Positions 1 through 51,409 of a stretch of 51,409 nucleotides of DNA are shown one piece after another. The stretch covers positions 1 through 51,409 of the forward strand of contig PNKH01000053.1 of assembly GCA_013822345.1 (NCBI GenBank). The letters are read 5' to 3'. Source of the stretch: Isosphaera sp. (GTDB lineage: Bacteria; Planctomycetota; Planctomycetia; Gemmatales; Gemmataceae). Below the pieces are notes generated by a model. It searched no databases, was not told the origin of the DNA, and saw only the letters and a program-made list of their open reading frames with translations. Position 1 is the first letter of the stretch. Every line of letters begins with the position of its first letter. The position numbers were made by a program, and so were the translations under genes.

Positions 1-62
1 GTTACCTGGCCGCCCTGGACCGGTTCCTCGCCGCCCTCCCCCCGCCCGGCTCCGACCGGTAA
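1..62 (+). CDS. C-terminal end of an unidentified upstream protein (partial)
   Basis: From base 3 one frame reads YLAALDRFLAALPPPGSDR and stops at TAA (60-62). The composition and the ALDRFL run resemble the end of a kinase domain or its linker; the kinase that follows contains a similar ALDPFLP stretch at the end of its own catalytic domain. Only 19 residues are visible, so the identity is a guess and the gene may be something else. Confidence 0.45.
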   Translation, partial: YLAALDRFLAALPPPGSDR

Positions 63-168
63 GTTCCGACGACTGGCAACCCCGGCGATCCTGTCCTACG
101 GTTGTGCGGAAACTGCGCCCCCGCCCGGAACGGGCGGCCGGACCGTCGTTGCCCCAACCCGGTGCCGC

Positions 169-1581
169 ATGTCCGTCCCGAACTCGCCCGAGGAGCTCCT
201 CCAGCTGATCCGCAAGAGCGGGATGGTGGACGAGGGGCGGCTGGCGGCGTACCTGCGGCGGGGGTACGCCCGCGGGCCGGCCGCCGACGTCCGGGAGTTC
301 GCCGACGACCTGATCCGCGACGGGGTCCTCACCTACTTCCAGGCGGAGCAGTTCCTGCTCGGGAAGTGGCGCGGGTTCACCATCGGGAAGTACAAGCTGC
401 TGGAGCGGGTCGGGGTCGGCGGGATGGGCCAGGTGTTCCTGTGCGAGCACCTGTTCCTGCGGAAGCGGGTGGCGGTCAAGGTGCTGCCGCCGGCCAAGGC
501 CGAGCAGCCGGCGGCGCTGGGCCGGTTCTACCGCGAGGCCCGGGCGGCCGGGGCACTGGACCACCCGAACGTGGTCCGCACCCACGACATCGACCAGGAC
601 GGGACGCTGCACTTCATCGTCATGGACTACGTCGACGGGGCGAGCCTGTCGGAGGTGGTGAACAAGGTCGGGCCGCTCCCGGTCGGGCGGGCGGTGAGCT
701 ACGCCCGGCAGGCGGCCCTCGGCCTCGACTACGCGTTCCGCAACGGGATCATCCACCGGGACGTGAAGCCCGGGAACATCCTGGTCGACCGGCAGGGGAC
801 GGCCCGGGTGCTCGACCTCGGGCTGGCCCGGTTCGTCAACGACCACACCGACAACCTGACGGTCAAGTACGACGACAAGATCGTGCTCGGGACGGCCGAC
901 TACGTCGCCCCGGAGCAGGTGGCGAACAGCCACGCGGTGGACGTCCGGGCGGACGTGTACGCCCTCGGGGCGACCCTGTACTTCCTGCTGGCCGGGCAGC
1001 CGCCGTTCCCGACCGGGACGGTGTCGCAGAAGCTGCTGTGGCACCGGACGAAGGAGCCGGCCCCGCTCCGGTCGCTCCGCCCGGACGTGCCGGACGCCCT
1101 GGCCGCGGCCGTCGCCCGGATGATGGCGAAGGACCCGACGGCCCGGTTCCAGACCCCCGGCCAGGTGGCCGCCGCCCTCGACCCGTTCCTGCCGGACGAG
1201 GTGCCGCCGCCGGGGCCGGACGAGATGCCGGAGCTGAGCCCGGCGGCCGCCGAGGTGGCGGAGGAGATCGCGGCCGAGCCCGAGGCGGTCGCGGCCGCCG
1301 CCGAGACGGGGCGCGCGGTGGCCACCGCGCTGGCCGCCCCTCGGGCGGCCGCCGGCCCGTTCGCCGCCCCGGCCCCGTTCGGGCCGTCCGCCGCGTCGCC
1401 GTGGGGGCCGCCACCGGCCCGCCGCCCCGGCCCGGAGCGCCAGCCCCGCCGGTTGCCGGCCGAGATCACCCCGCCGCCGGCCGACGCCCCCCCGGCCCGT
1501 CAACCGGTGTCGTGGGCGCTGATCGCGGCCGTCGCCGTCGCGGTACTCGCCGTCGCCGCCCTGATCGTCACGAACATCTAA
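169..1581 (+). CDS. Membrane-anchored Hanks-type Ser/Thr protein kinase
   Basis: A 470-residue protein. Residues 1-75 form an all-helical N-terminal segment common on planctomycete kinases. The catalytic domain follows (about 75-345): glycine loop VGVGGMGQV near 81-89, the ATP-anchoring Lys in VAVKVL near 104, the catalytic loop HRDVKPGN near 195, and DLGLARF near 217, where DLG replaces the usual DFG. An APE-type motif (APEQ) follows. A Pro/Ala-rich linker leads to one transmembrane helix at the extreme C-terminus (about 448-470) that leaves almost no external domain, so the kinase is cytoplasmic and tail-anchored. The ATG at 169 was chosen because it gives a complete N-terminal segment; the ribosome site is weak. 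Substrates are unknown. The gene ends just before a large inverted repeat shared with the convergent DUF255 gene. Confidence 0.9.
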   Translation: MSVPNSPEELLQLIRKSGMVDEGRLAAYLRRGYARGPAADVREFADDLIRDGVLTYFQAEQFLLGKWRGFTIGKYKLLERVGVGGMGQVFLCEHLFLRKRVAVKVLPPAKAEQPAALGRFYREARAAGALDHPNVVRTHDIDQDGTLHFIVMDYVDGASLSEVVNKVGPLPVGRAVSYARQAALGLDYAFRNGIIHRDVKPGNILVDRQGTARVLDLGLARFVNDHTDNLTVKYDDKIVLGTADYVAPEQVANSHAVDVRADVYALGATLYFLLAGQPPFPTGTVSQKLLWHRTKEPAPLRSLRPDVPDALAAAVARMMAKDPTARFQTPGQVAAALDPFLPDEVPPPGPDEMPELSPAAAEVAEEIAAEPEAVAAAAETGRAVATALAAPRAAAGPFAAPAPFGPSAASPWGPPPARRPGPERQPRRLPAEITPPPADAPPARQPVSWALIAAVAVAVLAVAALIVTNI

Positions 1582-1590
1582 CGGCGGGTG

Positions 1591-1689
1591 GTAGGGTGGG
1601 CCGAGCCCGGCGCTTCGCCGGGCGAGTCCCACCAGACGTAGGCGGAGGTGGGACTCGCCCGGCGAAGCGCCGGGCGAGTCCCACCCTAC
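1591..1689. repeat. Long inverted repeat between convergent genes (GTAGGGTGGG family)
   Basis: Arms of 43 bp at 1591-1633 and 1647-1689 are complementary except for a short mismatch block, with a 13-base loop. Each arm contains its own smaller palindrome (CCCGGCG-ctt-CGCCGGG). It sits between two converging stop codons, so transcripts from either side would fold into a strong stem and it may act as a two-way terminator. A close copy with the same outer sequence lies at 48826-48920, which marks it as a dispersed repeat and not just a local terminator. Confidence 0.85.
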
Positions 1690-1701
1690 GACTTCGACCC
1701 G

Positions 1702-4056
1702 TCACTTCACCTTGAGCGTCGACGGCAAGAGGCACGTCCCCTCCTTGCACGCCACCACCTTCACCCGCACCTCCACCTCGCCGTCCGCGGCGGCGAAGCT
1801 GCCGGTGATCGTCACCGTCCCCTCGTAGATCGCGTGCTTGTCTTTCCCCTCGCCCGTCTCCTTCCCCTTCGGGTACACCGGCACCGACTTCACCTCCTTG
1901 CCGCCGACGAACACCGCCACCGCCGTCTCGGCGTCGGCGAGCGTCTCGTTCCCGACCGGGTTGGCGTAGACGTGCCACCCCGCCGCCACCGTCAGCGTCA
2001 GGGTGAACGACCGCCGGCCGCCCGCCGCCGGGTCGAGTTTCAGCGCGGCGGTCATCACGTCGGCCGACAGCCGCGGGTTCTTCGGCGGGTCGACCTTCCC
2101 CGGGGGCGGCCCGGCCACGTCGCCGGCGGCCAACAACTCGTCCAGGCACTGGGCCATCGTCGCCAGCGACGCCGGGTTCGTCCGCAGGGTCAGGGCGAAC
2201 CCCTTGACCGTCTTCTCGCACCGCTCCCGGTACGCCTTGTCGCCGGTCTTCGCGGCCAGGCGGAGGAGGTTCCGGGCGGTCTGCGAGTTGCCGGCCGGCT
2301 GCACCCCGTCGTACGCGTCCTTCCCGCGGGCGAACAGCTTCTCCCCGTCGCTCGGGGTGTAGAAGAACCCCGGCCGGTCGCCGTCCCCGTGGAACCTGAC
2401 CGACAGGTCGGTCAGCTCCTTCGCCGCGTCCAGCCACCGCTTGTCGCCGGTCGCGTCGTGCAGGTTCAGCAGGCCGTGGGTCAGGTACGCGTAGTCGTCG
2501 AGGAAGGCGGTGCCGCGGGCGGCCGGCTTCTCGCCCGGCACCGCCGCGTACAGCCGGAACAGCCGGCCGTCCTTGTCCCGCATCTTGGTCAGCACGAAGT
2601 CGGCGGCGGCGGCCGCGGCGGCGACCCACTCCTTGTTCCCGAACACCTGGCCGGCCCGGGCGTACCCGGCGATCATCTGCCCGTTCCAGGCCGCGATCAC
2701 CTTGGTGTCGAGGAACGGCTTCTCCCGCTTCGCCCGGACGTCGAACAGCTTCTGCTTCAGCGGTTCGAGCTTCGCCAGCAGCTCGGCCTCGGTCAGCTTG
2801 CGGTCCGTGGCGACCTCGGCGAGCGGCTTCGGCAGCCGGAGGATGTGGAACTTCCCCTCGAAGTTCGGGGCGTCGACCCCGTAGACCGCGTTGAAGAACC
2901 CGGCGTCGGCCCCGAGAACCTTGACGATCTCGTCCTTCGTCCAGACGTAGAACTCGCCCTCCTGGTGGTTGGTGTCGGCGTCGAGGGCGGAGTAGAACCC
3001 GCCGCCCGGGCCGGTCATCTCCCGCTTGACGAACGCGAGCGTCTCGGCGACCACCCGCTTGTACAGCGGGTCGGGGGTGGCGGCGAACGCGTCGGAGTAC
3101 AGCTCGGCGAGCTGGGCGTTGTCGTACAGCATCTTCTCGAAGTGCGGGACGGTCCACGTCCGCTCGGTGCTGTACCGGTGGAACCCGCCGCCGAGGTGGT
3201 CGTAGATGCCGCCCTCGGCCATCTTCCGCAGGGTCAGGTGAACGGCCTTGGCCAGGTCGTCCTTCCCCTTCCGCTTCGACTGCCCGAGGAGGAACTGCCA
3301 GACCGGCGGGCGGGGGAACTTCGTCCCCTGGAACTTCCGGGCCGGGCTGCCGACCCCGCCGTACTCGGGGTCGAACTCGAACCCGTCGGCGGCGCCGTCC
3401 ACGAGTTCGCGGTCGAGCTTGACGATGGCGATGAGCCGGGAGTTGCGGTCGAGGGCGTCGGCGGTCAGGGTGGCGATGTGGTCGGCCTGCTTCTCCAGCC
3501 CGGCCCGGTCCTTGTCCAGCTCGACCACCTTGGCCAGGATCGACTTCATCCCGGGGATGGTGTCGTCGCCGACCTTCTTGTCCTCCGGCGGGAAGTAGGT
3601 GCCGCCGAAGATCGGCTTGCCGTCCGGGGTGAGGAACATGGTGAGCGGCCACCCGCCCTGCTGGCCGACGACGGTCAGGGCGGTCATGTAAATGTCGTCG
3701 AGGTCCGGCCGCTCCTCCCGGTCGACCTTCACGCAGACGAAGTGCTGGTTCAGGAGCTTGGCGATCTCGGGGGAGGCGAACGACTCCCGCTCCATGACGT
3801 GGCACCAGTGGCAGGCCGAGTACCCGACGCTGAGGAAGATCAGCTTGTTCTCCTTCTTCGCCTTGGCGAACGCGTCCGGCCCCCAGGGATACCAGTCGAC
3901 CGGGTTGTGGGCGTGCTGCAGCAGGTACGGGCTGCTCTCCTTGGCGAGCCGGTTCGGCGGCCCTTTGGGGGCGTCCTTCTTGGGCTCGTCGGCCGGGGCG
4001 GGGGTCAGGGCGACGGCGGCCGTCAGGGCGGCCAGGCCGAGCGGGCGGAGGAGCAT
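1702..4056 (-). CDS. DUF255 thioredoxin-domain protein (YyaL/SSP411-like) with DsbD-like C-terminus
   Basis: A 784-residue protein. The ATG at 4056 gives a signal-peptide-like N-terminus ([17 protein letters not shown], then an Ala-rich cleavage region), so export is likely. Next comes the family hallmark: [15 protein letters not shown] and, in the thioredoxin fold, the redox motif SACHWCHVM, followed by DREERPDL. The middle is the long alpha/alpha-barrel part of the YyaL/spermatogenesis-associated-20 family ([16 protein letters not shown]). The last 100 or so residues are not usual for the family and resemble the N-terminal DsbD interchange domain: a beta-sandwich pattern with GWHVYANP and two Cys spaced as in [11 protein letters not shown] periplasmic role in disulfide or sugar-related chemistry is inferred; the biochemical function of DUF255 is unsettled. 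The stop lies 12 bases beyond the inverted repeat. Confidence 0.88.
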
Positions 4057-4133
4057 GGCGGGTCTCCGGGGAGGGCACGGGGAATGATATGCGGCGGCCC
4101 ACACGCCGTGTTCGCTTGACCCGCGCGGTGCGG

Positions 4134-4139
4134 TATAAT
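4134..4139 (+). promoter_or_regulatory. Candidate -10 box for the secreted-protein gene at 4177
   Basis: A perfect TATAAT stands out in GC-rich DNA 38 bases before the ATG at 4177. A TTGACC lies upstream at 4116-4121, but the gap of 12 is too short for a standard pairing, so the -35 element is uncertain. Confidence 0.4.
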
Positions 4140-4176
4140 CGCGCCACCTGCCAGCCCTCCCCCACCAGGTCCCGCC

Positions 4177-5055
4177 ATGACCCCCCTCGCCCGTGTCGCG
4201 GTGTTCGCCCTCCTCCTCCCGGCCGCCCACGCCCAGGACGCCAAGTTCGACGCGGCCAAGGCCAGGGCGACCGCCGCCGCCAACCTGAAGAAGGCCGGGG
4301 TCGGCAAGCCGACCGTACACGAGACCGGCCAGTTCGTCCTCGCCACCACCCTGCCGGAGGAGAAGGCCAAGGCGCTCGGCGAGGTGCTGGAGAAGGTCGT
4401 CCCGGTCGCCCGGAAGGCGGCCCAACTGGAGGCGAAGGAGCAGCCGTGGAAGGGGAAGCTGACCGTCTACTACCTGCCCGACGGGTCCGACTTCAAGGGG
4501 TTCTTCCGGAACGTCGTGATGGACCAGCCGGGCGGCACCTACTACAGCCTGCGCGGGGACGAGCCGTTCCTGGTGGACCCGGCGGACGTGCCGGCGAAGG
4601 CGACCGAGGCGGACCAGTTCGCGGCCGCCGCGGCCGTCGTCGCCGGGGCGGTGCTGAAGGGGAAGGCCGGCACCGCCGCGCTGCCGGACTGGCTGACCGA
4701 CGGGTTCGGCCGGGTCGCCGCGGCCCGGGCCGAGGGGCTCGCGTCGAAGCGGTACCAGGCGTACAAGGCGGCGTCACGGGCGCTGGCGTTCGGGCCGAAG
4801 GGGGGAAAGCCGCCGGCCGTCACCGAGCTGTGGGCCGAGACGAAGCCGGCGGGGGCGGAGGTGCTGGCGGCCAGCTTCGCCGACTACCTCGCGTTCGGCC
4901 CCGGCGCGGCGAACTTCCCGAAGTTGGTGGCCGGGTTCCGCCCGGACGAGAACGGCAACACCCCCGCTCCCGCGGCGGCGTTCGAGGCGGCCGGGTGGAA
5001 GGACCTCGGGATGCTCGACGCGGCGTGGCGGAAGTGGGCGGCGACCGGGAAGTGA
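4177..5055 (+). CDS. Secreted protein of unknown function, peptidase-MA-like fold possible
   Basis: A 292-residue protein starting with a signal peptide ([18 protein letters not shown]). I do not recognise a named family. The segment [16 protein letters not shown] (about residue 167) resembles the helix after the zinc site in gluzincin-like DUF1570-type proteins (WxxEG pattern), but no HExxH motif is present anywhere, so it would be a non-catalytic relative if related at all. The C-terminal third is Ala/Gly-rich with [13 protein letters not shown] at the end. It is transcribed alone, divergent from DUF255 and convergent with the SixA-like gene; its stop codon forms the first bases of a 41-bp inverted-repeat arm. 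Confidence 0.75.
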
Positions 5056-5152
5056 AGAGAGGGGGTGAACGGGTGAGCGGGTGAAGGGGTGACAAGACCG
5101 GTGTTGTCTTCGTCACCCCTTCACCCGCTCACCCGTTCACCCCCTCTCTTCA
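5053..5152. terminator. Perfect 41-bp inverted repeat, putative bidirectional terminator
   Basis: Arms at 5053-5093 and 5112-5152 are perfectly complementary. The stem continues inward with AAGAC/GTCTT around a one-base bulge, leaving a loop of about 7. The arms contain the stop codons of both converging genes (TGA at 5053 on the plus strand; the stop of the SixA-like gene at 5137-5139 on the minus strand). The arm is built of repeated GGGTGA units (GGTGAACGGGTGAGCGGGTG), unlike the flanking coding sequence. No U-tract follows. Confidence 0.7.
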
Positions 5153-5664
5153 GAGTACCACGAGGGCGTCACCACCCACTCCAGCACCCCGGTCCCGGGG
5201 CCGGGGTCGCCGTCGAACCGGACGCACGCGGCCGCCGCCTTCGCCAGCCCGACCGTCCCCGGGGCGGCCTTGAGCAGCCACTCCAGGTAGCCCCCCAGGT
5301 CCGGCATGTGCCCGACCGCCGCCACCGCCTTCTCGGCGTGCGACGGGAACCGCGGGCCGAACGCCGGCAGCCCGGCCAGGAACCCGGACAGCCGCGCCGG
5401 CTTCAGCCGGCCCGGGGCCAGCTCGTCGCACGTCACCGGGCGGGCCTCCGGGTTCCACACCGCCAGCAACTCGGCGGCCGTCTGGTACGCCCGGACCAGC
5501 GGGCTGGTCGCGACCGCGTCCACCGCCAGGCCGCGGCGGGCGAACGCCCCGGCCAGGGCCCGGCAGTGCCCCCGGCCGAGGGCGGTCAGCGGCCGGTCGA
5601 AGTCGCCCGCCACCCCGCCCCCCGCCTCCCCCGCCTCCGCGTGCCGGATCAGGTACAGCAACAT
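5137..5664 (-). CDS. Histidine phosphatase family protein, SixA-like phosphohistidine phosphatase
   Basis: A 175-residue protein, the usual length for SixA. It opens with MLLYLIRHAEAG, the RHxE phosphohistidine motif, so His8 should be the phospho-acceptor. The second catalytic His lies in VAAVGHMPDLGGYLEWLL, where GHMPDL matches the SixA GHNPxL pattern. SP(L)VRAYQTA, near residue 55, matches the family S-x-x-x-R-A-x-Q-T block. SixA removes phosphate from His of phosphotransfer proteins in two-component relays; cytoplasmic location is expected because there is no signal peptide. The target relay cannot be read from the neighbourhood. The last three codons lie inside the inverted repeat shared with the previous gene. 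Confidence 0.87.
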   Translation of the reverse strand: MLLYLIRHAEAGEAGGGVAGDFDRPLTALGRGHCRALAGAFARRGLAVDAVATSPLVRAYQTAAELLAVWNPEARPVTCDELAPGRLKPARLSGFLAGLPAFGPRFPSHAEKAVAAVGHMPDLGGYLEWLLKAAPGTVGLAKAAAACVRFDGDPGPGTGVLEWVVTPSWYSEERG

Positions 5665-5859
5665 CCCGGACTCCTGCGTCGCACGGCCCCGTCCCGCACG
5701 CTACAACCCACCCGCCCCGGCGTCGACGGGAGAATCGGAGCCGGGCCCCTCACAACCTTCACACATCCCAACCCCGGCTCCCCTTCCGACGGCCGGCCCG
5801 AACCCGTAAATTAACCGGAGCGCTCCACCCACCCGGCCGAAGGACCTGCGAACCCCTCC

Positions 5860-7689
<1,830 letters not shown>

Positions 7690-7709
7690 GCCAGCGGCCC
7701 GCGCCCCGT

Positions 7710-9500
7710 CTACTTCACCTTGCGGTACAGCCGCCAGCGGTCGCCGGGGGCGTCACCGCCCGTGACCAGCCGCCACCCCGGGACATCCCGGCCGGCGCGG
7801 AAGTCGCCCTCGGGGTCGAGCCCGGGGGCGGACAGGGTCAGCACCGCCCACTCGTCGAGCAACACGTAGTCGGCCCCGGCCCGGGCCAGCACCCCCACGA
7901 ACGACTCACCCGGCTGCCGCCCCGTGGTGATCAGGGTCGGCGTGTCGAGGTACTTCCCGCCCCCGGCCGCGAGCAGCGGGTGGGCGTAGGCCACCGTCAC
8001 CGAGCTGGTGGCGACCACCGTCTGCCCCGGCCGGTTCACCTCGTCCCGGTGGGCCCACAGCCGGCGGACGGCGTCGGCGTGGGTCTGCGGCTCGGTCACC
8101 GCGGCCGCGGCGTAGTACCGCGGGGCCGCGACCACCGCCCCGACCATCAGCAGCGGCAGGGCCAGGCGGACCCGGCCGAGCAGCCGCCACCGCGCCCCGA
8201 CCGCCGCCGCCGCCGCCCCGGTCAGGGCCATCAGCACCACCCCGAACGCCAGCAGGTAGCTCGGCCGCGGCCGCTGGGTGAGGATCACGAGCGGGACGAC
8301 GGCGGCGACCGCGAACATCGCCGCCCACCCGACCGCCCGCCACGCCGGCGTCCGTTCGCCACCCTCCCGCCGGGCACGCCGGGCGCAGCACGCCCCGGCC
8401 GCCCAGACCCCCAGCACCAGGACCGACCCGGCCACCGCCCGCCGGCTGTTCAGCCGGGGCAGGACGCGGTGGTCGTAGTCCGGCGAGACCGACCCGGCGG
8501 CCCGGTTGAACAGCAGCAGTTGGAGCCCGTTCGGAGTGAGCGACAGGTTCCACGTGAAGTGCTCCCACACCGCCGCCGGGTTCGCCGCGACCATCTCCCG
8601 CAAGGACGGCTCGCGGCTCCCGAAGTGCTCCTGCATCAGCCCGTGGCACTCGACCCACGGGCTGAGCGTCCACTCCGGGTGCCGCTGCTGGTGCCCGAAC
8701 GCGTACACCTGGGCCATGTTCAGCGTGTGCTTCTCCTTGAGCGCCCCGCGCAGCTCCGGGTACTTCAGGTACGACGCGGCGTAGGTCGCGTAAACGACCG
8801 CCGCGGCCGCGGCCAGGGCGGTCGCGTACGCCACCGCCGTCCGCCACCGCCCGGGCCCGTCCCCGCGCCCGGCCCGCCGCCACTCGTACCCGACCAGCAC
8901 CAGCCCGAGCAGCCCGAACGCGACCGACAGCTCGTTCCGGACGAGCACCGCCGACGCCCCGAGCACGGCCAGCCCCGCCCCCCGCCGCCACGGCCCGGCC
9001 GCGGTCAGGAACAGGAGCCACGACGCGAGCACCGGGATGACCGCGAACAGGTGCACCTCGTACAGGGTGTTGAACACGATCGGCAGGCACGCCCACCACG
9101 CCGCGCAGGCCCACGCCACCCCCGGCGGGAGGAGCTGGCGGAGCACGGCGAGCACCAGCACCGCGGCGGCCACGACGATCACCAGCCGGTGCGCGAACGT
9201 GGCCCAGACCGGGTCCGGGTTGAGGAACAAGAACGACCCGTAGAACGCGGTGTACAGCGGGGACCAGATGACGTTCACCTCCCCGCCGGCGTACCACCGG
9301 TACGCGTCCGCGAAGTACGACATGGTGTCGCCGACGGTCACGTCCCGGAGGGCCCACATCCCCCAGACGACCTTCAGCTGGAGGGCCAGGAGCAGGGCGA
9401 ACGCCACCGGCCGCGACTCGAACGCCGCCACCACCCGCCCCCAGGCGCCGGCCAGGGCCGGCCGACCGGCCGTGAGCCGTAGCCGCGGGACCGTGTTCAT
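7710..9500 (-). CDS. Polytopic membrane protein, GT-C (PMT/ArnT-like) glycosyltransferase-type
   Basis: A 596-residue protein with roughly ten hydrophobic helices. The first loop after TM1 contains the acidic segment RDVTVGDTMSYFADA, in the position where GT-C enzymes carry their catalytic Asp. Later loops hold ALKEKHTLNMAQVYAFGHQ and a Trp/His-rich stretch. The C-terminal 120 residues (after about 480) are soluble and look like the globular domain of PMT-like proteins. These features suggest transfer of a sugar from a polyprenyl-phosphate donor on the outer membrane face. The next gene upstream encodes a dolichol-phosphate-mannose-synthase-like GT2, which fits a donor-maker/donor-user pair, but the two are not translationally coupled (46-base gap). 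No specific substrate can be inferred. Confidence 0.72.
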   Translation of the reverse strand: MNTVPRLRLTAGRPALAGAWGRVVAAFESRPVAFALLLALQLKVVWGMWALRDVTVGDTMSYFADAYRWYAGGEVNVIWSPLYTAFYGSFLFLNPDPVWATFAHRLVIVVAAAVLVLAVLRQLLPPGVAWACAAWWACLPIVFNTLYEVHLFAVIPVLASWLLFLTAAGPWRRGAGLAVLGASAVLVRNELSVAFGLLGLVLVGYEWRRAGRGDGPGRWRTAVAYATALAAAAAVVYATYAASYLKYPELRGALKEKHTLNMAQVYAFGHQQRHPEWTLSPWVECHGLMQEHFGSREPSLREMVAANPAAVWEHFTWNLSLTPNGLQLLLFNRAAGSVSPDYDHRVLPRLNSRRAVAGSVLVLGVWAAGACCARRARREGGERTPAWRAVGWAAMFAVAAVVPLVILTQRPRPSYLLAFGVVLMALTGAAAAAVGARWRLLGRVRLALPLLMVGAVVAAPRYYAAAAVTEPQTHADAVRRLWAHRDEVNRPGQTVVATSSVTVAYAHPLLAAGGGKYLDTPTLITTGRQPGESFVGVLARAGADYVLLDEWAVLTLSAPGLDPEGDFRAGRDVPGWRLVTGGDAPGDRWRLYRKVK

Positions 9501-9545
9501 CGGGCGCCCTCGCGCGCGTGGGTCTGGTACCGTTCGGACAACCCG

Positions 9546-10658
9546 TCACGCCGCCGGGCGGTAGACGCGCGGCTCGACCTCGGCCGCCGGCACCGCCCGC
9601 ACCTTCGGCCGTCCGACCAGCACCGTCTGGTACCCGAGCAGCGACGGCATCAGCCAGGTGAACCCGCCCAGCACCCGGTTCAGGGCCACCATCAGCGGGT
9701 TCTTCGGGTCCAGCCCGAGCACCAGCTCCAGCGGCATCACCGTCTGCCGCTGCTCCACCACCTCGTACCCGCACTCCTCCAGCAGCCGGCGGGCGCTCTT
9801 GCGGGTGAAGAACCGCAGGTGGGTGCGGTCCAGGATGCCGCGCGGAGTGTACTCGAACCGGCCGAACAGGAGCGCCAGCCGGACGGTCACGTTCGCCACG
9901 TTCGGGACCGACACCGCCACCCGGCCGTGCGGCTTCAGGAGCGGCAGGCAGTCCCGCAGCAGCTGCTCCGGCGCCCGCAGGTGCTCGAGCACGTCCTGCA
10001 GCATGATCAGGTCGAACTCCCGGCCGGCGAGCGCCCGCCTCGCCCCGGCGAGCCCGCCGTCGAGGTCGGCCGGGACGTACCTCTCCATCGCGTCGGCCCG
10101 GGCCGCCTCCGGCAGGATGTCGATCCCGACCACCCGATTCCCGGCCTCCGCCAGCCGGGCCGCGAAGTGTCCCTCCCCGCACCCGACGTCCAGCACCTCC
10201 TGCCCCTGCCCGGCGAGGCGGCGGAAGAAGTCGTGACTGGAGTACCGCGACTCCTTCAGCGGGTAGTGCGGGGCGAACTCGGCGTACTCCGGGGCGGTCT
10301 GCCGGCCGGCCAGCGTCCGCCGGTACCGGCGGACCGCGAGGAACACGTCCTTCGCGTACTTGAACCCGTTCACGTAGCAGATCTCGCCGCCGTAGTACGT
10401 CGGGATCGGCACCTCTTTAATGCGCAGCCCCTGGTGGTGGAGCTTGATGATGATTTGGGTGTCGAAGTGGAAGTCCTGGGTCATCCGGGAGAAGTCGACC
10501 TTCCGCAGGGCGTGCAGGCTGTACGCCCGATACCCGGAGTGGAACTCCTTCAGCGACATCCCGAGGAAGTGGTTCGCGTACCTGGTCAGCACCTTGTTCC
10601 CGAGGTACTTGTACAGCGGCATCCCGCCCTTCAGCGGCCCGCCGTAGTCCGGCATCAT
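9546..10658 (-). CDS. C-terminal part of GT2 glycosyltransferase fused to class I SAM methyltransferase (downstream of a frameshift)
   Basis: Residues 1-115 (MMPDYGGPLKGGMPLYKYLG..., with LKEFHSGYRAYS and FDTQIIIKL) are the back half of a DPM1-like GT2 domain and lack its front. The rest is a methyltransferase: motif I VLDVGCGEGHFAARL, motif II VVGIDI, motif IV LIMLQDVLEHL, and post-IV VSVPNVANVTVR with the FFTRKSARRLLEECGY block typical of Methyltransf_11/23. The missing front half is encoded directly upstream in the -1 related frame (10659-11160). Removing one C from CCC at 10659-10661 restores the continuous reading VFGSRMMPDYGG, the normal order in this family. So this piece is probably one gene of about 538 codons, interrupted by a single-base change or a sequencing error. 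Confidence 0.82.
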   Translation of the reverse strand: MMPDYGGPLKGGMPLYKYLGNKVLTRYANHFLGMSLKEFHSGYRAYSLHALRKVDFSRMTQDFHFDTQIIIKLHHQGLRIKEVPIPTYYGGEICYVNGFKYAKDVFLAVRRYRRTLAGRQTAPEYAEFAPHYPLKESRYSSHDFFRRLAGQGQEVLDVGCGEGHFAARLAEAGNRVVGIDILPEAARADAMERYVPADLDGGLAGARRALAGREFDLIMLQDVLEHLRAPEQLLRDCLPLLKPHGRVAVSVPNVANVTVRLALLFGRFEYTPRGILDRTHLRFFTRKSARRLLEECGYEVVEQRQTVMPLELVLGLDPKNPLMVALNRVLGGFTWLMPSLLGYQTVLVGRPKVRAVPAAEVEPRVYRPAA

Positions 10659-11160
10659 CCCGGGACCCGAAGACCGCGTCGGCCTCGCCGGCGACGATCG
10701 GCCGGTACAGGTCGGCGAGCACCTCCGGGGCGTACTGCCCGTCCCCGTGGAGCATCACGACGACATCGAACCCGCGGTCCGCGAAGTACCGGTACCCGCG
10801 CATCTGGTTCCCGCCGTACCCGAGGTTCTTCTCGTTCCGCAGGACGGTCAGCTTCTCCACCCCGAACAGGGTCTTGAACCCGACCGCCAGCTCGAACGTC
10901 TCATCCCGGCTGGCGTCGTCGAAGACGGCCACCTCCTCGATCTGGTCCCAGACATCCTTCGGGATCCGCTTCAGGGTGGCGGACAGGGTGGTGACGGCGT
11001 TGTACGCCACCACCAGGATGCCGATCCGCCGGCCGCGGGCGTCGGCGGGGGGGCGGGGGATTGCGGCCGGACGTGCGGGCTTCCGGCGCCAGACGCGCCG
11101 CGCGGCGAGCAGCAGGACGACGACCGCCGCCCCGGCCGCGTAGTACACGTTCGGTTCCAC
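10417..11160 (-). CDS. N-terminal part of GT2 (DPM1-like) glycosyltransferase, out of frame with its C-terminal half
   Basis: Genuine coding runs from 11160 to about 10660; after that the frame produces an unrelated Arg/Pro-rich tail until the stop at 10417. The start is taken as GTG at 11160, giving VEPNVYYAAGAAVVVLLLAARRVWRR, a single N-terminal membrane anchor. The catalytic part then begins: RIGILVVAYNAVTTL, the nucleotide-binding VAVFDDASRDET, LGYGGNQMRGY, the DxD-type MLHGDGQYAPEVL and DAVFGSR. These are GT-A fold landmarks of polyprenyl-phosphate sugar transferases. It abuts a methyltransferase fusion partner (previous entry). An upstream ATG at 11232 is in frame but adds a low-complexity stretch and seems less likely. 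Confidence 0.75.
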   Translation of the reverse strand: MEPNVYYAAGAAVVVLLLAARRVWRRKPARPAAIPRPPADARGRRIGILVVAYNAVTTLSATLKRIPKDVWDQIEEVAVFDDASRDETFELAVGFKTLFGVEKLTVLRNEKNLGYGGNQMRGYRYFADRGFDVVVMLHGDGQYAPEVLADLYRPIVAGEADAVFGSRDDAGLRRAAEGRDAAVQVPREQGADQVREPLPRDVAEGVPLRVSGVQPARPAEGRLLPDDPGLPLRHPNHHQAPPPGAAH

Positions 11161-11390
11161 GCCTGGTTCCCCCACGGCGGCCGCAAGGCCCCCCCGGCCC
11201 AGCGGTGCCAACTTCCGCGGGGCCCATAACAATTGCCGCCGTGGATGTCAAGGCTGATGTCGGGGTCAGTTCGGCCTCCCCGCTCGCCCGACCGTGGGGC
11301 ACCACTTTTTTTGTCCGTTTCGTGGGCCGCGGCGCCCGGATCGGAGAGTATGAGGGAAATGGGCCTCTCCAGCCCCCACGGGACCGCCCG

Positions 11391-14174
11391 GTGCCCGCCA
11401 CCCGCGACATCATCCTCCGCCACCTCCAGGCCCTGACCGGGGCCGACCCGCTGGCCGCCGCCGGCGACGCCGAGCTGCTCCGCCGGTACGCCGACGCCCG
11501 CGACCCGGCCGCCCTCGACGCCCTCGTCCGCCGCCACGGGCCGATGCTCTGGAACGTCTGCCTCCGCCAGGCCGCCGACCGGACCGCGGCCGAGGACGTG
11601 TTCCAGGCCACCTTCCTGATCCTGGCGAAGAAGGCCGGCGGCATCGCCCGGCCGGAGGCGCTGGCGGCGTGGCTGCACGGGGTCGCGGTCCGGGTCGCGC
11701 TGCGGGACCGGACCGCCCGCCGACCCGCCGCCCCACCCGCCGACCCCGCCGACACCGGGGCCGGCCCGGCCGACGAGCTGACCACCCGGGAGCTGTTCCG
11801 GGTGCTCGACGAGGAGCTGGCCAAGGTCCCGGACCGGCTCCGCGCCCCGCTCGTCCTCTGCTACCTGGAGGGGAAGACCCGCGACCAGGCGGCCCGCGAA
11901 CTCGGGCTGTCGCTGGGCACCCTGAAGCGGCGGCTGGAGGGCGGCCGGGAGGCGCTGCGGGAGCGGCTCGGCCGCCGCGGCGTCGCCCTCCCCGCCGCCC
12001 TCCTCACCGCCGCCGCCGCGGAGGCGGCCGTCCCGGCGCGGGTGCTGGCCGGGGTGGCGACCGGCGGCGGGCGGGCGGCGGCCCTGGCCGCCGGGGAACT
12101 CGCGGCCGGCGGGGCGGCCGGGGTGAAGACGGCAGCCTGGGTCGTCGGGTTCGCCGCGGCGCTGGCGGTCGGCCTGGCGGCGGTCCCCGGCGGGACGCCG
12201 GTGCGGGACGCGGACCCGCCGGCCGCGGCGGCGGTTGACCTCGAGCCGCTCGACGACCCCCTCCCGCCCGGGGCGGTCGCCCGCCTCGGGACCGCCCGGC
12301 TGCGGGCGGTCGGCGGGGCTCGGGTGCTCGCCGCCAGCCCGGACGGCAAAGCCGTCGCCGCGGCCGGCGCCGACCCGCACGTCACCGTGTGGGACACCGC
12401 CACCGGGAAGGAACTCCGCCGCCTCGACCCCGGCCCGCACGGGGCCCGCGCCCTCGCCTTCTCGGCCGACCGCAAGCTCCTCGCGGCCGCCGCCGGGCCG
12501 GAGGTGGTGGTGTGGGAGTGGGCGACCGGTCGGGCCGTCTCCCGCGCCGCGCAACCGGGTCGCCGCCCGCCGTCGCCCGAGTGCGTCGCCCTGTCCCCCG
12601 ACGGGAAGACGGTCGCCGCCGGGTTCACCGACGGGGTCGTCCGCCTCCGCTCGGTCGCCGACGGCACCCCGGTCCGCGAACTCGCCGGGCACGCCAAACC
12701 GGTCCGCCGGCTGGCGTTCGCCCCGGACGGGAAGCGGCTCGCGTCCGGGGCGGCCGACGCCACCGTCCGGCTGTGGGACGTGGCGACCGGCAAGGAGCTG
12801 CGGCGGTGGGACGGCCAGGCCGAGGAGGTGGCGCTGGCGTTCAGCCCGGACGGCGGCAGCCTGGCGGCGGCCGGCGCCAGGGCGACGTTCGGCCCGGCCC
12901 CGACCCTGACCGTCTGGGACGCGGCGACCGGCGAGGCCCGGTGGTCGCAGCCGCCGCCCCGGCGGGCGAAGCGGACCGGGTTCTCGGCCGTCGCCTTCAC
13001 CCCCGACGGCCGGGTGGTCGCTGGCGGGGCGAACGCCGGGCTGTCGGTGTGGACGGCGGACGGGGTCCTCGACCGCGAGTCGGCGCCGCTGCCGAACGGC
13101 CGGGTCGGGGCGGTCGCGCTGGCGGCCGGCGGGTCGGTCGCGGTCGCCGCCGGGGAGTCGGCCCTGCGGCTGTGGGACCCGGTCACCGGCGACGAGCTGG
13201 CCATCTCCCGCCGGGTCCAGGCGCTGGCCCACACCCGCGCCGTCGGGGCGCTATTCGTCACCCCGGACGGGCGGACCGCGGCCACCTCGGAGGCGGCCGG
13301 AGTCCGGTTCTGGGACGTGCGGACCGGCCGCCCAGCCGGCCGCGCCCCCGGGTACCAGGATGTCGCCGGCCTGCTCCCGGGTGGGAAATCGTTCCTCGCC
13401 GTCACCCATTCCGGCGGGCTGGTCGTCGAGTGGGAGGTGCCGACCGGCCGGGAGCTCCGGCGGTTCGGCTCACACCCCGAGCGGGTGGCCGCGGCCGCCG
13501 CGTCGGCAGACGGGAAGTGGCTGGCGGCGGCCGACGGGAAGTGGCCGGAGGGGACGAGCGGGGTGCGGCTGTGGGACGTGGCCCGCGGGGAGGAGGTTCG
13601 GCGGTGGGACGCGGACCTGTTCACCGACCCGCAGGGGCGGTCCCGGGCGGTCGCCTTCTCCCCGGACGGGAAGACGGTGGCGGTCGGCGGGAGGGACGGG
13701 GACGTGCGGTTCTTCCCGACCGCGGGGGGCGAGGAGTCCGGGCGGCTGAAGGCGACCGGCGGGCCGGTGTACGCGGTCGCGTACACCCCGGACGGGAAGA
13801 GCCTGCTGACCGCCCCGTGGGTCGAGCCGGGGACGGGCGGGGACGCGGCGGCCCGGCTGTGGGACCTGGCGACCGGGAAGGAAGCGGTCCGGTACGGCGA
13901 CCCGGTCCGCGGCAACCGGTGGTCGGGCCACCCGGACCGCGGGACCGCCCGGTTCGCCGTCTCCCCGGAGGGCCGGTTCGTCGCCGTCGCCGGCGACGGG
14001 TCTGCGGTCCGGGTCTGTGAGCTGTCATCCGGGAAGGTGGTCCGGACGTTCGACGGCCACCGCGCGCCGGTGCTCAGCCTGGCGTTCACCCCGGGCGGCG
14101 AGTTCCTGGTCACCGGCGCGGCCGACGGGGTCGGGCTGGTGTGGCGGCTCGACCCGCCGGGCGACGGCGGGTGA
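11391..14174 (+). CDS. ECF sigma factor fused through a membrane helix to a WD40 propeller
   Basis: A protein of 927 residues from GTG 11391; no ATG in frame gives a better start, and an upstream extension would be Arg-rich noise. Residues 15-90 are sigma-70 region 2 (ELLRRYADARDPAALDALVRRHG, AEDVFQATFLIL). Residues 125-190 are region 4 (VLDEELAKVPDRLRAPLVL, TRDQAARELGLSLGTLKRRL). A hydrophobic helix lies near 247-265 (WVVGFAAALAVGLAAVPGG). From about 300 to the end I count some 14 WD-type blades (VTVWDTATGKELRRL, VRLWDVATGKELRRW, ARLWDLATGKEA), enough for two seven-bladed propellers. The sigma half would be cytoplasmic and the propellers outside. Such fusions are known among planctomycete ECFs; the signal sensed is unknown. 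No anti-sigma factor gene is adjacent. Confidence 0.9.
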   Translation: MPATRDIILRHLQALTGADPLAAAGDAELLRRYADARDPAALDALVRRHGPMLWNVCLRQAADRTAAEDVFQATFLILAKKAGGIARPEALAAWLHGVAVRVALRDRTARRPAAPPADPADTGAGPADELTTRELFRVLDEELAKVPDRLRAPLVLCYLEGKTRDQAARELGLSLGTLKRRLEGGREALRERLGRRGVALPAALLTAAAAEAAVPARVLAGVATGGGRAAALAAGELAAGGAAGVKTAAWVVGFAAALAVGLAAVPGGTPVRDADPPAAAAVDLEPLDDPLPPGAVARLGTARLRAVGGARVLAASPDGKAVAAAGADPHVTVWDTATGKELRRLDPGPHGARALAFSADRKLLAAAAGPEVVVWEWATGRAVSRAAQPGRRPPSPECVALSPDGKTVAAGFTDGVVRLRSVADGTPVRELAGHAKPVRRLAFAPDGKRLASGAADATVRLWDVATGKELRRWDGQAEEVALAFSPDGGSLAAAGARATFGPAPTLTVWDAATGEARWSQPPPRRAKRTGFSAVAFTPDGRVVAGGANAGLSVWTADGVLDRESAPLPNGRVGAVALAAGGSVAVAAGESALRLWDPVTGDELAISRRVQALAHTRAVGALFVTPDGRTAATSEAAGVRFWDVRTGRPAGRAPGYQDVAGLLPGGKSFLAVTHSGGLVVEWEVPTGRELRRFGSHPERVAAAAASADGKWLAAADGKWPEGTSGVRLWDVARGEEVRRWDADLFTDPQGRSRAVAFSPDGKTVAVGGRDGDVRFFPTAGGEESGRLKATGGPVYAVAYTPDGKSLLTAPWVEPGTGGDAAARLWDLATGKEAVRYGDPVRGNRWSGHPDRGTARFAVSPEGRFVAVAGDGSAVRVCELSSGKVVRTFDGHRAPVLSLAFTPGGEFLVTGAADGVGLVWRLDPPGDGG

Positions 14175-14250
14175 CGGTTCGGGTTCGCCGGGGTCATCCT
14201 CCCTTCCCCGGCGGTTCGCGGCGATCGATTCATCCCTCGGAGGGCTGGCC

Positions 14251-15333
14251 ATGCCCCGGCCGTACCAGAAGCGTGGGTTCACGCTGATCGAGCTGCTCGT
14301 CGTGATCGCGATCATCGCGGTGCTCGTCGGGTTGCTGCTCCCGGCGGTGCAGAAGGTGCGGGCGGCGGCCGCCCGGACCAAGTGCCAGAACAACCTGAAG
14401 CAGCTGGCCCTGGCCGCCCACAACCACCTCAGCGAGGCCGGCCACTTCCCGATCGCCGACCCGCTGGCGGAGGGCACCACGACCAGCGCCCAGACCCGGT
14501 ACCGGTGGCTCGGGATGACCTACACCGGGCCGATCTACGCGTCGTGGCTGTACCCGTTCTGGCCGCACCTCGAGCTCGGGACCGTCCGGGCGGAGAACGA
14601 CCGCATCCTGGCCATCGCGTCCCCGCTCGACCGGAACCGGGCGTACTACGGCGTGGACGGGGCGCACCAGACGGGGTTCTACGCCACCCCGCTGAAGCAA
14701 CTGATCTGCCCGTCCGACCTCCTGCCCTCGTCCGGGGTGTTCGTCCGCCAGATCCCGGGCGCCACCCCCGACCAGTGGCTCCACCACGGGGTGGTCAGCT
14801 ACGCCCTCAACGGCGGCACCCGCCCGCTCGCGTTCCCCTCGGTCACCAGCATCAACAACGGGACCGCCCCGCGGCCGGTCCAGGACGGGGTCTTCGGCAT
14901 CAACCTCCGGGTGAAGCCGGAGCACGTGACCGACGGGACCTCGAACACCCTGCTGGCCGGGGAGCGGTCGCACAACGAGCCGCGGTTCAAGTTCGTGTAC
15001 GAGCAGTACGTCGGGGTCGACCCGCCGGAGGAGGCGGACATCGCCATCTTCGCCCAGTGGGACCGGAGTGGGATGCTGCACACCGGCCAACTCGTGCCGG
15101 TGAACTACCGCATCCCGGCGACGGTGAACGCCCGCCTCGACCCCGCCCAGCTCACCGAGCGGACCTTCTACTGGACGACCCGGACCCGGGCGTACGGGAG
15201 CGAGCACCCGGGGGGCGCGAACGTCGCCTTCGCCGACGGGAGCGTCAAGTTCCTGTCCGACCGGATCGACCCGGCCGACCTCCTGTCCCTGAGCACCAAG
15301 GCCGGCGGCGAGGTCGTCCGGCCGATCGATTAG
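14251..15333 (+). CDS. DUF1559 protein with type II/IV pseudopilin N-terminus
   Basis: A 360-residue protein. The ATG at 14251 follows an AGGG ribosome site. The prepilin signature [19 protein letters not shown] is cut by a prepilin peptidase before the Phe-Thr-Leu-Ile-Glu; the hydrophobic stem ends in [17 protein letters not shown]. The rest is the DUF1559 domain (NNLKQLALAAHNH, then the SNTLLAGERSHNE block) and ends with the family H-x(n)-DG motif: SEHPGGANVAFADGSVKFLSD. DUF1559 proteins are greatly expanded in Planctomycetes and are thought to be surface or periplasmic; their function is not established. A second copy at 42262 is likewise followed by a small lipoprotein gene, suggesting a repeated gene pair. 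Confidence 0.93.
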   Translation: MPRPYQKRGFTLIELLVVIAIIAVLVGLLLPAVQKVRAAAARTKCQNNLKQLALAAHNHLSEAGHFPIADPLAEGTTTSAQTRYRWLGMTYTGPIYASWLYPFWPHLELGTVRAENDRILAIASPLDRNRAYYGVDGAHQTGFYATPLKQLICPSDLLPSSGVFVRQIPGATPDQWLHHGVVSYALNGGTRPLAFPSVTSINNGTAPRPVQDGVFGINLRVKPEHVTDGTSNTLLAGERSHNEPRFKFVYEQYVGVDPPEEADIAIFAQWDRSGMLHTGQLVPVNYRIPATVNARLDPAQLTERTFYWTTRTRAYGSEHPGGANVAFADGSVKFLSDRIDPADLLSLSTKAGGEVVRPID

Positions 15334-15343
15334 GACCGGGTCC

Positions 15344-15397
15344 GGGAGGGCGAGGCTCCCGCCGAGCCGGGGCGCTCGGCGGGAGCCTCGCCCTCCC
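15344..15397. terminator. Perfect 24-bp hairpin after the DUF1559 gene
   Basis: Arms 15344-15367 and 15374-15397 are perfectly complementary with a 6-base loop (CGGGGC). It begins 10 bases after the DUF1559 stop and precedes the lipoprotein gene, so it is well placed to end the DUF1559 transcript. No U-run follows, as is common in high-GC genomes. Confidence 0.65.
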
Positions 15398-15445
15398 ACC
15401 CTGACACCCTTCGGGAACACGCACCGACCCGCCCGAGGTGATGCC

Positions 15446-15877
15446 GTGCCACGTCCGATCCGTTTCGCCGCCCTCGGTGCGTGCCTGGCCGCCGCGGCCG
15501 GGTGCGGCCGCGACCCGGAGTACGGCACCGTCGACGGCGTCGTCCGGGTGAACGGCCAGCCGGCCGCGGGGCTGCGGGTCGTCCTCAGCCCGGACCCCGC
15601 CCGCGGGGACGGCCCCCAGGCCCAGGCGTCGGCCTTGACCGGCGCGGACGGGACGTTCCGCCTCGCCGGCGAGCGGGACGGCCGGGACGGGGTGGTGGCC
15701 GGGACGTACCGGGTGTGCGTGATCGACATCCCGATCGAGCACCCGCCGCCGGGCTGGAAGCGGGCGGAGCGGTTCGTCCCGGCGGAGTACGGCAACCCGG
15801 CCCACACCCCGGCCCCGCCGTTCGAGGTGCGGCCCGGGCACCAGAAGCTCGAGATCGACATCCCCGGGCCGAAGTAG
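15446..15877 (+). CDS. Small lipoprotein with transthyretin/carboxypeptidase-regulatory-like fold
   Basis: A 143-residue protein. GTG 15446 is preceded by GAGGTG at an ideal distance; an ATG at 15441 is in a different frame. The N-terminus is a lipoprotein signal with lipobox-like AAAAGC, so Cys20 would be lipidated. The body reads as one beta-sandwich: GTVDGVVRVNGQPAAGLRVVL, LTGADGTFRLAGE and GTYRVCVIDI match the pattern of CarboxypepD_reg-like domains (gain of a 'G-x-V-x-G' strand, 'D-x-G-x-F' turn). A similar lipoprotein follows the second DUF1559 gene (43284). Probably attached to the periplasmic or outer membrane surface; the partner is unknown. Confidence 0.78.
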   Translation: MPRPIRFAALGACLAAAAGCGRDPEYGTVDGVVRVNGQPAAGLRVVLSPDPARGDGPQAQASALTGADGTFRLAGERDGRDGVVAGTYRVCVIDIPIEHPPPGWKRAERFVPAEYGNPAHTPAPPFEVRPGHQKLEIDIPGPK

Positions 15878-15889
15878 CCCTCCCCGCCG

Positions 15890-16765
15890 TCACCCCGCCT
15901 TCGCCGCCGGCTCCTTGTCCGCCCGCACCTTCGGCTCGATCAGCACCTTCAGCACCAGCGTCACCAGCGCCAGCAGCGTCAGCACCGACGCCAGGGCGAA
16001 CGCCGCCGGGTTGTCCGACCCCTCCCACAGCTTCTGCACCCGCAGCGGCATCGTGTCCGTCTGCCCCTCGATCCGTCCCGACACTACGTACACCGCCCCG
16101 AATTCGCCCATCGCCCGGGCGTTGCACAGGATCACCCCGTACAGCAGCCCCCACTTGATGTTCGGCACCGTGATCTTCCAGAACAGTTGCCACCCGCTCG
16201 CCCCCAGGCTGCGGGCCGCCAGCTCCTCCTCCGGACCGACCGCCTCCAGCACCGGGATCAGCTCCCGCGCCACGAACGGGAACGTCACGAACGCGGTCGC
16301 CAGCACCAGCGCCGGCGGGGCGAAGATCACCTGGTACCCGTGGTCCCGCAGCCACGCCCCGACCGCCGTCTGCCCGCCGAACAGCAGCACGAACAGCAGC
16401 CCGGCGACGACCGGCGAGACCGAGAACGGCAGGTCGATGAGGGTGACGAGCACCGCCCGGCCGGGGAACCGGAACCGGGCGATCGCCCACGCCGCCGCCA
16501 CCCCGAACACCACGTTCAGGGCGACCGCCACCGGGGCCACCATCAGCGTCAGGAAGACCGCGTGCCGGGTGTCCGGGTCGGCGAACAGGTTGCGGACGTA
16601 GGCCCCGACGCCGTTCGCCAGGGCCTGGGAAAAGACGTTGACGAGCGGGACGAGGACCAGCAGCCCGACGATCCCGAGCGTCAGCCCGACGAGGAGGTAG
16701 CGGACGTACCACGGGTCGGCCCCGCGGCGTCGGTTCAGCGGCGTGGTCTCGGGTTCAGCCGCCAT
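15890..16765 (-). CDS. cysW: Sulfate/thiosulfate ABC transporter permease CysW
   Basis: A 291-residue protein with six membrane helices. The binding-protein-dependent permease EAA loop is GPEEELAARSLGASGWQLFWKITVPNI, which contacts the ATPase. RAMGEFGAVYVVSGRIEGQTDTMPL is the CysW-specific block. Its first codons overlap the last 11 bases of the cysT gene, so the two are translationally coupled and form the heterodimeric pore for sulfate or thiosulfate uptake. It is the last gene of the sbp-cysT-cysW unit; no cysA follows, because the next gene on this side is the convergent lipoprotein. Confidence 0.93.
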   Translation of the reverse strand: MAAEPETTPLNRRRGADPWYVRYLLVGLTLGIVGLLVLVPLVNVFSQALANGVGAYVRNLFADPDTRHAVFLTLMVAPVAVALNVVFGVAAAWAIARFRFPGRAVLVTLIDLPFSVSPVVAGLLFVLLFGGQTAVGAWLRDHGYQVIFAPPALVLATAFVTFPFVARELIPVLEAVGPEEELAARSLGASGWQLFWKITVPNIKWGLLYGVILCNARAMGEFGAVYVVSGRIEGQTDTMPLRVQKLWEGSDNPAAFALASVLTLLALVTLVLKVLIEPKVRADKEPAAKAG

Positions 16766-17582
16766 GCCGCCGGCTCCGCCGCTCGAGGGAGTTGACCGCC
16801 GCCAGCATCACGAACGAGAACCCGAGGAGCACCGTCGCGATCGCCGCCGCCTCGGCGTAGGAGTATTCTTCCAACCTGGCGAGCACGAGCATCGGGGCCA
16901 CCTCCGTCTCGAAGATCTTGTTCGACGAGATGAACACCACCGACCCGTACTCGCCGAGGCCGCGGGCGAACGCCAGGGCGAACCCGGTCAGGGCCGGCGG
17001 GATCAGGGTCGGCAGGATCACCCGTCGGAAGCTCTGCCACCGCGACGCCCCCAGCACCGCCGCCGCCTCCTCCGCCTCCGCGTCCAGGTCGGCGAGGACC
17101 GGCTGGACGGTCCGGACGACGAACGGGAACCCGGTGAACACGAGGACGAGCACGATCCCGAGCCGGGAGTACGCGGCCTGGATGCCGAGCGGGTCGAGGA
17201 ACTGGCCGAGCCACCCGGTCTTCACGTACAGGGCGGCGTACACCAGCCCGGCGACGGCGGTCGGGAGGGCGAGCGGCACGTCCACCAGCGCGTCGACCAG
17301 CCGCTTCCCGGGGAACTCGTACCGGACGAGCGTCCAGGCGACGACGGTGCCGAGGACGACGTTCACCGCGGCCGCGATCAGGGAGGCGCCGAAGGTGAGG
17401 GCGTAGGCGGCGCGGGCGCGCGGGGTCCAGGCGGCGGCCAGGAACTCGGACGGCCCGAGCGACGCCGCCTTCACCAGGCACGCGGCCAGCGGGATCAGGA
17501 CGAGCAGCCCGAGGTACGCCACCGCGTACCCGAGGCCGAGCCCGAACCCCGGCAGCGCCCGCCGGCTCACCCCGCCGCTCAT
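16755..17582 (-). CDS. cysT: Sulfate/thiosulfate ABC transporter permease CysT (CysU)
   Basis: A 275-residue protein from ATG 17582. Six hydrophobic segments; DVPLALPTAVAGLVYAALY and the EAA loop AEEAAAVLGASRWQSFRRVILP are the family marks, followed by ARGLGEYGSVVFISSNKI, typical of CysT. It pairs with CysW to form the membrane channel. An in-frame extension upstream to 17672 exists but lies in the inverted repeat before the gene and is rejected. The 133-base gap from the binding-protein gene contains a 28-bp inverted repeat, which could lower read-through from sbp into the permeases. Confidence 0.93.
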   Translation of the reverse strand: MSGGVSRRALPGFGLGLGYAVAYLGLLVLIPLAACLVKAASLGPSEFLAAAWTPRARAAYALTFGASLIAAAVNVVLGTVVAWTLVRYEFPGKRLVDALVDVPLALPTAVAGLVYAALYVKTGWLGQFLDPLGIQAAYSRLGIVLVLVFTGFPFVVRTVQPVLADLDAEAEEAAAVLGASRWQSFRRVILPTLIPPALTGFALAFARGLGEYGSVVFISSNKIFETEVAPMLVLARLEEYSYAEAAAIATVLLGFSFVMLAAVNSLERRSRRHGG

Positions 17583-17590
17583 GCCACCTC

Positions 17591-17705
17591 CCTGGACCGC
17601 GGCCGTCCCGGCCGCTCCCGCTCCGGAGCGCAGGCGCGTCGCCGGGCGGGAGTGGAGATACCCCTCCGGCACGCGAAGGAGCGGCCGGGACGGCCGCGGT
17701 CCAGG
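17591..17705. repeat. 28-bp inverted repeat inside the sulfate transporter operon
   Basis: Arms 17591-17618 and 17678-17705 are perfectly complementary, separated by 59 bases that hold a smaller CGCTCCGGAGCG palindrome. It lies between the sbp stop and the cysT start, all on the minus strand. In this position it could stabilise the sbp message or act as an attenuator, giving more binding protein than permease; it may also simply be a dispersed repeat. Confidence 0.75.
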
Positions 17706-17715
17706 ACAGACCCCG

Positions 17716-18735
17716 TCACCGCCCCGCCGCCTGGATCTGGTCGAAGATCGCCCCCTCGGCGAAGAACGTCTTCTGCACGTCGTCCCACGTCCCCGACCGC
17801 ACCAGGGTGGTCGCCCGCTCCAGCCGCAACTCCGGGAACAACCCCCGGTGCCGGGCGAACACCGCCGGGTCCGTCGGCCGGTGGTAGTGCCTGGCGATCA
17901 GTTCCTGCGCCTCCTTGGTGTACAAGAACTCGACGTAGGCGTCGGCGACCGCGGCGGTGTTCTTGCGCCGGACGTTCGCGTCGACCACCGCGACGTGCGG
18001 CTCGGCCAGCACGCTGACCGGCGGGTAGACGATCTCCAGCGCCCCGCCGGACTCCTTCACCTCCAGGTGCGCCTCGTTCTCCCACGTCAGGTGGACGTCC
18101 CCGATGTTCTTCTGGGCGAACGTCATCGTCGCCCCGCGGGCGGCGGCGTCGAGGACCGGCACCCGCCGGTACGCCGCCGTGACGAACGCACGGGCCTCCG
18201 CGTCGGTCCCGCCGCGCCACACCACCGACCCCCACATCGCCAGGAAGCTCCACTTCCCGTTCCCGGACGTCTTCGGGCTGGGGGTGATGACCTCCACGTC
18301 CGGCCGGGCCAGGTCGGCCCAGTCGCGGACGCCCTTCGGGTTCCCCTTCCGGACGACGAACACGATGGTCGAGGTGTACGGCAGCGACCGGTTCGGGTAG
18401 CGGGTCTCCCAACCGGCGTCGAGCAGCCCGGACTTGCGGACGGCGTCGGTGTCGGTCCACAGGGCGAGGGAGATCACGTCCGCGGGCAGGCCGTCGATGA
18501 CGGAGCGGGCCTGACTGCCGGACCCGCCGTGCGACTGGCGGACGAACGGCCGCACCCCGTGCTGCCGTTCGTAGTAGTCGGCGAACGCGGCGTTGACATC
18601 CCGCCACAGCTCGCGGGTCGGGTCGCAGGCGACGTTCAGGAGTTGCTCGTTCCGCGCGAACCCGGCGAACGCCACCCACACGGCGGCGGCCGCCACGTAC
18701 ACCGCGGCGAACCGGAGTAGCACACGACCCCACAT
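17716..18735 (-). CDS. sbp: Sulfate ABC transporter substrate-binding protein
   Basis: A 339-residue protein with an N-terminal membrane/signal segment (RFAAVYVAAAAVWVAFAGF). Landmarks of the Sbp/CysP family are LLNVACDPTRELWRDVNAAF, the ligand-contact QSHGGSGSQARSVIDGL, ADVISLALWTDTDAV, and TPSPKTSGNGKWSFLAMWG. It binds sulfate or thiosulfate in the periplasm and hands it to CysT/CysW. First gene of the operon; its promoter must lie in the 154-base gap shared with the divergent FAH gene. The closest family members are sulfate binders; thiosulfate preference cannot be decided here. Confidence 0.93.
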   Translation of the reverse strand: MWGRVLLRFAAVYVAAAAVWVAFAGFARNEQLLNVACDPTRELWRDVNAAFADYYERQHGVRPFVRQSHGGSGSQARSVIDGLPADVISLALWTDTDAVRKSGLLDAGWETRYPNRSLPYTSTIVFVVRKGNPKGVRDWADLARPDVEVITPSPKTSGNGKWSFLAMWGSVVWRGGTDAEARAFVTAAYRRVPVLDAAARGATMTFAQKNIGDVHLTWENEAHLEVKESGGALEIVYPPVSVLAEPHVAVVDANVRRKNTAAVADAYVEFLYTKEAQELIARHYHRPTDPAVFARHRGLFPELRLERATTLVRSGTWDDVQKTFFAEGAIFDQIQAAGR

Positions 18736-18762
18736 GTCACGACCCGATCCGTTATTACCGCA

Positions 18763-18785
18763 TAATGTTCATCGGGTTAGTAACC
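18763..18785. promoter_or_regulatory. AT-rich patch with palindrome upstream of the sulfate operon
   Basis: Between divergent sbp and the FAH gene there is a locally AT-rich run (ATAATGTTCATC) ending in the perfect 11-base palindrome GGTTAGTAACC (18775-18785). It is a plausible operator or promoter region for sulfur-responsive control, but no recognised consensus (for example CysB) fits clearly. Confidence 0.3.
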
Positions 18786-18889
18786 TACCGAATCCAACTC
18801 TTCCCGTCAACTGCCCCCGAGTCGCTCGCCCTTCCCGTTCATCGGCCGGTCCGTTCAATACCCCGCACTCATCCCACGGAGTTCGCCGC

Positions 18890-19756
18890 ATGCGCCTCGC
18901 CACCGTCCTGACCCCGCACGGCCCGCGGGCGGCCGTCGCGACCGCCGACGGGTACGTCGACCTGCACGCCACCGACCCCGGCCTGCCGGCCGCGGTGAAG
19001 CACCTGCTCGCCGCGAGCCCGGCCGTCCGGAAGGCCGCGGCCGACGCCGCCGCGTCGAAGGGGGCGGTGCGGTACGCCGCCGACCAGGTCAAGCTGCTGC
19101 CGCCGGTGCCGGACCCCGGGAAGATCCTGTGCATCGGCCTGAACTATCGCGACCACGCGCTCGAGGGGGGGAAGGCGATCCCGGCCGAACCGGTGCTGTT
19201 CGGCAAGTTCGCGAACGCCCTGATCGCCCACGGCGACCCGATCCGCCTCCCGAAGGTGTCGGAGAAGGTCGACTACGAGGCCGAACTCGTCATCGTCGTC
19301 GGCAAGCGCGGCCGGCACATCCCGAACGACAAGTCGGCGTTCGAGCACGTCGGCGGGTACACCTGCGGGCACGACGTGAGCGCCCGGGACTGGCAGTTCC
19401 GGGGCGAGGAGAAGCAGTGGATGATCGGGAAGACGTTCGACACGTTCGCCCCGACCGGCCCGGTGGTGGTGACCGCGGACGAGATCCCGGACCCGCACGC
19501 GCTGCAGGTGCAACTGCGGCTCAACGGCACCACCCTCCAGAACTCGAACACGAAGGAGTTCATCTTCGGCGTCCCGCACGTGCTGTGGTACGTGTCGCAG
19601 TGCGTCACGCTGGAGCCGGGCGACCTGATCTTCACCGGCACCCCGCCGGGGGTGGGGATCGCGCGGAAGCCGCCGGTGCTGCTCAAGCCCGGGGACGTGG
19701 CCGAGGTGGAGATCGAGAAGATCGGGGTGCTGCGGAACCCGTGCGTGGCGGAGTGA
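18890..19756 (+). CDS. Fumarylacetoacetate hydrolase (FAH) family protein
   Basis: A 288-residue protein from ATG 18890 (GGAG upstream). The first 75 residues are a small N-terminal domain; the FAH catalytic domain follows: KILCIGLNYRDHALE, KVDYEAELVIVVGK (metal-binding Glu residues), GYTCGHDVSARDWQF, GKTFDTFAPTGPVV, and LEPGDLIFTGTPPGVG. This matches the 2-hydroxyhepta-2,4-diene-1,7-dioate isomerase / acylpyruvase / oxaloacetate decarboxylase group, all Mg-dependent C-C bond or tautomer enzymes. The exact substrate cannot be read from sequence, and neighbours (sulfate import, secreted protein) do not help. Cytoplasmic. Confidence 0.92.
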   Translation: MRLATVLTPHGPRAAVATADGYVDLHATDPGLPAAVKHLLAASPAVRKAAADAAASKGAVRYAADQVKLLPPVPDPGKILCIGLNYRDHALEGGKAIPAEPVLFGKFANALIAHGDPIRLPKVSEKVDYEAELVIVVGKRGRHIPNDKSAFEHVGGYTCGHDVSARDWQFRGEEKQWMIGKTFDTFAPTGPVVVTADEIPDPHALQVQLRLNGTTLQNSNTKEFIFGVPHVLWYVSQCVTLEPGDLIFTGTPPGVGIARKPPVLLKPGDVAEVEIEKIGVLRNPCVAE

Positions 19757-19759
19757 GGG

Positions 19760-19848
19760 ATTTCCGACTGCAGATTTGTGATTGACGATTGGAAAGACGG
19801 GCCATCCGGTGTCTTTCAATCGTCAATCACAAATCTGCAGTCTGAAAT
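19760..19848. terminator. AT-richer 38-bp inverted repeat between convergent genes
   Basis: Arms 19760-19798 and 19811-19848 match with one extra base and one mismatch; loop about 12. The arm (CTGCAGATTTGTGATTGACG) is far richer in A/T than the surrounding genes, so it looks acquired. It sits between the FAH stop and the stop of the convergent secreted-protein gene, where it would terminate both transcripts. Confidence 0.7.
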
Positions 19849-19849
19849 G

Positions 19850-20677
19850 CTACTTCGCCAGGTCTTCGGCGTAGGTGCTCTCGTACTCGAACCGCGTCCC
19901 CTCGCCCTGGTGGTTCGGGAGGTCGGCCTTCACCCGCAGCCGGGCGGCGTGGTACCGGCCGGCGGCGGGGTCGAAGAACACCTCGCCGGTCCAGAGCATC
20001 GGCACGAGCGGCACCCGCTCGGCGAGCGCCTTCGGCGGGTCCTTCAGGGTCGTCTCGACCGTCGCGGCGAGCAGCCCGTCCTTCACCCCGGTGGCGGCGA
20101 ACGCCTGGCGGAACTCGTAGCTCTCGCCGGTCCCGAGCGGCGGGTCGAGCTTGAACGCGAACGTCCGGTCCCACGCCTTCAGCGGGGTGGCGGTCGGGGA
20201 GGCGTCCGGGAGGGTCACCCGGAACGGCAGCTCCGCCTGCAGCCGGGCCGCCCCGGTCTTCGCCTCCTTCACCTCGACCAGCCGGCCCTGCGGGTCGACC
20301 CGCACCGTCACCACCGGGACGTTCAGGAACCCGGCCATCTCCTTCGCGTCCGCCGGGTCGGCCGAGTCGCGGACGACCGAGGAGCCGTCCGGCTTGCGGA
20401 ACTCGTTCCGCATCGCGGTGATGGTCATCTCCAGGGTGCCGACGCCGGCCGCGTCGACCGCCTTGACCGCCCACTTCTTCGTCAGGGTGAGGGTGGTGCG
20501 GGCCTCGGTCGTGACCGGCTTGCCGGTCTTCGCGTCCGGCAGCGTCTCGCGGACGGCGGTGTTCTGCACCACCTTGTAGGTCAGGGTGTCGTCGGCCTTC
20601 CATTTGAAGCGGGGCGGGTCGGCGGCGGTCGCGGCGGCCGGAACGAGGGCTGCGGCGAGGAGGGCGGGCCGGAGCAT
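19850..20677 (-). CDS. Secreted protein of unknown function, DUF6263-like
   Basis: A 275-residue protein from ATG 20677, with signal peptide (LRPALLAAALVPAAATAADP). The mature part is a repeated beta-strand pattern beginning PRFKWKADDTLTYKVVQNT, with two similar halves: RTTLTLTKKWAVKAVDAAG...GTLEMTITAM and VDPQGRLVEVKE. This resembles planctomycete secreted proteins with a LolA/LppX-like or DUF6263 fold, but I cannot name the family with certainty. No catalytic motif is visible. The gene is transcribed toward the FAH gene; lnt starts in the same direction upstream, 62 bases away. Confidence 0.72.
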   Translation of the reverse strand: MLRPALLAAALVPAAATAADPPRFKWKADDTLTYKVVQNTAVRETLPDAKTGKPVTTEARTTLTLTKKWAVKAVDAAGVGTLEMTITAMRNEFRKPDGSSVVRDSADPADAKEMAGFLNVPVVTVRVDPQGRLVEVKEAKTGAARLQAELPFRVTLPDASPTATPLKAWDRTFAFKLDPPLGTGESYEFRQAFAATGVKDGLLAATVETTLKDPPKALAERVPLVPMLWTGEVFFDPAAGRYHAARLRVKADLPNHQGEGTRFEYESTYAEDLAK

Positions 20678-20739
20678 GACGGGCCTCCGCGGGTCCGGGG
20701 ACCGGCGCGGGATACCCAGGATGGCAAGTCGGGGGAAGG

Positions 20740-22380
20740 TCAACCGCGGAACCGCCCCGCGACAAGCCCCACCAGCACGACGGCCCAGCACGCCCCCGGC
20801 ACCCAGTCGCCGACCGCCGCGTACCACGACGGCCGCGAGTCGACCGGCACGACCGCCGACACCACCCCGGTCATCTTCTTCGACCCGGCCCACGTCGGCC
20901 CCGGCAGGACGACCACCGCCCCGTTCGGGTCGACGACCCCGGAGATCCCCATGTTCACCGCCCGGACCACGCTCCGCCGCGCCTCGACCGCCCGGAACCG
21001 GCAGATCGCCAGGTGCTGCTCGTGCTCCTCCGTCCCGTCGAACCACCCGTCGTTCGAGATGTTCACCAGGAAGTCGACCGGGTCGGTGCGGACGTACTCC
21101 CGGGCCAGCGACGGGTCCGAGTCCTCGTAGCAGATCAGGCACCCGAACGTGAACGTCCGGCCGTTCCCGGCGACCGGGAACCGCGTCCAGCTGCGGCCCG
21201 GGCGGCACGCGTAGTCGTGCTTGTACGGGGTGAAGGTCGACATGAACGGGAACACGTTCCCGAGCGGGACGTACTCCCCGAACGGGACGAGGTGCATCTT
21301 GTCGTACCGGGCGACCCGCTCCGCCTTCGGGGTGACCAGCAGGGCCGAGTTGTACTTCCACGCCCGGTCCCCGTCCCACTCGACCGCATTCAGCCCGAGC
21401 AGGGTCGGGGCGCGGAACCAGAACCGGCGGAAGTACCGCTCCCCGGCGTCGACCTGCCGGGCGAACGCCCCCGACGGGGCCTGCCCGGGCGCGACCTCGA
21501 ACCAGTCCTCGGGGAAGCACGTCTCCGGCCAGACGACGAGGTCGGGGGGCGGGTCGGCGGTCGCCGCGGCGAGGTGGAGGGCGGCGTAGGCCTCGACCAG
21601 GCTGTCCGCCTTGGCCATCTTCTCGCCCTGCGGGGTGCTCCCCTGGATCGCCGCCACCCGCGGCCCCGGGGCGAAGTTGGCCCGGGCCAACTGCGCGAAC
21701 CCGTACCCCGCGGACCCGGCGACCAGCACCGCGACCCCGGCGGTGGCGGCGACCACCGGCCGGACCCGGGGCGTCGGCGGTGCGGCCTCCTCCCACCGCA
21801 GCCACCCCCGGACCGCCGGGGCCCGGTACGCCCAGTCCGCGACCACGCCGTTCACCGCCGCGACCAGGAACGACACGGCGTACACCCCGCCGAGGTCGGC
21901 GACCTGGATCAGCGGCAGGTACGCGTGCTGGGTGTACCCGAGGAAGTACCACCCGAACCCGATCATGTGCTGCAGGTCGAGGGCGCGGAGGGGCGGGAAC
22001 CCGGTCGGGAAGTGCATCCGGGCGTACTCGAGCGCGACCCACGCGGCCGGCACCGACACGGCGAGCGGCAGCCCGAGGCGGTCGAGCCGGCGGACGAGGT
22101 CGAGGGCGATGACCCACGTCACCGGCATGACGACGGTCAGCCCGAGCCACGACAGGTACATCATCGGGTGGGCGACCCGGACCCAGTTCGTCGCCAGGCC
22201 GAAGAAGGCCGCCCCGCCGAGGTACGCGGCCAGGTACCGCCGCCGGCGCGATACCGGCGCCCGTACCAGCGACAGCCACGGGACGAGGGCGACGAACCCG
22301 AGGAACCCGAGGTCGAGGGGGAAGAACGCCGCCCACAGGAGGACCGCGGACAGCACGGCCGGTACGAACACGCGGGGCAT
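20740..22380 (-). CDS. lnt: Apolipoprotein N-acyltransferase
   Basis: A 546-residue protein. About six membrane helices in the first 210 residues and one at the C-terminus flank a nitrilase-type domain. The catalytic triad is visible: Glu in VVWPETCFPED (about 282), Lys in YDKMHLVPFGEYVPL (about 359), and Cys in FGCLICYEDSDPS (about 414). ISNDGWF is the conserved substrate-side motif. Lnt adds the third acyl chain to the N-terminal Cys of lipoproteins in the inner membrane, fitting the lipoproteins seen elsewhere in this window. The moeA gene lies 15 bases upstream on the same strand, so they may be co-transcribed. Confidence 0.95.
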   Translation of the reverse strand: MPRVFVPAVLSAVLLWAAFFPLDLGFLGFVALVPWLSLVRAPVSRRRRYLAAYLGGAAFFGLATNWVRVAHPMMYLSWLGLTVVMPVTWVIALDLVRRLDRLGLPLAVSVPAAWVALEYARMHFPTGFPPLRALDLQHMIGFGWYFLGYTQHAYLPLIQVADLGGVYAVSFLVAAVNGVVADWAYRAPAVRGWLRWEEAAPPTPRVRPVVAATAGVAVLVAGSAGYGFAQLARANFAPGPRVAAIQGSTPQGEKMAKADSLVEAYAALHLAAATADPPPDLVVWPETCFPEDWFEVAPGQAPSGAFARQVDAGERYFRRFWFRAPTLLGLNAVEWDGDRAWKYNSALLVTPKAERVARYDKMHLVPFGEYVPLGNVFPFMSTFTPYKHDYACRPGRSWTRFPVAGNGRTFTFGCLICYEDSDPSLAREYVRTDPVDFLVNISNDGWFDGTEEHEQHLAICRFRAVEARRSVVRAVNMGISGVVDPNGAVVVLPGPTWAGSKKMTGVVSAVVPVDSRPSWYAAVGDWVPGACWAVVLVGLVAGRFRG

Positions 22381-22395
22381 CGGCAGTCCTTGCGG

Positions 22396-23604
22396 CTACG
22401 CGAGTAACGGGATCACGGGGACGGGGGTGCCGCGGTCCAGGCGGGCTTCCCCCGGCGGGAGCACGATCAGGGCGTCGGCCGGCTGCAGCCCGCGGAGGTC
22501 CGGGGCGCCGAGCCACGGGAGCGGCCGCACCGCCCACCCGACCTCCGCCGGTTCCAGCTTCGCGGGCCGGTACGTCGGCCGGTCGTTCACCTCCGCGACG
22601 CCCTCGGCCAGCGGCACCGACACGGTGACCGGCCCGGGGTCGGCGTGGCCCAGCATCTTCCGCAGCGCCGGCCGCACGAACAGCTCGAAGCAGACGAACG
22701 CGCTCACCGGGTTGCCGGGCAGTCCGAACACGAGCGCGTCGCCGCGGGTGCCGAACAGCAGCGGCTTGCCCGGCTTCATCCGCACCTGGCGGAAGTGGAC
22801 CGCGACGCCGAGTTCGTCGAGCACCGCCGGCACGAGGTCGAACTTCCCGACCGACACCCCGCCGGCGACCAGCAGCACGTCGGAGCGGTCGATCTCCTTG
22901 CGGAGCAAGTCCCGGAGGTCGGCGGCGGCGTCAGGGCCGATGCCACCCTCGCCGCAGTAGCCCCCGGCCCGCGCGACCTGGGCGGCCAGCATCGGGCCGT
23001 TCGAGTTGAAGATCTGGCCGGCGCCCCGCGGGTTGCCCGGCTCGACGAGTTCGTTCCCGGTCGGGAGGACGAACACCCACGGGGCGGGGCACACCACCGC
23101 GTCCGTCCGCCCGACGCTCGCCAGCACCCCGACGGCCGCGGGGTTGATGACCGTCCCCGCCGGCAACACCACGTCGCCCGCCCGCATCTCGGTCCCGCGG
23201 GCGAACACCCACTGCCCCGGCTTCACCCGCGGGTCGGTGATCCGGACGCGGTCCCCGTCGAGCGGTTCCGCGTCCTCCTGCATCACGACCGCGTCGGCCC
23301 CGTCCGGGATCGGGCCGCCGGTGAAGATGCGGACGGCCTCGCCGGGCCCGACCGGCCGCGACGGGACAGCCCCGGCCGCGACCTCGGCGACGACCCGCAG
23401 CTCGGTGTTCGGTGCGGCACAGTCGGCCGCCCGGACGGCGTACCCGTCACGGAGCGACTTCGGGAACGGCGGGGAGTCGGCCTCGGCCCGGACACCCTCG
23501 GCCAGGACGCTGCCCACCACCCGGTTCGACAGCGCCACCTCGACCGGCGCCGACGGCCGGGTGCGGGAGAGGACTTCGGCGAGGGCGTCCGCGACTTCGA
23601 GCAT
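22396..23604 (-). CDS. moeA: Molybdopterin molybdenumtransferase MoeA
   Basis: A 402-residue protein from ATG 23604 (GGAG about ten bases upstream); a GTG at 23625 would add seven residues. Family signature blocks: SPPFPKSLRDGYAVRAAD, RIFTGGPIPDGADAVVMQED, the MPT-binding VFVLPTGNEL, VLLVAGGVSVGKFDLVPA, and FGLPGNPVSAFVCFELFV. MoeA inserts molybdate into adenylated molybdopterin in the cytoplasm. It is divergent from the cysteine desulfurase gene, 40 bases away, sharing a short control region with a GTATAC palindrome at 23632-23637. Confidence 0.95.
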   Translation of the reverse strand: MLEVADALAEVLSRTRPSAPVEVALSNRVVGSVLAEGVRAEADSPPFPKSLRDGYAVRAADCAAPNTELRVVAEVAAGAVPSRPVGPGEAVRIFTGGPIPDGADAVVMQEDAEPLDGDRVRITDPRVKPGQWVFARGTEMRAGDVVLPAGTVINPAAVGVLASVGRTDAVVCPAPWVFVLPTGNELVEPGNPRGAGQIFNSNGPMLAAQVARAGGYCGEGGIGPDAAADLRDLLRKEIDRSDVLLVAGGVSVGKFDLVPAVLDELGVAVHFRQVRMKPGKPLLFGTRGDALVFGLPGNPVSAFVCFELFVRPALRKMLGHADPGPVTVSVPLAEGVAEVNDRPTYRPAKLEPAEVGWAVRPLPWLGAPDLRGLQPADALIVLPPGEARLDRGTPVPVIPLLA

Positions 23605-23644
23605 CCGCCGGCTCCCACGAGGCACCGGATTGTATACCGACCCG

Positions 23645-24772
23645 ATGAGACCGATCTACCTCGACTCGAACGCCACCACCCCGGTCGATCCGGCGGTCGC
23701 GGACGCCGTGGCGGCCGCCGTCCGCGACCTGTGGGGGAACCCGTCCAGCGCCCACGCCCACGGGGCCACCGCCCGGGCCGCGGTCGAGGCGGCCCGGGGC
23801 CAGGTCGCGGCCCTGCTCGGGGCGCACCCGGACGAGGTCGTGTTCACCGGCGGCGGGTCGGAGGCGAGCAACCACGTCATCAAGGGGCTGTGCCTCACCG
23901 ACCCAAGTCAGGCCCACGTCGTCACCACCGCGGTCGAGCACCCGGCGACGCTCGGGCCGGTCGAGTTCCTCCGCCGGCTCGGAACCGAAGTCACAATCCT
24001 CGGCGTCGACCGGTTCGGCCGGGTCGACCCGGACGACGTGCGGCGGGCGATCACCGCGCGGACCCGGCTCGTCACCGTCATGCACTCGAACAACGAGGTC
24101 GGCACGCTGATGCCGGTCCGGGAGATCGCCGCGGTCTGCCGCGAGCGCGGCGTGCTGGTCCACACCGACTGCGCCCAGTCGCTCGGCAAGGTGCCGGTGG
24201 ACGTGACCGAACTCGGGGTCGACCTGCTGACCGTCGCCGGGCACAAGCTGTACGCCCCGAAGGGCGTCGGGGCGCTGTTCGTCCGCCGCGGGGTGAACCT
24301 GGAGCCGCTCATCCACGGGGCCGGGCACGAGGCCGGGCGGCGGGCCGGGACCGAGAACGTCCCGTACCTGGTCGGGCTGGGGGTGGCGGCCGAGATCGCC
24401 CGCCGGTCGCTCCCGGGTGAGACGGAGCGGTTGCGAACACTCCGCGACCGACTTCACGACGCGCTGCGCGCCGGCCTCGGCGACCGGCTCGTCCTGAACG
24501 GCCACCCGGAGCACCGGCTGCCGAACACGCTGAACGTCAGCTTCCTCGGGCACGTCGGGGCGGAGCTGCTGGCGAAGGTGCCGGGGGTGGCGGCGTCGAC
24601 CGGGTCGGCGTGCCACGAGGGCCAGGTGACCGGGTCGCCGGTGCTGCGGGCGATGGGCGTCCCGCCGGAGGTCGGCCGCGGGGCGGTGCGGCTGTCCGTC
24701 GGGCGGTTCACGTCGGCCGACGAGGTGGACCGGGCGGCGGAGTTGCTGGTCGCGGCGTCCGAGCCGGGAGCG
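23645..24772 (+). CDS. NifS/IscS-type cysteine desulfurase, no stop codon at the expected end
   Basis: From ATG 23645: IYLDSNATTPVDPAV, NPSSAHAHGATARAAVE, EVVFTGGGSEASNHVI, TTAVEHPA, HSNNEVGTLMPV, HTDCAQSLGKVPVDV, and the PLP-lysine motif VAGHKLYAPKGVGALFVRRGV. The active-site loop TGSACHEGQVTGSPVLRAMGV carries the catalytic Cys. The recognizable protein ends near 24765 (SADEVDRAAELLVAAS, about 375 residues, normal length). The frame has no stop there: it continues open, antisense through the kinase gene, to 26935. A shift of one base near 24770 would reach a TGA at 24793-24795. I mark the end just before the kinase stop. The enzyme supplies sulfur for Fe-S clusters or cofactors such as the molybdenum cofactor made by neighbouring MoeA. 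Confidence 0.85.
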
Positions 24773-26827
24773 TCACTCAGCCGTCAGGAGCTTGACCAGG
24801 GCGTCGGCGAACGCGTCGGCGTGGGCCGCCCCGGCGGCGGTCACCACCCGCCCGTCGACGACCACCGGCTTATCCACCCACGTCACCCCGGCGAACGCGA
24901 GCCCCGGGTAGTTGCTCAGCAGCGGCTCGCACCGCGCCGCCGACCGGCCCTTCAGGGCCCCGTGGGTGGCCAGCACCCGCTGCCCGCCGCCGATCGCGGC
25001 GACCGGCTTGCCGGTCGCCCGCAGGTCGGCCAGCAGCTGCCGGGTCGGCGGGCCGTACCCCTTCAGCCCCGGGACCACGTACTCGTCCGTCCGGTGCCCG
25101 CAGAAGACCACCGCCGAGTACCGCCCGGCGTCCGCGTCGGCCAGCCGCAGGTCGACCCGGACCGACTTCGCCCCATCGTCGTGCGGGGCCGCCAGGCCGG
25201 CCGACCCGCCCGCCCCGGACGCCGTCGCCACCCGCACCCCGGCCTTCGCCACCCGGTCCCGGACCGGGAAGTAGTCCGGCCCGTTCAGCCCGTCGCTCGG
25301 GACGACGAACAGCACCGGGAGGAGGTCCCGGGCCCGCGCCGCCGGGTCCGGCCCGGCCTTCTTCGGGGGGGCCGTGTCCGGCCTCGGGGGCGGGGCCGGG
25401 GCGGCCGCCCGGGGCGGGTCGGCGGCGGCCGGGTCGGCCGCCTTCCTCCACCCGCCGGCGACGACCGCGGCGGCCGCGACCGCGACCGCCGCGGCGGCCG
25501 CCGCCCACGCCCACCACCCGCCGCGGCGCCGCCGCCGGGCGGCCTTCTTCTTCCGCGGCCGCGGCTTCGGGGTCTCAGCCAGGGTCGGCCCGGTCGGGAC
25601 CGTCCCGCGGTCGACCACGTCGGTGGCGGGGGCGGGGATGCGGCCGGTCTTCGGGGCCGGGGCCGCCTCGGCCACCAGCTCGACCTCCCCCCGGTCGCCC
25701 TCGGGGCCCTCGGCGCGGAGGTACGGGGCCAGGGCGGCGGCCACCTCGGCGGCACCGGCCGGGCGGTCGTCCGGGTTCTTGGCGAGCAGCCTCCACAGGA
25801 GCGCGGCCAGGCCCTCCGGCACGTCCGGGCGGACCTCCCGGACCGGCGGCGGCGGCTCCTCGGTGTGGGCCAGGAGCTTGTCGATCAGGGACGAGGCGCG
25901 GGCGAACGGGGCCGCCCCGGTGAGCAGGAAGTAGAGGGTGCAGCCGAGGCTGTACAGGTCGCTCCGGGCGTCCACCGCGGCCGAGTTCCGGGCCTGCTCG
26001 GGGGACAGGTAGTCCGGGGTGCCCATCAGCAGGTTCGGGTTGGTGAGCGGGTCGGCGACCGGCTTGCCGGCCCCGAACGGGAGCCGCCCGGGCGGCCCGG
26101 CCTCCGCCTCGACCCCGTCCCGGACGAACCGGGCCAGCCCGAAGTCCATCACCTTCAGGTGGCCCCGGCGGGTGACCATCAGGTTCTGCGGCTTGATGTC
26201 CCGGTGGACCATCCCCCGGGCGTGGGCGTGCCCCAGCCCCAGGGCCGCCTGCCGGGCCAGGGCGCAGGCGGCCGTCACCGGGAGCGGCCCCCGCTTGGCC
26301 ACCAGCCGCTCCAGGCTCACCCCGTCGACGTACTCCATCACCAGGAAGTGCAGCCCCCCGGCCTCGTCCGCGTCGTGGGCGGTGACGATGTTCGGGTGGC
26401 CGAGCCGGGCGGCCGCCCGGACTTCCTTGCGGAACCGGTCGGCCGACCCGGCCTTGGCCGTCAGGTGCGGGGCCATCACCTTCAGGGCGACCACCCGCCC
26501 CATGATCCGGTGCTCGGCCTTGTACACCACCCCCATCCCGCCGGCCCCGAGCTCGCTCAGCACCTTGTACCGGGGGTGGTCGGCCAAGTCCGGCGGGACC
26601 GGGGCGGCCGCCGGCGGCCCGACCGGGGTCTGGACCTGGTCGTCCGGGACGAGCGGGCCGGTCGGGGCCGACCCGGCGGGCGACCCGTGGAGGAGCCGGC
26701 CGAGGGCGGCGCAGCACCCCGCGCACCCGCCGATGTGCTCGGCCACCCCGGCCAGTTCCGGGGCCGGCAACTCGCCGCGGGCGTACGCGGTCAGGGTGTC
26801 CAGGCTGGGGTGGGCGGCGACGGTCAT
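24773..26827 (-). CDS. Zinc-finger Ser/Thr kinase with C-terminal degenerate DJ-1/PfpI-like domain
   Basis: A 684-residue protein with four parts. First, residues 1-50 are a zf-HC2-type anti-sigma finger (H31-x3-C35-x2-C38). Second, the kinase domain: LGAGGMGVVYKAEH (about 90), VVALKVMAP, MVHRDIKPQNLM (about 203), VMDFGLARF, and SPEQARN. Third, a basic stretch (RKKKAARRRRR) and a membrane helix (about 432-456). Fourth, after a Pro-rich linker, an external domain of about 175 residues (505-684) with DJ-1/PfpI order: VLFVVPSDGLNGPDYFPVRD, GVRVATASG, YSAVVFCGHR, VAAIGGGQRVLATHG, and VVVDGRVVTAAGAAHADAFADAL. The nucleophile elbow, normally AICHG, reads AIGGG, so Cys and His are lost and the domain should be a binding rather than catalytic module. 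Confidence 0.88.
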   Translation of the reverse strand: MTVAAHPSLDTLTAYARGELPAPELAGVAEHIGGCAGCCAALGRLLHGSPAGSAPTGPLVPDDQVQTPVGPPAAAPVPPDLADHPRYKVLSELGAGGMGVVYKAEHRIMGRVVALKVMAPHLTAKAGSADRFRKEVRAAARLGHPNIVTAHDADEAGGLHFLVMEYVDGVSLERLVAKRGPLPVTAACALARQAALGLGHAHARGMVHRDIKPQNLMVTRRGHLKVMDFGLARFVRDGVEAEAGPPGRLPFGAGKPVADPLTNPNLLMGTPDYLSPEQARNSAAVDARSDLYSLGCTLYFLLTGAAPFARASSLIDKLLAHTEEPPPPVREVRPDVPEGLAALLWRLLAKNPDDRPAGAAEVAAALAPYLRAEGPEGDRGEVELVAEAAPAPKTGRIPAPATDVVDRGTVPTGPTLAETPKPRPRKKKAARRRRRGGWWAWAAAAAAVAVAAAAVVAGGWRKAADPAAADPPRAAAPAPPPRPDTAPPKKAGPDPAARARDLLPVLFVVPSDGLNGPDYFPVRDRVAKAGVRVATASGAGGSAGLAAPHDDGAKSVRVDLRLADADAGRYSAVVFCGHRTDEYVVPGLKGYGPPTRQLLADLRATGKPVAAIGGGQRVLATHGALKGRSAARCEPLLSNYPGLAFAGVTWVDKPVVVDGRVVTAAGAAHADAFADALVKLLTAE

Positions 26828-27192
26828 CGGGGCGGCTCCCGACGGGTGCGGCGGCCGGACCCGTCCGGAAAGGATGGCACGGGAACGAACCTCGGGCGGG
26901 AAAAATGCCCGCCGCGCGGCTCGCGGCACGACTGAACCCTCAGGCGGGACAGGACCGCCGGCCGCCACCCGGCCCCGGCCGGCGGGGAAAAGTCGCCCCC
27001 GGCGAGAAAACCGGATCACCCCGGACCTCCGACACCGGTTCGGGATCGCCGACCGCCGGATGGCCGGGCCGACCGACCGCACGACACGCGACCGCCCTCA
27101 CCCGCACTCCCCTCCGCCCCCGAACCCCGGGTGCGCTTGTGGCACGCCGCGTGCGGCGACTATAATTCCTCCATCCCACCTGTGGAGGTGCC
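26828..27192. other. Intergenic region between divergent signalling genes
   Basis: This 365-base gap separates the divergent kinase and PAS-GAF-receiver genes and must contain both promoters. The right end holds overlapping sigma-54-like and sigma-70-like elements (27137-27166). Translated frames across the rest are Arg/Pro-rich and look non-coding; no RNA gene or repeat was seen. Confidence 0.6.
27137..27166 (+). promoter_or_regulatory. Overlapping sigma-54-like and sigma-70-like promoter
   Basis: TGGCACG with the -24/-12 hallmark GG-N10-GC (GG 27141-27142, GC 27153-27154) matches a sigma-54 core. Just after it, TATAAT at 27161-27166 is a perfect -10 box with TTGTGG at 27137-27142 as a weak -35 (18-base spacer). 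The GTG start of the receiver protein follows at 27193 behind GGAGG. Confidence 0.4.
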
Positions 27193-28857
27193 GTGCCCGA
27201 CCGCCCCCGGCTGCTCCTGGTCGGCCCGCAACCCGGGCCGCTGAACGGCGCGCTGGCCGCGGCCGATGTCGAGCCGGTCCCGGCGGACCCGGCCTCGATC
27301 GCCCGCCGGCTGCACGCCGGCGGGCTCGACGCCGTCGTCGCCACCCCCGAGGTGGTGGCCGGGCTCCTCGACCGGTTCGACATCGACGAGGTGATTCTGC
27401 AGAACGTCGACACCGGGCTGGCCGCCCTCGACCCGAACGGGGTGGTGACCTGGGCCAACCCCGAGTTCCGCCGGTCGTCCGACGGCGACCCGGTCGGCCG
27501 GCCGTTCCTCGAGGCCCTCGGCGGGGTGGTGGCGGCCGAGGGCGCCGACCCGCTCGCCCCGGCCCGGGCCGGGAACCCGGTCCTGGTCCGCCTCCGGGTC
27601 CCCGGCCGGCCGCAGCACCCGTTCCTGGAGGCCGACATCCGCCCGGTCCGCGGCCCGGGCGGGGCGGTGTCCCGGCTCGTCGCCCTGACCCGGAACGTCA
27701 GCCCGGAGGTGGTCCAGCAGCAGAAGCTGGACGCCCTCCACCAGGCCGGGCGGGAGCTGGCCGGGCTCGACCCGGAACAGCTCGCCGAGATGAACCTGCC
27801 GTCCCGGGTCGAGCTGCTCAAGCTGAACCTCCGCCGGTACATCCACGACCTCCTCCGGTACGACACGATCGAGGTCCGGCTGCTCGACCGGAAGACCGGG
27901 GAGCTGCGGCCGCTCCTGGAGGACGGGATGCTGCCGGAGGCGGCCAGCCGGGTGCTGTACGCCCGCCCGGTCGGGAACGGGGTGACCGGGTACGTGGCGT
28001 TCACCGCCCGCAGCTACCTGTGCCCGGACACCCAGGCCGACCCGCACTACCTGGCCGGGGCGGCCGGGGCCCGCAGCTCGATGACCGTCCCGCTGGTGTT
28101 CCACGACGAGGTGATCGGGACGCTGAACGTGGAGAGCCCGCGGGTCAACGGGTTCGGCCCGGACGACCTGCAGTTCACCGAGCTGTTCAGCAAGGAGGTG
28201 GCGGCCGCCCTCCACACCCTGGACCTGCTCAGCGCCCAGCAGGTGTGCACCGCGTCCCAGTCGATCGAGGCGGTGAACCGGGAGATCGCCCTGCCGCTGG
28301 ACGAGGTGCTGGCCGGGGCGAGCGTCCTGGTCGGGAAGCTCGGGCGGGCCGACCCGGACGCCGCCGCCCGGCTCCGGCGGGTGCTGGACGCGGCCCGGCG
28401 GGTGAAGGAGAGCGTGGCCCGGGTCGGGCGGGAGCTGGCGGCCGCCGACGTGCTGGCCGCGACCGAGCGGCCGCTGCGGGGGAGGCGGGTCTTGGTGGTC
28501 GAGGCGGACGAGCGGCTGCGGCGGTCGGCGCACCAACTGCTGACCCGGCTGGGGGCGACGGCCGAGACGGCGGCGACCGGGGCGGACGGGGTGGCGATGG
28601 CGGCCGACGCCGAGTACGACGCGATCTTCCAGGAGGTGAAGCCGGCGGACCTGGGCGGGTACGACTGCTACCGGCAACTGCGGGCGGCCCGGCCGCGGGC
28701 GGTGGTGGCGCTGACCACCGGGTACGGGTACGACGTGGCCCACTCGATCGTGAAGGCCCGGGCGGAGGGGATGCGGCACGTCCTGTTCAAGCCGTTCCGC
28801 CAGGACCAGGTGGTGCGGGCGGTGCTCGACGCCCAGGACCCGCCGCGGCCGGGGTGA
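27193..28857 (+). CDS. PAS-GAF sensor with degenerate C-terminal receiver domain
   Basis: A 554-residue protein from GTG 27193, with GGAGGTG upstream. Residues 55-165 resemble a PAS domain (ILQNVDTGLAALDPNGVVTWAN). Residues about 200-345 are a GAF domain (YDTIEVRLLDRKTGEL, GNGVTGYVAFTARSYL, SMTVPLVFHDEVIGTLNVES). A helical stretch follows (REIALPLDEVL, RVLDAARRVKESV), like a histidine-kinase dimerisation region without an ATPase domain. Residues 445-545 form a receiver fold (RRVLVVEADERLRRSAH, YDAIFQEVKP, TTGYGYDVAHSIVKARAEG, VLFKPFRQDQV). The position of the phospho-acceptor Asp is Glu481 (FQEVKP where relatives have DIKxPD), while the Lys of LFKPF is kept. No DNA-binding domain is present. 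Divergent from the zinc-finger kinase, so the two may belong to one pathway. Confidence 0.82.
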   Translation: MPDRPRLLLVGPQPGPLNGALAAADVEPVPADPASIARRLHAGGLDAVVATPEVVAGLLDRFDIDEVILQNVDTGLAALDPNGVVTWANPEFRRSSDGDPVGRPFLEALGGVVAAEGADPLAPARAGNPVLVRLRVPGRPQHPFLEADIRPVRGPGGAVSRLVALTRNVSPEVVQQQKLDALHQAGRELAGLDPEQLAEMNLPSRVELLKLNLRRYIHDLLRYDTIEVRLLDRKTGELRPLLEDGMLPEAASRVLYARPVGNGVTGYVAFTARSYLCPDTQADPHYLAGAAGARSSMTVPLVFHDEVIGTLNVESPRVNGFGPDDLQFTELFSKEVAAALHTLDLLSAQQVCTASQSIEAVNREIALPLDEVLAGASVLVGKLGRADPDAAARLRRVLDAARRVKESVARVGRELAAADVLAATERPLRGRRVLVVEADERLRRSAHQLLTRLGATAETAATGADGVAMAADAEYDAIFQEVKPADLGGYDCYRQLRAARPRAVVALTTGYGYDVAHSIVKARAEGMRHVLFKPFRQDQVVRAVLDAQDPPRPG

Positions 28858-28902
28858 CCCGCACTCGGATCGGTGCGGCCGAGGTGGCGGTGAGTCTCGG
28901 TC

Positions 28903-29087
28903 GGTGGCGCCCCTCACCCGGCCCCGCGAAGCGCGGGGCCGACCTCTCCCCAGCGGGGAGAGGTAAGGACACCGGCCGCCCTCGGCAGCTTCTCGGGTCG
29001 TGTCGCTGCCGAGGGGCCGCAGTGCCTCCACCTCTCCCCGCTGGGGAGAGGTCGCCGGCGCTTCGCCGGCGGGTGAGGGGCGCCACC
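28903..29087. repeat. 185-base composite inverted repeat
   Basis: Outer arms of 17 bp (28903-28919/29071-29087) and inner arms of 24 bp (28941-28964/29030-29053) are perfect. Between them lie two different small palindromes (GGCCCCGCG...CGCGGGGCC on the left, GCCGGCG-cttCGCCGGC on the right) and a central pair CCCTCGGCAGC/GCTGCCGAGGG. It fills most of the gap between the receiver-protein stop and the convergent secreted-protein stop. The CCCCTCACCC...GACCTCTCCCC pattern resembles a dispersed repeat seen in many high-GC bacterial genomes. Confidence 0.75.
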
Positions 29088-29108
29088 TGCGGAGTACCCC
29101 GGTCGCGC

Positions 29109-29525
29109 TCACTCCTTCTTGTCGTCCTTCTTCTCGCCCTTACCCGGGAACCCACCCTTGCCCCCGGGGCCGCCCGGGAAGCCTCCCTTCCCGCCGGGGA
29201 ACCCCGGGAACCCGCCGCCCGCGCCGCCGAAGCCGCCCGGCCCGCGCTCCCGCAGCTCCTTCAGCTGCTTCTTCTGGTCGTCGGTCAGGATCTTCGCGAT
29301 CTTCTCGTCCACGTCCTTCTGCAGCGCCTCCAGGTCCTTCTTCTGGGCGTCGGTCAGCTTCAGCGCGTCCTGGAGGAAGGCCGGCAGGACCTGGCCCGGC
29401 TGCGGCCGGCCGAACCCGCCCTTCCCGCCGGCCCCGCCCTTCCCGCCCGGCGGCGGCTGGGCGTCCGAGAACGAGGACACGGCCAGCATCCCGGCCAGGA
29501 ACAGCACGACGGCGGTCACGCGCAT
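29109..29525 (-). CDS. Small secreted protein with LTDAQKK helical module and Gly-rich tail
   Basis: A 138-residue protein from ATG 29525. It has a signal peptide (MRVTAVVLFLAGMLAVSSFS), a Gly/Lys/Pro-rich spacer, a helical hairpin LKLTDAQKKDLEALQKDVD...ILTDDQKKQLKEL, and a tail of FPG/GGKGG repeats ending in EKKDDKKE. The helical pair resembles LTxxQ-type (Spy/CpxP-like) periplasmic modules, known for chaperone or metal-sensing roles. The same module with nearly identical sequence opens the neighbouring larger protein (29561-30898), 35 bases upstream on the same strand, so the two look like duplicates in an operon. Function unknown. Confidence 0.75.
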   Translation of the reverse strand: MRVTAVVLFLAGMLAVSSFSDAQPPPGGKGGAGGKGGFGRPQPGQVLPAFLQDALKLTDAQKKDLEALQKDVDEKIAKILTDDQKKQLKELRERGPGGFGGAGGGFPGFPGGKGGFPGGPGGKGGFPGKGEKKDDKKE

Positions 29526-29560
29526 GGTCGGCACTCCAACAGGGGAACGGAACTCACCCG

Positions 29561-30898
29561 TCACTTCTTCGGCGGGCACGCCAGGGCCAGGGCGGCGGTC
29601 GCCCACCCGGTCGCGGCGCACGAGATGAACTGGTCCCGGCCGTACGGGAACCCGCTCTCGAAGTACGTCTGGAACGGCCGGCTCCGGGTCTTCACGTGCC
29701 ACGACCCGTCGTCCGCCTGGGTGCCGAGCAGGAACACCAGCCCGCGGCGGTACGCCGGGTCGTCGGCCGGCACCCCGCCGGCGGTGTGCAGGGCGTACAG
29801 CGCCGACCCGGTGGCGTAGGCGTCGCTCGGCAGGGCGTCGAGCTGGGCCCACCCGCCGTCTCCGCGCTGGGTGTCGGCCAGGTCCTTCGCGGCCGCCGCC
29901 ACGTCCTTCGCCTCCGCCCCGGCGGCCTTCAGCCCGATCAGCCGGAAGACGCGGTCCTCGGTGTCCCCCGGCCGCGTCTTTAGCAGCCACTCGCGGGCCG
30001 ACTCGGTCCGCGCCGCCACCGCCTCCTTGTGCTCGTCCTGCCCGAACCGCTTCACCCCGCCGACGCACAGGGCGGTGGTGGTGAAGCTGCTCGCCTCCGA
30101 CGGCGCCCGCCCGGCCAGGGTGGCCCAGAACCCGCGGGCCTTGTCCCGGCCGAGCGTGTACTGGACCGTCGCCGCGGTCGTCTTGTCCGGCTTGTACCCG
30201 GCCACGTCGAGGGCGAACAGGGCGTAGCCGGTGTTGTCCGTCTCGCCGCCGGCCTTCGGGAACGGCCCCGGCCCCTGGCCGCGGAGGAACCGCTCCCGGT
30301 GGCCCTCCAGGTCGCCGGCGATGAACGCGACCAGGTCGTCGAAGTCCTTCTCCGGCACGTCGAACCCGCGGCCGCGGGCGGTAGCGAACGCGACCGCCGG
30401 GACGGCGTGGTTGTGGCAGGTCGAGCAGCCCCGGCTGGCGGTGTGGCCGTCCACCCCGGCCCACAGCACCGGCAGGCTCCGGGTCACCGCCTTCCGGACG
30501 TTCTCCGCCGAGTCCGGCACGTCCCGCAGCTTGACCCGCGGCGGCGGGATGTCGTCGGCCGACCGGGCCGCCGGCGCCGGAGCGAAGCCGGGGAAGCCGC
30601 CCGGCGGGCCGAACCCGCCGGGGAAGCCCGGGAGTACGCCGGCGCCGCCGTCGCGGAATCCGTCGAGCTGCTTCCGCTGGTCGGCGGTCAGGAGCTTGCC
30701 GAGCCTCGCGTCCACGTCCTTCTGGAGGGCGTCGAGTTGCTTCTTCTGGGCGTCGGTCAGCTTGAGCGCGTCGCGGACGGGGGGCGGCAGCACCTCGCCG
30801 GGCCGCGGCGGGCCGGACCCGCCCGGCGGCTGGGCGGCGGTGAACGGGGACACCGCCGCCACCCCGGCGGCGAACAGCACCACGGCGAGCAGACGCAT
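29561..30898 (-). CDS. Secreted LTDAQKK module fused to prenyltransferase-like toroid with a CxxCH motif
   Basis: A 445-residue protein from ATG 30898. A signal peptide (MRLLAVVLFAAGVAAVSPF) and the LTDAQKKQLDALQKDVDARL module shared with the next gene come first, then a Gly/Pro linker. From about 120 the chain reads as repeated alpha-hairpins of the squalene-cyclase/prenyltransferase toroid type: VRKAVTRSLPVLWAG, DNTGYALFALDVAGY, ASSFTTTALCVGGV, DGGWAQLDALPSDAYATGSALYAL, DGSWHVKT. Near 155, GCSTCHNH gives a c-type heme-binding CxxCH. The DCxE-type acid motifs of real cyclases are not visible. Secreted; the combination suggests a periplasmic heme protein of unknown role. Confidence 0.78.
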   Translation of the reverse strand: MRLLAVVLFAAGVAAVSPFTAAQPPGGSGPPRPGEVLPPPVRDALKLTDAQKKQLDALQKDVDARLGKLLTADQRKQLDGFRDGGAGVLPGFPGGFGPPGGFPGFAPAPAARSADDIPPPRVKLRDVPDSAENVRKAVTRSLPVLWAGVDGHTASRGCSTCHNHAVPAVAFATARGRGFDVPEKDFDDLVAFIAGDLEGHRERFLRGQGPGPFPKAGGETDNTGYALFALDVAGYKPDKTTAATVQYTLGRDKARGFWATLAGRAPSEASSFTTTALCVGGVKRFGQDEHKEAVAARTESAREWLLKTRPGDTEDRVFRLIGLKAAGAEAKDVAAAAKDLADTQRGDGGWAQLDALPSDAYATGSALYALHTAGGVPADDPAYRRGLVFLLGTQADDGSWHVKTRSRPFQTYFESGFPYGRDQFISCAATGWATAALALACPPKK

Positions 30899-31047
30899 CG
30901 GCACCCCTCCGCACGCGGACCACGTCCTACCCCTCTAGCCTACCGGACACGGCCGCGGCGGCGGTGACTCCTCCGTCCAACTCTCATCCGCCCTTCACGC
31001 CGGCGGTCTGGCGGCCGGGCCGTGGCGGCCACCGTAGCATACCCAGC

Positions 31048-32172
31048 ATGGGTGACCTGCTGACCGCCGGCCTGTTTCTCGTCGCCTGGGTCGGGCACGC
31101 CTGCGTGTGGGTCAGCGTCCTCAGCAACCTGTACGGCCGGCCGCTGCCGAAGCGGTTCCTCACCCGGTGGCGTGCGTTCACCGGCCTCGTCATCCTCGCC
31201 TTCCCGCTCCTGCTCCTCGCCCCGGACGACCTGGCCCGCCCCTACCTCTGGCCGTGCGCGGCGGTCGGGGGCGTCGTCCTCCCCCTCGTCACCCTCGTCC
31301 GGCTGTTCCGGGCGACGCCGGCGGTCGTCGTGTCCGAGTCGACCCGCACCCTCGACCTGTGGCGCGAGCTCGGGCGGAAGCTGATCGGCGACGGGCACTA
31401 CGCGGCCGCCGGCCGGCTGCCGGGGAACGGGGCGTTCCGGGTCGACTTCACCGACCTGGTGCTCGCCCCGCCTGGGCTGCCGGCGGGGTGGGACGGGCTG
31501 ACCATGCTGGTCGTCAGCGACCTCCACTTCCACGGGTCGCCGGCCCGCCCGTTCTTCGACCGCGTCGTCGACGAACTCGCCGGCCTCCCCGCCCCCGACC
31601 TCGTCTGCCTCGTCGGCGACTACGTCGACACCGACACCCACCGCGAGTGGATCCGGCCGCTGCTCGGCCGGCTGACGGCGACCGGGGCGAAGCTGGCGAT
31701 CCTCGGCAACCACGACCAGCGGCACGACCCGGACTCGGTGCGGGCGGAGTTGGAGGCGGCGGGTTACGTCGTGCTCGGGAACGGGTGGCGCGAGCTGACG
31801 GTGCGCGGCGAGGCGGTGGTGGCGGTCGGGCACGAGGGGCCGTGGTTCCGCCCCGCGCCGGACCTGTCGGCCGCCCCGCCGGACCGGTACCGGCTGTGCC
31901 TGAGTCACACCCCGGACAACTTCTACTGGGGCGTGGCGAACCAGGTCGGGCTGATGCTGTGCGGGCACGTCCACGGCGGGGCGATCCGCGTCCCGCTGGT
32001 CGGGTCGATCTTCGTCCCGAGCAAGTACGGCCGGCGGTTCGACCAGGGGGTGTTCCAGCGCGGCGGGACGGTGATGGTCGTCGGTCGGGGGCTGAGCGGG
32101 AAGGAGCCGATCCGGTTCGGGTGCAACCCGCAGGTGCTGCGGGTGACGCTGGTGCGGCGCGACGACGGGTGA
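31048..32172 (+). CDS. Membrane-anchored metallophosphoesterase (YkuE-like)
   Basis: A 374-residue protein. N-terminal hydrophobic helices (MGDLLTAGLFLVAWVGHACVW, TGLVILAFPLLLLAP, and one more) precede a calcineurin-like domain. Metal ligands are in order: VVSDLHFHG (about 155), CLVGDYVDT, ILGNHDQRHD, LCLSHTPDNF, and CGHVHGGAIRVP. The arrangement matches the YkuE/LpxH-like class of membrane phosphoesterases that remove phosphate groups from lipid or sugar-phosphate substrates. The ATG at 31048 starts the first membrane helix. A perfect 36-bp inverted repeat lies immediately after the stop. Confidence 0.88.
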   Translation: MGDLLTAGLFLVAWVGHACVWVSVLSNLYGRPLPKRFLTRWRAFTGLVILAFPLLLLAPDDLARPYLWPCAAVGGVVLPLVTLVRLFRATPAVVVSESTRTLDLWRELGRKLIGDGHYAAAGRLPGNGAFRVDFTDLVLAPPGLPAGWDGLTMLVVSDLHFHGSPARPFFDRVVDELAGLPAPDLVCLVGDYVDTDTHREWIRPLLGRLTATGAKLAILGNHDQRHDPDSVRAELEAAGYVVLGNGWRELTVRGEAVVAVGHEGPWFRPAPDLSAAPPDRYRLCLSHTPDNFYWGVANQVGLMLCGHVHGGAIRVPLVGSIFVPSKYGRRFDQGVFQRGGTVMVVGRGLSGKEPIRFGCNPQVLRVTLVRRDDG

Positions 32173-32177
32173 CCCAC

Positions 32178-32263
32178 GCCGGGCGAACCGCGACCGTCAG
32201 GGAGCGGGTGTCGGCGGGCAGGGTGCGCGACACCCGCTCCCTGACGGTCGCGGTTCGCCCGGC
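32178..32263. repeat. 36-bp perfect inverted repeat (family shared with the SNF2 gene)
   Basis: Arms 32178-32213 and 32228-32263, perfect, 14-base loop. The arm begins GCCGGGCGAACCGCGACCGT and continues to GAGCGGGTGTCG. A 29-bp stretch of this arm (GGCGAACCGC through GGGAGCGGGTG) recurs exactly as the arms of the repeat embedded in the helicase gene at 34897-34996. It may terminate the phosphoesterase transcript, but the second copy marks it as a dispersed element. Confidence 0.85.
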
Positions 32264-32407
32264 ACCCGGCCGTTGCCCTCCGGCGGCCGCCCGCATACAC
32301 CACCCCGCGTGTCGGCGCGTGCGGGTCTAGCTCGTCGCTCTGCGACGGGGTGATGTTGCGTCACCCGGGAGCATGCCTCGCCGTGCGCCGCGGGGACGGC
32401 TGTTCCA

Positions 32408-32509
32408 GCACCGCTTTCGGCCATGTCCGCATCGCGATGGGCGCGGTCGGGAGCAACCCCGCTGGTCGTGGTTCCGCGCCCATCGCGATGCGGACATGGC
32501 CGGCGGTGC
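32408..32509. repeat. Second inverted repeat in the 450-base gap (NruI-centred arms)
   Basis: Arms of 28 bp at 32419-32446 and 32474-32501 are perfect (CCATGTCCGCATCGCGATGG and its complement), flanked by a further GCACCGC/GCGGTGC pair at 32408-32414 and 32503-32509. The 27-base loop and the sequence differ from the neighbouring repeat at 32178. Together the two fill most of the space 32173-32626, which otherwise shows no gene. Confidence 0.75.
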
Positions 32510-32626
32510 CGCGAGCTGTCCGCGCCCCAGGATGGGTAGTAGACCGCCCACGCCGACACGAAACGCGAGCGGGCCGTGGGGGTTGACCCCGCGGCCCGCT
32601 CCGTTGTCACGCCTGACCGTGGTGCC

Positions 32627-32989
32627 TTACCACGGGAACCGGCGGCCGTAGAACCCGTAGTTGTACCCGCCGTACGGGTTGAAGAACGGGTTCGGGCGGT
32701 AGAACCCGTAGCTGTAGCTCTGGCCGGTGTACGGGTTGAACCCGTAGGCCCGGCCGGCGGCGTTGCCGAAGATGTCGGAGTAAGTCGCCTGCTTCTGGAA
32801 CGTGCCGTAGAACGGCGAGGCGAAGCTGTTGTACGTCTGGAACGTCCCCGGGGTGACGAGCGCCCGGTTGTTCACGAACCCGTTCCCGGCCGGCCCGGTG
32901 TACCCGTACACGAGCTGGGCGTCGGCCGTCCCGGCGGTCCCGAGCCCCACGGCCACGGCGGCGACGGCCGCCACGACGAACTTCCTCAT
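32627..32989 (-). CDS. Small secreted Tyr/Phe/Gly-rich protein (copy 1 of 3)
   Basis: A 120-residue protein. Signal peptide VVAAVAAVAVGLGTAGTADAQ is followed by a low-complexity part: LVYGYTGPAGN, NSFASPFYG, YGFNPYTGQSYSYGFY, PYGGYNYGFYGRRFPW. No domain is recognised. Two further genes with the same layout (signal ending AQV(I)YG/YP, then short Tyr/Gly/Pro repeats) lie upstream on the same strand (33081-33413, 33467-34012). They are likely a small paralog family of surface or matrix proteins; function unknown. Confidence 0.78.
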   Translation of the reverse strand: MRKFVVAAVAAVAVGLGTAGTADAQLVYGYTGPAGNGFVNNRALVTPGTFQTYNSFASPFYGTFQKQATYSDIFGNAAGRAYGFNPYTGQSYSYGFYRPNPFFNPYGGYNYGFYGRRFPW

Positions 32990-33007
32990 GGTGCACCTCT
33001 CTTCTGG

Positions 33008-33027
33008 CCCCGGCGGCGTCGCCGGGG
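33008..33027 (-). terminator. Small GC hairpin between two secreted-protein genes
   Basis: CCCCGGCG (33008-33015) and CGCCGGGG (33020-33027) form an 8-bp perfect stem with a 4-base loop, lying downstream of the 33081-33413 gene on the minus strand. It is a plausible but weak terminator. Confidence 0.35.
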
Positions 33028-33080
33028 CGGTCGAACAGTGATACCGTCCGGGCGCCGCGGCCTTACATCACCCCCACCCG

Positions 33081-33413
33081 TCACCGCCGCCGGAACCCGA
33101 ACCGCCCGGCCCGGGTGTACTCCGGGGTCACCACGTTCAGGTAGCGCGGGCCGGACGGGCCCGGCGTGAGGGTCCGGAACGGCGACACCCCGGCGGTCGG
33201 GTATGCCAGGTACTGGGACGGGACGCCGATGTTGTAGAAGTTGTACATCCGGGCCGCCGGCGACCCGGCGACGACCACCCCGCGGCCGCCGCCGGTGGGA
33301 TAGAACCCCGGCGCGCCCAGCCCGCTCTGCGGGTAGATCACCTGGGCGCCCGCCCGCCCGGCCGACCCGAGCCAGGCGGCCGCGACCGCCGCCGTCACCA
33401 CGAACTTCAACAT
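33081..33413 (-). CDS. Small secreted Tyr/Gly-rich protein (copy 2 of 3)
   Basis: A 110-residue protein from ATG 33413. Signal peptide (LKFVVTAAVAAAWLGSAGRAGAQ) and a short mature part: VIYPQSGLGAPGFYPTGGG, VVAGSPAARMYNFYNIG, PSQYLAYPTAGVSPFR, ending YTRAGRFGFRRR. Pieces such as AGSP and NFYN/NVV recur in copy 3, supporting common origin. No known family. Confidence 0.72.
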   Translation of the reverse strand: MLKFVVTAAVAAAWLGSAGRAGAQVIYPQSGLGAPGFYPTGGGRGVVVAGSPAARMYNFYNIGVPSQYLAYPTAGVSPFRTLTPGPSGPRYLNVVTPEYTRAGRFGFRRR

Positions 33414-33466
33414 GACGCACCTCGGTGATGGTCCCGGGCGGGGACAACGCCTCACACCAACCCGTA

Positions 33467-34012
33467 CTACCGCACGCGGGTGTACGTCCCGCCGCGGACG
33501 GTGGGCACGGTGATGACGTTGAACCCGCCGACGTACCCGGGGCTGTACAGCCCGGAGTTGTACACCCCGGAGTACGTCGGGTAGTAGCCGGTGCCGGGAT
33601 AGCCGGTGCCGAAGTTGTTGTACGCGAACGACGGGGCGTAGGTGTTATAACCGAACCCGCGGTTCGTGAGGCCGAACCCGGACGTGTACGAGCTGTACAC
33701 CCCGGACCCGACCGGGTACGGGTTGTACACCGCGGCCCCCGGCAGGTAGCCGGCCGAGGTCACGAAGTTCGGGGCGGCGCTGACCAGCGGGGTGACCGGC
33801 GACCCGGCGTAGATCACGCCCCGGTTGGCGAAGTTGCCGCCGTAGTAGCCCGGGGTGTTGAACCCGCCCCCGTATCCGACGGTCGGGACCCGGCCCGGGA
33901 CGCTGTACCCGCTCCCGTACACGCCCGGGGCGGGGCCGTAGATCACCTGGCCGTCGGCGGTGCCGGCGGTCAGCACGAGGGCGGCCGCGGCGGCGAAGGT
34001 CTTGGTCGGCAT
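33467..34012 (-). CDS. Small secreted Tyr/Gly/Asn-rich protein (copy 3 of 3)
   Basis: A 181-residue protein from ATG 34012, with signal peptide ending TADGQ. The mature chain is built of imperfect short repeats with Gly-Tyr, Pro-Gly-Tyr and Asn-Tyr: GVYGSGYSVPGRV, NTPGYYGGNFANRGVIYAGSP, GYPGTGYYPTYSGVYNSG, LYSPGYVGGFN. This kind of composition is found in surface, cell-wall or amyloid-like matrix proteins. It is the longest of the three tandem paralogs and lies 109 bases from the helicase gene's stop. Confidence 0.75.
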   Translation of the reverse strand: MPTKTFAAAAALVLTAGTADGQVIYGPAPGVYGSGYSVPGRVPTVGYGGGFNTPGYYGGNFANRGVIYAGSPVTPLVSAAPNFVTSAGYLPGAAVYNPYPVGSGVYSSYTSGFGLTNRGFGYNTYAPSFAYNNFGTGYPGTGYYPTYSGVYNSGLYSPGYVGGFNVITVPTVRGGTYTRVR

Positions 34013-34121
34013 CGCGTGGGTCCTCTCAGGTGTGTCGTCGACTCCCGCCGATCCGGGGCGGGCACGTCGGGCACGGGATGGTGATGCACGGCCTGTACCA
34101 ACCGGTCCGGAAACCGCGCCG

Positions 34122-36497
34122 TCACCCCGGGTCGGGACCGAGGCGAGCGGCGACCCCCCGCAGGGCGGCCCGCATCCGGTCGCGGACCTCCGGCGGGAGT
34201 TGGTCCGGCCCGGCGGGCTGGGCCAGGGCCGCGCACGCGGCCTCAAGCAATTGTACGACCCCGAGCCAGACGGAAGGAGTCGGGGGTCCGGGGTCGGGGG
34301 TCGGAGAAGACGAAGACTCCCGCGCACCCGACTCCTGACTCCCGGCCCCCGGCTCCCGGCTCCGGACCCCCGGCCCCCGACCCCCGGCCCCCGGCTCCGG
34401 ACCCCCGACCCCCGACTCCACCAGCTCCCGCATGGCGTCGAGGAACCGGCCGGGGTTCACCGCCTCGAACGGGACCTCGTCCGCGTCCCCGGCGAACACC
34501 CCGTCGAACAGCCCCTGCTTGGCCGCCAAGGTGCGGAGCACCTTCTCCTCGACCGTCGCCCGGGTGACGAAGTTCACCACCCGCACCGGCCGGGCCTGGC
34601 CCATCCGGTGGACGCGGGCGATCCGCTGCTCCAGCACCGCCGGGTTCCACGGCAGCTCCAGGTTCACCACCGTGTCGGCGACCTGCAGGTTCAGCCCGGT
34701 CCCGCCGGCGTCGGTGCTCAGGAAGACGACGCACGCCGGGTCCGCCTTGAACTTCTCCAGGGCCTCCTTGCGGGCCTGGCCGGACAGCCCGCCGTGCAGG
34801 ACCGCGTACCCGACCCCGAGCCGGTCCAGCACCTTCGCCGCCTCGAAGATCATGGTCTCCCACTGCGAGAAGACGACGAGCTTGTGGGGCGCGTCCGGCG
34901 AACCGCGACCGTCAGGGAGCGGGTGCGGCCCCCCCTCCCCCGCCTCGCCCCCCGCGCCGGCCTCGCCCACCCGCTCCCTGACGGTCGCGGTTCGCCCACC
35001 GACCAGCTCCGGCACCAGCTCGGCGAACTCGTCCAGCTTCGGGGAGACCCGCGTCTCCTTGTCGAACAGGAACAGGCTGTCGCAGATCGTCCGCATGTTG
35101 ACGACCGACGCCAGGATCCGCTTCCGGTCCAGGTCGGTCAGGTAGTTCTTCCCGAGCAGCCGGGCCAGGGCGACCCGCTGCTCCTCGTACGGCCCGCGCT
35201 GCTCCGGGGCGAGTTCGACGAAGACGGTGTTGTCGGTCCGCGGGGGGAGCTGCGGGAGCACCTCGGCCCGGGTCCGGCGGAGGAAGATCGGGGCGAGCTT
35301 CTCGCGGATCTTGTCGAGGTTCCGGTACCCCTTCAGGTTCCCGCCCTCGTCCAGCACCCGGTGGTCGTGGAGGAACTGGAACGCCGGCCCGAACCGCCGT
35401 TCGTCGACGAACTGGACGATGCTGTACAGCTCCTCCAGCTTGTTCTCGAGCGGGGTGCCGGTGAGGACGATGGCGTACCGGCTCCGGAGCTTCTTCACCT
35501 CCTTGCTCGTCTTCGCCTCCCAGTTCTTGATCCGCTGGGCCTCGTCCAGGACGACCACGTCCGGCCGCCAGGCGTTGATCGCCTCCCGGTCGCGGACCAC
35601 CTGCTCGTAGTTCACCAGCCGGTAGAAGGTCGGGGCGACGTACTGGTCGCGGCGGGCGTCCGGCCCGCCGTCGATCACCTGGACCGGCCGGCCGGTGAAC
35701 TTCCGGACCTCGTCCTCCCACTGGTACTTGACCGACGCCGGGGCGACAACCAGGGCCCTCTCGACCCCGCGCTCGCGGGCCAGCAGCTCGACCGCGGCGA
35801 GCGTCTGGACGGTCTTCCCGAGGCCCATGTCGTCGCCGAGGATGCTGCGGCCGCGGCAGGCCAGGAACAGGGCCCCGCGGACCTGGTAGTCGTACAGCGG
35901 GACGGTGAGGAGGTTGAGGTCGAGGGTGCCGGCGTCGAGCCCGGCGAGCCACTCCTTCTCCCGGGCGAGCATGTCCGCCCGCTCGATCTCCCGGTCGGCG
36001 AAGTCGAGGGCGTCGGACCGGAAGGTGACCTCCTCCGGGACCGCTTCGACATCGCGGATCAGGTCGCGGTACTTGCCGCGGCCGGACCACAGCCCCTTCT
36101 CGTCGAAGTACGTCTGGGCGAGGCGGGCGAGCTTGTCCGAGTGGCGGGCCGGGAGGTGGACGGCGAGCCGGAGCTGCTCGCCGTAATGGAGGTCGATCTC
36201 CGGGCGGACGACGGCCGCCTTCTTCTTCTGGAGGTGGGCGGGGAGGTCGTCCTTGAGGCTGTCGAGGACGGCCTCGACGTGCTTGCAGGTGCCGAGGGTG
36301 TTGGCCTTGAAGTCCGGGCAGGTGCAGGCGTTGTCGCCGGTGTCGAACCCGCGGACGGTGACGGTGTACTGCCCGCCGGAGTCGGGGTTGGTGACCCGGT
36401 AGTCGGAGAACACCCGGTTCTTGCCCAGGTTCTCGATCGTGAACCGGGCGGCCTTCGCCCGCTGGCGGCGGATGTCGATCTGTTCCTCGCGGAGCAT
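34122..36497 (-). CDS. SWIM-SNF2 family helicase-like ATPase with in-frame repeat insertion
   Basis: A 791-residue protein from ATG 36497. Residues 58-73 are a SWIM zinc finger (C58-T-C60-x10-C71-K-H73). Lobe 1: LTVPLYDYQVRGALF, Walker A GDDMGLGKTVQ (about 220), VVAPASVKYQWEDEV, DEAQRIKNWEAK (DEAQ box, about 317), LTGTPLENKLEEL. Lobe 2: VVFSQWETMIFE, VFLSTDAGGTGLNLQ, and QRIARVHRMGQ (motif VI, about 630). Between the lobes, residues about 500-533 are encoded by a palindromic repeat (34897-34996) and read RTATVRERV...PLPDGRGSP. The C-terminus carries a second low-complexity insert (34276-34419). Such proteins remodel DNA-protein complexes in an ATP-dependent way; the role in bacteria is largely unknown. 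Confidence 0.92.
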   Translation of the reverse strand: MLREEQIDIRRQRAKAARFTIENLGKNRVFSDYRVTNPDSGGQYTVTVRGFDTGDNACTCPDFKANTLGTCKHVEAVLDSLKDDLPAHLQKKKAAVVRPEIDLHYGEQLRLAVHLPARHSDKLARLAQTYFDEKGLWSGRGKYRDLIRDVEAVPEEVTFRSDALDFADREIERADMLAREKEWLAGLDAGTLDLNLLTVPLYDYQVRGALFLACRGRSILGDDMGLGKTVQTLAAVELLARERGVERALVVAPASVKYQWEDEVRKFTGRPVQVIDGGPDARRDQYVAPTFYRLVNYEQVVRDREAINAWRPDVVVLDEAQRIKNWEAKTSKEVKKLRSRYAIVLTGTPLENKLEELYSIVQFVDERRFGPAFQFLHDHRVLDEGGNLKGYRNLDKIREKLAPIFLRRTRAEVLPQLPPRTDNTVFVELAPEQRGPYEEQRVALARLLGKNYLTDLDRKRILASVVNMRTICDSLFLFDKETRVSPKLDEFAELVPELVGGRTATVRERVGEAGAGGEAGEGGPHPLPDGRGSPDAPHKLVVFSQWETMIFEAAKVLDRLGVGYAVLHGGLSGQARKEALEKFKADPACVVFLSTDAGGTGLNLQVADTVVNLELPWNPAVLEQRIARVHRMGQARPVRVVNFVTRATVEEKVLRTLAAKQGLFDGVFAGDADEVPFEAVNPGRFLDAMRELVESGVGGPEPGAGGRGPGVRSREPGAGSQESGARESSSSPTPDPGPPTPSVWLGVVQLLEAACAALAQPAGPDQLPPEVRDRMRAALRGVAARLGPDPG
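34276..34419. repeat. Low-complexity GGAGTCGGGGGTC repeats inside the helicase C-terminus
   Basis: Short units such as GGAGTCGGGGGTC and CCCCCGGCTCCC recur on both strands, with GGAGTCGGGGGT on the left edge matched by its complement on the right edge. On the coding strand it yields a Gly/Pro/Ser/Arg-rich linker (ESGVGGPEPGAGGRGPGV). It disrupts the expected helicase C-terminus with non-domain sequence. Confidence 0.6.
34897..34996. repeat. In-frame palindromic repeat inside the SNF2 gene
   Basis: Arms of 29 bp, 34897-34925 and 34968-34996, are perfect, with a 42-base loop. The arm sequence is identical to 29 bp of the arms at 32178-32263. It is open in the helicase frame, encoding RTATVRERV on one side and PLPDGRGSP on the other, and lies between the two helicase lobes at a surface loop position. 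Confidence 0.88.
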
Positions 36498-36519
36498 GAG
36501 GGATCCCTTCCCGGTGGGC

Positions 36520-36548
36520 GGCCGCACCCAGTATACTCGGGTGCGGCC
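36520..36548. promoter_or_regulatory. Symmetric palindrome with two-way -10 boxes between divergent genes
   Basis: Arms GGCCGCACCC (36520-36529) and GGGTGCGGCC (36539-36548) are perfect around the 9-base centre AGTATACTC. The centre gives TATACT on the plus strand (36532-36537) and on the minus strand (36530-36535), so both the helicase gene (start 36497) and the secreted-protein gene (start 36592) could be transcribed from it, with the palindrome as operator. Confidence 0.4.
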
Positions 36549-36591
36549 GGGGCCGGGCAGCCCGGGCCGCGCCGTCCCCGAGAGGTGACCG

Positions 36592-37422
36592 ATGCGAGCG
36601 CTGCTGCTGATGTGCTGGCTCGCCGCCCCCGCACCCGCCGCCGACCTGCCGGAGAAGAAGGACGACCCGCCGCACGCGGTGCTGAAGTTCCCCGACGACC
36701 CCCGGAAGGGGCCGAAGTCGTGGGAGATGACGCTGGAGATGACGACCGCGAGTGGCGCGACTTACGAGCTGCCGGTCAACCTCGACGGGAGCAAGGGCAA
36801 CGTCTACTGCGGCTGGACCCAGGTCGCGGCCGTGACGGCGAACTGGATGTCGGACCGCGACTGGAGTTCTTACACCCTCCACATCTACGGCGTGCGGACG
36901 AAGGAGTCGAAGGGCGACCCGGTCAAGTCGCTGGTGTTGACCAACCGCCTCGTGGACGGCAAGGGCGAGTTGCCGCGCCTGGAAGCGGTCGGCGGGGTGA
37001 AGGTCGAGACGCGGGAGGCCGACCCGGAGGCGAAACCCGACCCGGCACGCAAGGCGCCACCCGCGGGGCCGGACCTCGGGAAGCAGGCCTACGTGGAGTT
37101 CGACTTCTCGACCCTGCCACCGGGCGGGAAGTGCGATCTCTGGAACATGACTCTCAAGCTCCACATGGGGGGCAGGGACGAGGTGTACGGCGAGGAGTTC
37201 GGGTTCGCCCCCGAATACGCCCGCGACGGCGGGCTCTGCCGGCTGCTGGCCGACCGCTTCCGCGAGGCCAGTTTGAAGGCCGAGCGGGTGGGCAAGACGA
37301 CGCTCCGGGTGTACGGCCTCACCCGCAAGGACCGCTACTACCCGGTGCTGAAGGGTGAGGTCGAGTCGCCCGACCTGAAAGCGAAAGATTTGCCCAAGGT
37401 CACCAACCCGCCGCGCCTCTGA
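36592..37422 (+). CDS. Secreted protein of unknown function
   Basis: A 276-residue protein. A short signal peptide (MRALLLMCWLAAPAPAADLP) is followed by PPHAVLKFPDDPRKGPKSWEMTLEM, YGVRTKESKGDPVKSLVLT, a Pro/Lys-rich middle and DLGKQAYVEFDFSTLPPGGKCD, then YPVLKGEVESPDL. Beta-rich with two Cys; no named family or catalytic motif is seen. Codon use is a little less GC-biased than neighbouring genes. It is divergent from the helicase and followed in the same direction by the M61 peptidase after 60 bases, so it may share its transcript. Confidence 0.68.
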   Translation: MRALLLMCWLAAPAPAADLPEKKDDPPHAVLKFPDDPRKGPKSWEMTLEMTTASGATYELPVNLDGSKGNVYCGWTQVAAVTANWMSDRDWSSYTLHIYGVRTKESKGDPVKSLVLTNRLVDGKGELPRLEAVGGVKVETREADPEAKPDPARKAPPAGPDLGKQAYVEFDFSTLPPGGKCDLWNMTLKLHMGGRDEVYGEEFGFAPEYARDGGLCRLLADRFREASLKAERVGKTTLRVYGLTRKDRYYPVLKGEVESPDLKAKDLPKVTNPPRL

Positions 37423-37481
37423 CGCCTCGCCGCGGCGGCCCGGGGCGGGTATCATTGCGGCTCCCGCCCCGGAGCCGTCCC

Positions 37482-39344
37482 ATGCGCTTCTGCCTCACCG
37501 CCTCCGCCGTCCTCATCCTCGCCGCCCCTGCCGCGGCCGCCCCGGTCGTCCTCGACGTGGACGCGTCGGAGGTCGCCCGCCGGGTGGTCCACGTCCGCGA
37601 GACGATCCCCGCCGCGCCCGGCCCGCTCACCCTCCGCTACCCGAAGTGGATCCCCGGCCGGCACCGCCCGGTCGGCCAGGTCAGCAACGTGGCGGCGCTC
37701 CGGGTCGCCGCCAACGGCAAAGACCTCGCGTGGCGGCGCGACGACGCCGACCCGTTCACGGTCCACGTCACCGTCCCGGACGGGGCGGCGGCCGTCGAGG
37801 TGAGCTTCGACCTGCTGCTGGCCGCCGGGAACGAGGGCGGGGCGCAGTTCATGACCGTCGCGTCGCCGAAGGTGCTCACGCTCAACTGGAACGACGTGCT
37901 CGTGTACCCGGCGGTGGCGAAGCCGCTGGACCTCCCGTTCAAGCCGTCGGTGACGCTGCCGGCCGGGTGGAAGTTCGGCACCGCCCTGCGGGCCGCCGGC
38001 GGGAAGGACGGGGCGTTCGCCGAGGTCCCGCTCGGCACCCTGGTCGACTCGCCGCTCCTCGCCGGGGAGCACGTCCGCGAGGTGCGGATCGGCACGACCG
38101 ACGACCAGAAGGCCCGGCACCGGGTGGTGATGGCGTGCGACAGCCCGGACGGGCTGGAGGTGCCGGCCGACACCCTCAAGGCGTGGGACCGGCTGCCGGG
38201 CGAGGCGGCGGCGGTGTGCGGCCCGGACCGCCCGTACCGCGACTACACCTTCCTGCTGGGGCTGAGCAACCACGTCCCGCGGGCCGGGATCGAGCACCAC
38301 CAGTCGAGTGACAACCGGCTGTCCGAGCTGGCGCTGGTCAAGGCCCCGGAGCGGCGGGCGGCGGCCACCCTGTTCCCGCACGAGTTCGCCCACGCGTGGA
38401 ACGGCAAGTTCCGCCGCCCGGCCGACATGATTGTCCCCGACTACCAGGTGCCGCAGCAGACGCGCCTCCTGTGGGTGTACGAGGGGCTAACGAACTACCT
38501 CGGGTGGCTGCTCGCCGCCCGGACCGGGCTGCTCACCCCGGACGAGGCCCGCGACTACCTCGCCATGACCGCGTCGCGGATGACCAACTCCCGCGGCCGC
38601 GGGTGGCGGCCGCTGGACGACACCGCGGCCGCGGCCAACGTCCTGTTCGACGCCCCGCGGTCGTGGGCGGCCGCCCGCCGGGCGGTCGACTTCTACGACG
38701 AGGGGACGCTGCTGTGGCTCGAGGCCGACGTGCTGATCCGGGCGAAGACGAAGGGGGCGAAGTCGCTGGACGACTTCTGCCGGGCGTTCTTCGGCGGCGG
38801 GGCCGGCAGGCCGGAGGTGAAGGGGTATCAGCTCGCCGACGTGGTCGCGGCGCTGGACGCGGTCGCCCCGCACGACTGGAAGGGGCACTTCGCCCGGCGG
38901 GTGGAGGCGGTCGTCGACGCCCCGCCGCTGGAGGGGATCACCGCGGCCGGGTGGAAGCTCGCGTTCGCCGAGAAGCCGTCGGACCTGTTCGCGGCGGCCG
39001 AGGGTCTGTCGAAGGGGGTAAACCTGCTCGACTCGGTCGGGCTGCTACTCGGAGCCGACGGACTGGTGGCGGACGTGGTCCCCGGGATGCCGGCGGCGAA
39101 GGCCGGGCTGGCCCCGGGGATGAAGGTGCTGGCGGTGAACGGCCGGCGGTACACGGCGGACGGGCTGAAGGCGGCGGTGGCGGGGACGAAGTCCGGGGCG
39201 AAGCTGGAGCTGCTGGCCGAGAGCGGCGACTTCTTCAAGGCGCACGCGGTGGGGTACGCCGGCGGGGCGCGGTACCCGCGGCTGGAGCGGGTCGACGGCC
39301 AGGCGGACCTGCTCGCGGAGGTGGTGAAGGCGAAGGGGAAGTAG
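37482..39344 (+). CDS. M61 family glycyl aminopeptidase-like metalloprotease with PDZ domain
   Basis: A 620-residue protein from ATG 37482. A signal peptide (RFCLTASAVLILAAPAAAAP) opens the N-terminal beta-domain (LTLRYPKWIPGRHRPVGQV, the substrate-binding patch). The gluzincin catalytic domain has GIEHHQSS and the zinc motif HEFAHAWNGKFRRP (about 299-312), followed by WVYEGLTNYLGWLLAARTG with the third zinc ligand Glu. DFYDEGTLLWLEADVLIR is family-typical. Residues about 505-600 form a PDZ domain (GLVADVVPGMPAAKAGLAPGMKVLAVNG). M61 enzymes cleave N-terminal Gly/Ala residues; here it acts in the periplasm. A candidate -10 box TATCAT lies at 37450-37455. Confidence 0.93.
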   Translation: MRFCLTASAVLILAAPAAAAPVVLDVDASEVARRVVHVRETIPAAPGPLTLRYPKWIPGRHRPVGQVSNVAALRVAANGKDLAWRRDDADPFTVHVTVPDGAAAVEVSFDLLLAAGNEGGAQFMTVASPKVLTLNWNDVLVYPAVAKPLDLPFKPSVTLPAGWKFGTALRAAGGKDGAFAEVPLGTLVDSPLLAGEHVREVRIGTTDDQKARHRVVMACDSPDGLEVPADTLKAWDRLPGEAAAVCGPDRPYRDYTFLLGLSNHVPRAGIEHHQSSDNRLSELALVKAPERRAAATLFPHEFAHAWNGKFRRPADMIVPDYQVPQQTRLLWVYEGLTNYLGWLLAARTGLLTPDEARDYLAMTASRMTNSRGRGWRPLDDTAAAANVLFDAPRSWAAARRAVDFYDEGTLLWLEADVLIRAKTKGAKSLDDFCRAFFGGGAGRPEVKGYQLADVVAALDAVAPHDWKGHFARRVEAVVDAPPLEGITAAGWKLAFAEKPSDLFAAAEGLSKGVNLLDSVGLLLGADGLVADVVPGMPAAKAGLAPGMKVLAVNGRRYTADGLKAAVAGTKSGAKLELLAESGDFFKAHAVGYAGGARYPRLERVDGQADLLAEVVKAKGK

Positions 39345-39360
39345 CACGCGACGTGGCCGG

Positions 39361-39517
39361 TCATGCGTGCTGGTCGAACAACCCGACGGCCCGCTCGACG
39401 AACTGCGTGAAGCGGTGGCCGAACCCCGTCAGGCTGAGTCCGTCCGCGCCGGAGGCAGACGAACACGGCGAGGTCGGACCTCGCCTGCACCCACCAGAGC
39501 CGATGCTCGTCGTTCAT
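39361..39517 (-). pseudogene. Remnant of a small planctomycete protein (MNDEHRLWWVQARSD type)
   Basis: On the minus strand, ATG 39517 starts MNDEHRLWWVQARSDLAVF, like the front of a short family of planctomycete proteins. After about 25 codons the frame turns to Arg/Pro noise, while another minus-strand frame nearby reads TGFGHRFTQFVERAVGLF and ends DQHA, stop at 39361, like the back of such a protein. So it looks like a gene with a large internal deletion and frameshift. On the far side (39546-39686) a further minus-strand stretch with PEDWEAIRTGTLPLPPGW may be the decayed end of another gene. Nothing else was found in 39345-39702. Confidence 0.45.
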
Positions 39518-39702
39518 GCGCGCCGGGCCCGCCGACGGACTCCGGCCTTTCGACTCCCGTCGTCGTCCACCCCGGCGGGAGCGGGAGGGTGCCCGTGCGG
39601 ATCGCCTCCCAGTCTTCGGGGGTGACGTCAAGCACACCACGCGCTCGGCGCGGTCCGAGCGGCGGCGCTGACGCCTCGGAAACCACGTATTCCGGGCGGG
39701 CG

Positions 39703-41028
39703 CTACTTCTTGCCGAGTTCCTTCACCCGGATCGCGCGGAAGGCGACCGGGTCGTTGTGCCCGGCGAACCCGAAGTGGCCACGCAGGCGCGTCTGCCCGG
39801 GGTGGTCCTTCTTGTCCTTGAACTCGGTGATCTTCGCCAGGTCCGGGTCCCACAGGATGCGGGTGCCGTTCAGCTCCGCCCGCAGCGTCGTCCCCTTCGC
39901 CGTCACCTCCAGGAAGTTCCACTCCCCGACCGGCCGCAGGTACCCGCGGTGGGCGGCCGCCATCCCGTACGCCGACCCGTTGAACTGCCGCGGGTCGAGC
40001 TTGGCGTACCTCGTCGCCGTGTCGTCGAGGATCTGCAGCTCGCACATCCCCTGCGTCGCCGCGTGGACCGCCCCGCCCGGGTAGCGGATCGCCAGGCCGT
40101 TGTTCCCGCCCGGCGGCAGCTTGTACTCCAGCCGGACCACGTGGTCCCCGTACTCGGCGGTGGTGTAGATGTTGCCGCCCTTCCCCTTCTTGCAGACGAT
40201 CGCCCCGTCGAGCACCTCGTAATTCTCCAGCGGACCGGCCCAGCCGTCGAAGTCCTTGCCGTTGAACACCGGCTGGAACCCGTCGGCGGCGTGCCTGGCG
40301 AGCAGCTCGTTCGCCTCGGCCGACGGGATCTCGCGGACGAACAGGTTCCGCCAGCGGATCTCGCCGCCGTGCGTCTGGAGGAGGATCTTGCCGGCCCGCG
40401 GCAGCGGCGCGTTCCGGTCCCAGTAGTTCTCCATCCGGGCGAAGTCGACGACGAGTTTGTCGTTCAGGTAGACGGTGGTCCGCTCGCCGACCTGGAGGAT
40501 GCGGAACCGGTTCCACTCGCCGAACGGCTTGTCGGCGAGGGCCAGCGGGTCGCGGCCGGGGGAGGCGGGGAGGTTGTTGAACAGCCCGCCGGAGCCGAGG
40601 TGCGGCTTGCGGTCCGCCTTCTTCGGGTCGAACACCTGGTTCGAATCCCAGATCTGCACCTGCGGGGTGTTGCGGAGGTAGATGCCGCTGTCGGCCTTGG
40701 CGACGGTCTTGTACTCGACCAGCAGCTCGATGTCGCCGTACTCCGTGTCGGTGGCGAGGTACGCCCCCTTGCCGTCGTTGACGAGCTCGCCGTTCTCGAC
40801 CGACCAGTGGGCCTTCGCGTCGGCGGTCCAGCCGTTGACGAGCTTCGTGGCTTCTTCGGGGGAGAGCTTGGCGAGGTCGGCGGGGCTCGCGCCCTTGGCG
40901 TGGATCGCCCACCCCTGCCAGCCGGCGAGATCCTTGCCGTTGAAGAGCGGGGTGAACCCCTTCGGCGGGTCGGCGGCCGAAGCGTGCGTCGCGATGACGA
41001 GCAAGAGGAACGCGGAGAGGCAGCGCAT
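39703..41028 (-). CDS. Secreted protein with two DUF1080 (3-keto-disaccharide hydrolase) domains
   Basis: A 441-residue protein. Signal peptide (CLSAFLLLVIATHASAADPP) is followed by two similar halves, each opening with FTPLFNGKDLAGW / FQPVFNGKDFDGW (residues about 25 and 230) and continuing with the jelly-roll markers ENGELV / LDGAIV, YGDIELLVEYKT / YGDHVVRLEYKL, DSGIYLRN / NNGLAIRY, and GEWNRFRILQVG / GEWNFLEVTAKG. The DUF1080 domain belongs to a family linked to hydrolysis of 3-keto-disaccharides and is greatly expanded in planctomycetes and related bacteria. Divergent from the deiminase-like gene, with a 33-bp inverted repeat between them. Confidence 0.93.
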   Translation of the reverse strand: MRCLSAFLLLVIATHASAADPPKGFTPLFNGKDLAGWQGWAIHAKGASPADLAKLSPEEATKLVNGWTADAKAHWSVENGELVNDGKGAYLATDTEYGDIELLVEYKTVAKADSGIYLRNTPQVQIWDSNQVFDPKKADRKPHLGSGGLFNNLPASPGRDPLALADKPFGEWNRFRILQVGERTTVYLNDKLVVDFARMENYWDRNAPLPRAGKILLQTHGGEIRWRNLFVREIPSAEANELLARHAADGFQPVFNGKDFDGWAGPLENYEVLDGAIVCKKGKGGNIYTTAEYGDHVVRLEYKLPPGGNNGLAIRYPGGAVHAATQGMCELQILDDTATRYAKLDPRQFNGSAYGMAAAHRGYLRPVGEWNFLEVTAKGTTLRAELNGTRILWDPDLAKITEFKDKKDHPGQTRLRGHFGFAGHNDPVAFRAIRVKELGKK

Positions 41029-41100
41029 GGGCAGACTCGCGGGGCGGGAAGGGTGAGGCGTGAACGGTCAGCATACCCGGCCCCGCCGGCGGACGCCAGA

Positions 41101-41171
41101 ACCCGGTCCGAGCCCGAGCGCGAGCGAGGGTCCTGCGTGGACCCTCGCTCGCGCTCGGGCTCGGACCGGGT
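41101..41171. repeat. Perfect 33-bp inverted repeat between divergent genes
   Basis: Arms 41101-41133 and 41139-41171 are perfectly complementary with a 5-base loop (TGCGT), the tightest of the set. It lies upstream of both the DUF1080 gene and the deiminase-like gene, so it cannot be a terminator for either; a TAAAAT box (41176-41181) follows at once, toward the start at 41220. Confidence 0.82.
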
Positions 41172-41219
41172 CCGCTAAAATGGGACCACGACCAATTCCC
41201 GCAACCACGGAAGTCGGCC

Positions 41220-42062
41220 ATGTCGTCGCCGCGCATCCTGATGTGCCCGCCGGACCACTACGGCATCGAGTACGAGATCAACCCGTGGATGAACCGCTCC
41301 CTCGGGGCCGTCCGCGAACTCGCCTTCACCCAGTGGAAGAACCTCCACCACGCCCTCCTCTCCCTGGGCGTCGGCGTCGAGGCGATGACCCCGCGGCCCG
41401 GCCTCCCCGACCTCGTCTTCACCGCCAACGCCGGCCTCGTCTTCCACCGCACCTTCCTCAGCAGCCGGTTCCGCCACGAGGTCCGCGCCCGCGAGTCCCC
41501 GCACTTCGACGCCTGGTTCGCCGCCAACGGGTACGAGGTCAAGCACCTCCCCGAGAACATGTTCCACGAGGGCGCCGGCGACGCCCTGTTCTGCGGCGAC
41601 ACCCTGTTCGCCGGGTACCGCACCCGGTCCGACGCCACCGCCCACCAGTGGGCCGGCAACGCCCTCGGCGTCCGCGTCCTGCCGCTGGAGCTGGTCAACC
41701 CCCGGTTCTACCACCTCGACACCTGCTTCTGCCCGCTCGCCCCCGGGGTCGCGCTGTACTTCCCCGACGCGTTCGACGCCTACGGCCGGCGCGTGCTCAC
41801 CACCCACGTCCCGACCCTCATCCCGGTCGTCGAGGCGGAGGCCCACCGGTTCGGGTGCAACGCCGCCGTCGTCGGCAACACCGTCGTCCACAACAGTCGG
41901 TGCCCGGAACTGGCCGGTAGCCTCGTGCGGGCCGGGTACCGGTCGGTCGAGGTGGAGCTGGACGAGTTCCTGAAGGCCGGCGGCAGCGCGAAGTGCCTGA
42001 CCCTCCGACTCGACGGCGAGGAGGCCGCCGGGTGGAAAGCCGTTCCGAACCCCGGAGGTTGA
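41220..42062 (+). CDS. Arginine deiminase / dimethylargininase superfamily amidinotransferase-fold enzyme
   Basis: A 280-residue protein of the guanidino-group-modifying fold. Visible landmarks: substrate Asp in LPDLVFTANAGLVF, FEG-like MFHEGAGDALFCGDTLFAGY, the catalytic His in LVNPRFYHLDTCFCPL, and the nucleophilic Cys in the C-terminal GGSAKCLTLRLD. This set is shared by DDAH and related arginine hydrolases that form a thiouronium intermediate. NPWMNRSLGAVRELA near the N-terminus matches the DDAH-like subgroup. Whether it acts on arginine, methylarginines or another guanidino compound cannot be decided. Cytoplasmic, transcribed alone. Confidence 0.88.
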   Translation: MSSPRILMCPPDHYGIEYEINPWMNRSLGAVRELAFTQWKNLHHALLSLGVGVEAMTPRPGLPDLVFTANAGLVFHRTFLSSRFRHEVRARESPHFDAWFAANGYEVKHLPENMFHEGAGDALFCGDTLFAGYRTRSDATAHQWAGNALGVRVLPLELVNPRFYHLDTCFCPLAPGVALYFPDAFDAYGRRVLTTHVPTLIPVVEAEAHRFGCNAAVVGNTVVHNSRCPELAGSLVRAGYRSVEVELDEFLKAGGSAKCLTLRLDGEEAAGWKAVPNPGG

Positions 42063-42132
42063 GCCACTCACGTCGGACGTGACGAAGTCGGCAGGCGGCG
42101 GTAAACACCGGAGCCGCCAACCGGAGTTTAAC

Positions 42133-42161
42133 TTGACAAATCCTATCGATTAAGTAATGAT
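42133..42161 (+). promoter_or_regulatory. Strong sigma-70-like promoter upstream of the second DUF1559 gene
   Basis: A perfect -35 TTGACA (42133-42138) stands in a local AT-rich island with a -10 region TAATGAT (42155-42161) at a 16-base spacing. It is the clearest housekeeping-type promoter in the window and reads toward the DUF1559-lipoprotein-sulfatase genes; the leader would be about 90 bases. Confidence 0.5.
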
Positions 42162-42261
42162 TAAAGACGGTGGGGTGGTTTAGGTTTCTCAACCGACCGG
42201 CGTAGTCATCCCGAGTCATGTTGGGGTTCCTCGCTCTCCTCACGTCCATCGAGGGTTTCCC

Positions 42262-43269
42262 ATGGCACGCACCCCGAAGCGCGGGGCGTTCACGCTGATC
42301 GAGTTGTTGGTCGTCATCGCCATCATCGCCGTCCTCGTCGGGCTGCTCCTCCCGGCGGTGCAGAAGGTCCGCGAGGCGTCCGCCCGGACCAAGTGCCTGA
42401 ACAACCTGAAGCAGATCGGCCTGGCCACCCACAACTTCCACGACACCTACGGGTTCCTCCCGCCGGACCGGATCGCCAACGACTGGGCGACCTGGGCGGT
42501 CATCATCCTGCCGTACCTGGAGCAGGAGAACGCGTTCCGGAACTGGGACCTGACTCGCCGGTACGCCGAGCAGCCGGCCGTCGGGCCGAACGGGACCGAC
42601 CCGGTCGCGTTCACCGTCAACCAGTACGTCTGCCCGTCCCGCCCGCGGACCGGGCGGCTGAGCACCGAGGTGGCGTTCGCCACCGGAACCTCGGCCAACC
42701 CGGGGCCGATGCTGACGCCCCGCCCGGGTGGGGTGTCGGACTACGCCAGCGTGGCCGGGACGGCGAACAACGACGGGGCGATGCAGATAGCCGGCGGGCA
42801 GTCCGGGACGGCGCCCGGCGGGGTTGTGCTGGCCAACAACGCGGCGTTCAACAACAGCGGGCCGGGGGCGATCCTCCAGAAGTGGAAGGGGACCACCACC
42901 CTGCAGAAGATCACCGACGGGACGAGCAACACCGCCCTGTTCGGGGAGAAGTTCGTCCGCCGGACCTCGCTGGAGGGGCGGGCCGAGGACCGGAGCGTGT
43001 ACAACTCGCAGGTCGGGAACGCGTTCCGCCGGTTCGTCGGCGTCCGCCCGGGCGTCGCCGGGGACGCGCCGAACCCGATCGTCGCCGACCCGCGGATCAC
43101 GACCACCAGTCCGGTCCCGGTGAACCAGTGCTTCGGCGGCCCGCACCCCGGGGTGTGCCTGTTCACCCTGGCCGACGGCAGTTCCCGGCCGGTCCCGAGC
43201 ACGATCTCGCTCGACGACCTCCGTCGGTTCGGGGTGCCGGACGACGGCGAAGTCCTCAACCTCCCGTGA
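42262..43269 (+). CDS. DUF1559 protein with prepilin-like N-terminus (second copy)
   Basis: A 335-residue protein with the same build as the protein at 14251: [20 protein letters not shown], then [40 protein letters not shown], and the [13 protein letters not shown] block. The C-terminus ends [20 protein letters not shown], the H-x(n)-DG motif in slightly altered form. It is the first gene of the set 42262-45076 with the lipoprotein 14 bases after it, which supports an operon. Confidence 0.93.
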
Positions 43270-43283
43270 GCCGGGCGGCGCCA

Positions 43284-43709
43284 ATGACTCGCATGTTCCT
43301 TCTCGGCCCGGTCGTCCTCGCCGCGGGGTGCGGGACCGGGTCCGCGCCCGCCGACCCGCTCCCGCAGGTCACCGGGCGGGTCGTCCTGAAGGGGAAGCCC
43401 GACCTGGGCGGCCGCCTCGACGGCGGGAAGGTGTTCCTCCGGTCGGTCGCCGACCCGAGCCACGAGGCGGTCGGGGTGATCGACCACGACGGCACCTTCG
43501 CGCTGGCGACGCCGTCCCCCGGCGCGAGCCGGGCCGGGGTCGCACCGGGCGAGTACCTGGTCCGGGTCGAGCCGCCGATCGACTCCCGAGAAGACTTCCG
43601 GCCCGCCCCGTTCCACGCGAAGTACCTCGACTACCAGAAGTCCGGGCTGCGCGTCGTCATCCCCCCGCCGGGCGAGTGGACGCTCGAACTCGACCCCGCC
43701 CGGAAGTGA
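43284..43709 (+). CDS. Small lipoprotein following DUF1559 (second copy)
   Basis: A 141-residue protein. N-terminal lipobox: LLGPVVLAAGCGTG, so Cys15 would be lipidated. The rest is a beta-sandwich like that of the first lipoprotein: VTGRVVLKGKPDLGG, VIDHDGTFALATP (D-x-G-x-F turn) and GEYLVRVEPPI. It starts 14 bases after the DUF1559 stop and 17 bases before the sulfatase gene, so the three genes probably share a transcript. Role unknown. Confidence 0.78.
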   Translation: MTRMFLLGPVVLAAGCGTGSAPADPLPQVTGRVVLKGKPDLGGRLDGGKVFLRSVADPSHEAVGVIDHDGTFALATPSPGASRAGVAPGEYLVRVEPPIDSREDFRPAPFHAKYLDYQKSGLRVVIPPPGEWTLELDPARK

Positions 43710-43726
43710 CCGGAGGAGTCCGCACC

Positions 43727-45076
43727 ATGACCCGCCTCGCGTCCCTCGCCCTGCTGTCCTACGCGGCCCCCGCGACGGCCGCCGAGCCCCGCAAGCCGAA
43801 CGTCGTCGTCATCGTGTCCGACGACCACGGGTACGGCGACCTCGGCGTCCACGGGTGCAAGGATGTCCCGACGCCGAACATCGACTCGCTGGCCAAGGAC
43901 GGCGTCCGCTGTTCCAGCGGGTACGTGAGCGGGCCGTACTGCTCGCCGACCCGGGCCGGCCTCATGACCGGCCGGTACCAGCAGCGGTACGGCCACGAGT
44001 TCAACCCCGGCGCCCCGGCCGCGGACACCGCCGACATCGGGCTGTCGCCGAAGGAGAAGACCCTGGCCGAGCGGCTGAAGGCGGCCGGGTACAGGACCGG
44101 CCTGGTCGGGAAGTGGCACCTCGGGCACGGGGACAAGTTCCACCCGCTGGCCCGCGGGTTCGACGAGTTCTTCGGGTTCCTCGGCGGGGCGCACTCGTAC
44201 CTGAAGCCCGGGGCCGGGCCGAACGCCATCTTCCGTGGGAAGGAGGCGGTCGACGAGAAGGAGTACCTGACCGACGCGTTCACCCGGGAGGCGGTCGGCT
44301 TCATCGACCGGAGCGCCAAGCAGCCGTTCTTCCTGTACCTGGCGTACAACGCGGTCCACGGCCCGATGGAGGCGGCCGCGCCGTACCTGAAGCGGTTCCC
44401 GGACATCAAGGACGACAAGCGGCGGACGTACGCGGGGATGCTCGCGGCCCTGGACGACGGCGTCGGCAAGGTGCTGGCGAAGCTGAAGGCGGCCGGGGTC
44501 GAGAACGACACCCTGGTGGTGTTCCACAGTGACAACGGCGGGCCGGAGGCGGTGAACGCCTCCGACAACGGCCCGCTCCGCGGCGTCAAGGCGACGACGT
44601 GGGAGGGCGGCGTCCGCGTCCCGTTCCTCCTCCGGTGGCCGGGCAAGATCCCGGCCGGAAAGGTCTACGACCACCCGGTCATCCAGCTCGACATGACCCC
44701 GACCGCCCTGGCCGCCGCCGGGGTCGCGGCGACGGCGGACGACAAGTTCGACGGCGTGAACCTGTTGCCGTACCTGGCGGGCGAGCAGGCCGGCGCCCCG
44801 CACGCCGCCCTGTACTGGCGGTTCGGCGGGCAGATGGCGGTCCGGGCCGGGGACTGGAAGCTGGTCAAGGCGGCCGAGGCCAGTGGGGTGTCGCGGCGCG
44901 AGAAGGCGACCGTCGACGGGGCGAAGCTGTTCAACCTGAAGGACGACCTCGGGGAGCAGACCGACCTCGCCGCCAAGCACCCCGACAAGGTCAAGGAGCT
45001 GGCCGCCCTGTGGCAGAAGTGGGACGCCGAGTTGGTCCCGCCCGCGTGGGGGCCGGGGGCCAAGAAGAAGGATTGA
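43727..45076 (+). CDS. Secreted sulfatase (type I, formylglycine-dependent)
   Basis: A 449-residue protein with a short signal peptide (TRLASLALLSYAAPATAAEP). Metal-site start: PNVVVIVSDDHGYGDLG. The maturation motif is CSPTRAGLMTG, with Cys72 to be converted to formylglycine. GKWHLGHGD, HSDNGGPE and the C-terminal KLFNLKDDLGEQTDLA are also family marks. Sulfatases are numerous in planctomycetes, where they help degrade sulfated algal polysaccharides; the length and motif order suit arylsulfatase-like S1 enzymes. No formylglycine-generating enzyme is nearby. A 41-bp inverted repeat begins at the last base of its stop codon. Confidence 0.95.
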   Translation: MTRLASLALLSYAAPATAAEPRKPNVVVIVSDDHGYGDLGVHGCKDVPTPNIDSLAKDGVRCSSGYVSGPYCSPTRAGLMTGRYQQRYGHEFNPGAPAADTADIGLSPKEKTLAERLKAAGYRTGLVGKWHLGHGDKFHPLARGFDEFFGFLGGAHSYLKPGAGPNAIFRGKEAVDEKEYLTDAFTREAVGFIDRSAKQPFFLYLAYNAVHGPMEAAAPYLKRFPDIKDDKRRTYAGMLAALDDGVGKVLAKLKAAGVENDTLVVFHSDNGGPEAVNASDNGPLRGVKATTWEGGVRVPFLLRWPGKIPAGKVYDHPVIQLDMTPTALAAAGVAATADDKFDGVNLLPYLAGEQAGAPHAALYWRFGGQMAVRAGDWKLVKAAEASGVSRREKATVDGAKLFNLKDDLGEQTDLAAKHPDKVKELAALWQKWDAELVPPAWGPGAKKKD

Positions 45077-45165
45077 ACGTTTAGCCGCGACGCGGAGTCC
45101 TCGGAGCGGAGCGCGGTTCAGACGCCGCGCTCCGCTCCGAGGACTCCGCGTCGCGGCTAAACGTT
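45076..45165. terminator. Perfect 41-bp inverted repeat after the sulfatase gene
   Basis: Arms 45076-45116 and 45125-45165 are perfectly complementary, loop 8. It starts on the final base of the sulfatase stop and precedes the next gene by about 150 bases, a natural terminator position. The sequence (TTTAGCCGCGACGCGGAGTC in the arm) is unrelated to the other repeats here. Confidence 0.72.
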
Positions 45166-45317
45166 GACACTTCGCGCCGCCGCGCGCCAACTCCGCCAGC
45201 GACTCAACACCGCCCCTCGCGTTGGACTTCCGGCCGGGAGTGACTTACGGTTCATCCGACCCATTCTCGGAACTCCTTCCCCCGGCCGGCCGTCACCGGC
45301 GGGGTGCAGGGTCGCCC

Positions 45318-48300
45318 ATGAACTGGCTCCGCGAACCGGACACCGAGCCGCTCCCCGGGTACCGGCTGATCGAGCCGATCGGCACCGGCGGGTTCGGCGA
45401 GGTGTGGAAGTGCGTCGCCCCGGGCGGCATCCACAAGGCGATCAAGTTCGTCTACGGCAACCTGAACGCCCTGGACGGGGACGACGCCCGGGCCGTCCAG
45501 GAGATGAAGGCGCTGGAGCGGGTCAAGCAGGTCCGCCACCCGTTCGTCCTGTCGATCGAGCAGATCCAGGACGTCGGCGGGGAGCTGCTGATCGTCATGG
45601 AGCTGGCCGACAAGAACCTGCACGAGTGCCTGGTCGAGTACCAGGGGGCCGGCCGGCCCGGCATCCCGCGCGACATCCTCCTCGGGTTCCTCGACGACGC
45701 CGCCCAGGGGCTCGACCACCTGATCGAGCGGCACGGGCTCCAACACCTCGACGTGAAGCCGCGGAACCTGTTCACCGTCGCCGACCGGGTCAAGGTCGCC
45801 GACTTCGGGCTGGTCAAGACGCTGGAGCGGTCCAGCTCGTCCGGGCTGATGGGCGGGGTGACCCCGATCTACGCCGCCCCGGAGACGTTCCAGAACAAGA
45901 TCAGCAAGCACTCCGACCAGTACAGCCTGGCGGTCGTGTACGTCGAGCTGCTGACCGGGAAGCGGCCCTTCGCCGGGAAGAACATCCGCCAGCTCGCCCT
46001 CCAGCACATGACCGAGCCGCCGGACCTGTCCATGCTCCCGGAGGCGGACCGGCCGGTCGTCGCCCGGGCCCTGGCCAAGAACCCGGACGACCGGTTCCCG
46101 ACCTGCACCGCGTTCGTCCGGGCGCTCGCCGGCCGGCCCGAGGGCGGCGGCAGCGCGGTCCTCGAGCCGTCCGCCTGGGCCCGGGCCGGGCGGACCGTCC
46201 ACGACGTCGACCTGACCCCGGCCGCCCCGCGCGGCGGCACCCCCGGCCGGGTCGCGTCGGCCGGCCGGTCGGTCGCCGACCTGGCCCTCGACGACCTCCC
46301 GACCACCCGGCCGGACGACGGGGTGCTCCGGCCGACCGTCCTGATCGGGATCGGGAGCTTCGGCCGGCGGGCGCTCCAGGAGATCCGCTGCCGGCTGACC
46401 GACCGGGTCGGGGACGTGACCCAGGTGCCGAGCTTCCGGTTCCTGTACGTCGACTGCGACCCGGACGCGGTCCAGAAGGCGATCGGCGCCCCGCCGGACG
46501 TGGCGCTGGCCCCGGACGAGGTGTTCCACGTCCCGCTCCAGCCGGTCACCGGGTACCGCCGCCGGCAGCTCGACCGCATCCTCGACTGGCTCCCGCGGGA
46601 GAAGCTGTACGCCATCCCGCGGAACCTCCAGGCCGGCGGGTCCCGGGCCCTCGGCCGGCTCGCGTTCTGCGACAACTACCTGCGGTTCGTCACCCGCCTG
46701 CGCCGCGAGCTGCAGATCGCGACACACCCGGAGTCGATGGCCGACTCGGCCGACCAGACCGGGCTGCCGCCGCGCGACAACGTCCCGCGGGTGTACGTGT
46801 TCGCCGGGGCGGGGGGCGGGTCCGGCGGGATGCTGATCGACCTCGGGTACGCGGTCCGCCGGGTGCTGAACCGCGTCACCTCGGCCGACGCCCCGGTGAC
46901 CGCGTTCGTGTACGCCTCGGCCCCGTCCGACCCGGCCACCGGGGACCACGAGCTGGCCAACCTGTACGCCGGGATCACCGAGCTGAACCACTACGCCGAC
47001 CCGGACGTGACGTTCGCCGCCAGCTACGGCGGGCCGGAGGGGCCGCGGGTCGAGGCCCGCGGGCTGCCGTTCACCGCCGCCTACCTCCTGCCGATGCCGG
47101 AGCGGACCGCGGCCGCGTTCCGGGACTGCGTGTCGCACCTGGCCGGGTACGTCGCCCACGACCTGACCACCCCGCTCGGCCCGGCCCTGGAGCGGATCCG
47201 CCGCCAGCCGCCGGGGTACGACCGCACCCCGTTCCGCACGTTCGGCACCTACGGGGTGTGGTTCCCGCGCGGGCTGCTGCTCCGGGCGGCGGCCCAGCGG
47301 ATCGGGCTGCGGCTCATCAAGCAGTGGCAGGCCGACCTGCCGCCGGTCGACCTCCGGCCGGTCGACGACCTCGTCGCCCGGGTGGTGGCCGACCCGCGGC
47401 TCCGCCCGGACGCGGTCCGGGGGCAGGTCGAGCGGGAGGCGGTCCGCGGGCAGGAGGGCGGGCCGGCCGACCAGGTCGAGCGGTGGCTGTCCGGGCTGGA
47501 GGGGCAGCTCAACCCGACCGCCCGGCGGTCGGAGGCCGGGCCGTGGTCCCGGGCGGTGTGGGACCAGGCCCGGGACCTGATCGGCACCCGCCCGACCGGG
47601 GACCAGGACAGCACCGTCCGCCGCAGCCGGCTGTCGAAGCTGCTGGAGGAGGCGGTGCGGCGCGCGGCCGACGCCTGGGGGAACGAGTTCGCGGCCGCCG
47701 CCCGCCCGCTGGAGGAGCTGCCCGGGCACCGGCTCGGGGCGGTCGAGGCGGCCCTGCGGCGGTTCGCCGGGTGGTGCGGGGACGCGGCGGCCGCCGCCGA
47801 CAAGGCGGTCGAGAACTACGGGGTGAAGGCCCGCGAGGCCCGGACCGACGCCCAGGCGGCGCTCGACGCCTGCCAGGCCGGGAGCGGGACGTTCAGCTTC
47901 TTCGGCGGCCGGTCCGGGCGGAGCATGCGGCACTTCCTCGACCAGGTCCGGGCGTTCGCCCGGCTGCGGCTGGAGGAGGACCTCGCCGACGCGACCGCGA
48001 AGTTCTACCGGGCCCTCCGCGCCCGGATGGAGGACAAGCTCCGCGACCTCGCCGGGTGCCGGACCCGGCTGGAGCAACTCGTCCGGGCGCTGGAGAACCC
48101 GCTGCTGAACCTGCCGGTGTCGTCGGACACCCCGGTGGCGATGTCGGAGGAGGCGCTGCAGCAGACGATCCACCCGACGAACACGCTGCAGGTGGTGCTG
48201 CCGAGCGGGGAGACGCACCTGGACCGGTCGGCGAAGCGGGTCGTGCAGGCCCTCCGGCCGGACGACCTGGGGCGGCTGGAGGTGGCGCTACAGAAGTTGG

Positions 48301-48806
48301 TGCTGGAGCCGCGCGGCGGGCTGGTCACCCTGTGCCGGCTGAACGCCGACATGCTCCGGACGCTGGTCGCCCCGATGGTCGAGCAGACGACCGCGTTCCT
48401 CGGCGACTTGCTGCCGGTGACGGACGTGACCGAGGTGGAGACCTCTGCCGCGGCGGCCCGGCGGGTGGAGTTGTCCGCCCGGGTCGAGGACTACCACCGG
48501 CGGGCGGCACCGGCGGCGGGCGAGCCGGAGGTGGACGAGCAGACGTTCGTGCTGGTCCCGGACAGCAACCCCGGGCGGGACTACGCGGACCTGGTGGCGC
48601 GGACCCTGCCGGACGCCCGGACGGTGCCGGTGAGCGGGTCGGCGACGGACCTGATGTTCTGCCGGGAGCACGGCTGCCTGCGGGCGGACGAGCTGGCCGA
48701 GCTGCTGGCGAACTGCCGGCCGGCGTACTACCAGTCCCTGGCCGACCCGCAGACCGCCCCGCACGCCCGGTACGACGTGACCGAGTGGATGCCGCTGTCG
48801 GAGTGA
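45318..48806 (+). CDS. Ser/Thr kinase fused to a tubulin-like (Tubulin_2-type) GTPase domain
   Basis: A 1162-residue protein from ATG 45318. Residues 12-280 are a kinase: YRLIEPIGTGGFGEVWKC (loop about 20-28), IHKAIKFVYG, HLDVKPRNLF (142-151, HLD in place of HRD, catalytic Asp kept), VADFGLVK, and APETFQNK. After a linker, from about 334 a tubulin/FtsZ-like GTPase begins: TVLIGIGSFGRRALQEI (first nucleotide loop), FRFLYVDCDPDA, and the G-box-type loop VFAGAGGGSGGMLIDLGYAV (about 493-512), then YASAPSD and LYAGITELNHYADPD. The remaining 500 residues are helical, with a Trp/Lys-rich coiled region and an ordered C-terminus (SATDLMFCREHGCLRADEL). No membrane helix. The combination suggests a kinase that controls, or is controlled by, a nucleotide-dependent scaffold. 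Confidence 0.85.
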   Translation: MNWLREPDTEPLPGYRLIEPIGTGGFGEVWKCVAPGGIHKAIKFVYGNLNALDGDDARAVQEMKALERVKQVRHPFVLSIEQIQDVGGELLIVMELADKNLHECLVEYQGAGRPGIPRDILLGFLDDAAQGLDHLIERHGLQHLDVKPRNLFTVADRVKVADFGLVKTLERSSSSGLMGGVTPIYAAPETFQNKISKHSDQYSLAVVYVELLTGKRPFAGKNIRQLALQHMTEPPDLSMLPEADRPVVARALAKNPDDRFPTCTAFVRALAGRPEGGGSAVLEPSAWARAGRTVHDVDLTPAAPRGGTPGRVASAGRSVADLALDDLPTTRPDDGVLRPTVLIGIGSFGRRALQEIRCRLTDRVGDVTQVPSFRFLYVDCDPDAVQKAIGAPPDVALAPDEVFHVPLQPVTGYRRRQLDRILDWLPREKLYAIPRNLQAGGSRALGRLAFCDNYLRFVTRLRRELQIATHPESMADSADQTGLPPRDNVPRVYVFAGAGGGSGGMLIDLGYAVRRVLNRVTSADAPVTAFVYASAPSDPATGDHELANLYAGITELNHYADPDVTFAASYGGPEGPRVEARGLPFTAAYLLPMPERTAAAFRDCVSHLAGYVAHDLTTPLGPALERIRRQPPGYDRTPFRTFGTYGVWFPRGLLLRAAAQRIGLRLIKQWQADLPPVDLRPVDDLVARVVADPRLRPDAVRGQVEREAVRGQEGGPADQVERWLSGLEGQLNPTARRSEAGPWSRAVWDQARDLIGTRPTGDQDSTVRRSRLSKLLEEAVRRAADAWGNEFAAAARPLEELPGHRLGAVEAALRRFAGWCGDAAAAADKAVENYGVKAREARTDAQAALDACQAGSGTFSFFGGRSGRSMRHFLDQVRAFARLRLEEDLADATAKFYRALRARMEDKLRDLAGCRTRLEQLVRALENPLLNLPVSSDTPVAMSEEALQQTIHPTNTLQVVLPSGETHLDRSAKRVVQALRPDDLGRLEVALQKLVLEPRGGLVTLCRLNADMLRTLVAPMVEQTTAFLGDLLPVTDVTEVETSAAAARRVELSARVEDYHRRAAPAAGEPEVDEQTFVLVPDSNPGRDYADLVARTLPDARTVPVSGSATDLMFCREHGCLRADELAELLANCRPAYYQSLADPQTAPHARYDVTEWMPLSE

Positions 48807-48825
48807 CCTCCGGACGCGGTTCGTA

Positions 48826-48920
48826 GTAGGGTGGGCCGAGCCGGCGCCTCGCCGGCGAGTCCCAGCGCCCCGTACCCCCGGTGGGACTCGCCGGCGAGGC
48901 GCCGGCTCGGCCCACCCTAC
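48826..48920. repeat. Perfect 39-bp inverted repeat, second member of the GTAGGGTGGG family
   Basis: Arms 48826-48864 and 48882-48920, perfect, 17-base loop. The arm GTAGGGTGGGCCGAGCCGGC followed by a gcgcctcgccggcgagtccca tail matches the repeat at 1591-1689 apart from a few bases. It lies between the kinase-tubulin-like stop and the stop of the convergent small membrane-protein gene. Confidence 0.85.
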
Positions 48921-48923
48921 GAG

Positions 48924-49205
48924 CTACGAGCGTTTCTCCAGCGCCACCGCCAGCGCGACCCCGGCCAGCCCGCCGAACGTCGCCCCGACCATCGCCGCGA
49001 CCGGCACCACGAGCCCCTTCGCCGCGTCGGCCCACACGCCCCGCCCCTCCGGCTCGCCGTCCCGCGCGTAGGCCCACCCGCCGGCCGCCGCGGCGGCCGA
49101 CCCGAGCAGCACCCCGGCGACGATCACCCCGTAGAACACGCGGGCCGGCAGCCGGGGCTTCGTCGCCCCCGCCGCCGGCCCGCCGGTCTTCACCTCGTCC
49201 CGCAC
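48924..49205 (-). CDS. Small two-helix membrane protein next to ftsH
   Basis: A 93-residue protein with two hydrophobic helices: VFYGVIVAGVLLGSAAAAAGGWAY (about 23-46) and GLVVPVAAMVGATFGGLAGVALAVAL (about 64-89). It starts 3 bases after the ftsH stop, on the same strand, so it is very likely co-transcribed. It resembles no known FtsH regulator such as HflK or HflC. A regulatory or anchoring role for FtsH is possible but unproven. Confidence 0.7.
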   Translation of the reverse strand: MRDEVKTGGPAAGATKPRLPARVFYGVIVAGVLLGSAAAAAGGWAYARDGEPEGRGVWADAAKGLVVPVAAMVGATFGGLAGVALAVALEKRS

Positions 49206-49208
49206 GCC

Positions 49209-51260
49209 TCACGTCCCGCCGAACGCCAGGCCGGGCTTCGGCGGGGCGTCCGGGGCGGGCGGGGCGACCGCCACCGCCGGGGCGTCGGCCGCCGGCTCCG
49301 GCTTCGCCTCCTTGTCCTTCCGCAGCTCGGTGATCGGCACCCCGGCCATGATCTTCTCGACCTCCTCCCGGTCGAGCTCCTCGTGCAAGAGCAGGGCCTC
49401 GGCGATCCGGTCGAGCTGCTCCCGGTGCGACCGGACGAGGCTCGCCGCCCGGTCCTCGGCCTCGGTCAGGATCCGCTGGATCTCCTCGTCGATCAGCCGG
49501 GCGGTCCCCTCGCTGAACGTCCGGGACTCCATGATCTCCTTGCCGAGGAAGACGTGGTCCTCGCCCTGGTGGTAGAAGACCGGGCCGAGCCGGTCGCTCA
49601 TCCCGAGCTGGGTGACCATCACCCGGGCCAGCCGGGTGGCCTGCTTCAGGTCCCCGATCGCCCCGCTCATCGCCTCCCCGAACACCAGCTTGTCGGCCGC
49701 CCGCCCGCCCATGCTCATCACCAGCCGGGCGGTCAGCTCGCTCACCGACCGGTCCACCTTGTCCTCGTCCGGCTGGAACATCGTCACCCCGCCGGCCTGG
49801 CCCCGCGGGATGATGCTCACCCGGTCGATCTTGTCCGCCTTCGGCTCCAGGATGGCGCACAGGGCGTGCCCGGCCTCGTGGTACGCGGTCCGCCGCTTCT
49901 CCGTCTCGCTGAACGCCTCCTCCCGCATGGCCCCGAGCCGGACCCGGTCGGCCGCCCGGTCGAAGTCCACCTGCTCGATCCGGTTCCGCCCGCTCCGGGT
50001 CGCCTGCAGGGCCGCCTCGTTGCACAGGTTCTGCAGCTCCGCCCCGCTCATCCCGACCATGTTCCGGGCCAGCCGCTCCAGGTCCACCTTGTCCGCCAGC
50101 GGCTTGTTCCGGGTGTGCACCTTCAGGATCTCCAGCCGGCCCCGCCACGTCGGGCGGTCGACGGTGACGTGCCGGTCGAACCGGCCGGGCCGCAGGAGGG
50201 CCGAGTCGAGCACGTCCGGGCGGTTGGTGGCGGCGACCACGATCACCGTCTCGGACGGCTGGAACCCGTCCATCTCGGACAGGATCTGGTTGAGCGTCTG
50301 CTCCCGCTCGTCGCTCCCGCCGCCGTACCCGGCCCCGCGCATCCGCCCGACGGCGTCGATCTCGTCGATGAACACGACGCACGGGGCGTGCTCCTTGGCG
50401 GTCCGGAACATGTCCCGCACCCGGCTCGCCCCGACCCCGACGAACATCTGGATGAACTCGCTCCCGCTGATCGCGAAGAACGGGACGTTCGCCTCCCCGG
50501 CGACGGCCTTGGCCAGGAGCGTCTTGCCGGTCCCGGGCGGGCCGAACAGCAGCACCCCCTTCGGGACCCGGGCCCCGAGTTTGGTGAACCGGGCCGGGTC
50601 GCGGAGGTAGTCGACGATCTCGGCCAGCTCCCGCTTGGTGTTGTCCATCCCGGCCACGTCGTCGAACGTGATCCGCCCCTTCCCCTTCTCGTACCGCTTG
50701 GCCGGGCTGCGGGTGTAGCTCGACAGGAACCCGCCGCCCATCGGGTCGCGCATCCGCGGGAGGAAGACGAACACCAGCATGGCGATCAGCACCCCGATCA
50801 CCAGCAGGTTCAGGATGAACGGGCCGATCCAGGACGGGTCGGCCCGGGAGCTGACCCGGATCTTCTCGGCCGCGTCGGCCGGGTTCTGGGCCCGGGCCGC
50901 CTGGTCCAGGTTCTCCCACTTGTCGATCAGGTCCTGCTGGTTGGTGGTGTGCGGCAGGTTGACCCCGAACTTCCCGGCGGTCAGCTTCAGCCTCTTGGCC
51001 GCCTCCGAATTCGGGTCCCGGACCTCGCCCTCGGCCCGGTCGTTGCCGATCAGGACCACCGTCTTCACCTGCCCGGCCTTCACCAGGTCGGTGAACTGGT
51101 CGTACCCGATCTCGCGGACGTGGCCGGAGGTGAGGTAGACGACCGCCAGGACGGCCAGGACGGCCAGGGCGATCCACCCGCCGGGGAGCAGCGGGTTGGC
51201 GCGCTTCGGGCCGCCGGGGCCGGGCTGCTGGGGCGTCTGACTCGGGGGGGGCTGCGACAT
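49209..51260 (-). CDS. ftsH: ATP-dependent zinc metalloprotease FtsH
   Basis: A 683-residue protein from ATG 51260 (GGAAGGA upstream). The N-terminal half has membrane helices at about 28-48 and 150-170 around a periplasmic domain. The AAA+ module follows: Walker [18 protein letters not shown] (about 238-250), Walker [37 protein letters not shown]. The peptidase zinc site is HEAGH (about 459-463), with the third ligand in DLKQAT. FtsH degrades misfolded membrane proteins and short-lived cytosolic regulators and is usually essential. The C-terminal tail is Pro/Ala-rich, unlike many relatives. Confidence 0.97.
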
Positions 51261-51409
51261 GCTGGTCCTTCCGTGCGGCGCGGCCGGGCGGGCGCCGACC
51301 ACCGGGACGGTCCGAATGAAGGGGCGAACCCGTCCGGGTCCGCCCGGACCCGTACACATTCTACCCCGCACGGGCGGCGGGCGTGCTACGGCGAGCCGGG
51401 AGCGTGAGC
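51261..51409. other. Upstream region of ftsH
   Basis: The last 149 bases hold no gene. On the minus strand a TAGAAT box (plus-strand 51358-51363) is a candidate -10 for ftsH, and GTCCGGG...CCCGGAC (51332-51349) forms a small hairpin in the leader. Both are weak signals. Confidence 0.35.

Follow-up and report, generated by a model that had tools for sequence, protein, structure and literature searches.

A planctomycete Ser/Thr kinase joined to a tubulin-like domain with an apparently shortened signature loop

The window analysed here, a 51,409-nucleotide stretch of DNA from Isosphaera sp., encodes a 1162-residue protein in which a Ser/Thr kinase is followed by a Tubulin_2-type (FtsZl1) domain (45318..48806, + strand). 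From sequence comparison and structure prediction, we tentatively favour reading it as a soluble member of the planctomycete kinase-FtsZl1 family, in which self-association of a tubulin fold, no longer run as a normal GTPase, would scaffold the kinase. A sequence-only reading of this DNA had already recognized the fusion, and both domains score far above their Pfam cut-offs in a single open reading frame. Its suggestion of an undescribed system does not stand, as the kinase-Tubulin_2 architecture is already in print for Planctomycetes (2010, 2023, 2024). Four planctomycete FtsZl1 members with an N-terminal kinase were recorded in 2010 (PMC2875224), and the accessible part of a further study reports that, in planctomycete STKs that are solely cytoplasmic, the tubulin-like domain is the one most often associated (PMC11032199). 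The architecture there is identical to ours, but that part of the study is silent on the loop, the paralogues and the fold. What appears to go beyond the literature examined, judging by alignments and models, is a shortened T4 loop and a split C-terminal subdomain; neither was found in the literature searched, which comprised mostly titles and listings and few subscription journals. A search on degenerate tubulin signatures gave nothing on the family among the matches listed, and one on structure gave no structural study of it among 15 of 28 matches. Another listing (40 of 125 matches) consisted mostly of unrelated 'tubulin 2' papers. Two further papers (PMC8195603, PMC8567305) make no mention of tubulin or FtsZ, and in PMC9879509 Tubulin_2 concerns Borg elements only.

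The gene, which belongs to a paralogue group we call clade A, is one intact reading frame of 1162 codons with zero internal stops. Its ATG start is plausible, although independent proof is absent and an in-frame TTG lies at 45222; orthologue rows were trimmed to the nearest upstream Met, so the aligned Met1 is partly a matter of construction. Comparison with five orthologues shows, at the sequence level, that purifying selection acts on the gene, with dN well below dS in both the kinase and the tubulin domains. No membrane-helix-like hydrophobic stretch was found along the 1162 residues (highest 19-residue mean 1.2), and the protein is most likely cytoplasmic and soluble.

The kinase domain (residues 15–260; 45360..46097, +) matches Pkinase PF00069 with E 7.4e-31 and 107.9 bits against a cut-off of 31.7. 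Its catalytic residues are all intact (K43, E62, H143-x-D145-x-K147-x-x-N150, D162-F-G and D200); they are invariant in 39 clade-A rows, and each is present in at least 64 of the 66 rows. The domain is shared with PknA/PknB-type bacterial Ser/Thr kinases; in the PDB, the closest sequence matches are 7naa and chains of PknA and PknB. Unlike those kinases, the protein here is without a membrane-helix-like stretch, and it reaches only 92.7 on the PknB_PASTA equivalog, for which the cut-off is 450. A linker predicted to be disordered follows (residues 274–333; 46137..46316, +), with pLDDT below 50 in the full-length model and the lowest identity among the parts compared.

PADLOC matches to mad6 and PD-T4-6 raise the idea that the protein belongs to an anti-phage or conflict system, comparable to GTPase-centred systems with tubulin-domain proteins or to the MADS/PD-T4-6 kinases; according to the accessible part of PMC7159879, firmicutes and actinobacteria have GAP1-N2 GTPase systems with tubulin components. 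We consider this very unlikely. The PADLOC matches, among the best 25 shown, all fall within residues 13–313, which take in the kinase domain and the first part of the linker, and NCBIfam MAD6 (NF047741) scores 69.4 bits against a cut-off of 460. The gene is single copy across the order rather than patchy, and the seven flanking ORFs of the window that were scanned carry no vWA, GTPase, OmpA or known effector domain. Those ORFs also set this locus apart from most FtsZl1 members, for which an operon with vWA, GTPase or OmpA genes is typical, though not defining.

The second domain (residues 341–667; 46338..47318, +) matches Tubulin_2 PF13809 with E 3.3e-31 and 109.3 bits (cut-off 27) and comprises a nucleotide-binding core plus S7-H9, elements being named by their order; no match of the protein to PF00091 (FtsZ) appeared at E up to 1. 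Two strings had been quoted as tubulin/FtsZ-like nucleotide loops, and both are present. The first, the T1-like loop IGIGSFGRRALQEI (residues 343–356; 46344..46385, +), has conserved glycines. The second, AGAGGGSGGML (residues 496–506; 46803..46835, +), calls for a correction: active FtsZ/tubulin-type GTPases carry a GGGTG(S/T)G signature in the T4 loop, and the glycine-rich string here reads GGGSGG, one residue short of that length. Within the family, the T4 stretch has 18 residues in every one of the 48 distinct clade-A sequences that could be scored, and Thr is kept in only 3 of them. It has 19 residues in all five clade-A sequences from the sister family and in all 53 others (58/58 normal); 16 of these 53 deviate from the normal-loop pattern in letters, but none is shorter. 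Despite the shortened loop, the T1 glycines, D379, D381 and N548 are conserved in the clade-A family alignment. Asn548 (46959..46961, +), which we propose as a possible equivalent of a base-binding Asn of tubulin, is present in every clade-A family row (59 of 59, counting duplicates). The T7 catalytic loop motif of active FtsZ/tubulin-type GTPases is NxDxxD/E; nothing of this type is apparent at residues 611–630, where the position of T7 follows from element order only.

On the view of the sequence-only reading, the protein would form a genuine cytoskeletal polymer, driven by GTP, with its own kinase as the switch for assembly. The predicted tubulin fold and the conserved T1 glycines, D379/D381 and N548 favour such a polymer, and the two further copies in the host genome, which retain a GGTGGG loop of normal length, make this mode credible for those copies. 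For the clade-A paralogue, the T4 loop that is one residue short throughout the family speaks against ordinary GTP-driven filament dynamics, and we regard this view as unlikely, though assembly may be controlled by phosphorylation. The altered loop is still glycine-rich, and some nucleotide binding may persist.

Under the kinase-scaffold reading that we favour, the tubulin-like module and a helical arm behind it would self-associate into a dimer, an oligomer or a short filament. This would bring kinase domains together so that their Ser/Thr-rich activation segments (around residues 171–182) could be phosphorylated in trans, and the same scaffold could recruit kinase substrates. The changed T4 loop of clade A may mean static nucleotide binding, binding of a nucleotide other than GTP, or none. 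Assembly would then not be timed by GTP hydrolysis, which would make the protein a structural scaffold in signalling and neither a division ring nor a dynamic cytoskeletal motor.

Structure models, built on shallow alignments of 41 and 39 sequences, predict a whole CetZ/tubulin-type fold. The model with a pLDDT of 87.7 includes the helical part behind the domain, and the closest solved fold is that of the archaeal tubulin-superfamily protein CetZ (3zid_B; Z 26.5, rmsd 3.2, 294 aligned), followed by FtsZ 2r6r (Z 22.2) and tubulins (Z about 21–22); Foldseek gave a best E of 1e-4 to this fold type. Together with the PF13809 comparison, this upholds the tubulin/FtsZ assignment made from the letters. 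Sequence identity to CetZ is 12–16%, and CetZ differs in having chains of about 330–340 residues, with neither a kinase nor a 400-residue insertion. Searches of solved structures with the tubulin-domain profile returned sub-threshold matches only, eight of nine being FtsZ or CetZ (best E 0.39), with the CetZ entry appearing under the name FtsZ.

Behind the domain, both models show an almost all-helical, coiled-coil-like insertion of about 400 residues (672–1073; 47331..48536, +) with one short strand near 957–959, and then a strand-helix-strand-strand unit (residues 1074–1122; 48537..48683, +). A coiled-coil followed by a mostly helical C-terminal region is also a feature of FtsZl1 (PMC2875224), which is the same domain by profile; the clade-A protein differs from it in its short T4 loop. 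The 2010 paper found no similarity of FtsZl1 to known C-terminal domains, whereas the models here suggest a split tubulin C-terminal subdomain: residues 1074–1122 appear to complete it as S8-H10-S9-S10, a mapping proposed from element order. In keeping with this, the structural alignments to tubulin, CetZ and FtsZ end at model residues 792–832. With the C-terminal profile, 36 rows came back at E up to 10, chiefly ribonuclease H, hemagglutinin HA2 and designed or helical proteins; the strongest, 7bqq (E 3.5e-4), spans 88 profile positions of a helical region and was set aside. Long helices are our explanation for the Foldseek matches with alpha-pore-forming toxins (best E 4.3e-3).

A more specific proposal, possible but doubtful, is that in this family an ancient kinase-tubulin protein has turned into a pseudo-GTPase scaffold. 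Its tubulin fold would be complete, with the C-terminal subdomain split by the helical arm; the normal phosphate-binding signature would be lost, and polymerization independent of nucleotide would switch on the protein's own kinase. If true, it would stand among only about three tubulin-superfamily members of an FtsZ-less cell and be linked to the unusual internal organization of such bacteria. The three copies found in the host genome are all joined to kinases; two have the normal-length signature loop and one does not, so that a likely GTPase and an apparent non-GTPase form of the kinase scaffold can be compared in a single cell. It is also a concrete case in which to ask whether assembly can be reason enough to keep a tubulin fold that has no nucleotide cycle.

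That planctomycetes do without FtsZ, the ground on which the fusion was thought interesting, agrees with our searches. No genuine PF00091 match was found in 59 genomes (positive controls were detected in 13 of 14): the lone match, in G019, sits in a Tubulin_2 protein, and the host genome has none at E up to 0.001. Replacement of FtsZ in division is nonetheless highly improbable and largely refuted. Eleven of the 59 genomes lack both FtsZ and Tubulin_2, including one of the same family (G032; 100% complete, draft); a further genome (G036; 99% complete) has one weak Tubulin_2 match. Tubulin_2 matches occur in 14 of 294 genomes sampled across the phylum, and the accessible part of PMC11032199 reports FtsZ as absent from Planctomycetota at large. 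A general role as FtsZ substitute is thus contradicted.

The survey of planctomycete genomes recovered the same architecture in all 66 genes examined (26 genomes). Of 44 genomes of its order, 38 have the clade-A paralogue, as a single copy; none of the 15 others has it. The conserved neighbours looked for alongside did not appear: no conserved operon partner or substrate of clade A was found in the window, 60 further stretches and 48 named loci, many of the latter short. A convergent ftsH lies at part of the clade-A loci; no inference was drawn from it, since convergent genes form no operon. Other paralogues have more suggestive neighbours. Five genera of the family have a non-clade-A kinase-tubulin gene directly followed on the same strand by scpA, the sole scpA found in each genome, and in three genomes of family f5 a ParA-like ATPase gene is upstream of another paralogue. 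These arrangements favour a role in chromosome organization or segregation, in which the kinase-tubulin protein would scaffold or phosphorylate SMC-ScpAB or ParA-type machinery. We consider such a role quite unlikely for the protein described here: neither neighbour was seen at clade-A loci, the five scpA cases may be a single inherited event, and scpA is elsewhere in the compared genomes of genus g1. Upstream of clade B, a 4-HFC-P synthase gene recurs in 16 genomes, which looks like conserved order only.

The forward-strand ORF at 45318–48806 encodes, on translation, a stop-free protein of 1162 residues with two Pfam matches far over the curated cut-offs: a protein kinase domain (residues 15–260, E 7.4e-31) and a Tubulin_2 domain (residues 341–667, E 3.3e-31). 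These bear out the sequence-only reading of a kinase and a tubulin-like domain in one ORF. That reading had also proposed an undescribed system; however, the architecture is already covered in at least three publications (PMC2875224, PMC9871819, PMC11032199). The FtsZl1 family was defined by Makarova and Koonin in 2010, whose text describes four planctomycete members with an extra N-terminal kinase domain (PMC2875224); the kinase in Planctomycetes is also mentioned in a 2023 paper (PMC9871819), the architecture is likewise covered in a 2024 survey (PMC11032199), and FtsZl1 is recorded in Gemmata massiliana (PMC4672568).

Tubulin_2 is present in 48 of the 59 genomes searched (the window's own counted), commonly in three copies per genome in the window's family, and the window's genome likewise has three. 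The survey of planctomycete genomes proposed earlier shows that the fusion recurs: in the window and 60 stretches, chosen around Tubulin_2 matches, all 66 Tubulin_2 genes (26 genomes) carry a kinase. In 20 further stretches the kinase is found on 20 of 22 genes; one exception is truncated by a contig end and the other is locus L143. Sampling the whole phylum gave a Tubulin_2 match in 14 of 294 genomes; a kinase was seen in four of them, G000 (the window's genome), G047, G056, and G342, and the other ten have none within the available open frame, three of these being weak matches below cut-off. Given these counts, the fusion is concentrated in the window's class, above all in its order. The L143 region (L143:1441-8348, genome G005) contains an FtsZl1 gene without kinase adjoining a large unassigned ORF of 1103 aa; another ORF in the vicinity weakly resembles Ppx-GppA, under the Pfam cut-off. 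The region may represent the canonical FtsZl1 operon type.

In a tree of 66 proteins, the gene under study falls in a clade (clade A) separate from the other copies. Searches with the clade A C-terminal part as query (E up to 1e-20) gave a single match each in 38 of the order's 44 genomes and none in 15 genomes outside it. The six genomes of the order without a match are G015, G029, G032, G036, G040, and G041 (68, 84, 100, 99, 93, and 87% complete, respectively). Of 48 named loci fetched with a clade A query, 46 could be assigned a tree position, which was in clade A every time. The kinase was found in 41 of the 48; of the other seven, six begin at a contig end and one, L140, has an incomplete frame close to such an end. 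Two orthologues, L137 and L112, come from MAGs labelled Bacteroidales and Singulisphaera, labels that probably reflect mistakes in binning, as we take it for L137, or in naming.

Compared with five orthologues, the kinase domain has dN 0.05–0.13 and the Tubulin_2 domain 0.12–0.30, with dS of 0.43–1.96 (a simple Nei-Gojobori count, dS being partly saturated); the linker between them is the least conserved part. Judged from the coding sequences, purifying selection acts on both domains. Kinase residues K43, E62, H143, D145, K147, N150, and D162-F163-G164 are invariant across 39 clade A rows, and the T1 glycines, D379, D381, and N548 of the tubulin-like domain remain conserved within clade A, each column having no more than one deviating sequence.

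The T4 signature loop differs. In every scoreable clade A sequence of the family, one residue is missing from the S4-to-H4 stretch by comparison with the other sequences, as with VYVFAGAGGGSGGMLIDL in the gene under study vs. VYIFAAAGGGTGSGMLVDL in the sister family. Among 119 aligned domains, with identical or contained ones removed, its length is 18 in 48/48 clade A sequences of the family (two more are incomplete), 19 in 5/5 clade A sequences of the sister family, and 19 in 53/53 others; FastTree support for the clade is 0.97. Only three of the 48 retain a Thr in the loop. Letters also deviate from the normal-loop pattern applied in 16 of the 53 other sequences, and L050:7899-11339 (G039) encodes a divergent kinase-tubulin protein whose loop, SESLATG, is strongly aberrant in letters and normal in length. 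What sets clade A apart is therefore the change of length alone. In tubulin, T4 touches the nucleotide phosphates and an Asn touches the base. With the kinase residues invariant and T4 shortened, the protein appears to combine an intact catalytic half with one whose phosphate loop is altered.

A model of residues 331–1162 has mean pLDDT 87.7 and pTM 0.79 (full-length model: 83.2 and 0.64, linker disordered). The proposed fold check by structure model and Foldseek recovered a tubulin/FtsZ-type fold: the best Foldseek PDB match is CetZ2 (E 1e-4), and among the best 50 matches listed by VIA-align 2 are CetZ 3zid_B (Z 26.5, rmsd 3.2, 294 aligned), FtsZ 2r6r (Z 22.2), and tubulins (Z about 21–22, up to 343 aligned). 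Among the matches listed, the aligned span runs from model residue ~7 to 792–832, and model residues 342–740 are mostly helical. Alignments of 336–343 residues must reach past model residue 341, because 7–341 offers at most 335 positions, and an end at model residue 832 points to the last part of the protein. Together with the order of elements in the model (S7, protein residues 636–648; H9, 651–671; strand-helix-strand-strand, 1074–1122), this reach is suggestive of a complete tubulin C-terminal subdomain split by a helical insertion of ~400 residues; the aligner reports first and last aligned residues only, and the subdomain mapping is what we infer from them. Similarity in the C-terminal part of FtsZl1 was described as undetectable in 2010 (PMC2875224), whereas our model suggests a tubulin subdomain there.

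We favor an account in which the protein is a soluble kinase whose tubulin-like module, as a scaffold, and helical arm would drive self-association and thereby trans-activation of the kinase, the nucleotide cycle being presumably altered or lost in clade A. Anatomy, conservation, and distribution are the observed part of this account. The architecture itself is not new; what makes this variant worth an experiment is the change of the loop throughout the clade, together with the apparent split of the subdomain.

Searching 59 genomes with PF00091 (controls positive in 13/14) returned no FtsZ, the single match lying inside a Tubulin_2 protein of G019. Eleven of the 59 also lack Tubulin_2 (G032, G044, G045, G048–G050, G052–G054, G057, and G058), including G032 from the window's family, rated 100% complete in an assembly of 190 contigs. 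Tubulin_2 proteins therefore cannot serve FtsZ-less planctomycetes in general as the division machinery in place of FtsZ; they may contribute to division in those planctomycetes that possess them.

Upstream of the gene in the window lie genes for a DUF1559 protein, an ORF without assignment, and a sulfatase; downstream, on the opposite strand, are a 93-residue ORF without assignment and ftsH. The conserved neighbors sought by the sequence-only reading did not emerge, as clade A loci share no constant partner gene across the stretches and named loci compared. Paralogous kinase-tubulin genes have recurrent neighbors. In five genera of the family (G019, G026, G027, G028, and G030), one is followed directly on the same strand, within ~30 bases or overlapping by gene calls, by the sole scpA of the genome, identified by Pfam in two of the five (L083:11216-15491, L085:5136-9365, L045:6205-10481, L061:9995-14295, and L154:6075-10607). 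Three genomes of family f5 have a ParA/MinD-type ATPase gene upstream, adjoining once and one gene apart twice (L051:6756-11614, L064:7894-13638, and L066:7653-12960). In other planctomycete families, genes for an FHA-EAL protein and for an AAA-type ATPase lie nearby (L052:3220-11296, L063:5279-11324, and L065:8363-18038); FHA domains read phosphothreonine. These neighbors are leads for the paralogues and no evidence for the clade A gene. In 16 genomes, a kinase-tubulin gene, in most cases of clade B, has a gene for 4-HFC-P synthase (MfnB-like) upstream in divergent orientation (L033:6340-7026, and loci in 15 further genomes).
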